DNA from: Capillimicrobium parvum
Lineage (GTDB): Bacteria > Actinomycetota > Thermoleophilia > Solirubrobacterales > Solirubrobacteraceae
Length of the DNA stretch: 64,000 nt
Direction of reading: 5' to 3'
NCBI RefSeq assembly: GCF_021172045.1
Contig: NZ_CP087164.1
Location: forward strand, 1 to 64,000
The translations under genes and the position numbers were made by a program. Every line of letters starts with the position of its first letter. The stretch's first letter is position 1. Positions 1-64,000 of this stretch are shown in pieces. The notes under the pieces are model-generated. The model saw only the letters and a program-made list of their open reading frames with translations, did no database searches and had not been told where the DNA came from.

Positions 1-1410
1 GTGTCCGCGGAACTTGTACATGCCTGGTCAGACGTCCGCGCGCGCCTGCAGCGCTCGGTCGACCCCTCAACCTTCGCGATCTGGCTCGACGCCGTCGAGC
101 CGGTCGACCTCACCGCCGACACGCTCGTCGTCGCCGCGCCCGACGAGGCGCGGCGACAGTGGATCGCCGGCCGCTTCGGCCGCCTCCTCCAGCGCTGCGC
201 AGCGGAGGTGCTCGGGCCGACCATCGCGGTCGACGTCGTCGTGGCCCCGGCGGGCGGCCGGCGCACCGGCGCACCCGCGGCGGCCGATGCGGGCCGGCGC
301 GATCGTCCCACCCAGCCGCCGCACTTCCGGCGTCAACACACGCCGGACACGCCGGCGCCGCCGTTGCCGCCGGACGAGGGCGCCTTCAACCCCAAGCTCA
401 CCTTCGACCAGTTCGTCATCGGCGACGGCAACCGCCTCGCCCACGGCGCCGCCCTGGCCGTCGCCGAGATGCCGGGCAGCGCCTATAACCCGCTGTTCAT
501 CTACGGCCCGCCCGGCAACGGCAAGACGCATCTGCTGCACTCGATCGGCAACTACGTCCGCGTGTACGGAAGCGGCCTCAAGGTCCGCTACGTGACGATC
601 GAGTCCTTCACGAACGAGTTCGTCCGCGCGCTGCACGGAGGCGGCTCGATGGACGCCTTCAAGGCGCGCTTCCGCCATGTCGACGTCCTCCTCGTCGACG
701 ACGTGCAGTTCCTCACCTCCAAGGCCCACACCGAGGAGGAGTTCTTCCACACGTTCAACGCGCTGCACGACGCCGGCGCCCAACTGGTCCTCACCTCGGA
801 CCGCCGCCCGCGCGAGCTCGGGGACCTCGAGGACCGCCTGCGCGAGCGCTTCGAGGCCGGCCTGCTCACCGACATCGCCGCCCCCGACCGCGACACCCGC
901 CTCACGATCCTGCGCAAGCGCGTGCAGCACGACGCGATCGCGATCGGCGATCCGGGCGCGCTCGAGGTCATCGCGGACCGCATCGCCGACAGCGTGCGCC
1001 TGCTCGAGGGGGCGCTCATCCGCGTCGTCGCCTACGCGTCGATGACCGCCGAGCCGCTCACGGCCCAGCTCGCCACCCACGTCCTCGACGAGCTCTACCG
1101 CGACCGCAAGCCGGTGCGGCGCACGATCGAGGACGTCCAGCGCACGATCTGCGAGGACTTCTCGATCTCCCCCACGGATCTCGTCTCGAGCGGGCGGACG
1201 CAGCGGCTCGTGTGGCCGCGCCAGCTCGCCATGTACCTCGCGCGCGAGCTGACGGGCCAGACGCTGCCCGCCATCGGGCGCGCGTTCGGCGGCCGGGACC
1301 ACACGACGGTCCTCCACGCGTGCCGGCGCACTGCCGAGCGGATGGCCACCGACCCCGATGCGCAGCGAACCGTTCGGGACCTGACCGAGCGCCTGAGCAG
1401 CCGTTCGTGA
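1..1410 (+). CDS. dnaA: Chromosomal replication initiator DnaA
   Basis: Binds DnaA boxes at the origin and melts it to load the replisome. The 469-residue product has the family layout: a short N-terminal helical domain (about 1-75), a Pro/Arg-rich linker (about 85-130), an AAA+ core with Walker A GPPGNGKT near 169-176 and Walker B LLVDD near 230, and a C-terminal DNA-binding domain with the GGRDHTTVLHA signature near 430. The start is the GTG at base 1, the first base of the window, so its promoter and any upstream origin are not visible. dnaN follows after 151 bases on the same strand. The family assignment is certain. Confidence 0.98.
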   Translation: MSAELVHAWSDVRARLQRSVDPSTFAIWLDAVEPVDLTADTLVVAAPDEARRQWIAGRFGRLLQRCAAEVLGPTIAVDVVVAPAGGRRTGAPAAADAGRRDRPTQPPHFRRQHTPDTPAPPLPPDEGAFNPKLTFDQFVIGDGNRLAHGAALAVAEMPGSAYNPLFIYGPPGNGKTHLLHSIGNYVRVYGSGLKVRYVTIESFTNEFVRALHGGGSMDAFKARFRHVDVLLVDDVQFLTSKAHTEEEFFHTFNALHDAGAQLVLTSDRRPRELGDLEDRLRERFEAGLLTDIAAPDRDTRLTILRKRVQHDAIAIGDPGALEVIADRIADSVRLLEGALIRVVAYASMTAEPLTAQLATHVLDELYRDRKPVRRTIEDVQRTICEDFSISPTDLVSSGRTQRLVWPRQLAMYLARELTGQTLPAIGRAFGGRDHTTVLHACRRTAERMATDPDAQRTVRDLTERLSSRS

Positions 1411-1561
1411 CGACCGGCGCCCGTGCGATGCTCCACGGTCCGCCCACACGCCGTCCACCGCACGGCCGCGCCCCAACCCCGCATTCCCACGGCATTCACC
1501 AGCCCCTCCTCCACATGTCCACCGGCCCTAAGACCCTGAATCCGATCGAGAGGCATTCATC
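1411..1561. other. dnaA-dnaN intergenic region, no clear origin
   Basis: This 151-base C-rich spacer holds three weak DnaA-box-like 9-mers (around 1451, 1507 and 1515; each matches TTGTCCACA at about 6-7 of 9 positions by eye). There is no AT-rich unwinding stretch. Many actinobacteria keep oriC here, but it is too short and GC-rich for a confident call; the origin may lie upstream of base 1. A purine-rich GAGAGG just before the dnaN GTG could serve as its ribosome binding site. Confidence 0.3.
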
Positions 1562-2677
1562 GTGAAGATCACCTGCACGAGCGCCGATCTTCTCGCGCAG
1601 CTGCAGACGGTCTCGCGCGTGGCCTCCACGCGCAGCGCCGTCCAGGCGCTCTCCGGCGTCCAGATCTCCGTCCAGGAGGACGGCGTGGAACTGCGCGCCA
1701 CCGACATGGAGATGGGACTGCGGGTCCCGCTCCAGGCGACGGTCGTGCGGCCGGGCACGGCGGTCGTGCCGGCGCGCCTGACGCTCGACGTCGTCCGCGC
1801 CCTTCCCGCCGCAGAGGTCTCCGTCGAGTTGCGGCCCACCGACCAGGACGTCGAGATCAGGTCCGGGTCCGCCACCTTCCACATCAGGACGCTGCGCAGC
1901 GAGGACTTCCCGCCGCTGCCCGAGGCCGGGGGCGACGCCGTCGTCGAGGTCCCGGCCGCCGCGTTCGTCGAGACCGTCGCCCGCGTCGCCCGCTCGGCGT
2001 CGCGCGACGAGACGCGACCCATCCTCACCGGGATCCTGGTGTCAGCCGCGGGGCGCGAGCTGCGCATGGTGGCGACGGACTCCTACCGGCTCTCGGTGAA
2101 GGAGACGCCGCTGGAGTCCGAGCTCAACGGGGCGTTCGAGGCGAACGTCCCGGCGCGGGCGCTGCAGGAGCTCGTGCGCCTCGCGCAGTCCGGCAGCGAC
2201 GAGGACGGCGCGCTGAGCGTGGGCGTGCGCGCCAACCAGGTCGTCTTCGAGGTGCGCGGCGCCGTCCTGTCGTCACGGCTGATCGACGGTCAGTTCCCGA
2301 ACTACCGCCAGCTCCTCCCCGACAGCTACGAGCACGAGCTGAGGATCGCCGGCCAGGAGCTCACCGACGTCGTGCGCCGCATCAGCCTGCTGGCGCAGAA
2401 GAACGCGCCGCTGAGGCTCGCGTTTCGTGAGGGCGAGCTCACGGTCTCCGCCCAGACGCCGGACGTCGGCGAGGCGAGCGAGACGTTGCCCGTGGCGTTC
2501 GCCGGCGAAGCGTTCGAGATCGGCTTCAACCCGGAGTTCCTACGCGACGGCCTGGAGAGCGTCGAGTCGGGCGATCTGGTGCTGAAGCTCATCAGCCCGC
2601 TGCGCCCGGGCCTGATCGAGGCAGCCGACGGGTCCGGGTTCCTGTACCTGATCATGCCCATCAGATTGAACGTGTGA
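1562..2677 (+). CDS. dnaN: DNA polymerase III sliding clamp (beta subunit)
   Basis: Forms the ring-shaped dimer that tethers DNA polymerase III to DNA. The 371-residue length and the three-fold clamp architecture fit the family; the C-terminus ends in the typical YLIMPIRL sequence that closes domain III. The start is GTG with GAGAGG upstream. The TGA stop overlaps the GTG of a 19-codon micro-cistron (GTGA), the first of three that separate it from recF. The function is certain. Confidence 0.97.
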   Translation: MKITCTSADLLAQLQTVSRVASTRSAVQALSGVQISVQEDGVELRATDMEMGLRVPLQATVVRPGTAVVPARLTLDVVRALPAAEVSVELRPTDQDVEIRSGSATFHIRTLRSEDFPPLPEAGGDAVVEVPAAAFVETVARVARSASRDETRPILTGILVSAAGRELRMVATDSYRLSVKETPLESELNGAFEANVPARALQELVRLAQSGSDEDGALSVGVRANQVVFEVRGAVLSSRLIDGQFPNYRQLLPDSYEHELRIAGQELTDVVRRISLLAQKNAPLRLAFREGELTVSAQTPDVGEASETLPVAFAGEAFEIGFNPEFLRDGLESVESGDLVLKLISPLRPGLIEAADGSGFLYLIMPIRLNV

Positions 2678-2733
2678 GACCCTGCGGGTCGTCACGCGGC
2701 GGCGTTTGGTCCCGGAGCGGGGTTTCGTCGTGA
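2674..2733 (+). CDS. 19-residue micro-cistron, copy 1 (dnaN-recF)
   Basis: GTG start overlaps the dnaN stop as GTGA; its own TGA overlaps the next unit's GTG. The predicted peptide is MRPCGSSRGGVWSRSGVSS. No known family is recognised. Exact 19-codon length, overlapping stops and starts, and gap-free similarity to units at other junctions are the evidence; translation itself is inferred. Confidence 0.5.
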   Translation: MRPCGSSRGGVWSRSGVSS

Positions 2734-2789
2734 GGCCCTGCGGGTCATCACGCGGCGGCGTTTGGTCCCGGAGCGGGGTTTCGTCGTGA
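2730..2789 (+). CDS. 19-residue micro-cistron, copy 2 (dnaN-recF)
   Basis: Encodes the same peptide as copy 1; the DNA differs only by AGA to AGG at codon 2 and TCG to TCA at codon 6, both synonymous. Start and stop are embedded in GTGA overlaps on both sides. Confidence 0.5.
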   Translation: MRPCGSSRGGVWSRSGVSS

Positions 2790-2845
2790 GGCCCTGCGGG
2801 TCATCACGCGGCGGCGTTTGGTCCCGGAGCGGGGTTTCGTCGTGA
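2786..2845 (+). CDS. 19-residue micro-cistron, copy 3 (dnaN-recF)
   Basis: Identical in sequence to copy 2. Its TGA overlaps the recF GTG at 2842, so reinitiation after this peptide could deliver ribosomes to recF. Confidence 0.5.
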   Translation: MRPCGSSRGGVWSRSGVSS

Positions 2846-3942
2846 TCGTCACTCGTCTCCGGCTGCGCGACTTCCGCTCATACGCCGCCGCGGACGTGGC
2901 GTTCGGTGAGGGGCTGACCGTGCTGCACGGTCGCAATGGTGCGGGGAAGACGAACCTCCTGGAGGCGCTGTACTTCGGTTGCACCGGGCGCTCCTGCCGG
3001 ACGAGCAACGAGCGCGAGGTGGTCCGCTTCGGGGCCACCGCGGCGCGCGTCGAGGTCGACGGCCACGATCCGGACGGCCCGCATGCTCTGTCCGTGGGCT
3101 TCCAGCCGGGGGAGGCGAAGCGGATGCGCGTCGACGGCGCCCCCGTCGAGCGCATGGCCGACGCGCCTGCGCGCCCGCTGGTCTCGGTGTTCCTGCCCGA
3201 CCGGCTGGAGTTGGTGAAGGGCGCGCCCGCGCTGCGGCGCGCGCACGTCGATCAGGTCGTCGCCGCGCTGTGGCCGGCGCGCGCCGACACGCGCCGCGCC
3301 TACTCCGCGGCGCTGGCGCAGCGCAACGCCCTGCTGCAGCGCATCCGCGCCGGCCGGGCGAACCGGGCGTCGCTGCCCGCCTGGGACGCCGAGCTCGCCC
3401 GCCACGGCGTGGCGTTGCGCGACGATCGCGCCCGGGCCGTCGAGTTGCTGCGCGAGCGCTTCGCGACGCTCGCCGGTGAGCTCGGACTGGCGGGGACCGC
3501 CGGCGCGCGCTTCCGGCCGCGGACGCGCGCAGCGACGCCTGAGGCCTTCGCCGCGGAGCTGGCCGAGCGGGTGGATGGCGATCTGGAACGGGGCTTCACC
3601 GGCCACGGCCCGCACCGCGACGACCTCGTGCTCGAGCGCGACGGCCGGGACCTGCGCGCCTACGGGTCCCAGGGCGAGCAGCGGCTGGCCCTGCTGGCGC
3701 TGCTCATCGCCGAGCGCGAGGCGCTCGCCGAGGCGCGCGGCCGCCCGCCGCTGCTCCTGCTCGACGACGTCATGAGCGAGCTGGACCCTGACCGCCGCGA
3801 GCGTCTGGCGGAGCGGATCGCGCGCCACGGTCAGAGCGTCGTCACCACCACCGACCTCGCCCATGTGCCGGGCGCGTCCAGCGGCGACGTGACACGCGTC
3901 GCGGTCGGCGAGGGCACCGTGCTCCAGGAGGCGGCGGCATGA
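2842..3942 (+). CDS. recF: DNA replication and repair protein RecF
   Basis: SMC-like ATPase that helps load RecA at gaps with RecO and RecR. Walker A GRNGAGKTN lies near residue 30, the signature-like YGSQGEQR near 274 and Walker B LLLLDDVMSELD near 303, in the right order for a 366-residue RecF. The GTG at 2842 is chosen because it gives the conserved N-terminus (VTRLRLRDFRSY) and continues the GTGA pattern of the upstream 56-bp units; a TTG at 2818 would translate part of the repeat. The stop overlaps the next start (ATGA). Confidence 0.96.
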   Translation: MIVTRLRLRDFRSYAAADVAFGEGLTVLHGRNGAGKTNLLEALYFGCTGRSCRTSNEREVVRFGATAARVEVDGHDPDGPHALSVGFQPGEAKRMRVDGAPVERMADAPARPLVSVFLPDRLELVKGAPALRRAHVDQVVAALWPARADTRRAYSAALAQRNALLQRIRAGRANRASLPAWDAELARHGVALRDDRARAVELLRERFATLAGELGLAGTAGARFRPRTRAATPEAFAAELAERVDGDLERGFTGHGPHRDDLVLERDGRDLRAYGSQGEQRLALLALLIAEREALAEARGRPPLLLLDDVMSELDPDRRERLAERIARHGQSVVTTTDLAHVPGASSGDVTRVAVGEGTVLQEAAA

Positions 3943-4235
3943 GGCGCCATGCGCCGCGGCCCGCGGCGCTCGCCGTCGAGTCGCTCGCCTCGGCGGTCGC
4001 GCCGGCCACCCCGCTCGCCCGGATCCAGCGGGCTTGGCCCGCGGCTGTCGGCGAGTTCGTCGCCGGCCACGCGTCGCCGCTGCGTGAGCGCGGCGGGACG
4101 CTCACGGTGTACTGCGCGGAGTCGGTCTGGGCCCAGGAGGTGGCGCTCATGGCCGTCGAGTACGTGGCCGCGATCAACCGCGAACTGGGTGAGGCGCTGG
4201 TGCGCGAGATCCGAACCACGGCAACCCCGCGCTGA
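3939..4235 (+). CDS. DciA-like DUF721 protein (helicase loader type)
   Basis: A small 98-residue protein of the DUF721/DciA family, found next to recF and gyrB in many actinobacteria. DciA proteins help load or control the replicative helicase DnaB in bacteria without DnaC; that role is known for the family and inferred here. The conserved core can be seen: a W..AVG..... segment near residues 33-40, a VYC.ESVWAQE segment near 57-67, and a C-terminal basic stretch. The ATG overlaps the recF stop by four bases, so it is translationally coupled. The last gene before the gyrB promoter region. Confidence 0.85.
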   Translation: MRRHAPRPAALAVESLASAVAPATPLARIQRAWPAAVGEFVAGHASPLRERGGTLTVYCAESVWAQEVALMAVEYVAAINRELGEALVREIRTTATPR

Positions 4236-4304
4236 GGGCCGTCAAAGTGGCCTGTTTGCAGGCTAAAGCACCTAGCTGGACCGGGGGTTCAGGACGGCGA
4301 ATGT

Positions 4305-4312
4305 GCTATTGT
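4305..4312 (+). promoter_or_regulatory. Extended -10 promoter candidate for gyrB
   Basis: TG, one base, then TATTGT (4307-4312) in an otherwise GC-rich 157-base gap between dciA and gyrB. No good -35 hexamer sits at the normal distance, so it would act as an extended -10 element. Position, local AT-richness and the long leader that follows support the call. Confidence 0.4.
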
Positions 4313-4332
4313 TCTGTCAACTAATCGTTTCC

Positions 4333-4373
4333 GCCCCGGACCGCCGCCGGCTGTGGCGCGACCGGGGCTTTCT
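4333..4373 (+). terminator. Hairpin with T-rich tail in the gyrB leader
   Basis: GCCCCGG (4333-4339) pairs with CCGGGGC (4362-4368), with inner CGCC/GGCG pairing, and is followed by TTTCT. It lies between the candidate promoter and the gyrB ribosome binding site (GGAGG at 4383-4387), so it could attenuate gyrB transcription or end transcription from dciA. Confidence 0.45.
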
Positions 4374-4380
4374 CACGTAA

Positions 4381-6813
<2,433 letters not shown>

Positions 6814-6839
6814 GTCCGAGATCGCGAAGGAGGTGAAGC

Positions 6840-9422
6840 ATGGGAACTGACGTCATCGGCGGCGGCAACGTCGAACCGCGCGCGCTCGAGGACGAGATGC
6901 GCACGGCGTACCTCGACTACGCGATGTCCGTCATCGTCGGCCGGGCGCTGCCCGATGTCCGCGATGGGCTCAAGCCGGTCCATCGCCGCGTCCTGTACGC
7001 CATGCAGGAGGCCGGCCTGCAGCCGAACCGGCCGTATTCGAAGTCCGCCCGCATCGTCGGCGACGTGATGGGCAAGTACCACCCGCACGGCGACGCGTCG
7101 ATCTACGACACGTTGGTGCGGATGACGCAGGACTTCTCGATGCGCTACATCCTCGCCGACGGCCAGGGCAACTTCGGCTCGATCGACGACGATCCGGCCG
7201 CGGCCATGCGCTACACGGAGGCCCGCCTCTCGCGGATGGCCACCGAGATGCTGCGCGACATCGACGAGGACACGGTCAACTTCGCGCCCAACTACGACGG
7301 CCGCAACCAGGAGCCGACCGTCCTGCCGTCGCGCTTCCCGAACCTGCTCGTCAACGGGTCGTCCGGCATCGCGGTCGGGATGGCGACGAACATCCCGCCC
7401 CACAACCTCACCGAGGTCATCGGCGCGGTCAAGGCGTTCATCGACGATCCCGAGATCGACACGGCCGGCCTCATGAAGTACATCCACGGCCCGGACTTCC
7501 CGACGGGCGGGATCATCCTGGGCCGCCAGGGCATCCGCGACGCCTACGAGACCGGGCGCGGCCGGGTGCGCGTGCGGGCGAAGGCGCACATCGAGGACAT
7601 CGGCCGGGGCAAGGAGGCGATCATCGTCACCGAGCTGCCCTTCATGGTCAAGAAGGGCGGCCCCAACGGCCTGCTCGTGAAGATGAGCGAGCTCGTGGAG
7701 GACAAGAAGATCCCGGAGATCACCGAGATCCAGGACTACACGGACGGCCGCTCCGGCATGCGGGTCGTCATCGAGCTCAAGCGCGACGCCATCCCGAAGG
7801 TCGTGCTCAACAAGCTCTACAAGCACACCGCGATGCAGACGACGTTCGGCGTCAACACCGTCGCGCTCGTCGATGGTGTGCCGCGCACCCTGCCGCTGCA
7901 GGCGCTGATCAAGAACTACGTCGACCATCAGCGCGACGTCATCGTGCGGCGGACGAAGTACCGCCTCCGTGAAGCGGAGGCGCGCGCCCACGTCCTCGAA
8001 GGTCTGCTGATCGCCATCGGCAACATCGACGAGGTCATCGCGCTCATCCGGGCCTCGCGCGACACGGAGGAGGCCCGGAACGGCCTGATGGAGCGCTTCG
8101 ACCTGTCGCGCATCCAGGCGCAGGCGATCGTCGACCTGCGGCTCGGCCGCCTCACCGCGCTCGAGGCCGACAAGATCAAGGCCGAGTACGACGACCTCAC
8201 CGAGCAGATCGCCGAGTTCCGGGCGATCCTCGGCTCGGAGCAGCGGGTCCTGGACATCATCAAGGAGGAGCTCGACGAGATCGACGAGCGCTTCGGCGAC
8301 GAGCGGCGCACGCAGATCACGCACTCCGAGGACGAGATCGACATCGAGGACCTGATCGCCGACCAGCAGATGGTCATCACGATCACGAAGTCCGGCTACA
8401 TCAAATCGCTGCCGCTGGCCACGTATCGCCAGCAGCAGCGCGGCGGCCGCGGCGTGACCGGGATGGACATGAAGGACGGCGACTACATCGAGCACCTGTT
8501 CGTCACGTCGTCGCACGACTACCTGCTGTTCTTCTCCAACCGCGGCAAGGTCTACCGGTCGAAGGTCTACGACCTGCCGGAGGCGTCGCGCACGGCGAAG
8601 GGCCGCGCCCTGGTCAACGTGCTGCCGCTGCGCGAGGGCGAGCGGATCCAGTCCGTGCTCGCCACCCGTGCCTACGACGAGGGCAAGTACCTGGTGTTCG
8701 CGACGCGCAACGGCGTGGTCAAGAAGACCGAGTTCCAGGCATACAACACGCCGATCAAGGCCGACGGCATCATCGCCATCAACATCCGCGACGACGACGA
8801 GCTGGTGGCGGTCCGCCGCACGAGCGGCGACGACGACATCCTCATGGTGTCGCGCAAGGGCCAGGCGGTGCGCTTCCACGAGGAGGGCGCGCGGGCGATG
8901 GGCCGCGACACCTCCGGTGTCCGGGGAATGGACGTCTCCGGCAAGGACGATGCCGTTCTGGCCATGGACGTCGCGCGCGACGACCAGGAACTGCTCGTCG
9001 TGACCGAGAACGGCTACGGCAAGCGGACGTCGATCAGCGAGTACCGCAAGACGAACCGTGGCGCCAAGGGCGTCGGCACGATCAAGCTCACCGAGGCGAA
9101 GGGCGCTCTCGCCGGCGCGCTGGTCGTCCGCGAGCACCAGGAGCTCGTGTTCATCTCGGTCGGCGGCATGGTCCAGCGGACCGGCGTGCGCGGCATCAGC
9201 CGCTACGGGCGCCTGTCGCAGGGCGTGCGCGTCATGAACATGAAGGACGACGACCGGGTCTCGGCCGTCGCCCTGATCGTCGAGTCCGGCGCCAACGGCG
9301 ACGCGGTCGACGAGGGCGACGAGGTCAGCGCAGACGGCGCCACGCCGCTCGACGCCATCGAGCCGGCGGACGAGGAGCTGCACGACCTCGACGACGGCAC
9401 GGAGGAGACCGACGAGTCGTAG
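6840..9422 (+). CDS. gyrA: DNA gyrase subunit A
   Basis: Breakage-reunion subunit of gyrase. The active-site region [11 protein letters not shown], with its catalytic tyrosine near residue 125, and the quinolone-resistance region ([15 protein letters not shown]) are intact. The C-terminal beta-pinwheel DNA-wrapping domain begins after residue 500 and contains the GyrA box as QQRGGRG near 531. The 860-residue length is normal, with an acidic tail ([10 protein letters not shown]). ATG at 6840 is preceded by AAGGAGGTGA. It is co-transcribed with gyrB and ends at a strong terminator. Confidence 0.98.
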
Positions 9423-9449
9423 GGGGCCGCAGCATGCCCCCGGAACGCA

Positions 9450-9486
9450 CGAAGGGCGCCTCGACTGGGGCGCCCTTCGCGTTTTC
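9450..9486 (+). terminator. Intrinsic terminator after gyrA
   Basis: An 11-bp perfect stem (9450-9460 with 9469-9479, arm CGAAGGGCGCC), an eight-base loop and a CGTTTTC tail, 27 bases after the gyrA stop. It is the clearest rho-independent terminator in the window. Confidence 0.9.
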
Positions 9487-9730
9487 AGCAGGGACTGGAC
9501 AGAGATCGGCGACAACGCTGCGCAGATGCTGACTCGTGCGCGCCGGGGGGACCAGGTCCGGCATGTCGACGACGGTGGCCCGGGTTGGATTCCGCCAGGC
9601 GGCTCCAGCCAATCCGACCTAGCGGCCGGTCACCTCCAGGGTCCCGCAAGAACTGTGACTACTGATACGGACCACCTCCTTTCTCTGGTATCGGCAGAGT
9701 AGCGAAGGCGGGGGACGTTGACGAGGCGCG
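9487..9730. other. Gap with hairpins and a candidate minus-strand leader ORF
   Basis: Between the gyrA terminator and the HNH gene. Two structured elements are seen: an inverted repeat at 9583-9619 (GGTTGGATT with AATCCGACC, inner CCGCC/GGCGG) and, on the minus strand, an AGAAAGGAGGT sequence (9674-9684) flanked by GATAC/GTATC arms. No tRNA or other gene was recognised. Confidence 0.5.
9619..9675 (-). CDS. Candidate 18-residue leader-like ORF after HNH gene
   Basis: On the minus strand a near-perfect complement of the 16S rRNA tail (AGAAAGGAGG) abuts a GTG that opens an 18-codon frame, VVRISSHSSCGTLEVTGR, whose TAG is immediately followed by the hairpin at 9583-9619. The spacing between the ribosome-binding sequence and GTG is almost zero, which is abnormal, so translation is uncertain. 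No function can be assigned. Confidence 0.25.
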   Translation of the reverse strand: MVRISSHSSCGTLEVTGR

Positions 9731-10312
9731 TCAGGCGGCTTCGGGGAGGTACTGTCGCCAGCCCGACGGGATGGTCGGGCTCGCCACGTGGATGAAGATC
9801 GCCGGGTGCGGCGTGCGCGGCGCCTTGCGGGGCGTCATGCCGATCTGGTTCGGCAGCCGATCGCCCTTGCGCCGGTTGCAGGGCGCGCAGGCGGCGACGA
9901 TGTTCTCCCAGCTCGACAGGCCGCCCTTCGAGCGGGGGATCACGTGGTCGACGGTCAGGTTCGAGCGCGAGCCGCAGTACTGGCACGCCCATCCGTCACG
10001 GGCGAACACCGCCCGGCGGGTGATCTTGCGCTTGTGCGTGTCACGCGGGACCCGCACGTAGCTGACGAGGCGGATCACGACCGGCCGCGCCATCGTCGTG
10101 TACTCGGCGTGCAGGTCGCGCGACGACCGCTCGATCAGCTCCGCCTTCTCCTTGAGCAGGAGCACCACTGCGCGACGCACCGTGCAGACGTTGATCGGCT
10201 CATACGTGGCATTGAGGACGAGCACCCGGCCAGACGACTCATGTCCACGCCGCCGGTGCTCAGAGAGCGGCGTGGACGATTGAGGTGGGATCGGCGAAGC
10301 TACCTCTGCCAT
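9731..10312 (-). CDS. HNH endonuclease family protein
   Basis: A 193-residue protein with an HNH nuclease fold: CQYCG near residue 118, TVDHVIPRSKGG (the first H of HNH) and CAPCNRRKG, so two CxxC pairs bind zinc around the active site. The N-terminal part (VLVLNATYEPINVCTVRRAVVLL) is typical of the common actinobacterial single-domain HNH family whose role is not established; it is not an obvious restriction enzyme. The ATG at 10312 is chosen; an upstream GTG would add a poorly conserved extension. It lies downstream of pheA on the same strand, 69 bases away. Confidence 0.85.
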   Translation of the reverse strand: MAEVASPIPPQSSTPLSEHRRRGHESSGRVLVLNATYEPINVCTVRRAVVLLLKEKAELIERSSRDLHAEYTTMARPVVIRLVSYVRVPRDTHKRKITRRAVFARDGWACQYCGSRSNLTVDHVIPRSKGGLSSWENIVAACAPCNRRKGDRLPNQIGMTPRKAPRTPHPAIFIHVASPTIPSGWRQYLPEAA

Positions 10313-10381
10313 GGCCTGGGCGGGAAGTCTAGCGGCAGGATCGGCGCATCTGGCCGTGCCCACGCGCCCGTTGCGGGGCGT

Positions 10382-11233
10382 TCACCGCGCCGCCGGATAG
10401 GTACCGAGGGTCCGCAGCCCCTCGCAGTGCGTCCCCAGGCCGGCGAGCGCCTCGGCCACCGCGGGATCGTCGGCACGGCCCTCCAGGTCGACGAAGAACA
10501 TGTAGTGGCCGAGCCCCATACGCCGTGGCCGCGACTCGATCCGCGTGAGGTTCACGCCCCGCGAGGCCAGCTCCGACAGGCACCGCACGAGCCATCCGGG
10601 CGTCGCGTCGCCGCCGCCCCAGAAGACGACCGAGGTCTTGAAGCGCCGGCCCCCGCCGGCCGGCACGACCGCCGCCTCGTCGTCGTGGCGGGCGAGCCAC
10701 ACGAACCGCGTCACGTTGCCGGCGAGGTCCTCGATGCCCTCGCGCAGCACCCGGCAGCCGTAGAGCTCGGCGGCGAGGCGGTTGCCGATCGCCGCCCGTC
10801 CCGCCTCGCCGTCCTCGGCGACCATCCGCACCGCCTCGGAGGTCGAGCTCGCCGCGAGCACGACGGCGCGGGGCAGCCGCTCGCGCAGGAAGCGCGCGCA
10901 CTGGGCGTTGGCCTGCGGGTGGGAGGCGACGATGCGGATCTCGTCCAGTTCGAGCTCCTCGAGCGCGATGAGGCAGTGGCTGATCGGCCGTACGACCTCG
11001 TCGACGATCACGACGTCCTCGGTCTCGACCGCCAGCGCGTCGAGCGTGGCGTCGACGGAGCCCTCCAGCGCGTTCTCGATCGGCACGACGCCGCGCCGGA
11101 CGGCTCCGTCCTGCACGGCCAGCACGGTCGCGTAGATCGACGGCAGCGCGACGGCGTCGACGCCGTCCGGCGCGCTCGCGCGCAGGGCCTCCTCCGTGAA
11201 GGTGCCGCGGGGGCCGAAGTAGCCGACCCTCAT
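10382..11233 (-). CDS. pheA: Prephenate dehydratase
   Basis: Converts prephenate to phenylpyruvate in phenylalanine synthesis. At 283 residues it is a monofunctional enzyme with no chorismate mutase domain. The N-terminus (VGYFGPRGTFTEEAL) and the catalytic GNVTRF motif (the threonine is essential in the family) are present, followed by a C-terminal ACT domain with NLTRIESRP, the phenylalanine-binding ESRP motif used for feedback inhibition. The start overlaps the stop of the DUF4446 gene by four bases (ATGA), so the two are coupled. Its stop also forms GTGA, but the frame that follows does not resemble the 19-codon micro-cistrons. Confidence 0.95.
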   Translation of the reverse strand: MRVGYFGPRGTFTEEALRASAPDGVDAVALPSIYATVLAVQDGAVRRGVVPIENALEGSVDATLDALAVETEDVVIVDEVVRPISHCLIALEELELDEIRIVASHPQANAQCARFLRERLPRAVVLAASSTSEAVRMVAEDGEAGRAAIGNRLAAELYGCRVLREGIEDLAGNVTRFVWLARHDDEAAVVPAGGGRRFKTSVVFWGGGDATPGWLVRCLSELASRGVNLTRIESRPRRMGLGHYMFFVDLEGRADDPAVAEALAGLGTHCEGLRTLGTYPAAR

Positions 11234-11772
11234 GTCTCGGGCGGCGTCTCCTGCAGCTCCCCGGCCAGCGCCAGGCGGACCGCCTCCTCCTCCTCGGGCG
11301 AGAGCGCGATCTCCGCCTCGCCGTCGCGGACGTGCTTGGCGTACAGGCGCGCCTGGTCGCGGTGGTGGATCGAGGAGAGCACGATGCCCGAGCGCGTCGC
11401 GTCGAGCAGGGCGATCGACGCGGACTGGCGGCCGGACATCTCGTTGTAGGCGTCGTAGCGCAGCAGGCCGCGGTAGGCGATCGTGCGGTCGAGGCGCTCC
11501 TCGGCGGTCGAGAGGCGCCCGTCGAGGCGCAGCGCGGACTCCTCGACGTAGGCCCGCAGCGTCGCGACCGCCTCGCTGAGCTGCGCCGCGTGGGCGATGA
11601 GGTCGCGCGGCTCGGCGTCGCCGAGCAGGATCCGCTGCGCCAGGCGGACCCGGCGCAACTGCACGAACAGCACGGCGGCCAGGGCCAGCGCCACGATGCC
11701 GAGCACGGCGCCCACCAGCGCCACGATCCCGCTCGTCGTGGTCAGGTCGTCCACGCCGGGAACGGTAACCAC
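11230..11772 (-). CDS. DUF4446 family membrane-anchored protein
   Basis: 180 residues with one N-terminal transmembrane helix (about 15-40), a helical, probably coiled-coil segment (about 60-95), and the DUF4446 core in which YRGLLRYDAYNEMSGRQS and SIALLDATRSGIVLSSIHHRDQ are characteristic. The family is widespread in Gram-positive bacteria but has no known function. GTG start at 11772. It is coupled to pheA and follows the CARDB-like gene by 25 bases. Confidence 0.8.
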   Translation of the reverse strand: MVTVPGVDDLTTTSGIVALVGAVLGIVALALAAVLFVQLRRVRLAQRILLGDAEPRDLIAHAAQLSEAVATLRAYVEESALRLDGRLSTAEERLDRTIAYRGLLRYDAYNEMSGRQSASIALLDATRSGIVLSSIHHRDQARLYAKHVRDGEAEIALSPEEEEAVRLALAGELQETPPET

Positions 11773-11797
11773 TCGAACGGCCGGGTCCGCCGCCGCC

Positions 11798-12907
11798 TCA
11801 GCGCGTGAACAGCGCGGTGTAGCTCTGCGTGTTGTTGTCGGTCGTCTGCTCGCCGCGGACCTTGTCGACCGTGACCTTGATCGTCACGGGCGTGCCGATC
11901 GGCGGCGACTGCCCGAGCGGGATCTGGACCTGGGCCTCCGCGCCCGCCTTCGTCTGGGGCACCGTCTTGTTCACCGTGATCGGCTTGCCGGCGCCCGAGA
12001 TGCGGACGGTCACCTTGACGTTGGTCTCGTCGTTGGCGCCCTGGTTCTGGAAGGTCACGTCGAACGTCGTGTCCGAGCCGGCCGGCAGCCGGTTGACCGC
12101 GGGCTGCGGCTGCAGGGTCGTGTCGCCGACGGAGACGGAGGTGAGCCCGTGGCCGTGCGGGCCCGGCGCCAGCGGCTGCGTGGCGCCGCCGCCCTCGCCG
12201 CCGATCCGCGTCGCGACGGTGCCCGGGTCGAGCCACCCGAGGTTCGGCAGGAACTTCGACGAGGCGATCGTCTGGCCCGTGATGTCGTTGTCGTCGAGCT
12301 CCTGCTTGATGAGCGGCGCCACCCGCTGCGAGTAGACGACGTCGGAGGCCAGCAGCTTCTGCATCTGGCCGGCGATCTCGTTCGTGGCGTCCTCCGCCGC
12401 CCGGGCGGAGCCGAGTGCGGCCCGGATCTGGTCGGCGACCACCGCCAGGGCCTCGGCGCGGAAGTCGAGCACCGTGGTCAGGTGGCGCTGGGCGCCGGTC
12501 ATCTGGCTCGGCACGTCGAGGTCGCGCGCCCGCTGCGCCTGCTGGTCGGCGACGACGCGGTACTGGTTGATCTGCGTCTCGAGCGTGACCGGCGACTGGT
12601 TCTGGTTGGACGTCAGCAGGTCGAACAGCGGCTTGGAGACCTGCGTGTCGGAGTCCTGGACGATGGTCGCGACTTCGCGGTTGTAGTCGCGCAGCGAGTT
12701 CTTGCGCGCGTTGTCGCGGCAGCTCTTGAACCCGAGGACGATGACGATGAGCAGGATGACGAGCACGCCGATGGCGATGGCGCGCCGGATCATCAGCTGC
12801 TGCTGGTCCGTCGGACCTCCGGCGGACGCGGCACGACCGCCGGCGCGGCGGGGCCGGGGCGTTCGTGTGGTGCGTGTGGGCTGGTCGTCGTCGTCGAAGA
12901 ACGACAC
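11798..12907 (-). CDS. Membrane-anchored protein with CARDB-like domain
   Basis: 369 residues: a basic, disordered cytoplasmic N-terminus (1-38), one transmembrane helix (about 40-60, rich in Ile/Val/Leu), an extracytoplasmic helical region (about 65-210), a Gly/Pro linker, and a C-terminal beta-sandwich of CARDB type (about 255-365), recognised by FDVTFQNQGANDETNVKVTV and the VDNNTQ-like end. Such domains usually mediate adhesion or protein contacts at the cell surface; the role here is unknown. GTG start at 12907. Divergent from the kinase gene at 13034; the gap contains a GCGGGAG/CTCCCGC inverted repeat. Confidence 0.65.
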   Translation of the reverse strand: MSFFDDDDQPTRTTRTPRPRRAGGRAASAGGPTDQQQLMIRRAIAIGVLVILLIVIVLGFKSCRDNARKNSLRDYNREVATIVQDSDTQVSKPLFDLLTSNQNQSPVTLETQINQYRVVADQQAQRARDLDVPSQMTGAQRHLTTVLDFRAEALAVVADQIRAALGSARAAEDATNEIAGQMQKLLASDVVYSQRVAPLIKQELDDNDITGQTIASSKFLPNLGWLDPGTVATRIGGEGGGATQPLAPGPHGHGLTSVSVGDTTLQPQPAVNRLPAGSDTTFDVTFQNQGANDETNVKVTVRISGAGKPITVNKTVPQTKAGAEAQVQIPLGQSPPIGTPVTIKVTVDKVRGEQTTDNNTQSYTALFTR

Positions 12908-13033
12908 GCGTGGTGGCTCCTTGCGGGAGGCGCTCCCGCCAGTATGGCGGTCACGACACGTGCACGATTCCCTTCAGACATGGGATTTCCTTCCCGAAAC
13001 CCGAACAGCAAGTCGGTGACGCATGCGGACACC

Positions 13034-14917
13034 ATGCGCGGACCGGCCGGCCAGGCCGAGCTCCTGCTCGGCCGCTACCGCCTCGGGCGCCGGCTCGGCG
13101 CGGGCGGGTTCGGGACGGTCTGGCTCGCCCAGGACGAGCGTCTGAACCGGCCGGTCGCGCTGAAGCGGATCCCGCTCGACGACGGCGATCCCGAGCGCGC
13201 CGAGCGCGAGGCGCAGGCCGCCGCGCGCCTCAGCCATCCGGGCATCGTCACGCTCTACGAGACCGGCTCCGACGAGGAGGCGTGCTATCTCGTCTCCGAG
13301 TTCGTCCGCGGCGCGACGTTCGGCGAACTGCTGGCGGAGGGGGCGCTGTCGGACCGCGACATCGTGGTGATCGGCGCGTCGCTGTGCGAGGCGCTCGCCC
13401 ATGCGCACGCCCGCGGCGTGATCCACCGCGACGTGAAGCCGGGCAACATCATGGTCTCCGACCAGGCCGCCAGCGGGACGCCCGCGGCGAAGATCTGCGA
13501 CTTCGGCATCGCCCGGATCGTCGGCGGCGAGGCGCTCACCCGGACCGGCGACGTCGTCGGGACCCTCGCCTACATGGCGCCCGAGCAGGCCGAGGGCAAG
13601 CGGATCACCGGCGCGGCCGACGTGTACGCGCTCGGGCTCGTGCTGTACGAGGCGCTCAGCGGCGTCAACCCGATCCGCGGCGCCGGGCCCGCCGACACCG
13701 CGCGCAAGGTCGGTACGCAGCTGCCCGACCTGGGCCGCCTGCGGCGCGACCTGCCGCCCGGCCTGTGCGCGGCGATCGACGCCGCCGTCGCGGTCCGGCC
13801 GCAGGAGCGCTCGAACCTGAGCCGGCTGCGCGCCGCGCTCGTCGCGGTGCGCGACGAGGTCGACGACGAGCCGGGCATCGTCGAGGGCTCGCCCGTCGAC
13901 GAGCTGAGCACGCGCTGGACGGCGGTGCAGCGCCGCTACCGCGACCCGGGGGAGAGCGGTTGGCTGCGGCGTGCCCGGGAGGGGCTGACCCGCGCGGGCG
14001 CCGCCGACTACGCCGCGGTGCAGGAGGACGAACCCGAGTGGATCCCCGGCGCGCCGCCCGCCCGCCATGCGCCCGCGCCGGCCGATGCGGTCCCCGTCGC
14101 CGCACCGGGCCGGCGGATGCTCGGCCGCGCCTTCGCCGCGGGCAGCGCGGCCGCGCTGGCCGGCACGGCGCTGCACTCCCTCGCCGACGCTCCACCGGTG
14201 ACCCCGGCCGCGGGCGCCGCGGTCACGGCGGGTCTCGTCGTGCTCCTGCCGCGCCTGGGCTGGCTGCTCGCGGCCTGGGCGATCGAGGTGTGGCTGCTGG
14301 CGTCGGGCTTCACCGGCACCGCGGTGGTCCTGGCCGTCGGGCTGATCCCCGTCCCGCTCGCGCTGCCGCTGGCCGGCACGCTCTGGTCGGTCCCCGGCGG
14401 CGGGCCGGCGCTCGGCGCGCTCGGCCTCGCGGGCGCGTTTCCCGCGTTCGCCGGCCAGGCCGCCACCGCGACGCGACGCGCGGCGCTCGGCGCGCTCGGG
14501 CTGCTCTGGCTCGAGTTGGCCGAGCTGCTCACCGGCGACCGCCTGCTGGCCGGCCCGCCGGACGGCGGGCGGCCGCGCGTGCGCTGGGAGGAGTCCGCCG
14601 GGGCCGCCTTCGACCATGCGATCGTGCCGATGTTCACGTCGGGCCTGCTCGCCGTCGCGGCACTGTGGGCGTTGGCCGCCGTCCTGCTGCCCTGGGTGGT
14701 GCGCGGGCGCAGCGCGGCGCTCGACCTCGCCGCCGCCGCGGCGTGGTCGATCGCGCTCGCGGTGGCCACCGAGGCGACGCTCGACGGCGTCTCGGGCGCG
14801 GGCGGCGGGCTGGATGCGCGTGGTCTGCTCGCCTCGGCCGTCGTCGGCGCCGTGGCCGCGGTCGGCCTGCGCGCGGCGCGGCGCGCCGCCCGGCCGTCGG
14901 ATCCTCGCCTACCATGA
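13034..14917 (+). CDS. Ser/Thr protein kinase with multi-pass C-terminal domain
   Basis: 627 residues. A PknB-like kinase domain occupies about 10-275: glycine loop GAGGFGTVW, the catalytic lysine in ALKRI, HRDVKPGN and DFGIARI. After a linker rich in Pro/Ala, the C-terminal half (about 360-620) contains roughly eight hydrophobic segments, so the kinase is anchored in the membrane without extracellular sensor domains such as PASTA. The starts GTG 13016 and ATG 13034 are both possible; the ATG is nearer the kinase domain. It is the first gene of the fhaA-fhaB-pstP-rodA-pbpA-pknB-ddl run and probably signals with them. Confidence 0.85.
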   Translation: MRGPAGQAELLLGRYRLGRRLGAGGFGTVWLAQDERLNRPVALKRIPLDDGDPERAEREAQAAARLSHPGIVTLYETGSDEEACYLVSEFVRGATFGELLAEGALSDRDIVVIGASLCEALAHAHARGVIHRDVKPGNIMVSDQAASGTPAAKICDFGIARIVGGEALTRTGDVVGTLAYMAPEQAEGKRITGAADVYALGLVLYEALSGVNPIRGAGPADTARKVGTQLPDLGRLRRDLPPGLCAAIDAAVAVRPQERSNLSRLRAALVAVRDEVDDEPGIVEGSPVDELSTRWTAVQRRYRDPGESGWLRRAREGLTRAGAADYAAVQEDEPEWIPGAPPARHAPAPADAVPVAAPGRRMLGRAFAAGSAAALAGTALHSLADAPPVTPAAGAAVTAGLVVLLPRLGWLLAAWAIEVWLLASGFTGTAVVLAVGLIPVPLALPLAGTLWSVPGGGPALGALGLAGAFPAFAGQAATATRRAALGALGLLWLELAELLTGDRLLAGPPDGGRPRVRWEESAGAAFDHAIVPMFTSGLLAVAALWALAAVLLPWVVRGRSAALDLAAAAAWSIALAVATEATLDGVSGAGGGLDARGLLASAVVGAVAAVGLRAARRAARPSDPRLP

Positions 14918-14961
14918 CCATCCGCGCCGCTGCGTGGTGCAGCGAGCGGGGTTGACCACCG

Positions 14962-15738
14962 ATGAGCGTGCTGCGCAACCTCGAGAATCGCATCGCCGGC
15001 CTCGTCGAGGGCACGTTCGGCCGCGTCTTCAAGTCCGAGGTGCGCCCGGTCGAGATCGCGCACAAGCTGGCCAAGGAGATGGACGAGCACCGCACCGTGT
15101 CGGTTTCCCGCACATACGTCCCCAACGAGTACACCGTCTGGCTGTCGCCCGACGATCGCGAGCGCTACGAGGGCGTCGAGCACGAGGTCATCGACGAGCT
15201 GTCCGGCTATCTGCTCGAGCACGCGCGCCGCGAGCGCCTGGCGCTGATCTCACGCCCGAAGATCGAGTTCCGCACGGACGACCGGCTCTCGCTGGGCGAG
15301 TTCGGCATCCAGGCACGGCTCGTGCGCGCCGCCGACGGTGCGCAGGCCCCCGCGGCCGCGCCGGCGGTCGAGCCAGCCGGCCACGGCAACACGATGATCT
15401 ACTCGGCCGCCGACCGCCATCAGGAGCAGCTCTCCGAGGTCCGTGCCAACCGGGCGGGCCGCGCGATCATCGTGGTCGACGGCAAGCGCATGCTCGTCGG
15501 GGCGACCGGGGCCGTGCTCGGGCGCTCGCGGGAGTGCGACATCGTCGTCGACGACGCCAACGTGTCACGCCGTCACGCGGAGGTGCGGCCCAGCCCGAAT
15601 GGATGGACCGTCGCCGATCTGGGCAGCACCAATGGCGTGCGCGTCAACGGCCGGCCCGTCCGCTCCGCTCCCCAGCCGCTGCGCGACGGCGACCTGGTTG
15701 AGCTCGGCACCGCCCAGGTCACCTTCGAGATCGACTGA
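14962..15738 (+). CDS. fhaA: FhaA: DUF3662 and FHA domain protein
   Basis: 258 residues: an N-terminal DUF3662 domain (about 1-115, starting with LRNLENRIAGLVEGTFGRVF) and a C-terminal FHA domain (about 170-258) with GRSRECDIVV, VSRRHAEV and LGSTNGVRVNG, the phosphothreonine-binding signature. In actinobacteria FhaA is recruited by phosphorylated partners such as MviN/MurJ-type proteins and helps couple kinases to peptidoglycan synthesis; that role is inferred here from family and operon. fhaB follows eight bases after the stop. Confidence 0.92.
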   Translation: MSVLRNLENRIAGLVEGTFGRVFKSEVRPVEIAHKLAKEMDEHRTVSVSRTYVPNEYTVWLSPDDRERYEGVEHEVIDELSGYLLEHARRERLALISRPKIEFRTDDRLSLGEFGIQARLVRAADGAQAPAAAPAVEPAGHGNTMIYSAADRHQEQLSEVRANRAGRAIIVVDGKRMLVGATGAVLGRSRECDIVVDDANVSRRHAEVRPSPNGWTVADLGSTNGVRVNGRPVRSAPQPLRDGDLVELGTAQVTFEID

Positions 15739-15745
15739 GCCGACC

Positions 15746-16237
15746 GTGATCGAGCCCGCGTCCGTCCTGTTGAAGTACGGCTTCCTGATCGTGCTGTACC
15801 TGTTCCTGCTGTGGGTCTCCCGCAACGCGCTGCGCGACCTGCGGGGCCGGGGCCGCGGGGACGCCGTCGCCGCCGGGCCGCCGATCGCGGCGGGTGAGGC
15901 GACCGGGCTGCACTCGCTCGCGGGCAGCCAGGGCGACGGCTCGCCCGCGCAGCTCGTCGTGGAGCGCGCGCCCGGCCACCAGGCGGGGATGGCCTACGAC
16001 ATCGGGGACGGGGCGGTCATGGGCCGAGGGGAGGGGGCCGAGATCCGCCTCGAGGACCCGTTCGCCTCGTCGCGGCACGCGCGGCTGCTGCGCCAGGGGC
16101 CGGTGATCGTCATCGAGGACCTCGGCTCGACGAACGGGACGTACCTCAACGAGGAGCTCCTGCAGGGGCCGCAGCCGCTGCACCAGGGCGACCGGGTCCG
16201 GATCGGCGACTCCGAGTTCACGTTCGAGGACCGCTGA
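15746..16237 (+). CDS. fhaB: FhaB/FipA: membrane-anchored FHA protein
   Basis: 163 residues with one transmembrane helix (about 8-28, GFLIVLYLFLLW) and an FHA domain (about 75-163) carrying MGRGEGAEIRL, SSRHARL and LGSTNGTYLN. This is the standard partner of FhaA in actinobacterial cell-wall clusters and reads phosphothreonine marks made by the neighbouring kinases. The GTG at 15746 lies just after the fhaA stop, and pstP begins two bases after its stop. Confidence 0.92.
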   Translation: MIEPASVLLKYGFLIVLYLFLLWVSRNALRDLRGRGRGDAVAAGPPIAAGEATGLHSLAGSQGDGSPAQLVVERAPGHQAGMAYDIGDGAVMGRGEGAEIRLEDPFASSRHARLLRQGPVIVIEDLGSTNGTYLNEELLQGPQPLHQGDRVRIGDSEFTFEDR

Positions 16238-16239
16238 CC

Positions 16240-17403
16240 GTGCTGCGCGTCGCCGAGCAGGCCAGGAAGACCGACACGGGCCGGGCGCGACGCGCCAACG
16301 AGGACTCGTACTTCGCCTCGGCGCCGCTGTTCGTCGTGGCCGACGGGATGGGCGGCGCCCAGGCCGGCGAGGTGGCGTCGGGGATCGCGGTCGAGGTCTT
16401 CTCGCACGGCCTGCCCGACAGCGGCGAGAGCGTCGAGGCCCGCCTCGCCGCGCGGGTGCAGGAGGCCAACACGGAGATCCACGAGCTCTCGCGCCGCGAC
16501 GCCGACCGTGCCGGCATGGGGACGACGCTGACCGCGGCGTACGTCGGCGAGGACGACGTGACGATCGCGCACGTCGGCGACTCGCGGGCCTACCGCTGGC
16601 GCGACGGGACGCTCGAGCGGCTCACCGACGATCATTCGCTGGTCGAGGAGCTGATGCGCCAGGGCCGCCTCACCGCGCAGGAGGCCGGCGAGCACCCGCA
16701 GCGCTCGATCATCACCCGCGCGCTGGGGCCCGAGCCGGCCGTCGAGGTCGACACGCGCACGGTGCCGTCCCGCCCGGGCGACGTGTTCCTGCTGTGCTCG
16801 GACGGCCTGACGTCCATGATCTCCGAGGACGCCGTCGCCGCGGTCCTGCGCGATGCCCGGTCGCTGGACCAGGCCGGCCGGGCGCTCGTCGACGCGGCCA
16901 ACGAAGCGGGCGGTCGCGACAACATCACCGTGCTCCTGTTCCGGGTCGACGACGTCTCCAGCGGCGCCGGCGCGCCGGTCCAGGAGGCGACGACGACGTC
17001 GCACGCGGCGCTCGGCGGCGGCGAGCGCGTCGTGGCGCGCACGCCCCAACCGCCGCGGGCCGCGCCGCGTCGGCGCAAGCGCCGGGGATGGGGGGGCCGG
17101 CTCACCATCCTGCTCGTGGTCGGCGCGCTGATCGCCGCCATCGGCCTCGGCCTGTACGCCGGCGTCAACTCGGTCTACTTCGTCGGCACCGACGACCAGG
17201 GCCGCATCGCCCTCTTCCGCGGGCTGCCGTACAACCTGCCGCTCGGCATCTCGCTGTACCGCACGCAGTACCGCTCCGGCATCCCGGCGAGCTCGCTGCC
17301 GCCCGCCCGCCGCGAATCGCTCCTCGACCACAAGCTGCGCTCCCACAGCGACGCGACCGATCTCGTCCGCCAGCTCGAGCTCGGGCAGCTGCAGGGATCG
17401 TGA
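16240..17403 (+). CDS. pstP: PP2C-type Ser/Thr phosphatase PstP
   Basis: 387 residues. The metal-dependent PP2C domain (about 1-240) has all core motifs: DGMGGAQAGE, GMGTTLTAA, HVGDSRAYRW, LCSDGLTSM and GRDNITVLL, the aspartates of which bind two metals. A basic linker, one transmembrane helix (about 288-308) and an extracellular tail of about 75 residues follow. It dephosphorylates the kinases and their FHA and cell-wall targets. GTG start. Its TGA overlaps the GTG of the first of two 56-bp micro-cistrons. Confidence 0.95.
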   Translation: MLRVAEQARKTDTGRARRANEDSYFASAPLFVVADGMGGAQAGEVASGIAVEVFSHGLPDSGESVEARLAARVQEANTEIHELSRRDADRAGMGTTLTAAYVGEDDVTIAHVGDSRAYRWRDGTLERLTDDHSLVEELMRQGRLTAQEAGEHPQRSIITRALGPEPAVEVDTRTVPSRPGDVFLLCSDGLTSMISEDAVAAVLRDARSLDQAGRALVDAANEAGGRDNITVLLFRVDDVSSGAGAPVQEATTTSHAALGGGERVVARTPQPPRAAPRRRKRRGWGGRLTILLVVGALIAAIGLGLYAGVNSVYFVGTDDQGRIALFRGLPYNLPLGISLYRTQYRSGIPASSLPPARRESLLDHKLRSHSDATDLVRQLELGQLQGS

Positions 17404-17459
17404 CGCCCTGCGGGCGGTCACACCGCGACGCTTCGACCTGGGACGCGGAGTCTTCGTGA
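17400..17459 (+). CDS. 19-residue micro-cistron, copy 1 (pstP-rodA)
   Basis: GTG overlaps the pstP stop, TGA overlaps the next GTG. Predicted peptide MTPCGRSHRDASTWDAESS. It keeps P3, G5 and S7 of the family and the terminal SS. Confidence 0.5.
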   Translation: MTPCGRSHRDASTWDAESS

Positions 17460-17511
17460 CACCCCGCGGGCGCGCACCCACCACCGCCTCGACCCGGCGG
17501 GTGATCTCATC
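17400..17511 (+). repeat. Tandem pair of 56-bp intercistronic units
   Basis: Two diverged copies start at 17400 and 17456, and the next GTGA at 17512 is the rodA/ftsW start; both steps are exactly 56 bp. They differ considerably from each other and from the dnaN-recF copies, but keep the CCC-C/T-GCGGG hairpin core near the front and the TC(G)TGA end. Confidence 0.9.
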
Positions 17512-17515
17512 GTGA
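17456..17515 (+). CDS. 19-residue micro-cistron, copy 2 (pstP-rodA)
   Basis: Predicted peptide MTPRGRAPTTASTRRVISS, closest to the flagellar copy at 62697 in its middle (PT-AST-R). The TGA overlaps the rodA/ftsW GTG. Confidence 0.5.
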   Translation: MTPRGRAPTTASTRRVISS

Positions 17516-18810
17516 GCGCGAGGAACCGCGAGCTCTTCGCGCTGATCCCGGCCTCGCTGCTGATCACCGCCGGGTTCGCGGCGGTGTTCGTCCAGGAGAA
17601 CGACCGGCTGACGAACGTCTCGCTGACCTACGGGGCGCTGTTCTTCGGCCTGTGCCTGGCGGCGCACCTCGTCGTGCGCTTCACGCTGCCCCACGCGGAC
17701 CCGTACCTGTTCCCGCTGGCGGCGACGCTCGCGTGCTTCGGCCTCGTGATGATCTACCGCATCGACGACACGCTGGCTCGCGAGCAGGCCCAGTGGTTCG
17801 TCGCGGGCCTGCTGCTGTTCGCGGGCACCATCGTCCTCGTCCGCGACATCACGATCCTCGAGCGGTACCGCTACGTCATCGCGCTCGCCGGCATCGTGCT
17901 GCTGCTCCTGCCGCGCGTGCCGGGCCTCGGATCCCAGGTCAACGGGGCGTACCTGGGCGTCAACCTGCGCGTCATCACGTTCCAGCCGGCCGAGTTCGCG
18001 AAGATCGCGATCGTCATCTTCCTGGCCAGCTACCTGCGCGATACGCGCCAGCTGCTGGTCTCGAGCGGGCGGCGGTTCGCCGGGATCACGTTCCCGCCCC
18101 TCAAGCACCTGGGCCCGATGCTCGTCATCTGGGGCGTGGCGATGGTGCTGCTGGTGTTCATCCGCGACCTCGGCTCGTCGCTGATGTTCTTCGGCGCGTT
18201 CCTCGCGCTCATCTACGTCGCGACGAACCGGTTCGCCTTCGTCGCCATCGGCCTGGCGATGTTCGCGGCCGGCGCGTGGTTCTTCAGCTCGACCGTGGGC
18301 CACGTCCAGAACCGCATCGACGCCTGGCGCGACCCGTTCGATCCCGATCTGTACGACAAGGTCGGCGGCAGCTACCAGATCGCCCAGTCCCTGTTCGCCC
18401 AGGCCGACGGCGGCCTGTTCGGCAAGGGCTTCGGACAGTCCCTGCTGCAGCTGCCGGGGGGCGGGCGGCTGCTGCCCGCCGCGCAGACGGACCTCATCTA
18501 CGCGGTCATCGTCAACGAGCTCGGGCTGATCGGCGCCGTCGGGCTCCTCGTCGTCTGCCTGCTGTTCGTCGAGCGCGCGATCAAGACGTCGATCATCGCC
18601 AAGGACTCGTTCTCGAAGCTGCTGGCCGCCGGGCTGGGCGCGGTGTTCGGCCTGCAGGTCTTCGTCATCGTCGGCGGCGTCACGAAGGTGATCCCGCTGA
18701 CCGGCGTGACGCTGCCGTTCGTCTCCTACGGTGGCTCGTCGATCCTGGCCAACTTCATCCTGCTCGCCCTGCTGCTGCTCGTCTCCGACAAGGCGAGGAG
18801 GCCGGCGTGA
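17512..18810 (+). CDS. FtsW/RodA-type SEDS peptidoglycan glycosyltransferase
   Basis: 432 residues with about ten to twelve transmembrane helices, SEDS family. Conserved signatures: the FQPAEFAKIAIVIFLA segment (about 160), the large extracytoplasmic loop with RIDAWRDPFD and GGSYQIAQSLFAQADGGLFGKGFGQS, and the C-terminal PFVSYGGSS. It polymerises lipid II together with the class B transpeptidase encoded next. The pairing with pbpA suggests RodA, which builds the lateral wall, but SEDS members are hard to split into FtsW and RodA by eye. GTG start fixed by the GTGA overlap with the preceding micro-cistron; its stop overlaps pbpA (GTGA). Confidence 0.93.
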   Translation: MSARNRELFALIPASLLITAGFAAVFVQENDRLTNVSLTYGALFFGLCLAAHLVVRFTLPHADPYLFPLAATLACFGLVMIYRIDDTLAREQAQWFVAGLLLFAGTIVLVRDITILERYRYVIALAGIVLLLLPRVPGLGSQVNGAYLGVNLRVITFQPAEFAKIAIVIFLASYLRDTRQLLVSSGRRFAGITFPPLKHLGPMLVIWGVAMVLLVFIRDLGSSLMFFGAFLALIYVATNRFAFVAIGLAMFAAGAWFFSSTVGHVQNRIDAWRDPFDPDLYDKVGGSYQIAQSLFAQADGGLFGKGFGQSLLQLPGGGRLLPAAQTDLIYAVIVNELGLIGAVGLLVVCLLFVERAIKTSIIAKDSFSKLLAAGLGAVFGLQVFVIVGGVTKVIPLTGVTLPFVSYGGSSILANFILLALLLLVSDKARRPA

Positions 18811-20255
18811 ACACCCCGGCCCGCCGCCTGTACCTGTTCATCACCGCGCTCTTCGCGATCCTGGTGTTCGCCACGACGTGGTGGACCGTCGCGCGGCCCG
18901 AGTCGCTGCGCGACAACCCCCGCAACGCCCGGTCGCTGCTCGAGGAGCAGCGCATCCACCGCGGGACGATCCTCGCGTCGGACGGCACCGTGCTCGCGCG
19001 CTCGCGGTCGGGGCCGCAGGACACGTGGGTGCGCCGCTACACCGCCGCCGACGAGCTCGTGCCGCACGCGATCGGCTACTCCTACACGAACCTCGGCCGC
19101 GCCGGGCTCGAGCGCTACCGCAACGACGACCTCGTCGGCGCGACGAACGAGATCGACTCGCTCGTCGACGACATCCTCGGCCACGAGCAGGTCGGCGACA
19201 ACGTCACGACGACCCTCGACCTCGACGCCCAGCGCGTCGCGCTGCAGCAGCTCAACGGCCGCAAGGGCTCCGTCGTCGCCCTCGAGCCGGACACCGGCCG
19301 GGTCCGCGTCATGGCCAGCGTCCCGGGCTTCGACGCGAACGCGCTGCGCGACACCAAGACGTTCCAGCGCCTGAACCGCGAGCCCGACTCGCCGATGTTC
19401 AACCGCGCCACCCAGGCCTCCTATCCGCCGGGCTCGACGTTCAAGGTCGTCACCGCCGCGGCCGCGCTGGACACCGGCAAGTACACGCCGGACTCGATCA
19501 TCAACGGCAACTCGCCGAAGATCGTCTCCGGCGTGCCGCTGCGCAACGACGGCGGCCAGAGCTTCGGCGACATCACGCTGACCACGGCGCTCACGCACTC
19601 GGTCAACACCGTGTTCGCCCAGATCGGAGAGGATCTCGGCAAGGCCACGATGGCGAAGTACATGAAGCGCTTCGGCTTCTACCGCAAGCCCCCACTCGAC
19701 TACCCCTCCGACCAGATGCTGGCCTCCGGCGAGTACGCGAACGGGCGCCTGCTGCCATCCAATTCGCGCAAGGTCGACGTCGGGCGCATGGCGATCGGCC
19801 AGGACAAGCTGCAGGTCACGCCGCTGCAGATGGCCGAGGTGGCGGCGACCGTGGCCAACGGCGGGGTCCGCGTCGAGCCGCGCCTGACCGAGAAGATCGT
19901 CGACCGCGACGGGCGCACGGTCGACCGCATCGAGCCGCAGCGGGCGCAGCGGGTGATGTCGAGGGAGTCGGCCGCGCAGCTCGGCGAGATGATGACGAAC
20001 GTCGTGCGCGAGGGCACCGGCACGGCGGCCGCGCTGCAGGGCATCGACGTGGCGGGCAAGACGGGCACGGCGGAGAAGGACCCGTCGCGCAACCTCGTGC
20101 AGCCGTGGTTCATCGCGTACGCGCCGGCGAACGATCCGAAGATCGCGATCGCGGTCACCGTCGAGGACTCGATCGGCGGCTTCGGCGGCACCGTCGCCGC
20201 GCCGATCGCCAAGGCGGTCCTCGAGCAGCTCCTCGGCCGGGCGGCGGGCGGCTGA
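18807..20255 (+). CDS. pbpA: Class B penicillin-binding protein PbpA (transpeptidase)
   Basis: 482 residues: a short cytoplasmic tail, one signal-anchor helix (about 8-28), a dimerisation region (about 40-150) and a transpeptidase domain with the three active-site motifs PGSTFK (SxxK, about 212), SVN (about 270) and KTGTAE (about 417). It crosslinks peptidoglycan with the SEDS partner encoded immediately upstream. No PASTA repeats are present on this PBP. The start overlaps the rodA/ftsW stop by four bases, and the stop overlaps the pknB ATG by one base (TGATG). Confidence 0.95.
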   Translation: MNTPARRLYLFITALFAILVFATTWWTVARPESLRDNPRNARSLLEEQRIHRGTILASDGTVLARSRSGPQDTWVRRYTAADELVPHAIGYSYTNLGRAGLERYRNDDLVGATNEIDSLVDDILGHEQVGDNVTTTLDLDAQRVALQQLNGRKGSVVALEPDTGRVRVMASVPGFDANALRDTKTFQRLNREPDSPMFNRATQASYPPGSTFKVVTAAAALDTGKYTPDSIINGNSPKIVSGVPLRNDGGQSFGDITLTTALTHSVNTVFAQIGEDLGKATMAKYMKRFGFYRKPPLDYPSDQMLASGEYANGRLLPSNSRKVDVGRMAIGQDKLQVTPLQMAEVAATVANGGVRVEPRLTEKIVDRDGRTVDRIEPQRAQRVMSRESAAQLGEMMTNVVREGTGTAAALQGIDVAGKTGTAEKDPSRNLVQPWFIAYAPANDPKIAIAVTVEDSIGGFGGTVAAPIAKAVLEQLLGRAAGG

Positions 20256-22159
20256 TGGTCCGCGACCTGCCGGAGGGCACGCTGATCGACGATCGCTACC
20301 GCGTGATCTCGCGGGTCGGCTCGGGCGGCATGGCCGACGTGTACTGCGCCGAGGACACCCAGCTCGGGCGCCGGGTCGCGGTGAAGCTGCTGCACCGGCG
20401 CTTCGCCGAGGACCGCGAGTTCGTCGAGCGCTTCCGCCGCGAGGCGTCGAGCGCCGCCGGCCTGCAGCACCCGAACGTCGTCGGGGTCTTCGACCGGGGC
20501 GAGTGGGACGGCACGTCGTACATCGCGATGGAGTTCCTCGACGGCCGCACGCTCAAGCAGCTGATCACCGAGGAGGCGCCGCTGGACCCGATCCGGGCGA
20601 TCGACCTGACGATCCCGATCCTGCGCGCGGCCCGCTTCGCCCACAAGCGCGGCATCATCCACCGCGACCTCAAGCCGCACAACGTCATGGTCGACGCCGA
20701 GGACCGCGTGAAGGTCACCGACTTCGGCATCGCCCGCGCGGGCGCCTCGGACATGACGCAGACCGGGTCGATCATGGGCACGGCGCAGTACCTCTCGCCC
20801 GAGCAGGCGCAGGGGCACGCGGTCACCCCGCAGTCCGACCTCTACTCGATCGGGATCGTCCTCTACGAGATGCTCACCGGGCGCCTGCCGTTCGACGGCG
20901 AGAGCGCGGTGACGATCGCGCTCAAGCAGGTCAACGAGGCGCCGATCCCGCCGAGCGCGTTCAACGGGGCGGTCACCGCGGAGCTCGAGGGCATCGTCCT
21001 GCACGCTCTGGCCAAGGACCCGGCGCAGCGCTTCGTCGATGCCGACGCGTTCATCGTCGCCCTCGACCGCGCGCGCGCCCACATCGCGGCGGGCATGCCC
21101 TCGGAGGACACGGCCGCGTTCGCCCCGGTCCGCGCCGCGGACCCGGACGCGGTCGAGCGGGAGGGACGCTCCCTGGGCCGCTGGCTCGTCGCGCTGGTCG
21201 TCGTCCTGCTCGTCGCCGGCGGGGCGGTCGCCGCGTACGCGCTCACCCGCCCCGACAAGCATCCGGTCCCCAACGTCACCGGCAAGCCGCTGGCCGCCGC
21301 GCTGGCGCTCGTGCAGAACGCGGGCTTCGACCCGAACGTCGAGCGCACGAACTCCGACGCCCCCGAGGGGCGCGTGATCCGCCAGGATCCGCAGCCGGGG
21401 ACGCAGGCGGAGAAGGGCTCGGAGATCACGCTCACCGTCTCCGACGGACCGGGGACCAAGCCGGTGCCCGACGTGGTGGGCGAGACGCGCAAGAAGGCGG
21501 CCAAGGAGCTCGAGGACGCCGGCTTCAAGGTCGACGAGCGCCGCGAGACCAGCGACACCGTCAAGTCCAACCGGGTGATCTCCACCGCGCCGGACGCCGC
21601 GACGCCGATCGAGGTGGGGTCGACGGTGACGATCGTGGTCTCGAGCGGGCCCGAGCAGGTGGCGGTCCCGAACGTGGTCGGCCAGACGAGCGATTCGGCG
21701 CGCAGCACGCTGGAGGCCTCCGGGTTCGTCGTCGGCGTGCGCGAGCAGGAGGATCAGAGCCACGACCCCGGCACGGTCCTCGCCCAGACGCCGGCAGCCG
21801 GCACGCAGGCCGACAAGGGGGCGACCGTCTCGATCACCGTCGCCAAGGAGCCGGCGCAGGTGGCGGTGCCCGACGTGACCGGCAGCAGCCAGACCGATGC
21901 GAGCAACACCCTCATCGACGCGGGGTTCAAGCCGAACGTGGCGACGCGGGTGGTCGGCGACCAGGCCGAGGACGGCATCGTGCTGCGCCAGAGCCCGTCC
22001 GCCGGCGGCGAGGCCAAGCGCGGCTCCGCGGTGACCATCACCGTCGGGCAGTACGTTGCCCCGACCACGCCGCCGCCCACGATCCCGCCGCCCACGACCC
22101 CGACCACACCGCCCGTGACCCCGACCACCCCGCCCGCCACCACCCCCGCCACACCGTGA
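20255..22159 (+). CDS. pknB: PASTA-domain Ser/Thr kinase PknB
   Basis: 634 residues: a kinase domain (about 15-275, GSGGMADVY, AVKLL, HRDLKPHN, DFGIARA), a juxtamembrane linker, one transmembrane helix (about 308-330), four PASTA repeats (about 337-595; each starts like VPNV/VPDV) and a 35-residue Pro/Thr tail. PASTA domains sense muropeptides or lipid II outside the cell; the kinase then phosphorylates cell-wall and FHA proteins. The tail is low-complexity and resembles wall-spanning linkers. Start fixed by the TGATG overlap with pbpA; the stop overlaps ddl. Confidence 0.96.
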   Translation: MVRDLPEGTLIDDRYRVISRVGSGGMADVYCAEDTQLGRRVAVKLLHRRFAEDREFVERFRREASSAAGLQHPNVVGVFDRGEWDGTSYIAMEFLDGRTLKQLITEEAPLDPIRAIDLTIPILRAARFAHKRGIIHRDLKPHNVMVDAEDRVKVTDFGIARAGASDMTQTGSIMGTAQYLSPEQAQGHAVTPQSDLYSIGIVLYEMLTGRLPFDGESAVTIALKQVNEAPIPPSAFNGAVTAELEGIVLHALAKDPAQRFVDADAFIVALDRARAHIAAGMPSEDTAAFAPVRAADPDAVEREGRSLGRWLVALVVVLLVAGGAVAAYALTRPDKHPVPNVTGKPLAAALALVQNAGFDPNVERTNSDAPEGRVIRQDPQPGTQAEKGSEITLTVSDGPGTKPVPDVVGETRKKAAKELEDAGFKVDERRETSDTVKSNRVISTAPDAATPIEVGSTVTIVVSSGPEQVAVPNVVGQTSDSARSTLEASGFVVGVREQEDQSHDPGTVLAQTPAAGTQADKGATVSITVAKEPAQVAVPDVTGSSQTDASNTLIDAGFKPNVATRVVGDQAEDGIVLRQSPSAGGEAKRGSAVTITVGQYVAPTTPPPTIPPPTTPTTPPVTPTTPPATTPATP

Positions 22160-23127
22160 GGATCGCCGTGCTGTCGGGCGGGCGCTCGTCCGAGCACGAC
22201 ATCTCGCTGCTCTCCGGGGAGTCGGTGCGCGCCGGCCTGGCCGAGGCGGGCCACGACGTCGTCGACGTGCGCCTGGCCCGCGACGGCACCTGGAGCAGCG
22301 ACGGGTCGGAGGTGGAGCTGCGCGCCGGCCGCGGTCTGCTGCGCGCCGACTGCGCCTTTCCCGTGCTGCACGGCCCGTTCGGCGAGGACGGGACCGTCCA
22401 GGGCCTGCTGGAGTGCCTCGACGTCCCCTACGTGGGCGCCGGCGTCCTGCCCGCCGCGCTGTGCATGGACAAGGTCGTCTTCAAGGACGTCCTCGCCCGG
22501 GCCGGGATGCCGCAGGTCGACTACCGGGCGATCCGCGAGGGCGACGACCCGGCGGTGCTCGAGCCGCTCGGGCTGCCGGTCTTCGTCAAGCCCGCGCGCC
22601 TCGGATCGTCGGTCGGGATCGCCAAGGTCAGCGAGCCGGGCGAGCTCGACGGCGCCCTGCGCGACGCGTTCACCCACGACCCGCTCGTCATCGCGGAGGC
22701 GATGTCGAGCGGCCTGGAGGTCGAGTGCTCGGTGCTCGGCAACCGCGACCCGATCGCCTCGCAGCCGGGGGAGATCCTGCTGGCCGCGGGCGAGTCCGGC
22801 TGGTACGACTTCGAGGCGAAGTACTCGCCGGGCGGCATGGAGCTCGTCGTCCCGGCCCGGATCCCGGAGGCCGTGCGCGAGCGGGTGCGCGAGCTCGCCG
22901 TCGAGACGTTCCGGCTGACCGGCTGCACCGGCCTCGCGCGGGTCGACTTCTTCGTCGAGGGCGACGAGGTGCTCGTCAACGAGCTCAACACGATGCCCGG
23001 ATTCACCCCGACGAGCGTCTACGCGAAGCTCTTCGACGCCTCGGGCGTCCCGTACGCCGAGCTCGTCGACCGCCTGTGCCGGCTCGCGGTCGAGCGCCAC
23101 GAGCGCGAGCGCGCATACCGCCACTAG
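22156..23127 (+). CDS. ddl: D-alanine-D-alanine ligase
   Basis: 323 residues of the ATP-grasp fold. Makes the D-Ala-D-Ala dipeptide that ends the peptidoglycan stem. Seen: the N-terminal VLSGGRSSEHDISLLSG, LHGPFGEDGTVQGLLE, FVKPARLGSSVGIAKV and the metal-binding ARVDFFVEGDEVLVNELNTMPGFTPTS. GTG start overlaps the pknB stop (GTGA). Its place directly behind pknB links dipeptide supply to the kinase cluster; it is the last housekeeping gene before the catabolic block. Confidence 0.95.
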   Translation: MRIAVLSGGRSSEHDISLLSGESVRAGLAEAGHDVVDVRLARDGTWSSDGSEVELRAGRGLLRADCAFPVLHGPFGEDGTVQGLLECLDVPYVGAGVLPAALCMDKVVFKDVLARAGMPQVDYRAIREGDDPAVLEPLGLPVFVKPARLGSSVGIAKVSEPGELDGALRDAFTHDPLVIAEAMSSGLEVECSVLGNRDPIASQPGEILLAAGESGWYDFEAKYSPGGMELVVPARIPEAVRERVRELAVETFRLTGCTGLARVDFFVEGDEVLVNELNTMPGFTPTSVYAKLFDASGVPYAELVDRLCRLAVERHERERAYRH

Positions 23128-23162
23128 GGACCGGCGACCTCATCGTCATCTCGGGGAGGACG

Positions 23163-23270
23163 GTGAGGCCCTCGGGAGAGCGCGGACCATTCGCTGCCAG
23201 CCCAATATTCAGATGCATCTTTCGCGATCGCCGGTCCGCTCTTCGAGGGGCCTCCGATAAGATGCGGTGA
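23163..23270 (+). CDS. Candidate 35-residue ORF coupled to lysR
   Basis: A GTG preceded by GGGGAGG three bases upstream opens a 35-codon frame starting MRPSGERGPFAAS and ending with a TGA that overlaps the LysR GTG (GTGA). The MRP-x-G start resembles the 19-codon micro-cistrons, and the stretch just before it (GACCGGCGACCTCATCGTC) resembles the end of the second pstP-rodA unit. It may be a rearranged relative or a simple leader peptide; no family was recognised. Confidence 0.35.
   Translation: MRPSGERGPFAASPIFRCIFRDRRSALRGASDKMR
23211..23220. promoter_or_regulatory. Perfect palindrome upstream of lysR
   Basis: AGATGCATCT, a perfect 10-bp palindrome in an AT-richer patch 47 bases before the LysR start. 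It could be an autoregulatory site, but it also falls within the candidate 35-codon frame. Confidence 0.3.
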
Positions 23271-24160
23271 TCACCGAGCTCCGGCACCTGCGGTACTTCT
23301 CTGCGGTCGCGGCGCGTCTCAGCTTTCGCCAGGCCGCGCGCGACCTTCACGTTGCGCAGCCGGCGCTGTCCCAGCAGATCCGGGCGCTCGAGCAGCAGCT
23401 CGGCGTGACGGTGTTCGACCGATCGAGCCGTCCGATCGCGCTCACCGACGCGGGGATGGCGCTGCTCGTGCACACGCGCCGCATCCTCGCCGACGTGTCG
23501 CTCATGCGTCAGGAGCTCGAGCGCCTGAGCGCTCCGCCGGACGCGACGCTCACCGTCGGGGCGATGCAGTACCTGGCGTATCTCGAGCTGCCCGATCTGA
23601 TCGCATCCTTCCAGCGGCTGCATCAGACGATCGACCTGCGTGTGCGGGTCGGCAACACCGGCGAGCTGTTCGCGATGCTCGCCGCCGGCGAGGCCGACTG
23701 CATCATCTGCCACCGCGGTGACGACGGGCTGCCGGAGGGGCTCGCCTCCCACGCCCTGCGAACCGAGCGTATCGTGCTCGTCAGCTCCGTCGACGATCCC
23801 CTCGGAGACGCCGACACCGTCCAGCTCAAGTCCTTGGAGCACGTCCCGTTCATCACGTTCCGCGACGGCGCGAGCATCCGCACGGCGCTCGAAGAGGCCG
23901 CCGGCCGGGCAGGCTTCGTCCCGCGAGTGGTCGTGGAGAGCGCCGACCTGGCAACGGGGATCGAGCTCGTCGCACGGGGTCTCGGCGTGACGGTGGTGCC
24001 GCGACGATTCGCCATATCCCAGGCGGACCGCGTTCGTTACGCGGACCTGGGGCCCGTTCCGCTGGTGCGTACGGTGGCGCTCGTGTGGCCGACCGAGTCA
24101 GCAGCCGTGCCGCCGCTGGCGCAGTTCATCACCCACACGACGAGCACGATCTCCGACTAG
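23267..24160 (+). CDS. LysR-family transcriptional regulator
   Basis: 297 residues: an N-terminal winged helix-turn-helix (about 1-62; LRHLRYFSAVA, SFRQAARDLHVAQPALSQQIRALE) and a C-terminal effector-binding domain (about 90-290) of periplasmic-binding-protein fold. The GTG start gives the conserved N-terminus. It is the only recognisable transcription factor in the 33-kb catabolic block and therefore the best candidate regulator, but no divergently transcribed target lies next to it: ddl is upstream on the same strand, and hyuB converges, overlapping its last four bases. The effector is unknown. Confidence 0.93.
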   Translation: MITELRHLRYFSAVAARLSFRQAARDLHVAQPALSQQIRALEQQLGVTVFDRSSRPIALTDAGMALLVHTRRILADVSLMRQELERLSAPPDATLTVGAMQYLAYLELPDLIASFQRLHQTIDLRVRVGNTGELFAMLAAGEADCIICHRGDDGLPEGLASHALRTERIVLVSSVDDPLGDADTVQLKSLEHVPFITFRDGASIRTALEEAAGRAGFVPRVVVESADLATGIELVARGLGVTVVPRRFAISQADRVRYADLGPVPLVRTVALVWPTESAAVPPLAQFITHTTSTISD

Positions 24161-26454
24161 GAGGCAAGCTGGAGCGCGGCCACGTCGAGCTCGACGGCGT
24201 GCAGCGACGGATCCCCTGTCATCGCGATCTCGGCCTCGAACTGGACGGCGCACGACGGGCAGAAGTACTGCCGCAGTTCGGCCGTGTCGGTCATCCCGTA
24301 GCGGGCCGGGTCGGTCCCGCGGGGCAGGTCGGACACCGGCGTCGCGCGCTGCCGTGTGTAGGTCTTGTAGTTCTCGGTCGCGCTGCACAGCACGTGGTGG
24401 CACCGCTCGCACGCGATCACGGCGCCGCTCTGCGCCGCAACGATCTCGAGCGCCTCGGAGTAGGGCGCGCGGGTGGGGTCCGAGCTCACGACCGGCACGG
24501 ATGCGACCGGACCCAGATCGCACGCGAGTCGCTCGGCACGGACGGCGTCTCGCCGCTCCGTCGTCGCTACTTCGTCGACCGCACCGGAGTCGGTGAGGGT
24601 CACGCCGTACACGGATTCGGCGACGGCCCGCGACACGTGCCCGTTCGCGACGTCCAGCGCGACGCGGGCGGCCTCCCGCTCGAGCGGATCGCCGAAGCCG
24701 CCCGACCCGGTGACGACGGTCGCGTAGAGGTCGTCGCGGCCCTGGCGGTCGTTGCCCTTGAACTCCGGGTACTCGATGGCGCCGGCGACGTCCATGATGT
24801 CGGTCGGCATCTCGCCCCGGGCGAAGAGCTCCCGGTGAGACGCGTGGCGGTTCATGACGTACTCGATCGCCCCGCCCGGATGGCCTCCGCCGATGCCGTT
24901 GGGCGCCGGGAGCGTCACGCCGTGGGTGAACATCAGGTGCCCCATGTCGTCCGGCGAGTTGTGTAGCGCGTACGCGAACTCGACCCCCGTGCCACCGCGG
25001 TACCGGCCGGCGCCTCCACCATCGACTGCCTCGCGACGGTAGAGGTACAGCATGGGGTACAGCGACTCATTGACCTCCACCATCGGAGTCTTCGCTCTCG
25101 GGCAGCAGACGCTCCCTCCGCTGTCGACTCCGTCCTTGTAGCTGCGCGCGCCGATGCCGCTCGCCATCGGGTCCATCAGCAGGGCGACCATCGGGTCGTT
25201 GTGCTGGTTGGTCCCGGACATCATCGTGAAGGCCCAGTTGGCGTAGTGGTGGCCGACGACCTCCCTGCGGAGCGTCGGGTGCGTGAGGAGCATGCGGTTG
25301 ACGCACTGCTGAGCCACGTCCATCGCGAAGAACACGCCCGACGAGGTCGCGCAGCTGACCAGCGCCGGGTACTCGCAGTCGACCAGCGTCCCCGGCTCGG
25401 TCTCGAACCTGACTGCGCGCAGGATGCCACCGGTCGCCCAGGGGATGTCGAAGCAGAGGTACGGCAGCAGCGGCGTCATCATCGCGGCGCGGAAGGCGCC
25501 GAAGGTGCAGCTGAGAATCCCGCTCTGCGGATCCGTGCCCTCGGTGTTGAACGTGAGGGTGTCGCCCTCCTTGATGAGGTTCAGCTGGACCTTGTACAGG
25601 TGCGTGTCGCCGGCGCGGTCCTTGTCGACGATCTGGACGTGGCGGAACGTCCCGTCCGGGATCTCGCGGATCCGCTCGCGGAACAGGCGCTCGGCATCGC
25701 GCATCGTCCGCTTCATCACGGTGTGCACCAGGTCGGCGCCGTATCGATCAATCAGCTCGCGCAGGCGGCTGTGCGCGACGTTGTTGCCGGCGATCTGTGC
25801 GCGCAGGTCGAGCGACGTCGAGTCGGGCATCCGCGACTGTCGCCTCCAGAGCTGCTCGAGGTCCTCGCGCATGCGGCCCTCTTCGACGATCCGCACGTAC
25901 GGGAACGGCGTCGGCTCGTGCGCCGGCTCGGTTGCGTCGACGCAGAAGCTGCCGCCGTTGATGCCGCCCACGTCGGCGTGGTGCAGCATGGACGCCGTCC
26001 ACGCGAACAGCTTGCCGTCCACGAAAAGCGGCGCCATGACGGCGAGGTCGTTCATGTGCCCGGCGCCCTCGTAGGGGTCGTTGCAGATGTAGATGTCCCC
26101 GGGGCGGACGCCGGGCGACACGCCGCGCGAGGTGAGGACGCGCTTGATCATCGCGTCGAGGATCACGCCGTGCCACTGGACGTAGGGGCCGACCGTGACC
26201 ACGCTGCCGATCTCGTCGGCGATGACCATGTTGAAGTCGCCGGCGAACGCCGCGATCGGGGAGCCGGACACGTGCATCATCGTCGTGCCCTGCTCCTCGT
26301 TGATCTGCGACACCCGGTTGCGCAGGACCTCGTAAGTGACCGGATCGACAGCGTCCATCGCAGCGTCCAGGTCGTCGACCGCGTAGAGGTCGACACCGAG
26401 CTCGGCGCCGTCCGCGGTGACGTCCGGAAGTCCTGGCCTGGCAACAACGGTCAT
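24157..26454 (-). CDS. HyuB-type hydantoinase/carboxylase subunit with zinc-binding tail
   Basis: 765 residues. Residues about 30-620 belong to the hydantoinase B/acetone carboxylase alpha family (YEVLRNRVSQINEEQG, DIYICNDPYEGAGHMNDL, NTEGTDPQSG, GGGAGRYRGGTG). The last 90 residues carry CERC-x4-C and, about 45 residues later, CPSC, resembling the small zinc-binding gamma subunit of acetone and acetophenone carboxylases fused to the large subunit. With HyuA it would use ATP either to carboxylate a ketone or to hydrolyse a cyclic amide; the zinc tail favours carboxylation, but this is inference. ATG at 26454, with GGAAGAG upstream, eight bases after hyuA. Last gene of the operon. Confidence 0.85.
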   Translation of the reverse strand: MTVVARPGLPDVTADGAELGVDLYAVDDLDAAMDAVDPVTYEVLRNRVSQINEEQGTTMMHVSGSPIAAFAGDFNMVIADEIGSVVTVGPYVQWHGVILDAMIKRVLTSRGVSPGVRPGDIYICNDPYEGAGHMNDLAVMAPLFVDGKLFAWTASMLHHADVGGINGGSFCVDATEPAHEPTPFPYVRIVEEGRMREDLEQLWRRQSRMPDSTSLDLRAQIAGNNVAHSRLRELIDRYGADLVHTVMKRTMRDAERLFRERIREIPDGTFRHVQIVDKDRAGDTHLYKVQLNLIKEGDTLTFNTEGTDPQSGILSCTFGAFRAAMMTPLLPYLCFDIPWATGGILRAVRFETEPGTLVDCEYPALVSCATSSGVFFAMDVAQQCVNRMLLTHPTLRREVVGHHYANWAFTMMSGTNQHNDPMVALLMDPMASGIGARSYKDGVDSGGSVCCPRAKTPMVEVNESLYPMLYLYRREAVDGGGAGRYRGGTGVEFAYALHNSPDDMGHLMFTHGVTLPAPNGIGGGHPGGAIEYVMNRHASHRELFARGEMPTDIMDVAGAIEYPEFKGNDRQGRDDLYATVVTGSGGFGDPLEREAARVALDVANGHVSRAVAESVYGVTLTDSGAVDEVATTERRDAVRAERLACDLGPVASVPVVSSDPTRAPYSEALEIVAAQSGAVIACERCHHVLCSATENYKTYTRQRATPVSDLPRGTDPARYGMTDTAELRQYFCPSCAVQFEAEIAMTGDPSLHAVELDVAALQLAS

Positions 26455-26462
26455 TGCTCTTC

Positions 26463-28574
26463 CTACCTGTTTGCGATGGTCAGTGAGACGGTGCCCTGCT
26501 CGAGGACCTCGAGCTGGTCGCCGGGGTGCACGACGATGCTCGTGTGGGCCCCTTCGACGACGGCCGGACCTTCCAGCCGGGAGCCGGGGCGCAGGTCCGC
26601 CGCCGCGCGCACCGGCGCCTCGGCCCAGGTGTCGATCGTCGGCCAGTACATGCGGCGCATGGTCGGCGCGCGCTCCGCCGCCGTGGTGTCGGCCATGACG
26701 TCGGGCAGCACCAGCCCGTCCGGTCGGCCCTCTCCGACGACCCGCACGTTGACGATCTCGACGCCGGCCGAGCGCAGTCCGGCGCCCTCGCCGTAGACCT
26801 GGTCGTAGCGCTCGTGGAAGAGGCTGACGAGGGCGTCGCTCGTCGGCAGGTCCCCTTCGCCGAACCCGAGCTCCAACTCGTAGAACTGCCCGGTGAACTT
26901 GGTGTCGGCGAAGCGCTCGATGTGCATGTGCTCTGGTTCGAAGCCGCTCGCCTCGAGCTTGCTGCGAACCGACGCGACGAGCGGGGCGAAGCGCTCTTCG
27001 AGCGCGGCGTCGTCGAACGGCGCGGCCAGGGGCGCGGTCGCCTCCTCGAGATGACGGACCGAGCTCGACCCGATGCCGAACGCGGAGAACACCGACGCGA
27101 CGTTGCCGAGCGGGATGATCACGCGCTGGACGCCGAGGTCGCGCGCGTACTGGGCGCAGTGGACGGGGCCGGCGCCGCCGTACGCGAAGACGACGAAGCG
27201 CCGCGGGTCGTAGCCCGACTCGACGGTCTTCTGGCGCATGCAGTCGGCCATCTGTGCGTCGACGACGCGGACGATCCCCGCCGCGGCCTGCTCGACGGTC
27301 AGGCCCAGCGGCTCCGCGACGTGCTTGCGAACTGCTTCCTCGGCGAGGTCTCGCCGGAGGGCGAGGGCGCCGCCGAGGATGCCGTCCTCGTCGAGGTAGC
27401 CGAGCAGCAGGTCGGCGTCCGTCACGGTCGGCCGCGTGCCGCCGCGGTCGTAGCAGGCCGGGCCCGGCGACGCACCGGCGCTCTCGGGTCCGACACGGAG
27501 CGCCCCCGAGCGGTCGACCCACGCGATGGATCCGCCCCCGGAGCCCACCGAGATGACGTCGATCGAGGGCGAGTAGACCACGTGCGGGCCCGCCATCGAG
27601 ACGTGCTTGCGGATGGCCTTGCCGTCGACGATCAGCCCGACGTCGAAGCTCGTGCCGCCCATGTCGCTGCAGATGACGTTGGTGTACCCATTGAGGTTGG
27701 CGACCTCGATCGCGCCGACCAGCCCTCCGACCGGCCCGGAGGCCACCGCCTGGTACGGCTTGGCCATCGCCTCCGCCGGCTCGACGACCCCGCCGGTGGA
27801 CTGCATGATCAGCATCGACCGCTTCAGGCCGCCGCGCTCGAGCTTGTCCCTCAACGCCGCGAGGTAGTTCGAGAACTCGGGTCCGCAGGTGGTGTTGACC
27901 GCGGCCGTCGAGAACCGGGGGTACTCGCCGATCTTCGGAATGACGTCAGCGGACGCGCTCACGTAGAGATCCGGCGCCATCTCCTCGACGATCTCCCGAA
28001 CCCGTCGCTCGTGGGCGTCGTTCTTGAACGACCACAGCAGGCACACGGCGATCGCCTCGACGCCGTCGTCGAGCAGCTTGCGGACGCCGTCGCGGACCTC
28101 GGCCTCGTTGAGCTCGACGACGACGTCGCCCGCCTGGTCGATGCGCTCGGTGATCTCGACGATCCGGTCCTTGGGCAGGATCGGCGCCGGCTTGTCGATC
28201 TGCCCGATGTGGCGGATCTCCGCGTCCGAGACGCCCTCGACCTTGCCCCACGCTCCCCCCATGATGTGCAGCACGTCGCGGTGCCCGCGCGTGGTGAGGA
28301 GGCCGATCTTCGACCCCCGGCCGGTGACCAGGAGGTTCGTGACGACGGTCGACCCGTGCAGGAAGAGCTTGGTGTTGGCCAGGAACGGCTCGAGCGGCTG
28401 TCCGGCGGCCTCCGCCAGGGCGCCGAATCCGGCCAGGATCCCGACCGAGAAGTCTGGAGGCGTCGAGGACACCTTGGCCTGGATCAGCGTGCCGTTCGTG
28501 CCGACCGCGACGCAGTCGGTGAACGTGCCGCCGGTGTCGATCGCGACGACGAACTCTTGGGTGTCGGGGGTCAT
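26463..28574 (-). CDS. HyuA-type hydantoinase/carboxylase ATPase subunit
   Basis: 703 residues of the hydantoinase A/acetone carboxylase beta family. The N-terminal phosphate-binding motif AIDTGGTFTDCV (about 11-22), the GGTSFDVGL and GGGSIAWVD motifs of the ASKHA ATPase fold and the AYGGAGPVHC segment are present. In this family the subunit phosphorylates the substrate (ketone enol, hydantoin or oxoproline) for the HyuB subunit. It precedes hyuB by eight bases on the same transcript, so both form one complex. Substrate unknown. Confidence 0.9.
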   Translation of the reverse strand: MTPDTQEFVVAIDTGGTFTDCVAVGTNGTLIQAKVSSTPPDFSVGILAGFGALAEAAGQPLEPFLANTKLFLHGSTVVTNLLVTGRGSKIGLLTTRGHRDVLHIMGGAWGKVEGVSDAEIRHIGQIDKPAPILPKDRIVEITERIDQAGDVVVELNEAEVRDGVRKLLDDGVEAIAVCLLWSFKNDAHERRVREIVEEMAPDLYVSASADVIPKIGEYPRFSTAAVNTTCGPEFSNYLAALRDKLERGGLKRSMLIMQSTGGVVEPAEAMAKPYQAVASGPVGGLVGAIEVANLNGYTNVICSDMGGTSFDVGLIVDGKAIRKHVSMAGPHVVYSPSIDVISVGSGGGSIAWVDRSGALRVGPESAGASPGPACYDRGGTRPTVTDADLLLGYLDEDGILGGALALRRDLAEEAVRKHVAEPLGLTVEQAAAGIVRVVDAQMADCMRQKTVESGYDPRRFVVFAYGGAGPVHCAQYARDLGVQRVIIPLGNVASVFSAFGIGSSSVRHLEEATAPLAAPFDDAALEERFAPLVASVRSKLEASGFEPEHMHIERFADTKFTGQFYELELGFGEGDLPTSDALVSLFHERYDQVYGEGAGLRSAGVEIVNVRVVGEGRPDGLVLPDVMADTTAAERAPTMRRMYWPTIDTWAEAPVRAAADLRPGSRLEGPAVVEGAHTSIVVHPGDQLEVLEQGTVSLTIANR

Positions 28575-28596
28575 CGTGGTCTTGTGTTCCTCTCGG

Positions 28597-29340
28597 TCAG
28601 TGCCTTCGATTCGACGCTAGGCGCGCGCTGAAGCCACCGTCGACGGACAGCGTCTGGCCGGTCACCGAGCCGGCTTGCGCCGAGACGAGGAAGCTGACCG
28701 CAGCGGCGACCTCGCCCGGCTCCGCGAGCCGGCCCTGGGGGATGCGCTCGAGCGTCGCTTCGAGATCCACCGCCCGGGCGTCGACTGCTCCGCGGAGCAG
28801 CGGCGTCTCCACATAGCCGGGGGCGACGGCGTTGACGCGGACGCCCTCCGGCGCCCACTCGACTGCGGCCACCCTGGTCAGGCCGGCGACGGCGGCCTTG
28901 GCGGCCGTGTAGGCCGCGCGTCCGGGTGCGCCCACCTCGGCGAGCACGGACGTCACGTTGACGATCGCCCCCGCCCGCGCACGGATCATCCGGCGGCCTG
29001 CGGCCTGCAGGCAGTTGAAGACGCCATGCAGGTTCACGTCCACCACGTGCGACCAGTCGGCCCACTCGAGCGTCTCGATCGTGCCCAGGCGCTGGACCGC
29101 CGCGTTGTTGACGAGAACGTCGAGCGAGCCCAGGCGCGCCTGCACGCTTTCGCAGGTGCGCTCGACCGCGTCCCGGTCGCGCACGTCCAGCGTCACGTGC
29201 TCGACGCCGGCAACGCCGTCGGTCCGGCACGGCGCCTCGACGTCGGCGGCCACGACCGCCATCCCGTCGGCGGCCAGTCGCTGGGCGATGGCGCGGCCGA
29301 TGCCGCGGGAACCGCCGGTGACGATGGCGACCGGCGTCAT
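28597..29340 (-). CDS. SDR oxidoreductase (3-oxoacyl reductase type)
   Basis: 247 residues, classical short-chain dehydrogenase: GGSRGIGR cofactor motif (about 9-16), NNAA (about 88), catalytic Ser in VTSVLAEVG, YTAAK (Tyr/Lys pair) and the C-terminal VTGQTLSVDGG. D-V after the second beta strand suggests NAD preference. Its ATG overlaps the stop of the upstream unknown gene (ATGA). In this operon it may interconvert an alcohol and the ketone that HyuA/HyuB would act on. Confidence 0.92.
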   Translation of the reverse strand: MTPVAIVTGGSRGIGRAIAQRLAADGMAVVAADVEAPCRTDGVAGVEHVTLDVRDRDAVERTCESVQARLGSLDVLVNNAAVQRLGTIETLEWADWSHVVDVNLHGVFNCLQAAGRRMIRARAGAIVNVTSVLAEVGAPGRAAYTAAKAAVAGLTRVAAVEWAPEGVRVNAVAPGYVETPLLRGAVDARAVDLEATLERIPQGRLAEPGEVAAAVSFLVSAQAGSVTGQTLSVDGGFSARLASNRRH

Positions 29341-30182
29341 GGGCGCGGATCCTGCAGAAGCCTGACCGCGTCGCGCAGCGTGGTGCCCACCATCAGGCCT
29401 GCCGCCGCGGCGGTCTCATTGAGGAAGGAGATCACGCCGGAGGCGAACGTGTCGAACCCCTCACCGATGCGCGCGCTGTCGTGCGACACCGTCCCCCCGG
29501 GAATGCCCGCCGCGTCGAGCATCGGCAGCCGGCCGATCCCCGCCTGCTCCTTCCCGACGCCCGCGTCGTTGAAGAAGGCGGCCGCCACCGGGCGGGTCAC
29601 CGCGCGGGCGCCGACGACGCCTCCGTGCGAACCCGTGACGAGGATCGCGCTCACGGCGCTCCAGTCCGCATCGGCGTTCGAGTCGACGGCCACGACCGGT
29701 GGGCGACCCGGGACCACGACGGTGGCCTTCGGCTGCTCGGGGACCGCGGGCGGCCGTGCGGCCACCCGCATCGCCGTCGCCGCCAGAAGATCCGCGGCGG
29801 CGAGCGCCGTCATACCGGGCACGACCCCTGCGGCGCGCGCGTCCTCGTTGACGTGCGAGACCATCCCGGATGCATACGTGTCCTGCCCGTCGCCGATGCG
29901 TGCCGTGAGATGGCTGACCGTCGCGGCGGCCACGCTCCAGCGCTCGGCGTAGGCGAGGCCGGAGATGCCTGCCTGCTCCTTGCCGACACCGGCGTCGTTG
30001 AGGACGAGCCCCTTTGCTCCCAGCTGGATCCCGTACGCAACCGCCGTCGCACCTCCGTGGGATCCGCAGACCGCGACGCCGCCCGCCAGTCGCCCGGGCC
30101 ACGTGATCGAGTCGCCGACGACGATCGGGCAGTCGTCCACCTCGGCGACGACGGCCCAGCGGCCCAGTTCGATCGTGCTCAT
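29337..30182 (-). CDS. Unknown protein with two tandem copies of one domain
   Basis: 281 residues, no family recognised. It is an internal duplication: residues about 35-135 and 180-276 share the ordered motifs GSHGG, (F/L)NDAGVGKEQAGI, (A/G)(A/G)TVSH-x-(T/S)ARIG-(D/E)-G, DT(Y/F)ASG(M/V)(V/I)S, N and a G-containing end. There is no signal peptide or transmembrane helix, so it is probably cytoplasmic. The density of invariant Gly, Asp, His, Ser and Arg suggests an enzyme. It overlaps both neighbours (E1 beta and the SDR) by four bases, so it is translated as an integral part of the pathway. Confidence 0.75.
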   Translation of the reverse strand: MSTIELGRWAVVAEVDDCPIVVGDSITWPGRLAGGVAVCGSHGGATAVAYGIQLGAKGLVLNDAGVGKEQAGISGLAYAERWSVAAATVSHLTARIGDGQDTYASGMVSHVNEDARAAGVVPGMTALAAADLLAATAMRVAARPPAVPEQPKATVVVPGRPPVVAVDSNADADWSAVSAILVTGSHGGVVGARAVTRPVAAAFFNDAGVGKEQAGIGRLPMLDAAGIPGGTVSHDSARIGEGFDTFASGVISFLNETAAAAGLMVGTTLRDAVRLLQDPRP

Positions 30183-31141
30183 CGCACAAGCGCCCGGATG
30201 GCGCCGACGACCTCGTCCCGCCCGGGAAGGACCTCCTCCTCGAGCGGCTCGGAGAAGGGCACCGGCAGGTGCAGGGCGCAGACGCGCGCGGGCGCCGCGC
30301 GCAGGGCCGAGAAGGTCTCGGAGTCCTCGGTGACGAGGGCAACGACCTCCGCCGCGACCGAGCACATGGCGGGCGCCTCATCCGCGACCACGATCCGGCC
30401 CGTTCGCCGCACGGAGGCCCGGATCGTCGTCACGTCGAGCGGGGAGACCGTGCGCGGGTCGACGACCTCGATGGAGACGTCGCCGCTCAGCTCCTCCGCG
30501 GCCTCGAGGGCCAACGGCACCATCGACCCGACCGCGACCAGGGTGACGTCCGACCCTTCGCGCTTGACCTCGGCCTCACCGAGCGGGACCAGATGGCCCT
30601 GCGGGACCGGGCCGGCCGCGTCGGCCAGGCGCACCGGCTCGAAGCAGACGACGGGGTCGTCGTGGCGGATGGCGGCACGCAGCAGGCCCGCGGCGTCGGC
30701 CGGGCTCGACGGCACGACCACCTTCAGCCCGGCGATGTGGGCGTAGATCGAGTAGGGGCTCTGGGAGTGCTGGGCGGCGAGGCCGTGTCCGCCACCGCAG
30801 GGCGCCCGGAACACTGCCGGGACCCGCACCTGATCGCCCGACATCGACCGGAGCTTCGCCGCGTGGTTGATGACCTGGTCGAACGCATTGAAGGCGAACG
30901 TGATGTTGCGCCAGTAGACGACGGGTCGCTTGCCGGTCTGCGCGAGGCCCACCGCGAGGCCGGTGACCGCCGGCTCGGAGATCGGCGTCACCCGTGCTCG
31001 CGGCCCGAACTCCGCCGCCAGCGCGGGCGGGACCATCGTCCCGAGCATGCAGACGGACGGGTCCTGTCGCATCTCCTCAGCGACGACGGTCTCGAGCGCT
31101 GCCGCGTACGACATCGTCTTCGCGGTCGGCTCGCTCACCAT
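30179..31141 (-). CDS. 2-oxoacid dehydrogenase E1 beta subunit (transketolase-like)
   Basis: 320 residues with the transketolase pyrimidine domain (about 8-180; SYAAALETVVAEEMRQDP, ISEPAVTGLAVGLAQTG) and C-terminal transketolase domain (about 190-310; LVAVGSMVPLALEAAEEL, EVVDPRTVSPLD). Together with the E1 alpha subunit, whose stop it overlaps by seven bases, it forms the ThDP-dependent decarboxylase that oxidises pyruvate, acetoin or branched 2-oxoacids. No lipoyl E2 or dihydrolipoyl E3 gene is nearby. Confidence 0.92.
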   Translation of the reverse strand: MVSEPTAKTMSYAAALETVVAEEMRQDPSVCMLGTMVPPALAAEFGPRARVTPISEPAVTGLAVGLAQTGKRPVVYWRNITFAFNAFDQVINHAAKLRSMSGDQVRVPAVFRAPCGGGHGLAAQHSQSPYSIYAHIAGLKVVVPSSPADAAGLLRAAIRHDDPVVCFEPVRLADAAGPVPQGHLVPLGEAEVKREGSDVTLVAVGSMVPLALEAAEELSGDVSIEVVDPRTVSPLDVTTIRASVRRTGRIVVADEAPAMCSVAAEVVALVTEDSETFSALRAAPARVCALHLPVPFSEPLEEEVLPGRDEVVGAIRALVR

Positions 31142-32097
31142 GGCCCGCGCCCGGAGGTCTTGGCGAGCTCGGGGTAGGGGCTCATCTCGGCAAAGGCGAT
31201 CGCGCCCTCGACCGCCTCGCGGGCCTCGCGGTCGAGCTCGTCGCACGCGGGGGATGCGAGCGTGCCGTCCGCGATCAGCGCCTCGCGGAGGCGGGCGATC
31301 GGATCCCGTCGCCGCGCGGCGGCCAGGTCCTCGGCCGAGCGATGGTCCGGCATCGCGGCGAGACGCGACGCGTGCGGCCCCCAGCGGTCGACTACACACT
31401 CGATCAGCCGCGGCGCGCCGCCCGACCGGATGGCGTCGGCCGCGCGCTGCGCGCTCGCGCGCACCTCCACGACGTCGGCACCTTCGACGCGCTCGGACGC
31501 GATGCCGTGCGCCGCGGCGATCTCGGCCACGGTCTCGACCGCGAGCACCTCGGTCAGCGCCGATGCGCTGGCGATCCCGTTGGTCTCGCAGACGAACAGC
31601 ACCGGGAGCGACCACAGCGCTGCGAGGTTCATCGACTCGAACACCACTCCCTGGCCCGTGGCGCCGTCGCCGAAGAAGGCGATGACGACCCGGTCGTGCC
31701 CGTCGAGCGCCAGGCTGAGCGCGGCGCCGACCGCGTGCGGCACACCGGCGCCGACGATGCCGTTCGCCCCCAGCATCCCGCGCTCGAAGTCGGCGATGTG
31801 CATTGACCCGCCCATGCCGTGACACGATCCGCCAGCGCGGCCGAAGAGCTCGGCCATCATGCGGTCCACCTCGACGCCGGCGGCGATGCAGTGGCCGTGT
31901 CCGCGGTGGTTGCTGACCATCAGGTCGCCCGGCTCGAACACCGCGCCGACGCCGGCGGCGCAGCCCTCTTGCCCGATGTACGGGTGAACGGTGCCGCGGA
32001 TGCGTCCCGACTGGACGAGGCTGAGCGCGGCCTCGTCGAAGCGACGCATCAGCAGCATCCGCCGCAGAAGCTCGGCCCGCCCGTCATCCGGTTTCAC
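31135..32097 (-). CDS. 2-oxoacid dehydrogenase E1 alpha subunit
   Basis: 320 residues. The ThDP motif GDGATGQGVVFESMNLAALW continues to LPVLFVCETN (GDG...N spacing normal), and the HPYIGQEGCAAGV and HRGHGHCIAAG motifs place it with acetoin/pyruvate dehydrogenase E1 alpha proteins. It works with the beta subunit encoded next. GTG start overlaps the upstream ThDP enzyme stop (GTGA). Confidence 0.93.
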   Translation of the reverse strand: MKPDDGRAELLRRMLLMRRFDEAALSLVQSGRIRGTVHPYIGQEGCAAGVGAVFEPGDLMVSNHRGHGHCIAAGVEVDRMMAELFGRAGGSCHGMGGSMHIADFERGMLGANGIVGAGVPHAVGAALSLALDGHDRVVIAFFGDGATGQGVVFESMNLAALWSLPVLFVCETNGIASASALTEVLAVETVAEIAAAHGIASERVEGADVVEVRASAQRAADAIRSGGAPRLIECVVDRWGPHASRLAAMPDHRSAEDLAAARRRDPIARLREALIADGTLASPACDELDREAREAVEGAIAFAEMSPYPELAKTSGRGPW

Positions 32098-33833
32098 GCC
32101 GGGCGGTCTCCCGCCTTGATCGGCTGGGCGGCGCGGCTGTCGAGCCCGGGAAGCATCTCGGCGGGGTCTCGGGTGACCGCGACGTCGACGACCGACGGCC
32201 CAGGGTGGGCGATCGCCTCAGCCAGTGCGGCCGACAGATCGGCCGGATCGTCGACGCGCGCGCCGTGGCAGCCGAACGCGCGAGCGACCGCGCCGAAGTC
32301 CAGCTCGACGAGGTCGCTGGACTGGTAGGCCCCGGCCCCGTACACCGCGTGCTGCAGCGCCTTCACGTAGCCGGACGCGGCGTTGTTGACCACGACGAGG
32401 GTGATCGGGGCGTCGATGCGACGGGCGACCTCCAAGCCGCCGGCGGTCATCGTGAGCCCGCCGTCGCCGGTCAGGCCCACGACCGGACCGCCGGGGTGTG
32501 CGAGCTGGGCGCCGATGCTCCCGGGCAGGCCGTAGCCGATCGACGCGAAGCCGCGATCTGCGACGAACGTCCGCCCGCTGCGGGTCGCGTCGTAGAGGAG
32601 ACCGGCCCAGTGGCTCGCAAAGCCGCCGTCGGCGACCAGGACCCCGTCGTCGGGAATCGCCGCGCGCAGCTCGGCGATCAGGCGCGGCATGACGATCGGC
32701 CGCTCGTCGCTGGCGGACAGCTCGCGGGTCTCGCTCGCCCAGAGCGCCTTGCGGGCTCCGACCTCCACGCCATAAGCGTCACGCGACGTCGCCGGGTGTG
32801 CGCCGAGCGCCGCCTCGAGGTCAGCGAGGCCGCATCCCGCGTCGCCCCAGAGGCCGGCGTCGACACGGGTCCAGCGCCCGATCTCCTCCGCGGACACGTC
32901 CAGATGGATGATGGGCGTCGAGGGCAGGGGCAGCGTGTAGCGCTTCGTCGCGATCTCGCCCAGCTTGCATCCCACGACCAGCAGGCAGTCGGACTCGAGG
33001 ATCAGGTCGTTGGCGATCCGGCTGTACCGACCGAACACGCCCACCGAGAGCGGGTGGACGCACGGCACCGCCCCCTTGCCGCTCAGCGTATGCGCGACGG
33101 GGATCCCGTGGCGCTCGCACAACCGGAGCAGCGGGTCGTACGCACGGGACAGGTGGACGCCTCCGCCCGCGAGGATGAGCGGCCGCTCTGCCGCCGCGAG
33201 CAGATCTGCCGCGCGCATGACCGCGTCCGCATCCGGTCGCGTGCGCCGCGCGGGGATCGCGCACGACGTCTCGTCGGCGCGAAAGTCGTCTTCGTCGAAC
33301 TCGAACTCGCCATGGGAGACGTCCTCCGGCAGCACGATGACGACCGGCCCGGGACGCCCCGCCGTCGCGACGGCGAACGCCCGCCGGACCAGCTCGGGGA
33401 TCCGGGTGCCGTCCTCTACGCGGACGATCTCCTTGACCGCCGGCCGGAGGATGTCGATCTGCTGAGTCTCCTGGGTCATGTTCCGCGTCGCGTACGACCG
33501 GTGTGCATCGCCGACGACTGCCACCAGCGGGATGCCCCCGTTCAGCGACTCGACCAGGCCCGTCACGAGATTGGTCGCCCCCGGGCCGAGTGTCGCGTCG
33601 CAGGTACCGGGCCGTCCGGTCATACGGGCGTAGGCGTCTGCGGCGAACGCTCCTGAGCGCTCGTCCTCGATGAGGTGGTGAACGAGGCCCAGTTCGCGCA
33701 CGCCCTCGTAGAACGGCAGCAGCTGAAACCCACCCATTCCAAAAATGGGACCTACCCGATGAGCCTCGAACATGCGAGCGAGTGCCTGCCCACCTGTAAC
33801 GCGAGTCAACAGCTGTGTCTTACTCACTCCCAT
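32094..33833 (-). CDS. ThDP-dependent enzyme, acetolactate-synthase family
   Basis: 579 residues from the ATG at 33833. Three-domain ThDP fold: an N-terminal pyrimidine-binding domain with the catalytic Glu in LIEDERSGAFAADAYAR, a central FAD/NAD-like domain, and a C-terminal pyrophosphate domain with GDGGLTMTAGG running to VVNNAASG. It could be a decarboxylase, a carboligase or a benzaldehyde-lyase-like enzyme; true acetolactate synthase is unlikely because no small regulatory subunit accompanies it. Start: an 18-bp direct repeat at the 5' end creates two similar frames; the ATG within it is chosen. Confidence 0.85.
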   Translation of the reverse strand: MGVSKTQLLTRVTGGQALARMFEAHRVGPIFGMGGFQLLPFYEGVRELGLVHHLIEDERSGAFAADAYARMTGRPGTCDATLGPGATNLVTGLVESLNGGIPLVAVVGDAHRSYATRNMTQETQQIDILRPAVKEIVRVEDGTRIPELVRRAFAVATAGRPGPVVIVLPEDVSHGEFEFDEDDFRADETSCAIPARRTRPDADAVMRAADLLAAAERPLILAGGGVHLSRAYDPLLRLCERHGIPVAHTLSGKGAVPCVHPLSVGVFGRYSRIANDLILESDCLLVVGCKLGEIATKRYTLPLPSTPIIHLDVSAEEIGRWTRVDAGLWGDAGCGLADLEAALGAHPATSRDAYGVEVGARKALWASETRELSASDERPIVMPRLIAELRAAIPDDGVLVADGGFASHWAGLLYDATRSGRTFVADRGFASIGYGLPGSIGAQLAHPGGPVVGLTGDGGLTMTAGGLEVARRIDAPITLVVVNNAASGYVKALQHAVYGAGAYQSSDLVELDFGAVARAFGCHGARVDDPADLSAALAEAIAHPGPSVVDVAVTRDPAEMLPGLDSRAAQPIKAGDRPA

Positions 33834-33847
33834 GTTCTTACTCACTC
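33818..33847 (-). repeat. 18-bp direct repeat at the start of the ThDP gene
   Basis: On the minus strand the sequence GAGTGAGTAAGA occurs twice with an 18-base period, once before and once after the ATG at 33833. It repeats six codons (VSKNMG/VSKTQ) and also the translation-start region. Confidence 0.7.
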
Positions 33848-33882
33848 TCACGCGCGGACGCAAAGTCGTGATACACCTCGCG

Positions 33883-33912
33883 TTGATAGACGAGCGTGAT
33901 CATTGGTGTCAG
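33883..33912 (-). promoter_or_regulatory. Internal promoter before the ThDP gene
   Basis: Minus-strand -35 CTGACA (33912-33907) and -10 TATCAA (33888-33883), 18-base spacer (or CTATCA with 17). It lies in the only sizeable gap (119 bases) of the 13-gene operon, between the SDR at 33953 and the ThDP gene, so the last seven genes may have their own promoter. Confidence 0.45.
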
Positions 33913-33952
33913 CACTCCCCGGATCACCGTGTTCACCGAGGAGGGCTCGGGG

Positions 33953-34690
33953 TCAGATCGTGAACATCCCGCCGTTGACGTTGATGGTCTCGCCGGTGAC
34001 ATAGCTGGAAGCGTCCGAGGCCAAGAACGCGACCACCTCGGCGATCTCGGAGGGCTCCGCGTACCGCTCGAGCGGAATCGCGCTGATGGTCTTCGCGTCG
34101 AGCAGATCGTGCGCCTCGGTCATGGGCGTCCTGACGGGGCCCGGAGCGATGCAGTTGACGCGGATGCCATCGGGCCCGCACTGCGCCGCCAGCGTTTGCG
34201 TGAACGCGATCAGTCCCCCGTTGGACGCCACGTACGCGACCGACCCCTTGACCGACTTCGTCCGGCCGCTCATGGACGAGATGTTGATCACCGCGCCGTG
34301 GCGTCCGTGGGCCATGAGCGGTATCGCCGCACGGCACACGCGGTACGCGGCCGTGAGGTTGATGTCCATCACACGCTGCCACTCCCGCTCATCCAGATCC
34401 GCGATGGAGCCGCTGGAGAAGACCCCGGCGGCGTTGACGACGACGCGCAGCGCACCGGCGCCGGCCGCTGTCCGGATCGCCTCGGTCACCGCGTCGCTGT
34501 CGCTCAGGTCGGCGACGAGCGGAAGGCCATGCCCGCCGCTTGTGGCGATCTCGCGGATGGTGGCGTCCACGCCGGTGCCGTCGCGGTCGAGAAGACCGAC
34601 GATCAGCCCGTCCGCGGCCAGTCGCAGAGCGGAGGCTTTGCCGATGCCGCTCGCTGCGCCCGTCACGACCCCCACATGTGCTTCCGGCAT
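33953..34690 (-). CDS. SDR oxidoreductase
   Basis: 245 residues, classical SDR: TGAASGIGKASALR (about 10-23), NAAGVF, ISSMSGRT with the catalytic serine, YVASNGG (Tyr; the usual Lys position is Asn-Gly here, read YVASNGG, so the YxxxK pair is Y-V-A-S-N), and VTGETINVNGGMF. The missing canonical lysine is notable. D-R after the second strand suggests NAD. Seven bases downstream of the next SDR. Substrate unknown. Confidence 0.88.
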   Translation of the reverse strand: MPEAHVGVVTGAASGIGKASALRLAADGLIVGLLDRDGTGVDATIREIATSGGHGLPLVADLSDSDAVTEAIRTAAGAGALRVVVNAAGVFSSGSIADLDEREWQRVMDINLTAAYRVCRAAIPLMAHGRHGAVINISSMSGRTKSVKGSVAYVASNGGLIAFTQTLAAQCGPDGIRVNCIAPGPVRTPMTEAHDLLDAKTISAIPLERYAEPSEIAEVVAFLASDASSYVTGETINVNGGMFTI

Positions 34691-34697
34691 AGGACGG

Positions 34698-35555
34698 CTA
34701 CCCCGCCACGGGCCTGACCTCGACCGAGACCTGCTCGAATCGCGCGAGGTCCGCCTCCACCGCAGCCATCTTGGTCCGGATCATGTCGATCGCATCGGCC
34801 CCGAGCGCGAGGTTCAGGGGCGGCTCCGGGGCGGTGAGGCCGCGGAGGATCCCGCGCGCCGCCGAATGCGCGTCGGCCGCCTCAGGGGGGTAGGGGCTGT
34901 TGATGTACTCACGCGTCACGCCCGCCGAGGCGTCGTACTCGGGCATGCGCTTCTCCGAGGACCGCGACGCCTTCGCATGGAAGTTGGTCCTCACCAGGCC
35001 GGGGGCGACGATCGTCACACCGATCCCGAACTCGGCCACCTCGATCGCGAGTCCTTCCAGCAGCGCGTTGACCGCCGCCTTGCTGGCGCAGTAGCCGGCG
35101 ACGCCCGGCTGGCCCTGGAACGCGCCCTTGGACGTGAGGATCGCGATGTGGCCGCTCCGCTGCGCGCGCATCGTCGGGAGGACCGCGTGGATGAGGCGGT
35201 GGGTGCCGAGGACGTTGACGTCGAAGAGGTGCTGCATCTCGTCAACGCTGCACTCCTCCACGCTCCCGACGAGGCCGGTGCTCCCACAGCCGACGAGGTA
35301 GTCGATGCGACCGAAGGCGTCGAGCGTCGCCGCGGCCGCCGCGCCGATCGACGCCTCGTCCGTGAGCTCGAGCGCGTGGACGGCGATCCTGCCGTCGGCG
35401 CCGTCGGCGACCGCCCGGACGTCGTCCACCGTACGAGCCGTCGCCATGACCCGTTGTCCCTCGTCGCGCAGCGTCTCCGCGAGCGCCCGTCCGATGCCCG
35501 TCGAGCACCCGGTGAGCAACCAGACCGCGCCACCGCCGTTGCCGTTCTCAGCCAT
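34698..35555 (-). CDS. SDR oxidoreductase, TGCSTGIGR subfamily
   Basis: 285 residues with the cofactor motif TGCSTGIGR (about 15-23), typical of SDRs related to retinol/17-beta-type dehydrogenases, the serine in ILTSKGAFQGQPG and the YCASK pair. The C-terminal extension (about 210-285), rich in charged residues, is typical of this subfamily. The usual NNAG motif is replaced by GCGSTG. Part of a run of three consecutive SDR genes. Confidence 0.9.
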   Translation of the reverse strand: MAENGNGGGAVWLLTGCSTGIGRALAETLRDEGQRVMATARTVDDVRAVADGADGRIAVHALELTDEASIGAAAAATLDAFGRIDYLVGCGSTGLVGSVEECSVDEMQHLFDVNVLGTHRLIHAVLPTMRAQRSGHIAILTSKGAFQGQPGVAGYCASKAAVNALLEGLAIEVAEFGIGVTIVAPGLVRTNFHAKASRSSEKRMPEYDASAGVTREYINSPYPPEAADAHSAARGILRGLTAPEPPLNLALGADAIDMIRTKMAAVEADLARFEQVSVEVRPVAG

Positions 35556-35582
35556 CCTTCACCTCAACCCTCGCTCTCGCCA

Positions 35583-36365
35583 TCACGGGGTCATGTACCA
35601 GCCCGCGGAGACGTTGATGACCGTGCCGGTGATCCCGCTCGCCTCGTCTGACGCCAGGAACGCCACGGTGTTCGCGACCTCCTCGCTCGTCGGGAAGCGG
35701 CCCATCGCAGCGTCCGCCTCCTTGTCCTCGTACAGATGCCAGTTGTCGCGAATGAACTTCGAGTCCACGATCCCCGGCGCGACGCAGTTGCACCGGATCC
35801 CGCTTTTCCCGAGCTCGAACGCGACGTCGCGCGTGAGTGACTGCAGCGCCGCCTTCAGGGCCCCGTAGAGCCCTTCGTTCCAGCCGCCGACGTACGCCGC
35901 CACTGAGGTGATGTTCACGATCGAACCGTGACCGCGCGCCTTCATGCCGGGGGCGACGGCCTTCACGAGCATCCACGGGGCGGTGAAGTCGACCTGAACG
36001 AGCTCGTCCCAGGTCTCCATGGGGGTGTCCACCACATCGCCGAACGCCGTGATGGCCGCGTTGTTGACGAGGATGTCGATCGCTCCGACCTCTGCTTCGA
36101 TCGCCCGGACGATCTCCCCGACCCTGTCGCGGTCGCGCAGGTCCAGCTCGAACGCAGGCGGCTGGGGGCCGTATCGCTCGGTCATCGCCTCGCGCATCCG
36201 CTCGAGGCGGAACGCGCTGCGATCGGTGAGGACGACGCGGGCTCCCTCGGCCGCGAGCTGGATCGCAGTGTGCTTGCCGATGTCGCGCCCGGCCGCACCG
36301 GTCACCAGGGCCACGCGGCCGGCGAGGCGTCCGCGTCCTGCGGCCGCCTGCGCCGATGTGGTCAT
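35583..36365 (-). CDS. SDR oxidoreductase
   Basis: 260 residues: VTGAAGRDIGKHTA (about 20-33; two extra residues in the GxxxGxG turn), NNAAITAFG, ITSVAAYVGG, YGALK catalytic pair, and ITGTVINVSAGWYMTP at the end. Start ATG at 36365 overlaps the CoA ligase stop (ATGA). It differs clearly from the two SDRs after it, so the trio probably handles different steps or stereoisomers. Confidence 0.9.
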   Translation of the reverse strand: MTTSAQAAAGRGRLAGRVALVTGAAGRDIGKHTAIQLAAEGARVVLTDRSAFRLERMREAMTERYGPQPPAFELDLRDRDRVGEIVRAIEAEVGAIDILVNNAAITAFGDVVDTPMETWDELVQVDFTAPWMLVKAVAPGMKARGHGSIVNITSVAAYVGGWNEGLYGALKAALQSLTRDVAFELGKSGIRCNCVAPGIVDSKFIRDNWHLYEDKEADAAMGRFPTSEEVANTVAFLASDEASGITGTVINVSAGWYMTP

Positions 36366-37975
36366 GCCGCCCCCTTCGCCGGCGCGCGACGGGCACGGCC
36401 GAGGTCGGCCGTGTCGCCGGTGACCCCCTCCCGGCGCAGGCCCGTCTTCTGGACTTTGCCGTTCGCCGTGCGGGGGAGCGTGTCCGTCCGCCTGAAGTAC
36501 CGCGGCACCGCGAAGAACGGCAGCCGCTCGGCGCAATGCGCCCGCAGGTCGTCCCAGTCGAGCTCGTGCCTGGCACTCGGGACGACGGCCAGCATGACGT
36601 CGTCCTCGCTCAGGTCGGACGGCACAGCGTAGACCGCGGCGTCGGCGACCGCGGGGTGGCTGAGCGCCACCTGCTCGACCTCAAACGACGACACGTTCTC
36701 GCCGCGACTGCGAATCGCGTCCTTCTTGCGGTCGACGAAGTAGAAGTGGCCGTTCTCGTCGGCGCGCATGAAGTCGCCGGTGTGGATCCACTGGTTCTGC
36801 CACGCCTCGACGGTCGCATCCGACTTGCGCCAGTACCCGAGGGGCGTGATGTGCGGCACCTTCGGCCGCACGAGCATCTCGCCGATCACGCCGGGCGGGA
36901 CGGGACGGTCATCGTCGTCGGCGAGGATCAGCTCCCATTCCGGGAACGCCTGCCCGGCCGAGCCGACCTGGGTCTCAGCGGTCGTCGTGAGCGTCCCCGC
37001 GTCGGTGAGGCCGTAGAACGTGATGACGTGAAGGCCGAAGCGATCCTCGAGCTCGTGGTGGTACTCGATGGAAGCCGGCACGACGCAGGCGGTCCGCAGC
37101 GGGTTCCGGCGCTCGGCGTCGCACGGCTCGCGCTGCAGCAGCAGCGTCGCCATCGATCCGAGCATCGGGGTCGTCGTCCCACCGGCCGCGACGACCTCGT
37201 CCCAGAACGAGGACACGCTGAACCGCGGCGAGACCACCACCGGCGTGTCGTGCAGGATCGCGCCGAGGGTCACGTTCAGCAGGGCGTTCACATGGAACAG
37301 CGGCAGGCACGTGAACGCGACGTCGCCCGGCACGTACGCGTACCCGCGCGCGCCGGCGTCGGCGAACGCGAGCGTGGAGCCGTGGCTGTACACGATTCCC
37401 TTGGGCGGGCCGGTGGTCCCCGACGTATAGAGGATCATCGAGCGGTCGCGCCGCTTCTGCGCGACGGGCGTGAACCCGTCGGCGGTCCGCGGTGCGCCGA
37501 CGAAGTCGTCGTAGCCCTCGCCCTCGACGGCCGGGGCGTCTCCGACCACGACGAGCCGCAGGTCGGTGTCCGCGCTCTCGCCGCGCAGCAGCGCGGCGAA
37601 CTCCGCGCCGACGATGGCCAGCCGCGCCTCCGCGTCCTCGATCTGGTAACGCAGCGAAGTGCCGCGCAATCCCGTGTTGAGCGGGACCATCGTCGCCGCC
37701 GCGGCCGAGCAGCCGAAGAACGTGAAGAGGAACTCCTCGCGGTTGTCGAGCATGACGATGACGCGGTCACCGGGCTCGACGCCGGCGCGTTGGAGCGCCG
37801 CGCCGAACCGCATCGATTCAGCATGCAGCTCGGACGACGTCAGGTCTCGTCCGGCGAGGAACCGCACGCACGACTCGTCCGGACGTCTCGCCACGGCGAT
37901 CTCGAGCGCCCCGTGCACCGTCGTGGAAAGCTCTGGGAACGGCTCAAGCTCGGTGGCCGGCACGTGACCGCTCAC
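36362..37975 (-). CDS. AMP-forming acyl-CoA ligase
   Basis: 537 residues, adenylate-forming family. P-loop YTSGTTGPPKG (about 183-193), YGLTDAG, YWRKSDATVEAW...HTGDFM, DRKKDAIRSRGENVSS and the C-terminal GKVQKTGLR lysine are all intact. It activates a carboxylic acid to its CoA thioester; the sequence resembles crotonobetaine/carnitine-CoA and medium-chain ligases. In a scheme with SDR then HyuA/HyuB, it would trap the carboxylated product as a 3-oxoacyl-CoA (inference). GTG start overlaps the permease stop (GTGA). Confidence 0.92.
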   Translation of the reverse strand: MSGHVPATELEPFPELSTTVHGALEIAVARRPDESCVRFLAGRDLTSSELHAESMRFGAALQRAGVEPGDRVIVMLDNREEFLFTFFGCSAAAATMVPLNTGLRGTSLRYQIEDAEARLAIVGAEFAALLRGESADTDLRLVVVGDAPAVEGEGYDDFVGAPRTADGFTPVAQKRRDRSMILYTSGTTGPPKGIVYSHGSTLAFADAGARGYAYVPGDVAFTCLPLFHVNALLNVTLGAILHDTPVVVSPRFSVSSFWDEVVAAGGTTTPMLGSMATLLLQREPCDAERRNPLRTACVVPASIEYHHELEDRFGLHVITFYGLTDAGTLTTTAETQVGSAGQAFPEWELILADDDDRPVPPGVIGEMLVRPKVPHITPLGYWRKSDATVEAWQNQWIHTGDFMRADENGHFYFVDRKKDAIRSRGENVSSFEVEQVALSHPAVADAAVYAVPSDLSEDDVMLAVVPSARHELDWDDLRAHCAERLPFFAVPRYFRRTDTLPRTANGKVQKTGLRREGVTGDTADLGRARRAPAKGAA

Positions 37976-38985
37976 CTGCGGCCCTTGCGGCGACCGAGCA
38001 GCACCGCCACGAGCAGCGCCGTGCCCTGGAACGTCTGGACGACCCAGAACGGCAAGCCGGCGATCTGCAGCCCGTTGACGCCGACGCCGATGATGAGCAG
38101 GGCGACGATCAGTCCCTCGACGTTGAAGCGCCCGGGGCGGATGATCGTCGATCCGAGGAACGCCGCGGAGTAGGCGCCGATGAGGTAGCCGTCGCCGATG
38201 CTCGGCGGGCCGGAGCCCAGCCGGGCGGCGAAGACGATGCCCGCGATCGCCGCGCCGAGCGCTGAGCAGATGAACGCGATCCGCAGCACGCGGGTCGTGC
38301 GGATTCCGGTCAGGCGCGCCGCCTCGCGCGCCGCGCCCGTCGCGTACAGATGCCGGCCGAACGGCGTGCACTGCAGGATGTACCACGCGAACAGGCACAG
38401 GCCGACGAGGATGAAGACGCCGACCGGGATGCGCCCCAGCTGCCAGCGGCCGAAGTCGGTGAACGCGGTCGGGATGTCGTCGGCGATCGTCGTGCCGTTC
38501 GCCAGCAGCTGGGACAGGCCGATCATCAGCGAACCCGTGCCGATCGTCGCGATGAACGGGTCCACCGACTTGTTCACGACGAGCCATGAGTTGAACAGCC
38601 CAAGGGCGACGGCGCCCAGGAGGACCACCAGGATCGCCAGCGGCACGGGGAAGTCGCCCCCCGTGATCTGGAACAGGTAGGTGACGCCGACGACGGCGAC
38701 CGTCATCGCTCCGCCGATCGAGATGTCGAACACGCCCGCGGCCAACGGAGCCAGCAGGCCGACGGCCAGGATCCCGAGGATCGCGCTGCTGGCGAAGATC
38801 CCGATCCAGTTGTTGTACGTCATGAACCGGTCCGGCGAGATCACGGTGAAGATCGCAATCATCGCGAGCAGCACCAGTACCCCCGCATAGCGCTGGAGGA
38901 CGGTGGCCTGACCGGCTCGGCTCGTCACCGCCTGGCGCTCCTGCGCCGGCGGGGCGTCCGTCTCTGGCAACGTCGCCTCACTCAT
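37972..38985 (-). CDS. ABC transporter permease, RbsC/branched-chain type
   Basis: 337 residues, BPD_transp_2 family, with about eight to ten membrane helices after a 30-residue polar N-terminus. GIFDISIGG-like VFDISIGGAMTVAV, FIATIGTGSLMIGLS and GRHLYATGAAREAARLTGI (the loop that touches the ATPase) are diagnostic for ribose/simple-sugar-type importers. An alternative GTG at 38994 would overlap the ATPase stop as GTGA and add three residues. Works with the ATPase encoded upstream and probably with the lipoprotein at 52704. Confidence 0.93.
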   Translation of the reverse strand: MSEATLPETDAPPAQERQAVTSRAGQATVLQRYAGVLVLLAMIAIFTVISPDRFMTYNNWIGIFASSAILGILAVGLLAPLAAGVFDISIGGAMTVAVVGVTYLFQITGGDFPVPLAILVVLLGAVALGLFNSWLVVNKSVDPFIATIGTGSLMIGLSQLLANGTTIADDIPTAFTDFGRWQLGRIPVGVFILVGLCLFAWYILQCTPFGRHLYATGAAREAARLTGIRTTRVLRIAFICSALGAAIAGIVFAARLGSGPPSIGDGYLIGAYSAAFLGSTIIRPGRFNVEGLIVALLIIGVGVNGLQIAGLPFWVVQTFQGTALLVAVLLGRRKGRR

Positions 38986-38990
38986 TCGAC

Positions 38991-40520
38991 TCACCCATAA
39001 CACGCGTCCAGGAGGCGGCTGCGGACGATCCCGCTGCCGCGAAACTCCTCCATCACCCGACCATCGCGCAGCACCAGGACGCGGGAGCAGATCCCGGCGA
39101 CCTCGTCGAGGTCGGAGTCGATCAACAGCACGAGCGCGCCGCCGGCCGCAGCGGCGCGGAGCATGTCGGCGATCTCCGCTCGGCCGCGTGCGTCGACGCC
39201 GTTGAACGGCTCCTCGAGCACGATCACGGAGGGCCCGGCCTGCAGCACCTTCCCGATCGCGACCTTCTGCTGGTTGCCGCCGCTCAGGGTGCCGGTCTCG
39301 ACCTCCGGGCCTGCGCAGCGCACGTCGTAGTGCGAGATCGCCGAGGCCGCGGCCGCCTTCTCCGCCCGGCTTCTCAGGAACCCACCTCTGAAGTAGTTCC
39401 GGACGGTCGCCAGTGTGATGTTCTCCCGGACCGTCATGTCCATGAGCACGCGATCTGAGCGGGCGCCGACGACGGCGCCGTAGCCCTGGTGCACCATCGC
39501 GGCCATGTCGCCGAGCCTCGCGCGCTTGCCGTTGATGGTCACGTCCCCCGTCTCGGGCCTGAGGCGGCCGGTGAGGGCGCGGGAGAGGTCGATGATCCCC
39601 GAGCCCAGCAGGCCGACGGCGCCGAGGATCTCGCCGCCGTGCCCGTCGAACCGCGCGTCGACCAGCTCTCCGGCCTTGAGCCCGGCCACGGTCATGCGCG
39701 GCGCTTCGTCCTGGTCGGGTACGGCGGAGGAGCCGGCAACCGCGTCCGCCGCCGCCCGGGGCTGCTGGACGGAGACCGAGGCACCGGCGATCAGTTCGAC
39801 CAGGCGGCGCTCCGGGAACTCGGCCACGGGCCCCTGGCCGACGGTCTCGCCGTCGCTGAGGACGGTGACCGCGTCGGCGATCTGCGCGATCTCGTCGAGC
39901 CGGTGCGTGACGTAGAGGATGGCCACTCCCCGGGCCTGGACGCGCGCGATGAGCGCGAACAGCTTCTGCACCTCGTGCTCGGTCAGCGCGGCGGTCGGCT
40001 CGTCCAGGACCAGCACCCGGATGTCGTCGCGGACGCTGACCGCCCGCACGATCGCGATCTCGGTCTGCTCGACGGTCGAGAGCTGGCCGACCTCGGCGTC
40101 CGGATGGACGTGCAGGTCGAAGGCGGCGAGCGCCTCGCGCACGGCCGCACGCTCCTTGGACCAGACGATCGCCCCGAGGCGCGTCGTGCGCCACGGCATG
40201 CCCAGGCGCATGTTCTCGAGGACCGAGAGCTGGCCGACCAGGCCGAGCGTCTGGTGCACGAACGTGACACCGGCGTCGAACGTGCTGTCGGGGTCACCCG
40301 GCACGAGGGTCTTCCCGCCGACGGTGATCGGTCCGCTCCCGTCGTCGGGCTCGTAGTAGCCCGCGAGGATCTTGATGAACGTCGACTTGCCGGACCCGTT
40401 GTGCCCGAGGAGCGCGCGCACCTGACCTGCCGAGATCTCGAGGTCGAGGTTGTGAAGCACCCGGTTGCCGTGGAAGGACTTACTGACTCCCGACGCCCTG
40501 AGGCCTTCCATATCGCTCAT
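38991..40520 (-). CDS. ABC transporter ATPase with two nucleotide-binding domains (RbsA type)
   Basis: 509 residues, two fused ATPase domains. Domain 1 has Walker A GHNGSGKST (about 39-47) and Walker B VLVLDEPT. Domain 2 lacks the Walker A lysine (GLLGSGIIDLS), as is normal for RbsA, keeps the signature LSGGNQQK, and has EEP instead of DEP in Walker B. The normally conserved LSV..QQ signature of domain 1 reads LSTVEQTEI. First gene of the long minus operon; a purine-rich GGGAGAGGGGG precedes the ATG. Confidence 0.94.
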   Translation of the reverse strand: MSDMEGLRASGVSKSFHGNRVLHNLDLEISAGQVRALLGHNGSGKSTFIKILAGYYEPDDGSGPITVGGKTLVPGDPDSTFDAGVTFVHQTLGLVGQLSVLENMRLGMPWRTTRLGAIVWSKERAAVREALAAFDLHVHPDAEVGQLSTVEQTEIAIVRAVSVRDDIRVLVLDEPTAALTEHEVQKLFALIARVQARGVAILYVTHRLDEIAQIADAVTVLSDGETVGQGPVAEFPERRLVELIAGASVSVQQPRAAADAVAGSSAVPDQDEAPRMTVAGLKAGELVDARFDGHGGEILGAVGLLGSGIIDLSRALTGRLRPETGDVTINGKRARLGDMAAMVHQGYGAVVGARSDRVLMDMTVRENITLATVRNYFRGGFLRSRAEKAAAASAISHYDVRCAGPEVETGTLSGGNQQKVAIGKVLQAGPSVIVLEEPFNGVDARGRAEIADMLRAAAAGGALVLLIDSDLDEVAGICSRVLVLRDGRVMEEFRGSGIVRSRLLDACYG

Positions 40521-41089
40521 GTACGCACGCCCCCTCTCCCGGTTGGCGTGTTCTCCGAAAACCGCGCCACTCCGTCACCGCCGTGGCCGACAGGATCCAT
40601 TCCACTATCTCCGTCGATCGAGCGCAAAGTCCGATCACGACTCATGCCGATAAGCAGCGGCGATCAACGCAGGCGCGGGCAACGCGGGGCCGTGCTCGCC
40701 GACGTGGGCTGACGGACCGGCGAGCGGTCCGCGGGATGGCCGGCGCAGGCGTGCGGCGGCGATCCTGCCGCATCCCGTGATCTTGACGAAAGGCCTGTAA
40801 ATCATGATGATCTCTTCCGAGCATCGAGGCTCGGAGGGGTGGTGCTCTGGCGACGGCCGATCGGCTGTTCCGCGGCTCACGCGCACAGGATCTCGCGGTC
40901 GGCGGCGCTCGAGGATGTCGGCGGAGGACGCTTCGTGGACGACCCTCAGCCACCGTCCGGGCTCGATTGACAAGGCCGTGCGCGGCGACTATATGTGGCT
41001 GGGCCGACGCTCTCGCTCCGTCACCGCGAAAAATGACTGAGGCAAATGTGACAAATGGTGTGCGAGTCAGCGCAAATCGGAGAGTCACT
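40521..41089. other. Divergent regulatory region between the two catabolic operons
   Basis: 569 bases between the ABC ATPase (minus) and the small-protein gene (plus). It holds a strong plus-strand promoter at 40967-40995 and an AT-richer leader of about 90 bases with two CAAATG-type repeats (41044, 41053). An imperfect inverted repeat (GCGGGATG/CATCCCG) lies at about 40731-40777. No good minus-strand promoter for the ATPase operon was seen. Short open frames in it look like chance. Confidence 0.5.
40967..40995 (+). promoter_or_regulatory. Consensus-like promoter of the cyclase-P450 operon
   Basis: TTGACA (40967-40972), 17-base spacer, TATATG (40990-40995). The -35 is a perfect housekeeping-sigma hexamer and the -10 matches TATAAT at four or five positions. 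The expected transcript would have a leader of about 90 bases. The -35 context (GATTGACAA) is repeated at 52615. Confidence 0.7.
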
Positions 41090-41287
41090 GTGACGAACGA
41101 ACCAAGCGAGGCCGCGCTCGACGAGAACAGCCCGAAGGAAGTCGTCTGCCCTGTGTGCGGGGGCATCGTCGAGGGGGAGACGCTCACCGAGCTGCTCGAG
41201 ATCGCGGACGAGCACACGCGTCAGGCCCACGGCTACTCGGTGCCGCCCGAGCACGTGCGCGCCGCCGCGTACGACGCGGTGCGCTGA
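41090..41287 (+). CDS. Small DUF1059-like protein with one CxxC
   Basis: 65 residues from the GTG at 41090, chosen because GGAGAG lies seven bases upstream; an ATG at 41033 would add 19 residues. Features: an acidic N-terminus, VCPVCGG (one CxxC), then a helix ELLEIADEHTRQAHGY with two histidines that could complete a metal site. Similar small proteins of DUF1059 type are often found beside hydrolases, but the function is unknown. First gene of the plus operon; the cyclase gene starts two bases after the stop. Confidence 0.6.
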   Translation: MTNEPSEAALDENSPKEVVCPVCGGIVEGETLTELLEIADEHTRQAHGYSVPPEHVRAAAYDAVR

Positions 41288-41289
41288 GG

Positions 41290-42201
41290 GTGGAGGGTTT
41301 CCGGCAAACCGGCGTGCGTCTGTCGAACTGGGGGCGATGGGGGGAGGACGACGAGCGCGGGACGCTGAACTTCGTCGAGCCGGCGCACGTCGTCGCCGCC
41401 GCCGCGCTGGTCAGGCAGGGCAAGGTCTTCGAGCTCAGCATCCCCCTACAGAGCGACGGTCCACAGCCCGGGGCGTACAACCGGATCAACCCCGTGCATC
41501 TCATGTCGATCCTGCCCGCCGACATCGACACGCCCATGCAGACCGCGGACGACTGGCTGATCACGCCCCTGCAGGCGGCCACGCAGTGGGACAGCCTCGC
41601 GCACATCGGATACGACGACCGGCTCTACAACGACGTCCCGACGTCGAGCATCACGGCGCTGGGCGGCGCCTCGCGCAACGCGATCGACAAGCTTCTCCCC
41701 GGCGTCGTCGGCCGCGGCGTCCTGCTCGACATCGCACGGCTTCGAGGGATCGAGTGGCTCGACGGCGGCGATGCGATCGAACCCGACGAGCTCGAGGCCG
41801 CCGAGCGGCGGCACGGCACCAGGCTCGGCCGCGGCGACATCCTCGCGGTCCGGACCGGTTGGCTGCGCAAGGGACAGACCGAGGGGTGGGCGGAGTGGAC
41901 AGCGACGGAGCCGGGTCTGACGGCGGCGTGCGCCGAGTGGATCCACGAGCGCGAGCTGGCCGCCGTCGTCTCGGACAACTGGGGCATCGAGGTGATGCCG
42001 AACGGCGACCCCGACGTAATGCTGCCGCTGCACTGCGTCCTCATCCGCGACATGGGCGTGACGCTCGGCGAGATCTTCAACCTCGAGGAGCTCGCCGCCG
42101 ACGTCGAGGCGGACGGCGTCGCGGAGTTCCTGTTCTGCGCACCGCCGCTGCGGGTGCCGACCGGGGTCGGATCGGTCGTCAGCCCGATCGCCGTCAAGTA
42201 G
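41290..42201 (+). CDS. Cyclase-family metal-dependent hydrolase (kynurenine-formamidase type)
   Basis: 303 residues, cyclase superfamily (PF04199 type). NWGRWGEDDERGTLNFV at the start and QWDSLAHIGYDDRLYND around residue 100 are characteristic; His and Asp of the latter bind the metal. LGRGDILAVRTGW and the late LPLHCVLIRDMGVTLGEIFNLEEL are also typical. Members open lactams, formamides or cyclic esters; the group with this start motif is common in aromatic and terpenoid breakdown clusters. GTG at 41290 is the probable start; no strong ribosome site is seen, so coupling to the preceding gene is likely. Confidence 0.85.
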   Translation: MEGFRQTGVRLSNWGRWGEDDERGTLNFVEPAHVVAAAALVRQGKVFELSIPLQSDGPQPGAYNRINPVHLMSILPADIDTPMQTADDWLITPLQAATQWDSLAHIGYDDRLYNDVPTSSITALGGASRNAIDKLLPGVVGRGVLLDIARLRGIEWLDGGDAIEPDELEAAERRHGTRLGRGDILAVRTGWLRKGQTEGWAEWTATEPGLTAACAEWIHERELAAVVSDNWGIEVMPNGDPDVMLPLHCVLIRDMGVTLGEIFNLEELAADVEADGVAEFLFCAPPLRVPTGVGSVVSPIAVK

Positions 42202-42203
42202 GC

Positions 42204-43463
42204 ATGCGGCCCCGCCTGAACCCCCTGCCGGGCTTCCGCTACCGGCTGTCGTCGGCCTCCGACCTGTGCTCGGTGGACGACTACCGGCGGGCCGCTCGCC
42301 GGCGACTGCCGGCGATGGTGTGGGCGTTCGTCGAGGGCGCCGCCGAGGATCACGTGACCGCCGACGCGAACCGCGCCGCGTTCGGCCGCTGGGCGCTGGA
42401 CACCCACGTGCTGACCGGCCACGACGCCCAGGACCTCGAGGTCGAGGTCGCCGGTCGCACGCTCTCGCTGCCGGTGCTGCTGGCCCCGACTGGCCTCGCC
42501 GGCATAGCCCACTGGAGCGGAGAGCTGGGGGCGGCGCGCGCCGCCGAACGCGCGGGCACGCGGGCGATCGTGAGCTCGGCCGCCACGTACTCCGTGGAGG
42601 AGATCGCCGACGGCACGCACGCGGACCACTTCTTTCAGCTCTATCCCTGGGCGGACCCCGCAGCCGACGCACGAGCCCTGACGCGATCGTTCATCGCCCG
42701 GGCGCAGCGGAGCGGGTACCGCGCCCTCGTCGTGACCGCGGACGTCCCGGTCCTGGGCAACCGGGAGGCCGAGCGGCGGCTCGGGATGGGGATGCCGCCG
42801 GTGCTCACGCCGCGCCGCGTCCTCGACGGTCTCCGGCACCCCCGATGGGCGCGCGGGTTCGTCCGCCACCAGCGCTTCACGCTGAAGATGTTCGACGGCG
42901 AATCGAGCGGCGCGGCCGCCGTGCGGTCCGTGGAGCGGCAGATGCGGTTCATGCGGCCCGAGGTCGATTGGGACGACTTCGCGTGGACGCGCGAGCAATG
43001 GCAGGGGCCGATGTACCTCAAGGGCGTCATGCATCCGGACGACGCCCAGCGGGCGGTCGAGCTGGGCGCGGACGGCGTGGTGGTCTCGAACCACGGGGGC
43101 CGTCAGCTGGACGGCGCGCTCGCCACGCTGGACGTCCTGCCGGCGGTGGTGGACCGGATCGGCGGCCGGGCCGAGATCCTGGTGGACGGGGGCATCCGCC
43201 GGGGCGCCGACGTCGTGAAGGCGCTCTGCCTCGGCGCGACGGCGGTGTGCATCGGGCGGCCATACCTCTACGGGCTCGCGGTCGGAGGACAGAACGGTGT
43301 CGCGCACGTCCTCGAGATCCTCCGCGAGGAGATCTCGCGAGCGCTCACGCTCATGGGCGTCGCCGACGTCCGCTCGCTCGGCCGCTCGTGGCTGCACCCC
43401 GCGGGTCACCCCCTGGAGGCCGGAGAGCGCCTCATCCTGCCTGGCCAACGCAACGATCACTGA
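42204..43463 (+). CDS. FMN-dependent alpha-hydroxy acid dehydrogenase/oxidase
   Basis: 419 residues of the lactate/glycolate/mandelate oxidase family. TIM-barrel signatures: PVLLAPTGLAGIAHWSGE, VSSAATYSVEEIA, FQLYPWADP, the Lys of MYLKGVMHPDDA, the active-site VVSNHGGRQLDGA (catalytic His and substrate-binding Arg) and VDGGIRRGADVVKALCLGATAVCIGRPYLYGLA. Oxidises a 2-hydroxyacid to a 2-oxoacid. The ATG is three bases after the cyclase stop. The 2-oxoacid could feed the aldolase encoded next. Confidence 0.93.
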   Translation: MRPRLNPLPGFRYRLSSASDLCSVDDYRRAARRRLPAMVWAFVEGAAEDHVTADANRAAFGRWALDTHVLTGHDAQDLEVEVAGRTLSLPVLLAPTGLAGIAHWSGELGAARAAERAGTRAIVSSAATYSVEEIADGTHADHFFQLYPWADPAADARALTRSFIARAQRSGYRALVVTADVPVLGNREAERRLGMGMPPVLTPRRVLDGLRHPRWARGFVRHQRFTLKMFDGESSGAAAVRSVERQMRFMRPEVDWDDFAWTREQWQGPMYLKGVMHPDDAQRAVELGADGVVVSNHGGRQLDGALATLDVLPAVVDRIGGRAEILVDGGIRRGADVVKALCLGATAVCIGRPYLYGLAVGGQNGVAHVLEILREEISRALTLMGVADVRSLGRSWLHPAGHPLEAGERLILPGQRNDH

Positions 43464-43472
43464 GGGACCCAC

Positions 43473-44273
43473 ATGGCACCACATCGAGCACTGACCGCCG
43501 CATGGGATGCGGACCGCCCGGCGATCGGAGGCTGGATCACGACCGGCTCGGAGATGCTGATCGAGGCCTACGGCGCGGCGGGGTACGACTACGTCGGCAT
43601 CGACTGCCAGCACTCGACCTTCGACGAGCGCGACGCCGCGCAGGTGCTGCGCCGCCTGCCGGCCTGCCCGTTCGCGATGTTCGTCCGCGTGTCGAAGAAC
43701 GATCCGGCGCTCATCGGCCGCGTCGTCGACGCGGGCGCCGAAGGCGTCATCGTGCCGATGGTCGACACGGCGCAGGAGGCCGCCGCGGCGGTCGCCGCCA
43801 TCCGCTTCCCCCCCGAGGGCCAGCGCAGCTTCGGCCCCGGGCGGGCCGACATGGGCACCACGACCGACGCCATCGAGAGCCGCGTCAGCCTCTTCGTGAT
43901 GATCGAGACGACCGACGGGCTGGCGAACGTGGAGGAGATCTGCGCGGTGCCCGGTCTCACCGGGGTGTACGTGGGGCCGGGCGACCTCTCGGTGAGCCTG
44001 GGTCTCGCCCCGATGGACGGGTTCTCGACCGACCAGATCGAGGGTCCGCTCGCCACGATCCGGGCCGCCGCGACGGCCCACGACGTCGTCCTGGGCATCC
44101 ACTCGGCGGGTGGGGCGGACGCCGCCCGCTGGGCGCGGCTCGGTTGCCGGCTCATCTCGCTCGGGAGCGACATGGCGCTGTTCCGCGCCGCCACGGTCGC
44201 CGACCGCAACACCGCGTTGGACGTCCAGGCGGGCGGGACGCCCGCGCCCGCAACGCCGTACGCGGCGCGCTGA
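43473..44273 (+). CDS. HpcH/HpaI-family aldolase
   Basis: 266 residues, class II pyruvate aldolase fold. Likely active-site residues: DCQH (His base, about 46-49), the Arg of MFVRVSKND, the metal-binding Glu in VMIETTDGLANV and Asp in VGPGDLSVSLG. Such enzymes cleave 4-hydroxy-2-oxoacids to pyruvate and an aldehyde. A relative lies at 53941; the two are only moderately similar. Nine bases after the FMN enzyme; P450 follows 29 bases later. Confidence 0.92.
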   Translation: MAPHRALTAAWDADRPAIGGWITTGSEMLIEAYGAAGYDYVGIDCQHSTFDERDAAQVLRRLPACPFAMFVRVSKNDPALIGRVVDAGAEGVIVPMVDTAQEAAAAVAAIRFPPEGQRSFGPGRADMGTTTDAIESRVSLFVMIETTDGLANVEEICAVPGLTGVYVGPGDLSVSLGLAPMDGFSTDQIEGPLATIRAAATAHDVVLGIHSAGGADAARWARLGCRLISLGSDMALFRAATVADRNTALDVQAGGTPAPATPYAAR

Positions 44274-44302
44274 CAGGCAGCGGCCGGAGGAGGAGAGGCA
44301 TC

Positions 44303-45511
44303 ATGCAACGTGAGACGCGCGACGCCCCGGTGATGGACGTCAACTACTTCACCGAGGAGTGGAACGCGGACCCCTATCCAGGCCTCGAGGCGATCCGCGC
44401 CGCGGGCCCGATCGTGTTCAATCCGCGCACGAACGACTGGATGGTCCCGGGGTACCAGCTAGGCGCCCGGGTGCAGGCGAACGCCCGCAGGTACAAGGCC
44501 GTCGAGGAGCTCGGCCAGCTCTTTGGCGGGATCACCATGGAGTTCGTGGACACGCCGCTCCACCACGAGTTGCGCGGGGTGTGGGCCAAGGACTTCCAGC
44601 GCGAGACGCTTCAGCGGCAGCGCGCGATGATCGACGAAATCGTCGCCACGCGGGTCGGCCCGTTCGTCGAGCGCGTCCGCGACGGCGAGACGGTCGAGGC
44701 GATCGCCAACATGACGCGCGGGATCCCCGTGCTGGTCATCGCGCGCATGCTCGGCGTCTCAGGGGACGACGTCCAGCGCTTCAGCGACTGGAGCGACCGG
44801 ATGGGCGGCATCGTCGCGGGCATGGTCGACGAGTCCCCGGCGGGCGCGGAGATGCTCCAGCGGGGCCTCGACGCCACCGCCGAGCTGAACGCCTTCATCG
44901 CCGAGCAGATCGCCGCGCGGCGCGCGCGACCGACCGGCGACCTCATCTCCGCCATGACCCACTCGGACGTCGCGCGGCGGGTCAGCGAGCAGGATCTCGT
45001 CGCGAGCAACACCCAGCTGGTCTTCGCGGGAAACGAGACGACGGCGAAGCTCATGGCCTCGACGCTCGTGGCCCTGGCGCGGCATCCGGACCAGCGGCAT
45101 GCGATCGTCGCCGATCGCTCGCTCGTGCCGCAGGCGATCGAGGAGGTCCACCGCTGGGAGACCGTGGCCCAGGTCGGCTACCGCGACGTGCACAACGGCG
45201 ACGCGGAGATCGACGGAATCGTGGTGCCCGACGGCTCGCGCGTCTGCATCCTGCTGGGGGCGTGCAACCGGGATGCCGCGCGCTGGGAGGACCCGAGCCG
45301 CTTCGACATCTTCCGGGAGCCGCAGTCGCATCTCGGCTTCGGCTTCGGCATGCACAGCTGCCTGGGCCTCAACCTCGCCCGCCTCGAGCTGGAGGTCTGG
45401 CTCAACCAGATCCTCGACGCCATCCCGGAGTGCGAGCTCGCCGAGGACGTCTCGTACGGCACCAACTTCGTCCTGCGTGCGCCGCTGAGCGTCCACATCC
45501 GCAACCCCTGA
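44303..45511 (+). CDS. Cytochrome P450
   Basis: 402 residues, soluble bacterial class I P450. Heme-binding loop FGFGMHSCLGLNLARLE (Cys about 352), ExxR as EEVHR, and I-helix FAGNETT, which has the acid-alcohol pair as E-T. Length and N-terminus without a membrane anchor fit P450cam-like hydroxylases. Strong ribosome site GGAGGAGAGG eight bases before the ATG. Followed by its own ferredoxin (22 bases) and reductase, forming a complete electron chain. Substrate not predictable by eye. Confidence 0.96.
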   Translation: MQRETRDAPVMDVNYFTEEWNADPYPGLEAIRAAGPIVFNPRTNDWMVPGYQLGARVQANARRYKAVEELGQLFGGITMEFVDTPLHHELRGVWAKDFQRETLQRQRAMIDEIVATRVGPFVERVRDGETVEAIANMTRGIPVLVIARMLGVSGDDVQRFSDWSDRMGGIVAGMVDESPAGAEMLQRGLDATAELNAFIAEQIAARRARPTGDLISAMTHSDVARRVSEQDLVASNTQLVFAGNETTAKLMASTLVALARHPDQRHAIVADRSLVPQAIEEVHRWETVAQVGYRDVHNGDAEIDGIVVPDGSRVCILLGACNRDAARWEDPSRFDIFREPQSHLGFGFGMHSCLGLNLARLELEVWLNQILDAIPECELAEDVSYGTNFVLRAPLSVHIRNP

Positions 45512-45533
45512 TGATCAACCGAGGGAGAGCCTC

Positions 45534-45743
45534 ATGCATGTGACCGTCCAGCGCCCCAAGTGCATCGCCAGCGGGGCCTGCGTCCTCGCCGCGCCGGAGG
45601 TCTTCGATCAGGACGAGGACGGCATCGTCGTCCTCCTGGACGACCATCCGACCGAGGAGCATCACGACGAGGTCAGGGAAGCGGTGCGGGCGTGCCCCGC
45701 GGCTGTGATCGAGGCGTTCGAACCGGATGTGCATGCCACGTAG
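45534..45743 (+). CDS. [3Fe-4S] ferredoxin for the P450
   Basis: 69 residues; KCIASGAC and RACPAAVI give the three-cysteine pattern C-x5-C...CP of P450-partner 3Fe-4S ferredoxins (cysteines about 10, 16 and 54). Carries electrons from the FAD reductase, whose gene overlaps its last 17 bases, to the P450 encoded upstream. Confidence 0.94.
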   Translation: MHVTVQRPKCIASGACVLAAPEVFDQDEDGIVVLLDDHPTEEHHDEVREAVRACPAAVIEAFEPDVHAT

Positions 45744-46902
45744 GACCACGGTCATCGTCGGCGGGTCGGCGGCCGGGCTGTCGACGGCGGAAGGGCTCCG
45801 GTCAGGTGGGTACGACGGGCACATCGTCATCGTCGGCGACGAGTTCGCCACGCCGTACGATCGACCGCCGCTGTCCAAGCAGATCCTCGCGGGCACGTGG
45901 CCGCCGCATCAGGTGGCCCTCCTGCCGCCCGAGCGCTTCACGGCGCTGAAGGCGCGCTTCCTGCTCGGGACCCGGGCGAGCGGGCTGGACGTGGAACGCC
46001 GGCAGGTCGAGATCGACAACGGGCCGCCGCTGCGGTACGACGATCTCGTGATCGCGACCGGCGTGCGCCCGCGGACGCTTCCGGGGGCGGACCTGCCGGG
46101 CGTCCACGTGTTGCGCACGATGGATAACGCGATCGCCCTGCGAGAGCGCCTGCTCACCACGGGGCACCTGGCAATCGTCGGCGCCGGATTCCTCGGTCTC
46201 GAGGTGGCCGCGACCGCCGCGGCGCTCGGCGTCGGCGTGACGGTCGTCGACCCGCTCGCCGCGCCGATGGTCGCGCAGCTGGGTGCGGCGGCGGCGCAGC
46301 GGCTCGCCGAGCATCATCGTGAGGCCGGCGTCGACCTGCGCACCGGCGTCTCGGTGCGGGAGATCCTGGAGAACGGCGAGGCGGGGCCGGCCCGGCATGT
46401 GGCCGGGATCCGCCTCGGCGACGGCTCCGTCGTGACGGCGGACACGGTCCTCGTGGCCATCGGGTGCGCGCCGGCTGTCGAATGGCTCGAGGGCAGCGCC
46501 CTGGACGTCCGCGACGGCGTGGTCTGCGACACCTGCTGTCGCGCCGCTCCGGGCGTGTGGGCGGCCGGAGACGTGGCGCGATGGCGCCATCCCGGCTATG
46601 ACCGCGAGATGCGGCTCGAGCACCGCGTCAACGCCACCGAGCAGGGGCTCGCGGTCGGACGCGCCATCGCCGCCGGCGAGCCGCGCCCGTTCGCGCCGGT
46701 CCCGTACTTCTGGACCGATCATGGTGACGTTAGGATCCAGGTGATCGGCACGCTCGCCGGCGACATGCACGTCGTCGCGGGAGACCCCGAGGGCGACAGC
46801 TTCGTCCAGCGCTGGGCGATCGACGGCGTGCCGGTCGGCGGCATCGCCTGGAACGCGCCGCGCGCCGCGACCCGCATGCGCGCCGCCCTCAGGCGGGGAT
46901 AG
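45727..46902 (+). CDS. FAD-dependent ferredoxin reductase
   Basis: 391 residues. N-terminal FAD site VIVGGSAAGLSTAEGLR, EPYDRPPLSKQ-like TPYDRPPLSKQILAG, a central NADH site (IVGAGFLGLEVAATAAALG) and a C-terminal FAD motif (GVWAAGDVARW) followed by the wing domain with the FWTDH dipeptide region. Class typical of putidaredoxin/rubredoxin reductases that feed P450 systems. Start ATG 45727 or 45733; both overlap the ferredoxin. Convergent with the HAD gene, whose end it overlaps by 14 bases. Confidence 0.94.
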   Translation: MCMPRRTTVIVGGSAAGLSTAEGLRSGGYDGHIVIVGDEFATPYDRPPLSKQILAGTWPPHQVALLPPERFTALKARFLLGTRASGLDVERRQVEIDNGPPLRYDDLVIATGVRPRTLPGADLPGVHVLRTMDNAIALRERLLTTGHLAIVGAGFLGLEVAATAAALGVGVTVVDPLAAPMVAQLGAAAAQRLAEHHREAGVDLRTGVSVREILENGEAGPARHVAGIRLGDGSVVTADTVLVAIGCAPAVEWLEGSALDVRDGVVCDTCCRAAPGVWAAGDVARWRHPGYDREMRLEHRVNATEQGLAVGRAIAAGEPRPFAPVPYFWTDHGDVRIQVIGTLAGDMHVVAGDPEGDSFVQRWAIDGVPVGGIAWNAPRAATRMRAALRRG

Positions 46903-47647
46903 CGCGCTCCCCGTACGCCCTGCACAGCTGGGTGTCCAGGTCGTGGAGGTCGTGAGCGACGAAGTCCGCCCCGTGCTCGTCCTCGAGATCGGTCGTCTGC
47001 CCCGGTCCGAACTGGGTGGAGCGGATGACGAGCGCGGTCCGCAGGCCGAGGCGCCGGGCGTTCCTGCCGTCCACGTTGTGCGCCGTGACGAGCATCGCTT
47101 CGGCGGGGAGGAGCCCGAGCGCCTCGACCGAGCGCAGGAACGCCTCGGGCTGCGGCTTGTAGGCCCACGCGATCTCGGCGCCCACGATCGCGTCCCAGGT
47201 CAGGCCGCCATGGCGGGCGAGCTCGACCTGGAGGGCGATGTGGCCGTTCGACAACGGTGCGACGACGTGGCTCTCGCGGAGCCGCGCGAGCCCGGAGGGG
47301 ACGTCGGGCCACGGATCGGCGCGGCGCCAGGTGTCGTTGAGCTCGGTCAGTCGCGTCGCCGGGATGCCGTCGAGCCCGAGGTCCGACAGCACCTCGTCGA
47401 GCGCCTCGCGATGAAGGACGTCGAGCGTCCGCCACCCCGAGTGGCGCTCGCGCCGCGGGTTCGCCGCCAGACCCTCGACGTACTTCGCGCGCCACAGGTC
47501 GGCGAACGCCTCCCAATCGACGTCGTCGCGGCCCAGCTCGTGTCCGAGCGCGCGTCCCGCCGCCACGATCGCCGTGCGCCAGTCGACGCATGTCCCGTAG
47601 ACGTCGAAGAGGAGTGCCTTCGGCCGTGCGGACGGCGCGGCCGTCAC
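46889..47647 (-). CDS. Haloacid dehalogenase, type II-like (HAD superfamily)
   Basis: 252 residues. HAD motif I FDVYGTCVDWR (nucleophile Asp about 15), motif II SNGH, motif III Lys in WAYKPQPEAF and motif IV VTAHNVDGRNARRLG, which fits the L-2-haloacid dehalogenase subgroup (AAH-x-D-x-x-x-A). Many members of this subgroup act on other 2-hydroxy- or phospho-acids, so true dehalogenation is unproven. GTG start overlaps the stop of the dehydrogenase upstream (GTGA). Last gene of the minus operon. Confidence 0.85.
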   Translation of the reverse strand: MTAAPSARPKALLFDVYGTCVDWRTAIVAAGRALGHELGRDDVDWEAFADLWRAKYVEGLAANPRRERHSGWRTLDVLHREALDEVLSDLGLDGIPATRLTELNDTWRRADPWPDVPSGLARLRESHVVAPLSNGHIALQVELARHGGLTWDAIVGAEIAWAYKPQPEAFLRSVEALGLLPAEAMLVTAHNVDGRNARRLGLRTALVIRSTQFGPGQTTDLEDEHGADFVAHDLHDLDTQLCRAYGERAIPA

Positions 47648-48723
47648 GCCAGGCGCTCCGCGAAGCGATCCCAGACGTCCGGGTTCACGAGCCGGCGCGG
47701 CCGCTTTCCCTGCAGGGCCCGGACCGTGTCCGTCGCGGCCATCGCCCCGGCGCGCTCGAACGTCTCGGGCGCGGCGCCCGCCACGTGCGGCGTCAGGATG
47801 ACGTTGTCGAGGTCGAAGAGCGGATGCCCGGCCGGCAGCGGTTCGGGGTCGGTGACGTCCAGGCCGGCGCCGGCGAGCTGCCCGCCGCGCAACGCCCGCA
47901 CCAGCGCGTCGGTGTCGACCGTCCCGCCTCGCGACGTGTTGATCAGCACGGCCGCCGGCTTCATCGCCGCGAGAAGGTCCGCGTCGACGACATGCCGCGT
48001 CTCGGCCGTCAGGGGAGCGTGCACGGAGAGGACGTCGGCCCCGGCGGCGACCTCGCCGAGGTCGTCGACCAGGCGAGCGCCGAGCCGCTCCACCTCGACC
48101 GGGTCGGCGTACGGGTCGAAGACGAGGACCTGCATGCCGAAGCCGTCGATGCAGATCCGCGCGACCTCGCGCGCGGTGTACCCGAACGCGATCAGGCCGA
48201 GCGTCTTCGCCCGCAGGAGCCCGGGCCACCCGCCGGTCTCCTGCGACGTCCAGACGCGCTTGTCGCGGTGGGCGGGCCGGTCGACGACCGCCACGCGCCG
48301 CGACAGAGCCAGCATCAGCGCCACGGCGTGCTCGGCCACGGCCGGGTAGTTGTTGCCGGCGGCGTTGACGACGGCGACACCGTGGTCCGTCGCGGCGTCT
48401 ACGTCGATGACGTCGACGCCGGCGCTCGGACAGAAGACCACCTCGAGGTTGGGCGCCCGGTCGAGCAGCGACGCGGTCACCGGGAGCTGGCTGGCGACGC
48501 CGATGGCCGAGAGGACGTGGACGTCGGCCAGGCGCTCCTCCAGGACGCGCTCGATCTGTGCGCGGTAGCCGTCCTGCTGCTCGGGCGATCCTCCCATGAC
48601 GCGCTCCCGCTGCTCCACGTCGAACACGTAGACGAGCTCGAGCCCGGCGTCTTCGAAGATGCGCTCGCTGGTGCCGAAGAGAACGGTGGGGACGAGCACC
48701 CGCTTGCCGGCCGGAGTGATCAC
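47644..48723 (-). CDS. D-2-hydroxyacid dehydrogenase-like protein, degenerate NAD motif
   Basis: 359 residues of the D-isomer-specific 2-hydroxyacid dehydrogenase family. The catalytic triad is in place: Arg in NTSRGGTVD, Glu in DPEPLPAG, His in LTPHVAGA. The Rossmann motif, normally GxGxxG, reads IAFGYTAREVA: two of three glycines are replaced by alanine. It may use NAD weakly or have another role. The N-terminal 60 residues contain FGTSERIFEDAGLELVYVFDVEQ. Adjoins the P450 gene with no gap. Confidence 0.85.
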   Translation of the reverse strand: MITPAGKRVLVPTVLFGTSERIFEDAGLELVYVFDVEQRERVMGGSPEQQDGYRAQIERVLEERLADVHVLSAIGVASQLPVTASLLDRAPNLEVVFCPSAGVDVIDVDAATDHGVAVVNAAGNNYPAVAEHAVALMLALSRRVAVVDRPAHRDKRVWTSQETGGWPGLLRAKTLGLIAFGYTAREVARICIDGFGMQVLVFDPYADPVEVERLGARLVDDLGEVAAGADVLSVHAPLTAETRHVVDADLLAAMKPAAVLINTSRGGTVDTDALVRALRGGQLAGAGLDVTDPEPLPAGHPLFDLDNVILTPHVAGAAPETFERAGAMAATDTVRALQGKRPRRLVNPDVWDRFAERLA

Positions 48724-49995
48724 TCAGCTGTGCTCCTTGATCGCGACCGGCAGGGTGTTGAAGCCGATCTGGAAACTCGACGGACGGCGCAGCGATCGCT
48801 CCGGGAAGCACTCGTACTCCGAGACCCGGGACAGGAACTCCTCGAGCAGGATGCGCCCCTCGAGCTTCGCCAGGTGTACGCCGATGCAGTAGTGCTGGCC
48901 GAGCCCGAACGCGAGCTGTCGGTCGATCGGCCGGTCCCAGATGAACGCGTCGGCGTCCGGGTACTCGCGCTCGTCGCGTGCCGCCGACTGCAGCAGGTAG
49001 GTCACGCGCTGCCCCGCCTTCACCGCTTGGCCCGCGAGCTCCGTGTCCACCAGCGCCGTCCGGCTGAACCACTGTGCGGGGCCGCAGTACCGGAACATCT
49101 CGTTGATCGCGATGCCGCAGTTGCGGGGCAGGTCCACGCGCACCGCGGCCAGCTGATCGGGGTGGCGCCACAGCTCCAGCAGCCCGTGCGCGACGATCTT
49201 CGGAAGCGTCTCGGTGCCGCCCACGAGCAGGCAGAACAGGTTGATCGCCACCTCGCGGTCGGTCAGCTCGCGGCCGCGCATCCGGTAGTCGAGCATCCCG
49301 TCGATCGCCGGCCAGCTGCCGTCCCACCCCGTCTGGCGCCGGCGCGTCACGACCGGCTCGATGAAGTCGGCGCAGGTCTCGAACACGCCGGTGAGATCGA
49401 GGCCCGGCTCGGGACTGTCGGTGCGGGTCGCGCCGTTGATCGCGGCGAGCACGTCCGGAGCGCGCTCCAGCGGGACGTGCAGGATGTGGCACATCGTCGA
49501 TGCCGACACGATCCCGCCATACTCCTGCGTGAGGTCGAACTCACCGCGCGCAAGGAGCGCGTCGAGTCGCTCCCGCGCGACGCCCCGGATGAACGACTCC
49601 AGGCTGTTGACGTGCTTGGGGCGCATCGGCCGCCCGTGAGCCTGGCGGACCTCCTCGTACAGCGTCTGGTCGCCGTCGCCGCCGTCCGCTCCGCCGGGCG
49701 ACACGTCGTGGACGAGATGGTTGAACGGGTCGAGGGGCGGCGGCGGCGGTGTCCCCTGGTTGTGGTGGCGCATGAGCTGTGGATCGACGAGCGTCGTCGA
49801 GTCACACGTCGAGAACGTTCCGTCGCTCCGCGAGAGAAAGTCCCAGACGTCCGCGAACCGGGACAGGTAGAAGGTGTCGTAGCGCTCGGAGTAGTAGACC
49901 GGGAATCGGTCGCGCAACACCCGGTACGAGGGCGCGGGGTCGCGCATCATCTCCGGCGAGAAGGGGTCGTAGGTGAAGTCCTCAATGGCGGACAA
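48724..49995 (-). CDS. Cytochrome P450 with unusual C-helix region
   Basis: 423 residues. Heme loop FGLGQHYCIGVHLAKLEG (Cys about 371), ExxR as NEMFR, I-helix VGGTETL. The usual region after the B-C loop (DPPEH..RRLV...F.P) is replaced by a Pro/Gly/Asp-rich stretch, PPPPPLDPFN...PGGADGGDGD, followed by VRQAHGRPMRPKHV, so the heme-propionate Trp/His-x-x-x-Arg helix looks altered. The start is TTG at 49995, supported by CAGGAG eight bases upstream. Reductase and ferredoxin genes lie upstream on the same transcript. Confidence 0.93.
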   Translation of the reverse strand: MSAIEDFTYDPFSPEMMRDPAPSYRVLRDRFPVYYSERYDTFYLSRFADVWDFLSRSDGTFSTCDSTTLVDPQLMRHHNQGTPPPPPLDPFNHLVHDVSPGGADGGDGDQTLYEEVRQAHGRPMRPKHVNSLESFIRGVARERLDALLARGEFDLTQEYGGIVSASTMCHILHVPLERAPDVLAAINGATRTDSPEPGLDLTGVFETCADFIEPVVTRRRQTGWDGSWPAIDGMLDYRMRGRELTDREVAINLFCLLVGGTETLPKIVAHGLLELWRHPDQLAAVRVDLPRNCGIAINEMFRYCGPAQWFSRTALVDTELAGQAVKAGQRVTYLLQSAARDEREYPDADAFIWDRPIDRQLAFGLGQHYCIGVHLAKLEGRILLEEFLSRVSEYECFPERSLRRPSSFQIGFNTLPVAIKEHS

Positions 49996-50043
49996 CGGTG
50001 CGCTCCTGGGTCGGGACCGGCGGATTGCGGCGCGAAGGCATCA

Positions 50044-51246
50044 TCAGGCGCCCAGCGCGACGAGCTCGTTGACGGCGTCCTCCCACGCGGCGGTGTCGGC
50101 CAGCAGCCGCCGGCAAGCGTTCAGCTCCCGCACGCAACCGATCGCGAACGCCCCGATGAGACGGTCGTCGCGCCGGAAGAGGGCGACGAAGCGCTCGGCT
50201 TCGATCGAGCCGACCACGACCTCGACCTCGTCGTACGCCGCCGCCGTGCCCACGAGCTGGAGCTTGCGGCCATATTGGTCGGACCAGAACCACGGCACGG
50301 GCGCGTAGCGTCCCACGTCGTGGCCGAGCAGGCGGCGTGCGGCATGCCCGGCCTGGCGTATGGCGTTGTCCCAGTGCTCGACGCGTTGCAACAGGCCCGT
50401 GTCGGGCGACGGCCAGCGGGCCACGTCGCCGGCGACGACGACGCCGGGCGCCGCGAGACACGACGGGTCGCAGACGACGCCGTCCTCGATCACGAGGCCG
50501 GAGTCCTGCAGCCACGCGGTGCACGGCTCGACGCCGATACCCAGCACCACCACGTCGGCCGCGAGCTCGTCGCCGCCGCTGAGGCACACGGACGTCACGC
50601 GCGCCGAGGCGTCGCCACGTAGCCGCTCGACGAGCGAGCCGGTGCGGACCTCGACGCCGCGCGAACGGTGGATCGCCCCGACCGCGTCGCCGAGGTCGGG
50701 GCCGAGGATCCGCTCGAACGGCGCGGAGAGGGCCTCGAGGATGGTCACCGGCACGTCCAGCGCGACGCAGGCGGCCGCCACCTCCGCGCCGATGAAGCCC
50801 CCGCCGACGATGGCGACGTGCCGGGGGCCCTCGGCGAGGTCGCTTGCGAGCGCGATGCTGTCGTCGAGCGTTCGCAGGACGTGGACGCCCGCGAGCGCGT
50901 CACCGAGGCCGCGCCGCGGCTTCGCGCCGGTCGCGATCACGACGCCGTCCTGGAAGACCTGGGTGGATCCGTCGTCGAGGCGCACGGCGCGCGCCTCGGC
51001 GTCAAGGCCGATCGCAGCGCGGCCGAGCCGCCACTCGGCGCCCAGTGCCTCGGCGTCGAACGGAAGCATCACGTCCCCGCGCGCCCACTCGCCGGTCAGC
51101 ACCTGCTTGGACAGGGGAGGCCGGTCGTAGGGCTCCAGCGGCTCGTCGCCGACGATCGTGAGGGGTCCCGCGTACCCCTCCTGCCGCAGGGCCAGTGCGG
51201 CGCTGAGACCGGCGTGCGAGGCGCCGATGACCCCGATGCCGCACAC
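50044..51246 (-). CDS. FAD-dependent ferredoxin reductase, second copy
   Basis: 400 residues, same family as the protein at 45727: GVIGASHAGLSAALALRQEG, PYDRPPLSKQVL, NAD-binding IVGGGFIGAEVAAAC, GVVVAGDVARWPSP and FWSDQYG. The two reductases are diverged, so each probably serves its own ferredoxin. GTG start three bases upstream of the preceding gene's stop region (PTE gene ends at 51250). P450 follows after 48 bases. Confidence 0.93.
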   Translation of the reverse strand: MCGIGVIGASHAGLSAALALRQEGYAGPLTIVGDEPLEPYDRPPLSKQVLTGEWARGDVMLPFDAEALGAEWRLGRAAIGLDAEARAVRLDDGSTQVFQDGVVIATGAKPRRGLGDALAGVHVLRTLDDSIALASDLAEGPRHVAIVGGGFIGAEVAAACVALDVPVTILEALSAPFERILGPDLGDAVGAIHRSRGVEVRTGSLVERLRGDASARVTSVCLSGGDELAADVVVLGIGVEPCTAWLQDSGLVIEDGVVCDPSCLAAPGVVVAGDVARWPSPDTGLLQRVEHWDNAIRQAGHAARRLLGHDVGRYAPVPWFWSDQYGRKLQLVGTAAAYDEVEVVVGSIEAERFVALFRRDDRLIGAFAIGCVRELNACRRLLADTAAWEDAVNELVALGA

Positions 51247-51249
51247 GCG

Positions 51250-52230
51250 TCAGTACCCACCGCGCGCGCCGAGGACCCGCGCGGGGTTCCCGACCAGCAT
51301 CATGTCGATCTGCTCGTCGGTGACCCCGTGCTCGCGCAGCGCGGGAAGCACATCGCCGGAGATGTGCGTCTGGACCCACACGGCCGGCATCTCGATCGGC
51401 GGTGCCGCGAGGTCGTACCAGTCGGTGTGGATGGTGTAGTCGTGCGACAGGACGATCCGGTCCGCGTATCCGAGCTCGCACAGGCGCGCGACGGTCGCCA
51501 CGCGCTGCTGCATGTCGGGAAACCCCTCTCCATAGAGGCCGAAGCGGTCGGCGCCGATCACCGACCCGGCGTCCATCAGCCGCTTCAGGTACTCGATGTC
51601 GGTCGAGTCGCCGCTGTGCCCGATGATGACGCGGGTGAGGTCGACTCCCTCCTCCGTGAAGATGCGCTGCTGGTCGAGCCCGTTGCGATCCCCGGCGACG
51701 GTATGGGTGCTGATCGGTACGCCCGTCTCCCGATGTGCCCGCGCGCACGCGCGCAGCACCCGCTCGATGACCGGCGTCATCCCGGGGCGATCGGTGGCGC
51801 ATTTGATCAACCCGGCCTTGACACCGGTCTCAGCGACACCCTCGCGGATGTCATGAACGAACATGTCGACGAGAACGTCGCGGCCCGCCGGGGGCCGGAG
51901 GTGGACGAAGAAGGGCGCTTCACCGTAGGTGTAATACCCCGTGGACACCACGATGTTGATGTCCACCTGCTCGTTGACCCGCTTGACGAGGGCCACGTCA
52001 CGGCCGTGCCCGAACGCCGTCGCATCGACCACCGTGTCGATGCCGGACTCCTTGACGGCCTGGAGCTGGCGCACCGCGGATCGCACCACCGCATCCCGGC
52101 CTTCGGGCCAGCTCAGGTGAGGGTAGTCGTGCGCGACCTCATGGGTCACGTTGACGATGTGCTCGTGCATCAGGGTCGCGCCCAGCGACTGGACGTCGAC
52201 CGGCCCGCGAACGGTCTCCACCTGCGACAT
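51250..52230 (-). CDS. Phosphotriesterase-family amidohydrolase (lactonase-like)
   Basis: 326 residues, PTE family TIM barrel with a complete binuclear metal site: HEH in LMHEHIVNV (about 22-24), carboxylated Lys in GLIKCATD, His in STHTVAG, His in IIGHSGD and Asp in VLSHDYT. Phosphotriesterase-like lactonases hydrolyse lactones; true organophosphate hydrolysis is rare. Placed between a ferredoxin and its reductase, so a lactone produced by P450 oxidation is the natural candidate substrate (inference). ATG at 52230; two bases separate it from the ferredoxin stop. Confidence 0.92.
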   Translation of the reverse strand: MSQVETVRGPVDVQSLGATLMHEHIVNVTHEVAHDYPHLSWPEGRDAVVRSAVRQLQAVKESGIDTVVDATAFGHGRDVALVKRVNEQVDINIVVSTGYYTYGEAPFFVHLRPPAGRDVLVDMFVHDIREGVAETGVKAGLIKCATDRPGMTPVIERVLRACARAHRETGVPISTHTVAGDRNGLDQQRIFTEEGVDLTRVIIGHSGDSTDIEYLKRLMDAGSVIGADRFGLYGEGFPDMQQRVATVARLCELGYADRIVLSHDYTIHTDWYDLAAPPIEMPAVWVQTHISGDVLPALREHGVTDEQIDMMLVGNPARVLGARGGY

Positions 52231-52232
52231 CG

Positions 52233-52424
52233 TCAGCCGTCGACGGTGATGGCGCGCTTGGGGCACGCCCGGGCCGCGGCCTCGACGGCAGGCCGCAACT
52301 CGGCGGGAACGTCCTCTTGTAATACGACCAGATTGTCGTCGTCGTCGATCGCAAAGACCGTGGGTGCCTCGACGGAGCAAACGCCGTTACCGTCGCATAG
52401 CCCCCAGTTGACCACAACTCGCAT
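52233..52424 (-). CDS. [3Fe-4S] ferredoxin, second copy
   Basis: 63 residues, LCDGNGVC and RACPKRAI giving C-x5-C...CP, as in P450-partner ferredoxins. First gene of the minus operon, 30 bases downstream of the -10 of a promoter overlapped by an inverted repeat. Partner of the reductase at 50044 and the P450 at 48724. Confidence 0.94.
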   Translation of the reverse strand: MRVVVNWGLCDGNGVCSVEAPTVFAIDDDDNLVVLQEDVPAELRPAVEAAARACPKRAITVDG

Positions 52425-52444
52425 TTAACCCCCCACACGCGATG

Positions 52445-52470
52445 TGCGCCTCGAGTATCGCTGAGGCGCA
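52445..52470. promoter_or_regulatory. Inverted repeat over the ferredoxin-operon promoter
   Basis: TGCGCCTC (52445-52452) and GAGGCGCA (52463-52470), perfect 8-bp arms with a 10-base spacer that contains the whole -10 hexamer of the minus promoter. The geometry suits a dimeric repressor operator. No dedicated repressor gene is close by. Confidence 0.6.
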
Positions 52471-52482
52471 ATGACGTGGCAA
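52454..52482 (-). promoter_or_regulatory. Promoter of the ferredoxin-PTE-P450 operon
   Basis: Minus-strand -35 TTGCCA (52482-52477) and -10 GATACT (52459-52454) separated by 17 bases. The predicted transcript starts about 20-25 bases before the ferredoxin ATG. Confidence 0.6.
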
Positions 52483-52616
52483 AGACGTGTTGGATCTCAT
52501 TTGATAAGGGCCCGTGATCGAGACCGGCGGAGGATCGTCCGCCCTGCACGAAAATTTCCGATTCCATCGCGCTTTACCAGACGCAGGTGTGGTCCAACGC
52601 GTTGTCGTGTACGTGA

Positions 52617-52646
52617 TTGACAACGCCGGCGACGAAGGGATATACC
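52617..52646 (+). promoter_or_regulatory. Promoter of the binding-protein operon
   Basis: TTGACA (52617-52622) and TATACC (52641-52646), 18-base spacer, 58 bases before the lipoprotein ATG. The -35 context GATTGACAA matches the promoter at 40967. Confidence 0.6.
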
Positions 52647-52703
52647 GGGTTCGGGCGTCGCCGGCGGCGCCGCGGTCTCATTCGCCGAGGAGGAGAAGGG
52701 AAC

Positions 52704-53873
52704 ATGAGGAAAGTTCAGCGACTGCTGGGCGCGGGGGTGATCTGCGTAGCAATCATTTCAGTGTTTGCCGCGTGTGGTTCGTCGGATGACGGGGATAGCG
52801 GTACGGCAAGCACCGGAGCGACCACGTCCGCGTCCACGAGCGCGTCGAGCGGTGGAGAGAGCACGGATAACAGCGTGATCTCCAAGTACTCGACACCCGG
52901 TACCGAGATTGCGCCCAAAGTGGCCGGCCTGAAACCGTTCAAGGCAAAGGAGGGGGCGTCCATCTACAACATCGCGTGCGCCCTGTCGATCGAGGCGTGT
53001 CAGGCCACGGCGAACGGCATGAAGGAGGCCAGCCAGGCGCTCGGTTACAAGTACGAGCAGTGTGACTCCGGGTCGTCGCCGGAGGCGCCGGGTCAGTGCT
53101 TCACCAACGCGATCAACGCCAAGCCCGACGTCATCATCGCGCAGGCGGTGGGACTTAACCAGGCGGCGGACGGGTATGCCGCGGCGAGGAAGGCCGGCAT
53201 TCCGATCGTCGCATTCGGCACGGGTGACAAGGCGGACGGAACGGTCGCGAACATCCAGATCGCAGACCAGCTGTGCCACGACCAGGGCAAGATCCTGGCC
53301 GATGCCATCGCGGAGGACAGCGATGGGAAGGCGAACGTCCTGTTCCTCGGAGACACGGCGATCGCCTGCGATGTGTCACGAACGAAGGGCTTCGAGGACC
53401 AGCTCAAGCAGGCGTGCCCGGACTGTGATTACAACAAGCTCATCTTTGACCTGAATACGATGCAGCAGTCGCTGCCGCCCCAGCTGCAGGCCGAGCTGAA
53501 CAAGAACCCGAACATCAACTGGATCGTCGGCGCCAACGACGCCCCCGCGGCGGTCGCGGTCACCCAGGTGATGCAGGCCGGCAAGCAGGACCAGATCAGC
53601 GTCGCCGGCATGGACGGGCAGCCGTCGAACGTGACGTTCATGCTCAAGAAGCAGGTGCAGAAGTTCGACCTGACGAACCCGTTCGCGGATGCTCCGTGGA
53701 GCGCGGTGGATGCGGCGGCCCGGATCTACTCGGGCGAGGAGGTTCCCAAGTCGCTGCAGTCGCCGAACTACCTGCTCACGTGGGACAACGTCAAGAGCCT
53801 GGGCCCGTCGAAGACGTACAACGGTCCCGACGACTACCAGGAGCAGTACAAGGCCATGTGGGGCAAGAGCTAG
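52704..53873 (+). CDS. Sugar-type ABC substrate-binding lipoprotein
   Basis: 389 residues: signal peptide with lipobox VFAACG (lipidated Cys about 24), a Ser/Thr-rich linker (about 25-55) and a two-lobed Peripla_BP_4/RbsB-like domain (about 75-360). It probably binds the imported compound for the RbsC-type permease and RbsA-type ATPase encoded 12 kb away. The mature part has eight cysteines (for example ACALSIEAC, QLCHD, ACPDC), many for this family, suggesting disulfides. Ribosome site GAGGAGAAGGG before the ATG is very strong. Followed by a hairpin. Confidence 0.93.
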   Translation: MRKVQRLLGAGVICVAIISVFAACGSSDDGDSGTASTGATTSASTSASSGGESTDNSVISKYSTPGTEIAPKVAGLKPFKAKEGASIYNIACALSIEACQATANGMKEASQALGYKYEQCDSGSSPEAPGQCFTNAINAKPDVIIAQAVGLNQAADGYAAARKAGIPIVAFGTGDKADGTVANIQIADQLCHDQGKILADAIAEDSDGKANVLFLGDTAIACDVSRTKGFEDQLKQACPDCDYNKLIFDLNTMQQSLPPQLQAELNKNPNINWIVGANDAPAAVAVTQVMQAGKQDQISVAGMDGQPSNVTFMLKKQVQKFDLTNPFADAPWSAVDAAARIYSGEEVPKSLQSPNYLLTWDNVKSLGPSKTYNGPDDYQEQYKAMWGKS

Positions 53874-53897
53874 GACCCTCCTCCAGGGCACCCTGGG

Positions 53898-53927
53898 CGC
53901 GGGGCGGCACGATGGTGCCGCCCCGCG
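53898..53927 (+). terminator. Strong hairpin after the binding-protein gene
   Basis: Perfect 13-bp GC-rich stem (53898-53910 with 53915-53927), loop GATG, followed by TTCC. It lies 24 bases after the stop and 13 before the aldolase ATG, so it can act as a partial terminator or mRNA-stabilising 3' end that raises the binding protein above the downstream enzymes. Confidence 0.7.
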
Positions 53928-53940
53928 TTCCTGCTCGGCT

Positions 53941-54734
53941 ATGACCAGTCCGCTCTCCGACCGATTCGACCTCCACGGCATGGCGCCGGCGGGGCGTCCC
54001 GCGTTCGGCATCTACCTCATGCTTCCGTCGGCGGACGTTGCCGCCCTGCTCGCGACGCTCGCGGGCGAGGGCCTCGACTTCGTCGTAGTCGACGCGCAAC
54101 ATCGCCCGTTCAACCCCGAGACGATCTCGCGCATCGCCCACCATGCGTCGGCCGCGGGGCTCGCATGTCTCGTGCGGGTGCCCGCCGGCGGATACGGCTT
54201 CGCCGAATCGGTCCTCGACTACGGCGCCGCGGGCATCGTCTTCCCCGTGGTCGACTCCGCGGAGGATGCGGCGCGCTGCGTCGCGTCCTGCCGGTACCCG
54301 CCGCTCGGCGGTCGCAGCGTCGGGGGAGTGCCGGGGCTCGGGCCGCCCGCGACGGACCCCCTGTGCATCGTGCAGGTGGAGCGGGCCACGGCCGTCGACG
54401 CCGCGGCCGAGATCCTCGCGGTCGAAGGCGTGGACGCCGTCATGCCCGGACCCGCCGACATCGCCGCGTCGATGGGGATGGTCGCCGACTACGGGCAGAT
54501 CGGCGCGGCGGTCGCCGCGTCACGGGACCTGGTGCGCACGGTCGAGCGGGCGGCCGAGGAAGCCGGCATCGCCTGGTTCCGCTACTGCCACGATCCCGCA
54601 GCCATCGCCGAGGCGGTGGACGACGGATGCCGGCTGGTGCACTGCGGCAACGACGCCGACCTGTTGCTCGGTGGAGCGCGCCGCCTGCTTGAGGAGGCGC
54701 TGCACGCCGCGACGACTCGCGGGCAAGGGTCGCG

Positions 54735-54738
<4 letters not shown>
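53941..54738 (+). CDS. HpcH/HpaI-family aldolase, second copy
   Basis: 265 residues. VVDAQHRPFN (His), LVRVPAGG (Arg), IVQVERATA (Glu) and MPGPADIAASMG (Asp) match the active-site set of the family. The metal-Glu segment reads QVER rather than the usual IET, and DAQH replaces D-x-EH. ATG at 53941. Its stop overlaps the next gene (GTGA). Probably cleaves a different hydroxy-oxoacid from the copy at 43473. Confidence 0.9.
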
Positions 54739-55687
<949 letters not shown>

Positions 55688-55691
<4 letters not shown>

Positions 55692-56209
55692 CGGACCCAG
55701 CGCCGTATCCGCGCGCGTTCGCGCACATCGGCATCTCCATCCCGGACCTCGGCGCGGCCGTCCGGTGGTACCAGAATGTGCTCGGCTGGACGCAGATCGC
55801 ACCGCCCGGGGAGATCAGCTGCGAGGACGGCGGCGACTTCGGCGCGGAGTTCGCGGACGTGCTGGCCGACGTGTTCGGCGAGCGCTGCCGTCATCTGCGG
55901 ATCGCACACATGAGCGCCGGAAACGGCGTCGCCGTCGAGCTGTTCGAGTTCGTCGAGCCGCCGTACGTCGGGACGGACGACAACTTCGACTACACGCGGG
56001 GTGGGATCTTCCACTTCTGTGTCGTCGACCCCGACGTCGAGGGGCTGTCGCAACGGATCGCTGACACCGGGGGGCGGATCCGCAGCAAGCTGATGCGCGT
56101 GTTCGACGACCAGCCGTACTACGCGCGATACTGCGAGGATCCCTGGGGCACCATCCTCGAGGTGACGTCGCACCAACACGCCCAGATCTTCGGCAACCAG
56201 ATCAGCTGA
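55688..56209 (+). CDS. VOC-family metalloprotein (glyoxalase/dioxygenase fold)
   Basis: 173 residues with two betaalphabetabetabeta modules. Likely metal ligands: His in FAHIGISIPDL, His in GIFHFCVVDPD and Glu in WGTILEVTSH. It could be a glyoxalase-like isomerase, an epimerase or a ring-cleaving dioxygenase; length and motif are closest to lactoylglutathione-lyase-like proteins. GTG start overlaps the dehydrogenase stop. Last gene of the catabolic block; converges on the kinase gene 22 bases later. Confidence 0.85.
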
Positions 56210-56231
56210 GCACAGGGGCGCTGAGTCTCGC

Positions 56232-57722
56232 CTACTTCAGCAGCGCCAGGTCGCTGATCGTCGCGTTCTCCCCGCCCTCGGGCAGCTTCTCGATCCACAC
56301 GAGGTAGTAGCGGAAGCGCTTGCCCGCGGTGTCGAGCGAGATCTGCTGCGAGCGCTTGACGTCGTTGAGCGAAGCGACCTTCGTCCAGCCGCCGATGCTG
56401 TCGGGCGGCCCGTCCTCCGCGGCGTAGACCGCGCCCGACCAGCCCGGGGTCGTCGTGCGCAGCTCCATCCGCTGCGCGGCCACGCCCGGTGCGGCGTCGA
56501 CGTAGAGCCCCACGCCCGGCTTGTTGAGCGCGCCGGCCTGGTAGCTCTCGGTCGACCACGTCGACTTCGAGTCGTCGTCGATCGCGGCGGACGCCTCGTC
56601 GGAGTGCTCGCCGTCGCCGCCGAACGGGTCGTAGTCGTGCGCGGCCTTCGAGCGCAGCGCGACGACGTGCAGGCCCGGCGTCTGCGGCTTGATGTCCGGG
56701 GGGCGGGTGCCGCGCTCGGTGTTGTCGCGGGCGAGCAGGACCACGGCGCCGATCGCCCCGGCCGCGAGGAGCAGCAGCGCGATCACGGCGAGCCTGGGGA
56801 CGCGCGCCCGCCAGGGCAGGCGCCGGCGGGCCGAGCCGGGCAGCGTGCGCAGGACGGTCGTCGCCTCGCCGGTCGCGTCGCCGGCGCGGGCGGTCTCGAT
56901 GGCCAGGACGTCCTCGAGGTCGGCGGCCAGCGAGGCGGCATCCTGGTAGCGGCGCTCGAGCTCCTTGGCCGTGGCGTGGTCGACGACCGCCGCCAGCGCG
57001 GTGGAGATCTCCGGCCGCCGCATGCTGACGTCGGGGAGGTCCTCGCGGACGTGCTTCATCGCCACCGCGACCTGGTTCTCGCCGCGGAAGGGGACCTCGC
57101 CGGTGAGCATCTCGTAGAGGACGATCCCGAGCGAGTAGATGTCGGACTGGCCCGTGACCGGGTGTCCGAGCGCCTGCTCGGGCGAGACGTAGTCGGTGGT
57201 GCCCAGCACCCGCCCGTCGGCGGTCAGCCCCTCCTCGGTCAGGGTCCGCGCGATGCCGAAGTCGGTGACCTTCGCCGAGCCCTCGGAGTCGATGAGGACG
57301 TTCTGCGGCTTGACGTCGCGGTGGACGATCGCGCGGGCGTGCGCGGCCTCGAGCGCCCGGGCGATCTCGATGGCGTAGGCGATCGCCTCGGGGATCGGCA
57401 GGCGGCCCTTGCGGCGGATGCAGTCCTTCAGGGTCTGGCCCTCGATGTACTCGAGGACGATGTAGGGCGTGTTGTCGTCCTCGCCCGCGTCGATGACCTG
57501 GACGATGTGCGGGTGGTTGAGCTGCGCGACCGCGCGCGCTTCGCGCCGGAAGCGCTCGAGCTGGTCGGAGTCCGACGACATCTCCCGGTGCATGAGCTTG
57601 ATCGCCACGGGACGCTCGAGCACGGTGTCGAAGGCGCGGAAGACCGTCGACATGCCACCGGATCCGATCTGGGCGTCCAGCCGGTAACGGCCGCTGAGCA
57701 GGGTGCCGACGGGGGTCGTCAT
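56232..57722 (-). CDS. Ser/Thr protein kinase with extracellular discoidin-like domain
   Basis: 496 residues: kinase domain (about 13-280; GSGGMSTVF, AIKLM, HRDVKPQN, DFGIART), one transmembrane helix (about 312-335) and an extracytoplasmic C-terminal domain of about 140 residues that resembles a galactose-binding/discoidin beta-sandwich (AAIDDDSKSTWSTESY...). It may sense surface glycans. ATG at 57722, 75 bases downstream of the flagellin stop on the same strand, so read-through from the flagellar operon is possible. Confidence 0.88.
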   Translation of the reverse strand: MTTPVGTLLSGRYRLDAQIGSGGMSTVFRAFDTVLERPVAIKLMHREMSSDSDQLERFRREARAVAQLNHPHIVQVIDAGEDDNTPYIVLEYIEGQTLKDCIRRKGRLPIPEAIAYAIEIARALEAAHARAIVHRDVKPQNVLIDSEGSAKVTDFGIARTLTEEGLTADGRVLGTTDYVSPEQALGHPVTGQSDIYSLGIVLYEMLTGEVPFRGENQVAVAMKHVREDLPDVSMRRPEISTALAAVVDHATAKELERRYQDAASLAADLEDVLAIETARAGDATGEATTVLRTLPGSARRRLPWRARVPRLAVIALLLLAAGAIGAVVLLARDNTERGTRPPDIKPQTPGLHVVALRSKAAHDYDPFGGDGEHSDEASAAIDDDSKSTWSTESYQAGALNKPGVGLYVDAAPGVAAQRMELRTTTPGWSGAVYAAEDGPPDSIGGWTKVASLNDVKRSQQISLDTAGKRFRYYLVWIEKLPEGGENATISDLALLK

Positions 57723-57797
57723 CGTCTGCGCCCTATGTTGACGCCCCCGCCGGTCTGCGTGTCGTGTTCACCGCCCGCGTTGGCGCGCGCGGGGTGA

Positions 57798-58601
57798 TCA
57801 GCCCTGCAGCAGGGACAGGACGCCCTGGGTGGACTGGTTGGCCTGGGAGAGCATCGAGGTGCCCGCCTGCTGCAGGACCTGCAGCTTCGTGAACTCGATC
57901 ATCTGCTCGGCCATGTCGACGTCGCGGATCCGCGACTCGGCGGCCACCAGGTTCTCCTGGTAGGCCGACGCGGCGTTGACCGAGTGCTCGAGGCGGTTCT
58001 GCACCGCGCCGAACGTCGAGCGCGTCGCCGAGATCGACTCGATCGCCGCGTCGAGGTTCGAGATCGACGTGCCGAGCGACACGTCGTAGTAGTTCGCCGG
58101 CAGCGTGCTGCCGAGGCTGATCGTGGCGACCGTGATGACCTGGCCGTCGTTGGCGCCGACCTGGAAGGACACCGTGCCGGCGGTCGCCAGGAACGTGATG
58201 CCGTTGAACTGGGCCTGCTGGCCGATGCGGTCGATCTCGGACGCGAGCTGGTAGATCTCGGACTGGATCGCGGACTGGTTGGCCGACGACATCGTGCCGT
58301 TCTGGTACTGCACGGCCAGCTCGCGCATGCGCTGGAGCATCGAGTGCACCTCGTCGAGGTTCGCCTCGGCGGTCTGCACGAGCGAGATGCCGTCCTGCAT
58401 GTTGCGGTTGGCCTGGGCGAGGCCGCGGATCTGGCCGCGCATCTTCTCGGAGATGCCGAGGCCGGCGGCGTCGTCGGAGGCCCGGTTGATCCGGTAGCCC
58501 GACGAGAGGCGCTCCATCGCCTTCGACATGCCCTCGCTGGTGCCGGAGAGCTGCCGGTGGGCGTTGAGCGCCTGGACGTTGTGGTTGATCCTCAGGGACA
58601 T
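57798..58601 (-). CDS. Flagellin
   Basis: 267 residues: N-terminal D0/D1 helices (LRINHNVQALNAHRQL, RLSSGYRINRASDDAAGLGISEKMRGQ) and C-terminal D1/D0 helices (RIRDVDMAEQMIEFTKLQVLQQAGTSMLSQANQ) joined by a short middle, so the filament subunit lacks outer D2/D3 domains. Exported by the flagellar type III system. Gap to csrA is only 20 bases and contains AAAAAGGAC, which is at once the ribosome site and a GGA motif for CsrA, implying the Bacillus-type CsrA-FliW-Hag translational switch. Confidence 0.96.
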   Translation of the reverse strand: MSLRINHNVQALNAHRQLSGTSEGMSKAMERLSSGYRINRASDDAAGLGISEKMRGQIRGLAQANRNMQDGISLVQTAEANLDEVHSMLQRMRELAVQYQNGTMSSANQSAIQSEIYQLASEIDRIGQQAQFNGITFLATAGTVSFQVGANDGQVITVATISLGSTLPANYYDVSLGTSISNLDAAIESISATRSTFGAVQNRLEHSVNAASAYQENLVAAESRIRDVDMAEQMIEFTKLQVLQQAGTSMLSQANQSTQGVLSLLQG

Positions 58602-58621
58602 TGGAGCGAAGTCCTTTTTCT

Positions 58622-58846
58622 CTACTTGGTGACGGGGAGGTCGCTGGGGAGGGCGTCGGGGCCGGCCGTGGCCGCCGCGGCGTTCTCCTCCTTGACGGAG
58701 CGCCAGATCTCCTCCCGGTACACGGGCAGGGAGCGGGGCGCGTCGATTCCGATGCGAACGCTCGAACCGCTGACCTCGATCACCTCGATGACGGTGTCGT
58801 CGCCCAGCATGATCTTCTCGCCGGGCTTTCGGGTGATGATGAGCAT
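58622..58846 (-). CDS. csrA: Carbon storage regulator CsrA
   Basis: 74 residues: MLIITRKPGEKIMLGDD, VIEVSGSSVRIGIDAPRSLPVYREEIW, the conserved RNA-binding dimer. Binds GGA motifs in mRNA leaders and blocks translation; FliW, encoded just upstream, sequesters it when flagellin is low. The C-terminal tail of about 18 Ala/Pro-rich residues is longer than usual. Strong AAGGAGG ribosome site before the ATG. Confidence 0.96.
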   Translation of the reverse strand: MLIITRKPGEKIMLGDDTVIEVIEVSGSSVRIGIDAPRSLPVYREEIWRSVKEENAAAATAGPDALPSDLPVTK

Positions 58847-58910
58847 GGGTCAGATTCCTCCTTGGAAAATGGATCGTGGGGATGCGCCGACCGGGGTGGC
58901 CGCGATCTGC

Positions 58911-59351
58911 TCAGGCCGCCTTCTCCGCCGAGGTGGAGAAGAGCGGGGCCCGGACCGGGGCGTCCGGGGCCTGGTTGATGACCTGATGGCCGAACCCGCC
59001 TGAGACAAGGATCGGCGCGCGGAGGTTCGCGCTGAAGTCCTCCAGCGCCTCGGCCGCGCGGACCGTCACGTAGACGGCGGTGTCGCCGGCGGCGTCGACC
59101 CCGAGGCGGTCGGCCTCGTCGTCGGCGATCTCGACCTCGTAGGAGTCGAAGAACCGCCACGGGTTCGTCAGCGGAAGGGCCAGCGCCGGGTCTTCGAGCG
59201 AGTGCAGCCACACGAAGGCGGCGTCGTCGCTGCGAGCGAGCAGCGTGTAGCGGCTCCCGCCGAGGCCGATGAGGCCCTGGGGGAACTCGAGGACGGCGTC
59301 CTCGGGGATCTCGAGCGGCCCGAACCGGGTGCTCTGCAGGGTCACTGCCAT
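58911..59351 (-). CDS. fliW: Flagellar assembly factor FliW
   Basis: 146 residues from the ATG at 59351 (GGAGG three bases upstream). The core has FGPLEIPEDAVLEFPQGLIG, FVWLHSLEDPALALPLTNPW and NLRAPILVSGGFGHQVI, typical of FliW. It binds flagellin or CsrA and so couples flagellin export to its translation. 64 bases upstream of csrA. Confidence 0.94.
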   Translation of the reverse strand: MAVTLQSTRFGPLEIPEDAVLEFPQGLIGLGGSRYTLLARSDDAAFVWLHSLEDPALALPLTNPWRFFDSYEVEIADDEADRLGVDAAGDTAVYVTVRAAEALEDFSANLRAPILVSGGFGHQVINQAPDAPVRAPLFSTSAEKAA

Positions 59352-59400
59352 GGTGCCTCCATACGGCATCGGTCGCAGGGTGGGTGGGAATGAACTGGTG

Positions 59401-60336
59401 TCACCGGAGGAAGTCCAGGAGCGAGGGTTGGATGATGGACGCGCCGCTCCGTAGCGCGGCCTCGTAGATGGTCTGTTGGCTGGAGAGGGCGAGGGCCGCC
59501 TCGGCGAAGTCCACGTCCTCGGTCTCGGAGAGAAGCTGGGTCGCAGTCTGCTCGGCGCTGGCCAGGCGCGCGTCGGCGGCGTCGAGTCGCGCGACCGTGG
59601 CCCCGACCCCGGCGCGGGCGACGCCGATCTCGTCGAGGTTGCGCTCGAGCGCCTTGAGGTCGCCGTTGCGCAGGGCCTCGGTGTCGGCCGTCGTGCCGTT
59701 CTTGAGATGGTCGGAGATGTCGCGCAGCGTGCGCAGCAGGCCGGTGTCGCCAGGCGTCTGACCGCTGCCGATGAGCGGGTTGGGCGCCTGGTCGACGAGC
59801 GTGTTGACCTGGACGGCGATCCCCTGGCCCATCTCGCGGGCGATGACGTTGTCGTCGCCGCCGTAGGTGTCGACCGCCGGAACGGACGTCGTGTCGTAGG
59901 GCGGGTTCGTCGTGTCCGTGCCGGCGAACACGTACACGCCGCCGTAGGACGCGTTGGCCGCCTGCTTGACCGCGGCGACGATCTGGTCGATCTCGAGCGC
60001 GATGTTCCTGCGCGCGCTCGGCCCGGTCGCGTCGTTGGCGCCCTGGACGGTCAGCTCGCGGGCGCGGTGCAGGAGGTTCGTGACCGAGTCGAGCGCCTCG
60101 TCGGTCGTCTCCATGAAGCCGCGCGCCTGCGTGACGTTCGTCTGGTACTGGGCGTTGGCGGCGAGCTCGCCGCGGGCGAGGACCGCGCGCTGCGCGCCGA
60201 TCGGGTCGTCCGACGGCTTCAGGATGCGCTTCTGCGTCGACATCTCGCGCTGGGCGCGCTCGACGCGGCCGTGGGCGGCCTGCAGGTCGGTCAGCAGCCG
60301 GCGCTGCGACATGCCCTGGGTGATGCGGATGCTCAC
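59401..60336 (-). CDS. flgL: Flagellar hook-filament junction protein FlgL
   Basis: 311 residues with flagellin-like ends: SIRITQGMSQRRLLTDLQ at the start and EDVDFAEAALALSSQQTIYEAALRSG near the end. Joins hook to filament after FlgK. GTG start at 60336 is fixed by the overlap with the TGA of a 56-bp micro-cistron (GTGA). FliW follows 49 bases later. Confidence 0.94.
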   Translation of the reverse strand: MSIRITQGMSQRRLLTDLQAAHGRVERAQREMSTQKRILKPSDDPIGAQRAVLARGELAANAQYQTNVTQARGFMETTDEALDSVTNLLHRARELTVQGANDATGPSARRNIALEIDQIVAAVKQAANASYGGVYVFAGTDTTNPPYDTTSVPAVDTYGGDDNVIAREMGQGIAVQVNTLVDQAPNPLIGSGQTPGDTGLLRTLRDISDHLKNGTTADTEALRNGDLKALERNLDEIGVARAGVGATVARLDAADARLASAEQTATQLLSETEDVDFAEAALALSSQQTIYEAALRSGASIIQPSLLDFLR

Positions 60337-60392
60337 GACGCACTCTCCCGCAGGTTCGGGGTCGTGGTGGGTGAGGACCCGCGGGCTCTCAC
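60333..60392 (-). CDS. 19-residue micro-cistron (flgK-flgL)
   Basis: Starts with a GTG at 60392 that shares its G with the flgK TAG (TAGTG), and ends in a TGA overlapping the flgL GTG. Peptide MRARGSSPTTTPNLRESAS; P3 is replaced by Ala, G5 and S7 are kept. A hairpin GTGAG...CTCAC covers its start. Confidence 0.55.
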   Translation of the reverse strand: MRARGSSPTTTPNLRESAS

Positions 60393-61753
60393 TACAGCCC
60401 CACCCGCCCCGTGCGGTTGATGAGCGTGTCGAGCATCTCGTCGACCGTGGACATCGTCCGCGCCGAGGCCTGGTAGCCGCGCTGGAAGCGGATCATGTTC
60501 GCCATCTCCTCGTCGAGCGAGACGCCGCTGACCGACGCGCGCCGGTCGGACGCGGACGCGAGGGTGGCGGCGGACGAGCCCTCGCGGCGCTGCGCGTCCA
60601 GGGACTCGTTGCCCACCCGCAGGACGAAGCCGGCGTAGAGCTTGTCCGCGGCGCCGGACCGCAGCTGCGCGACCCCGCGGGCGACGTCGTTGGCGCCGGC
60701 GGGGGCGCCGGCCAGGTTGGTCGTGCGGATCGTGGTCGGCGCGGCGAGGATGCCGGCGTCCACCGCGACCGTCGCGGCGGTGGTGCCCGCGGTGTCGAAG
60801 AAGGGCGTCCCGTGGGCCAGGTTGACGTCGGAGACGAGCTTGGCGGCGAACGCGTCCAGCTCCTTGCGGTAGCCGTCGATCGTGCCGCCCGGGACCAGCG
60901 ACAGCGTCTGCAGCGCGCCGATCCTGCCGCCGGCGGCCGGCGTGGGGAAGAGGGTCGTCGCGGGGGCGGTAGGGGCCCAAGCGGTCGTGTCGTCGACGAG
61001 CAGCGGGGTCGCGACGCCGCCGAAGGCGACCTGGATCGAGCCGTTCTGCAGGTCGGTCACCGTCACCTGCCCGTACTCGGAGAGCTCGTCGAGGAGCTTG
61101 TCGCGCTGGTCGAGCAGGTCGTTCGGCTGGCGGCCGGCGGAGATGGCCGCGCTGATCTCGCCGTTGAGGCGGGCGATCGCGGTCGCGTTCTGAAGGATCG
61201 GGCCGTTGGCGGAGGTGATGCCGGCGAGCTCGCTCGCCGCGTTGGTCCCGACGGCGCTCAACTGGCCGTCGAACGAGCGGATGCCGTCGGTGAGCGCCCG
61301 GGCGGTGACGGCCAGCGCGGACTTCGTCGCCGGGTCCTCCGGCTGGTTGGAGACCGCCTGCCAGGCGTCCCAGAACTTCGACAGCAGGGCCGAGATGCCG
61401 GTCGTGCCGGGCTCGTTGAGCGACTCCTCGACCGTCGAGAGCGCCGAGGTCGTCGTCTCCGCGTTGCCGTGCAGGGACGCCTGGGCGCGGTACTGGATGT
61501 CCGCGAACGCGTCGCGGGCCCGCGCGTAGGCGGTCACGTCGACGCCGCCTCCGAGCAGGGCGCCGCCGCCGCCCGCGAGCGCGCCGCTGGCCAGCTTCAG
61601 GCCGGTGACCGACTCGAGCTGGGCCGTCTGGCGCGAGTAGCCGGGGGTCTCGGCGTTGGCGATGTTGTGCGCCGTGACGTCCAGGCCGGCCTGCTGGGCG
61701 AGCAGCCCGCGCAGCGAGGTCTGGATCCCGAAGAAGCTCGAGATGCCGGTCAT
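60392..61753 (-). CDS. flgK: Flagellar hook-associated protein FlgK
   Basis: 453 residues. N-terminal GISSFFGIQTSLRGLLAQQAGLDVTAHNIANAETPGYSRQ and C-terminal SLDEEMANMIRFQRGYQASARTMSTVDEMLDTLINR are the FlgK rod-type ends; the middle is variable. First hook-filament junction protein. ATG at 61753 overlaps the TGA of a micro-cistron (ATGA). FlgN, its export chaperone, is encoded just upstream. Confidence 0.95.
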   Translation of the reverse strand: MTGISSFFGIQTSLRGLLAQQAGLDVTAHNIANAETPGYSRQTAQLESVTGLKLASGALAGGGGALLGGGVDVTAYARARDAFADIQYRAQASLHGNAETTTSALSTVEESLNEPGTTGISALLSKFWDAWQAVSNQPEDPATKSALAVTARALTDGIRSFDGQLSAVGTNAASELAGITSANGPILQNATAIARLNGEISAAISAGRQPNDLLDQRDKLLDELSEYGQVTVTDLQNGSIQVAFGGVATPLLVDDTTAWAPTAPATTLFPTPAAGGRIGALQTLSLVPGGTIDGYRKELDAFAAKLVSDVNLAHGTPFFDTAGTTAATVAVDAGILAAPTTIRTTNLAGAPAGANDVARGVAQLRSGAADKLYAGFVLRVGNESLDAQRREGSSAATLASASDRRASVSGVSLDEEMANMIRFQRGYQASARTMSTVDEMLDTLINRTGRVGL

Positions 61754-61809
61754 CGAGTTGCCCGCCTCATGGCCGATGTCGTGGCGGATGACGACCCGCG
61801 GGGTCTCAT
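61750..61809 (-). CDS. 19-residue micro-cistron (flgN-flgK)
   Basis: Uses an ATG that overlaps the flgN stop by one base (TGATG); TGA overlaps the flgK ATG. Peptide MRPRGSSSATTSAMRRATR. The only copy with ATG at both joints, and with the most divergent tail. Confidence 0.5.
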   Translation of the reverse strand: MRPRGSSSATTSAMRRATR

Positions 61810-62357
61810 CACGCCTCCAGGTCCAGCAGGCGGTGGGCGGACGCGGGCGCGCTGACGCGCATGCCCTCGCCCGGGCGCTCGACGGGAGGGCGGTAGCCCA
61901 GGTCGGCGGTGCCGGACATCAGCCGCGTCAGGTGGTCGAGGAACGCGAGCTCCTGGCGCATGAGCGCGCGGTTGATCGCGTGCTCGCGGCCGATCTCGCC
62001 GAGCAGGCCGCGCAGCTCGGCGCTGCGCTGACGTGCGGCGGCCGCCTCGTGCGGCGCCAGGAGCGTCGTCATCGCGTCGAGCGTGATGGCGTGCCCGGCG
62101 ACGCTGAGCTGGGCGCCGGCGTCGGTCAGCAGCTCGGTGCGCCGCAGCTCGAGGCCGCCGCGGTGCTCCATCTCGCCCTGCAGGTCGGTCATGCGGGAGA
62201 GGACCTCGTCGACGTCCTGGCGGCGGATCGCGGCGCCCTGGCGCAGCACGATGTCCAGCAGGCGCCGGGCCGACTCGAGCTGGGCGTCGAGGTGGGCGAT
62301 GACCGCGGGCCCGAGCGTCGACTCGGCCGGGCCCACGGCGGCGAGCGCGACGGTCAC
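61809..62357 (-). CDS. flgN: FlgN-family export chaperone
   Basis: 182 residues, almost entirely helical; LDAQLESARRLLDIVLRQGAAIRRQDVDEVLSRMTDLQGEMEHR and RQSAELRGLLGEIGREHAINRALMRQELAFLDHL match FlgN-type coiled-coil chaperones, which bind FlgK and FlgL before export. Weak overall conservation makes the family name slightly uncertain, but its place just before flgK supports it. The start overlaps the flgJ-like stop (GTGA). Confidence 0.8.
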   Translation of the reverse strand: MTVALAAVGPAESTLGPAVIAHLDAQLESARRLLDIVLRQGAAIRRQDVDEVLSRMTDLQGEMEHRGGLELRRTELLTDAGAQLSVAGHAITLDAMTTLLAPHEAAAARQRSAELRGLLGEIGREHAINRALMRQELAFLDHLTRLMSGTADLGYRPPVERPGEGMRVSAPASAHRLLDLEA

Positions 62358-62641
62358 GCCGCCTCCTCGCCGCTCGCGGGGGCGCCGAGGCCAGCGAGGC
62401 CGCGGGCGAGCCCGAGGCCGCCGGCCGCGGTGACGGCGTCGGCGAGCGCCTCGGGCAGCAGCTGGGCGTACGCGCCGCTGCCGAGCGCCTCGCCGGCGGT
62501 GGACGAGAGCTGCTTGGCGAGCACCGTCGTGAGCTGGCGCTCGAAGGAGAGGGCGGCCTGGTAGCGCGCACGCGTCTGGGGAGCGGCGGAGCGCACGTCG
62601 GCCGGCAGCGCCGCCTGGTCGATGGCCGGCACAGGACTCAC
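62354..62641 (-). CDS. FlgJ-N-type rod-binding protein
   Basis: 95 residues; the segment ALSFERQLTTVLAKQLSSTAGEALGSGAYAQLLPEALADAVTAAGGLGLARGLAG resembles the N-terminal rod-binding domain of FlgJ (F-x-x-QLL...M/Y-x-x-x-LPEAL). There is no muramidase domain, as in many Gram-positive flagellar systems. GTG start at 62641 is set by the overlap with the preceding micro-cistron; flgN overlaps its end. Confidence 0.75.
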   Translation of the reverse strand: MSPVPAIDQAALPADVRSAAPQTRARYQAALSFERQLTTVLAKQLSSTAGEALGSGAYAQLLPEALADAVTAAGGLGLARGLAGLGAPASGEEAA

Positions 62642-62697
62642 GAGGACACCTCCCGCAGGGTCGAAGCCGCGGTGGGTGAGGACCCGCGGGGTCTCAC
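62638..62697 (-). CDS. 19-residue micro-cistron (flgG-flgJ)
   Basis: GTG overlaps the flgG stop, TGA overlaps the next GTG (both GTGA). Peptide MRPRGSSPTAASTLREVSS, closest to the family consensus. Carries GCGGGAGG ten bases before the next start. Confidence 0.6.
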   Translation of the reverse strand: MRPRGSSPTAASTLREVSS

Positions 62698-63428
62698 TTC
62701 TTGATCCCGTTGGCCATCTGGGCCATCTGGTCGGCCATGTCGATCGCCCGGCTGGCGAGCGAGTAGTTGCGCTGCGTGGCGATCATGTCCGTCATCGCGT
62801 CGCCGATGTCGACGTTGGACTGCTCGAGCGCGCCCTGCTGCAGGGTCGTGCCGGCGCCCGCCCGGGTCGCCGCGCCGCTGGCCGCGTTCGTCGTGAAGAG
62901 GGAGTCGCCGACCGGGCTCAGGCGGTCGGGCGCGCGGACGGTGAGGAGGTTGACGCGCCCGACGTTCGCGCCGCCGGCGTCGATGCGGCCGTCGGGGGAG
63001 ATCGCGACGTCCTTCTCCTGGACGCCGTTGGGGATGCGCACCGGCGGCTGCAGCGGCAGGCCGCCCGCGTTGAGGCGGCGCCGCGCGTCGACGGTGAGCT
63101 GGCCGTCGCGCGTCAGCGCGTTCGTGCCGTCGGGCCGGCGGACCTGCAGGAAGCCGGGGCCGGTGATGGCGACGTCGAGCGGCTCGCCCGTCTGCTTGAG
63201 CGCACCGGCGAGCGAGCTGCGGCCGATGGCCGAGGCGGCGGCGCCGGAGCCCTCGGTGACGCCGGGTCGGCCGCCGGGACCGCTGGGCGTGTACACGAGA
63301 TCGCGGAAGGCCACCCGCACGCGCTTGTAGCCCACGGTGTTGACGTTCGCGAGATCGTTGCTCAGCGCGTCGAGACGCTGCTGCTGCGCCGCCATGCCGG
63401 CGGCGGCCGTGTACATGCCTTCGAGCAT
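62694..63428 (-). CDS. Flagellar basal-body rod protein FlgG/FlgF-type
   Basis: 244 residues from the ATG at 63428 (AAGGA seven bases before it). N-terminal LEGMYTAAAGMAAQQQRLDALSNDLANVNTVGYKRVRVAFRDL and C-terminal SNVDIGDAMTDMIATQRNYSLASRAIDMADQMAQMAN are the rod-protein signature motifs; the core LPGFLQV-like GPGFLQVRRPDG is typical of FlgG/FlgF. Distinguishing FlgG from FlgF by eye is not secure. First gene of the visible flagellar transcript. Confidence 0.9.
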   Translation of the reverse strand: MLEGMYTAAAGMAAQQQRLDALSNDLANVNTVGYKRVRVAFRDLVYTPSGPGGRPGVTEGSGAAASAIGRSSLAGALKQTGEPLDVAITGPGFLQVRRPDGTNALTRDGQLTVDARRRLNAGGLPLQPPVRIPNGVQEKDVAISPDGRIDAGGANVGRVNLLTVRAPDRLSPVGDSLFTTNAASGAATRAGAGTTLQQGALEQSNVDIGDAMTDMIATQRNYSLASRAIDMADQMAQMANGIKK

Positions 63429-63442
63429 CGGGTTCCTTGTCG

Positions 63443-63527
63443 GAGCCCCGGCCCCCGCTCCTTGCGGTCCAGCCGGTGCGTCAAAACGTGGAGAGCCCCG
63501 GCCCCCGCTCCTTGCGGTCCAGCCGGT
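63443..63527 (-). repeat. 50-bp tandem repeat upstream of flgG
   Basis: A 35-bp sequence occurs twice with a 50-base period (starts at 63443 and 63493 on the plus strand). Each copy contains, on the minus strand, AAGGAGCGGGGG. It is unlike the 56-bp units in length, hairpin and frame, and shows no start or stop codon pattern. Confidence 0.85.
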
Positions 63528-63876
63528 CCACCTGTGGTCAGCCCGGTGGTCGGTCGCGCGCCGCCGGACTTGAGCGGCTCGTGGACGCGCGTTCTGATAT
63601 GTCCGTCGTGTTGTCAAGTGGGCGTGCGTGATCGCCGTCCGCTTGGCGGCCGTCGGGCGGGGTTGGTCGGTGGGCCGGGACGCCGGGCTCGGTGTCGGCG
63701 TTGCCAGTCTGAGATGCGAGGGTTGGGTACCTCAGGGCCCGGTTTCGTGCTGCCGGCTTGTGCTGTCTAGGAACGAGCGTGCCGCCCCCGAGGGGGTGCT
63801 CATAGAACGTTCGCGCGTGCCGGCCGCTGATGGCCCGGCGCCCCGGCCCACCGACCGTGGTGTTCTCAGCCGCGGG
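63528..63876. other. Non-coding gap between flgG leader and transposase
   Basis: About 350 bases with no convincing gene. A minus-strand TTGACA lies at 63618-63613 without a good -10 at normal distance. GCC-CCCGAGGGGG inverted repeat near 63785-63810. It may include the non-coding end of the IS110-type element. Confidence 0.5.
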
Positions 63877-64000
63877 TCAGTCGGCGGTGGCGGCGGCCCA
63901 GAGGAACCCGGCGAGCTGCCGTGCGCAAGCGACCACCACGATGTTGTGGGGCTTGCCGCGGGCCTTCATCGTGCGATGGACCTTATAGAGGCGCTGCTGG
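63877..64000 (-). mobile_element. IS110-family transposase, C-terminal fragment (cut by window edge)
   Basis: The last 40 codons of a minus-strand frame are visible; the rest lies beyond the window. The sequence MKARGKPHNIVVVACARQLAGFLWAA is characteristic of the C-terminus of IS110/IS116/IS902 DEDD transposases. Stop TGA at 63877-63879. Whether the element is complete cannot be seen. IS110 elements lack classic inverted repeats and can carry a bridge RNA in their non-coding ends. Confidence 0.7.

Follow-up and report, generated by a model that had tools for sequence, protein, structure and literature searches.

A perfect inverted repeat around the predicted −10 element of a ferredoxin–cytochrome P450 operon in Capillimicrobium parvum as a candidate operator

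In the window (the whole 64,000-nucleotide stretch of Capillimicrobium parvum DNA that was analysed), a 279-bp intergenic region separates a ferredoxin gene on the minus strand (52233..52424; 63 residues; single-cluster 4Fe-4S type; Pfam Fer4_15 and Fer4_13) from its divergent neighbour on the plus strand, which encodes a sugar-type periplasmic binding protein (52704..53873; Peripla_BP_4). The start of the ferredoxin gene is fairly secure because an in-frame TAA directly precedes its ATG on the 5′ side. The five genes behind it are closely spaced and all located on the minus strand, encoding a phosphotriesterase-family protein (gene number 2 after the promoter; 51250..52230; Pfam), a ferredoxin reductase-like protein (50044..51246; Pyr_redox_2 and Reductase_C), a cytochrome P450 (48724..49995; Pfam), a member of the D-2-hydroxyacid dehydrogenase family (47644..48723), and a HAD-family hydrolase (46889..47647), the last two assigned from the gene list and Pfam. 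Judging from the spacing, the dehydrogenase gene probably belongs to the ferredoxin operon, and the hydrolase gene is probably its final member. The genes around the operon look like a catabolic cluster, and the same cluster carries on the plus strand another set of P450, ferredoxin, and reductase genes (44330-46902). A relative of the HpcH/HpaI aldolase encoded at 43554-44273 (53-59% identical) is found within ~1.1 kb of the relative of the P450 of 48724-49995 in six of eight other genomes; the two proteins may act in a common pathway. Beside the gene of hydantoinase A, a hydantoinase B protein (24157-26454) has a C-terminal stretch resembling acetone carboxylase gamma (PF08882), which hints at a carboxylase in the catabolic cluster.

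The promoter scan called a sole sigma-70-like promoter in 52200-52800, TTGCCA-N17-GATACT on the minus strand, with the −35 hexamer at 52477..52482 and the −10 hexamer, 17 bases from it, at 52454..52459, 29 bases ahead of the ferredoxin ATG; 50 shuffles gave a mean of 0.1 calls. With 9 of 12 consensus positions matched, this is a predicted ferredoxin promoter, recognised from the consensus only. A repeat search identified a perfect inverted repeat around its −10 (IR1; 52445..52470, no strand), TGCGCCTC-N10-GAGGCGCA, which reads in full TGCGCCTC GAGTATCGCT GAGGCGCA. Its exact 8-bp arms (52445-52452 and 52463-52470) and spacer of 10 bases are those given in the initial annotation, although the span quoted there, 52445-52482, is right for the start of the repeat only: the repeat ends at 52470, and the longer span also includes the −35. 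The bracketing of the −10, which had been called exact, holds in that GATACT lies within the spacer, but the hexamer is one base off centre, with flanks of 1 and 3 spacer bases.

If the start point is assumed to lie ~7 bases after the −10, IR1 would span about −23 to +3; the transcript would then include just ~3 bases of the distal arm, so that the symmetry belongs to the DNA. Such a geometry bears on the possibility that IR1 acts as RNA, either as a leader hairpin or as a terminator. The repeat does fold on the plus strand (−16.4 kcal/mol; z, −3.1) and, with the leader, on the minus strand (−17.3 kcal/mol; z, −1.3), but an RNA role is highly improbable because the predicted start falls in the distal arm, the leader from that start folds at chance level (z, 0.08), no terminator was called, and no Rfam match was found. 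The flanking genes are also divergent, so that neither reads through IR1 from outside.

How far IR1 exceeds chance depends on what it is compared with. Among 1000 dinucleotide shuffles of the 279-bp region, 11 contained one perfect 8-bp repeat with a spacer of 10, and 7 reached the observed two repeats with spacers of 3-20; the whole window holds 12 perfect 8-N10-8 repeats versus 3.95 in shuffles, and the IR1 pattern with three mismatches allowed occurs in it at chance level (2 versus 2.33). By contrast, of 66 other sampled intergenic regions from this genome with lengths of 150-400 bp, 21 have at least one perfect 8-bp inverted repeat with a spacer of 3-20, and 7 have at least two (for these counts, and for the tandem counts given below, the IR1 region was trimmed to 52425-52703). 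As a mere repeat, IR1 is thus rare against shuffles but not against the real intergenic DNA of this genome, and its telling feature is the place around the −10, not the presence of a repeat. In 191 other intergenic regions, from which a wider region around IR1 was excluded, 598 of 49,192 hexamer positions (1.2%) are bracketed by a perfect 8-bp repeat with a spacer of 6-20, and 182 of the 49,192 (0.37%) with the bracketing centred within 1 base, base rates that depend on a purpose-built gene finder with errors (it missed the ferredoxin gene), the sample of 192 regions in 464 kb having been delimited with a codon-usage model. Ten promoter-like sites lie upstream of genes in the 464 kb, and the one that is bracketed is the ferredoxin promoter itself. 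Since the genomic DNA is richer in repeats than its shuffles, yet the bracketing has a base rate of 0.37-1.2%, IR1 exceeds chance moderately and not overwhelmingly. Alternatively, IR1 could be a GC-rich repeat that surrounds a −10-like hexamer by chance, which is on balance doubtful. Such a repeat is present in about one third of comparable intergenic regions, no recurrence of IR1 was seen in promoters of the genome, and it was picked from many candidate regions; against this, a given hexamer is bracketed in this way at a rate of 0.4-1.2%, and the region holds two more perfect inverted repeats and a tandem repeat.

The tandem is an 11-bp direct repeat, CACGTCTTTGC-CACGTCATTGC, found by the repeat search over the −35 (52468..52489, minus strand), where it overlaps IR1 by 3 bases and TTGCCA spans the junction of its units. 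The units match at 10 of 11 positions, one helical turn apart, and none of 300 shuffles reached such a tandem; an equally good period-11 tandem occurs in 1 other of 192 intergenic regions, which is of low complexity, and no other match with at most three mismatches was found in the genome. These properties, together with the position of the −35 across the unit junction, would suit a compound site, in which the direct repeat is bound in tandem by an activator in the manner of OmpR/PhoB, or by another protein, with IR1 as a second site or as an extension of the tandem. We consider such a site unlikely, as period 11 was chosen after the tandem had been seen, and periods 10 and 12 give 5 of 192 regions each with a tandem at no more than one mismatch, several of them not of low complexity. 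Furthermore, a direct repeat with the period of OmpR/PhoB-type sites is present near the −35, but it consists of two units only, no second copy of it was found in the genome, and no response regulator was found in the cluster.

On the other side of the region, a second perfect inverted repeat, GCGTTGTC-N12-GACAACGC (52599..52626, no strand), overlaps with its right arm the TTGACA of TTGACA-N18-TATACC (52617..52646, plus strand), which, read by eye, is a candidate promoter for the divergent binding-protein gene; the promoter scan, in which a −10 must end in T, did not call it. The third, CGCCGGCGACG-N21-CGTCGCCGGCG (52624..52666, no strand), brackets TATACC. These two repeats, likewise found by the repeat search, are not rare either, because 20 with arms of at least 11 and spacers of at most 30 occur in 50,147 other intergenic bases. 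The sequence TTGACA-N17-TATATG is located upstream of the DUF1059 gene (40965-40995), and 13 of 14 bases around its −35 agree with the binding-protein promoter, a match equalled by 5 of 60 shuffles. Separately, TGNGRTCCAACNCGT was considered as a shared element ahead of each of the two divergent promoters (52485-52499 on the minus strand and 52588-52602 on the plus strand) and was rejected. The pair agrees at 12 of 15 bases; the best 15-base inverted match in the region (13 of 15, palindromes included) is equalled or bettered in 93 of 300 shuffles; and with at most one mismatch the element has 21 places in the genome versus 18 for its reversed control, the 19 outside the region being distributed inside predicted genes (18) and ahead of an ABC ATPase gene (1). 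In its favour, the window holds slightly more places at three mismatches than expected (54 versus 36 in shuffles), a count reached by 1 of 100 shuffles.

A search of the 5.95-Mb genome found intact IR1 (0 mismatches) once. With up to two mismatches, it has 10 places versus 4 for the reversed control, and the 9 further ones, with two mismatches each, are all in predicted genes (8, plus 1 in a 511-codon frame). The 14-base core of IR1 has 394 places versus 248 for the control; 29 of the 393 other places were inspected (all 8 single-mismatch places and the first 21 of those with two mismatches), of which 28 lie within predicted genes and 1 outside, downstream of a hydrolase gene. The search for the same repeat elsewhere in the genome, which the initial annotation had put forward, therefore brought up no second promoter copy of IR1 at up to two mismatches in the whole repeat or among the 29 of 393 core places inspected, and consequently neither a regulon nor an autoregulated partner is in view. 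A regulator, if there is one, would then have IR1 as its single target, or else further sites that have diverged too far or lie among the core places beyond the 29. For the second inverted repeat (52599-52626), considered as a possible mark of a regulon, 130 genome places with at most three mismatches were counted versus 38 for the reversed control, none of the other sites listed having fewer than two mismatches.

No orthologous operon close enough for footprinting was found in the genomes searched, which were sampled by class, phylum, and family with overlap between the samples. The best match of the phosphotriesterase protein in another genome is 48% among 299 genomes of the class and 57% among 396 of the phylum, and no ferredoxin was found near its relatives at the 47 loci listed (~1.5-kb flanks). 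The binding protein has relatives in two others of the 299 genomes of the class (52% and 41%), both alongside ABC transporter and hydantoinase genes, with the ferredoxin operon not present in the stretches read around them. Relatives of the ferredoxin occur in 16 other genomes among the 299 of the class (34-52% over all matches); those of the P450 occur in no other genome among 146 of the family and in 8 others among 396 of the phylum (47-51%), and exact peptide patterns retrieved one P450 relative at 29% from the species collection. The organisation of the operon is absent from all 21 ferredoxin and 8 P450 loci inspected; reductase genes are often found downstream of the ferredoxin at these 21 loci. 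None of the 21 other ferredoxin genes, two of which are in the same genome, is preceded by IR1, and 2 of them have a perfect 8-bp inverted repeat of different sequence (spacer, 6-14) no more than 200 bases upstream.

Among the 31 predicted proteins of 23267-56209, Pfam identified a sole DNA-binding regulator, a LysR-family protein (23267..24160, plus strand), and no DNA-binding regulator domain in the 30 others; an intergenic frame at 40638-40973 has no Pfam match. The earlier observation that the cluster shows no local repressor gene is borne out within this gene list, which is derived from our own codon model, so that a small regulator could escape it as the small ferredoxin gene did. The accompanying assertion that control must come from an unlinked regulator or one of the LysR type found no support: no second promoter copy of IR1 was seen in the genome searches described above, and the region before the LysR gene shares no significant element with that of the ferredoxin. 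The best 14-mer match between the two promoter regions is equalled by 59 of 60 shuffles, and the best 20-mer match by 17 of 60. Sites of LysR-type regulators carry the motif T-N11-A, and those for activation are usually located upstream of the −35. As the single protein of the cluster in which Pfam recognised a DNA-binding regulator domain, the LysR-family protein could be the one that binds IR1 and controls the operon, but we regard this as improbable, as IR1 is positioned over the −10 and T-N11-A cannot sit on its axis because IR1 is of even length; a T-N11-A within a dyad, common to the regulator's own promoter, was not found there.

Based on the arrangement of the DNA, IR1 is best read as a candidate operator for a dimeric repressor whose gene is not linked to the operon, a reading to which we give an even chance. 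If the predicted promoter is in use, the dimer, once bound, would lie over both the −10 and the start point and exclude RNA polymerase until an inducer released it; this inducer might be a substrate of the P450 or of catabolic genes nearby. The two-fold symmetry of a repressor operator overlapping the core promoter is present over promoter elements that are themselves a consensus match. The exact symmetry around the −10 in the sole called promoter, with a bracketing base rate of 0.4-1.2% per hexamer, argues for an operator, as do its being the sole bracketed site of the 10 promoter-like ones, the small part of the distal arm transcribed from the assumed start, the lack of an Rfam match, and the catabolic-looking neighbours. 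Against it stand the frequency of perfect 8-bp repeats between genes (21/66), the single promoter copy seen, the failure to find an orthologous promoter, the 21 other ferredoxin genes without IR1, and the absence of a regulator from the cluster as searched. A more elaborate and rather unlikely extension is that the 279-bp region constitutes a compact double switch, with both divergent promoters under their own exact inverted repeat(s) and one −35 also overlaid by a phased direct repeat; unlinked regulator(s) with intact sites nowhere else in the genome would act there, and a single-target regulator would lock together the uptake and oxidation of one compound. Considered as an operator, IR1 is a real repeat with a plausible role in an ordinary kind of bacterial control, and a repressor over the −10 is a textbook principle. 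If real, it would give a clue to the inducer of a P450/ferredoxin catabolic cluster whose gene order reveals no regulator, and would serve as the bait sequence for that regulator.

Three known systems can be compared with IR1. The CIRCE element, which is bound by HrcA before chaperone genes, has the consensus TTAGCACTC-N9-GAGTGCTAA, and resembles IR1 in its long exact arms, its spacer of ~10, and the inner CTC/GAG ends. It differs in the spacer (9, versus 10 in IR1), in the arms (by eye, 4 of 8 bases agree with the consensus), and in the target, which is here a ferredoxin gene and not a chaperone gene; IR1 has the form 8-N10-8, not the 9-N9-9 of CIRCE. In the operator upstream of P450BM-3, a perfect palindrome is the target of Bm3R1, a repressor of the TetR family that is encoded in the same operon as P450BM-3. 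IR1 is likewise a perfectly symmetric sequence before a P450 gene set, whereas its sequence differs and the repressor lies within the operon in the Bm3R1 system. The P450cam operon, camDCAB, of Pseudomonas putida includes ferredoxin and reductase genes. PMC8706424 names camR as the repressor of camDCAB. According to PMC4592980, CamR, a homologue of TetR, is released from its operator when it binds camphor; the operator, of ~30 bases, is near-palindromic by our reading of the sequence quoted there. The operator sequence of CamR differs from IR1, the arms of which are exact, and camR adjoins the operon in Pseudomonas putida, whereas no TetR-family gene was found next to or within the present operon among the 31 predicted cluster proteins; we therefore do not claim membership of the CamR type, since the adjacent repressor gene is missing here. 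As a P450 system with an operator, for which IR1 would be the candidate here, CamR on the P450cam operon is nevertheless the nearest analogue of the setting of IR1.
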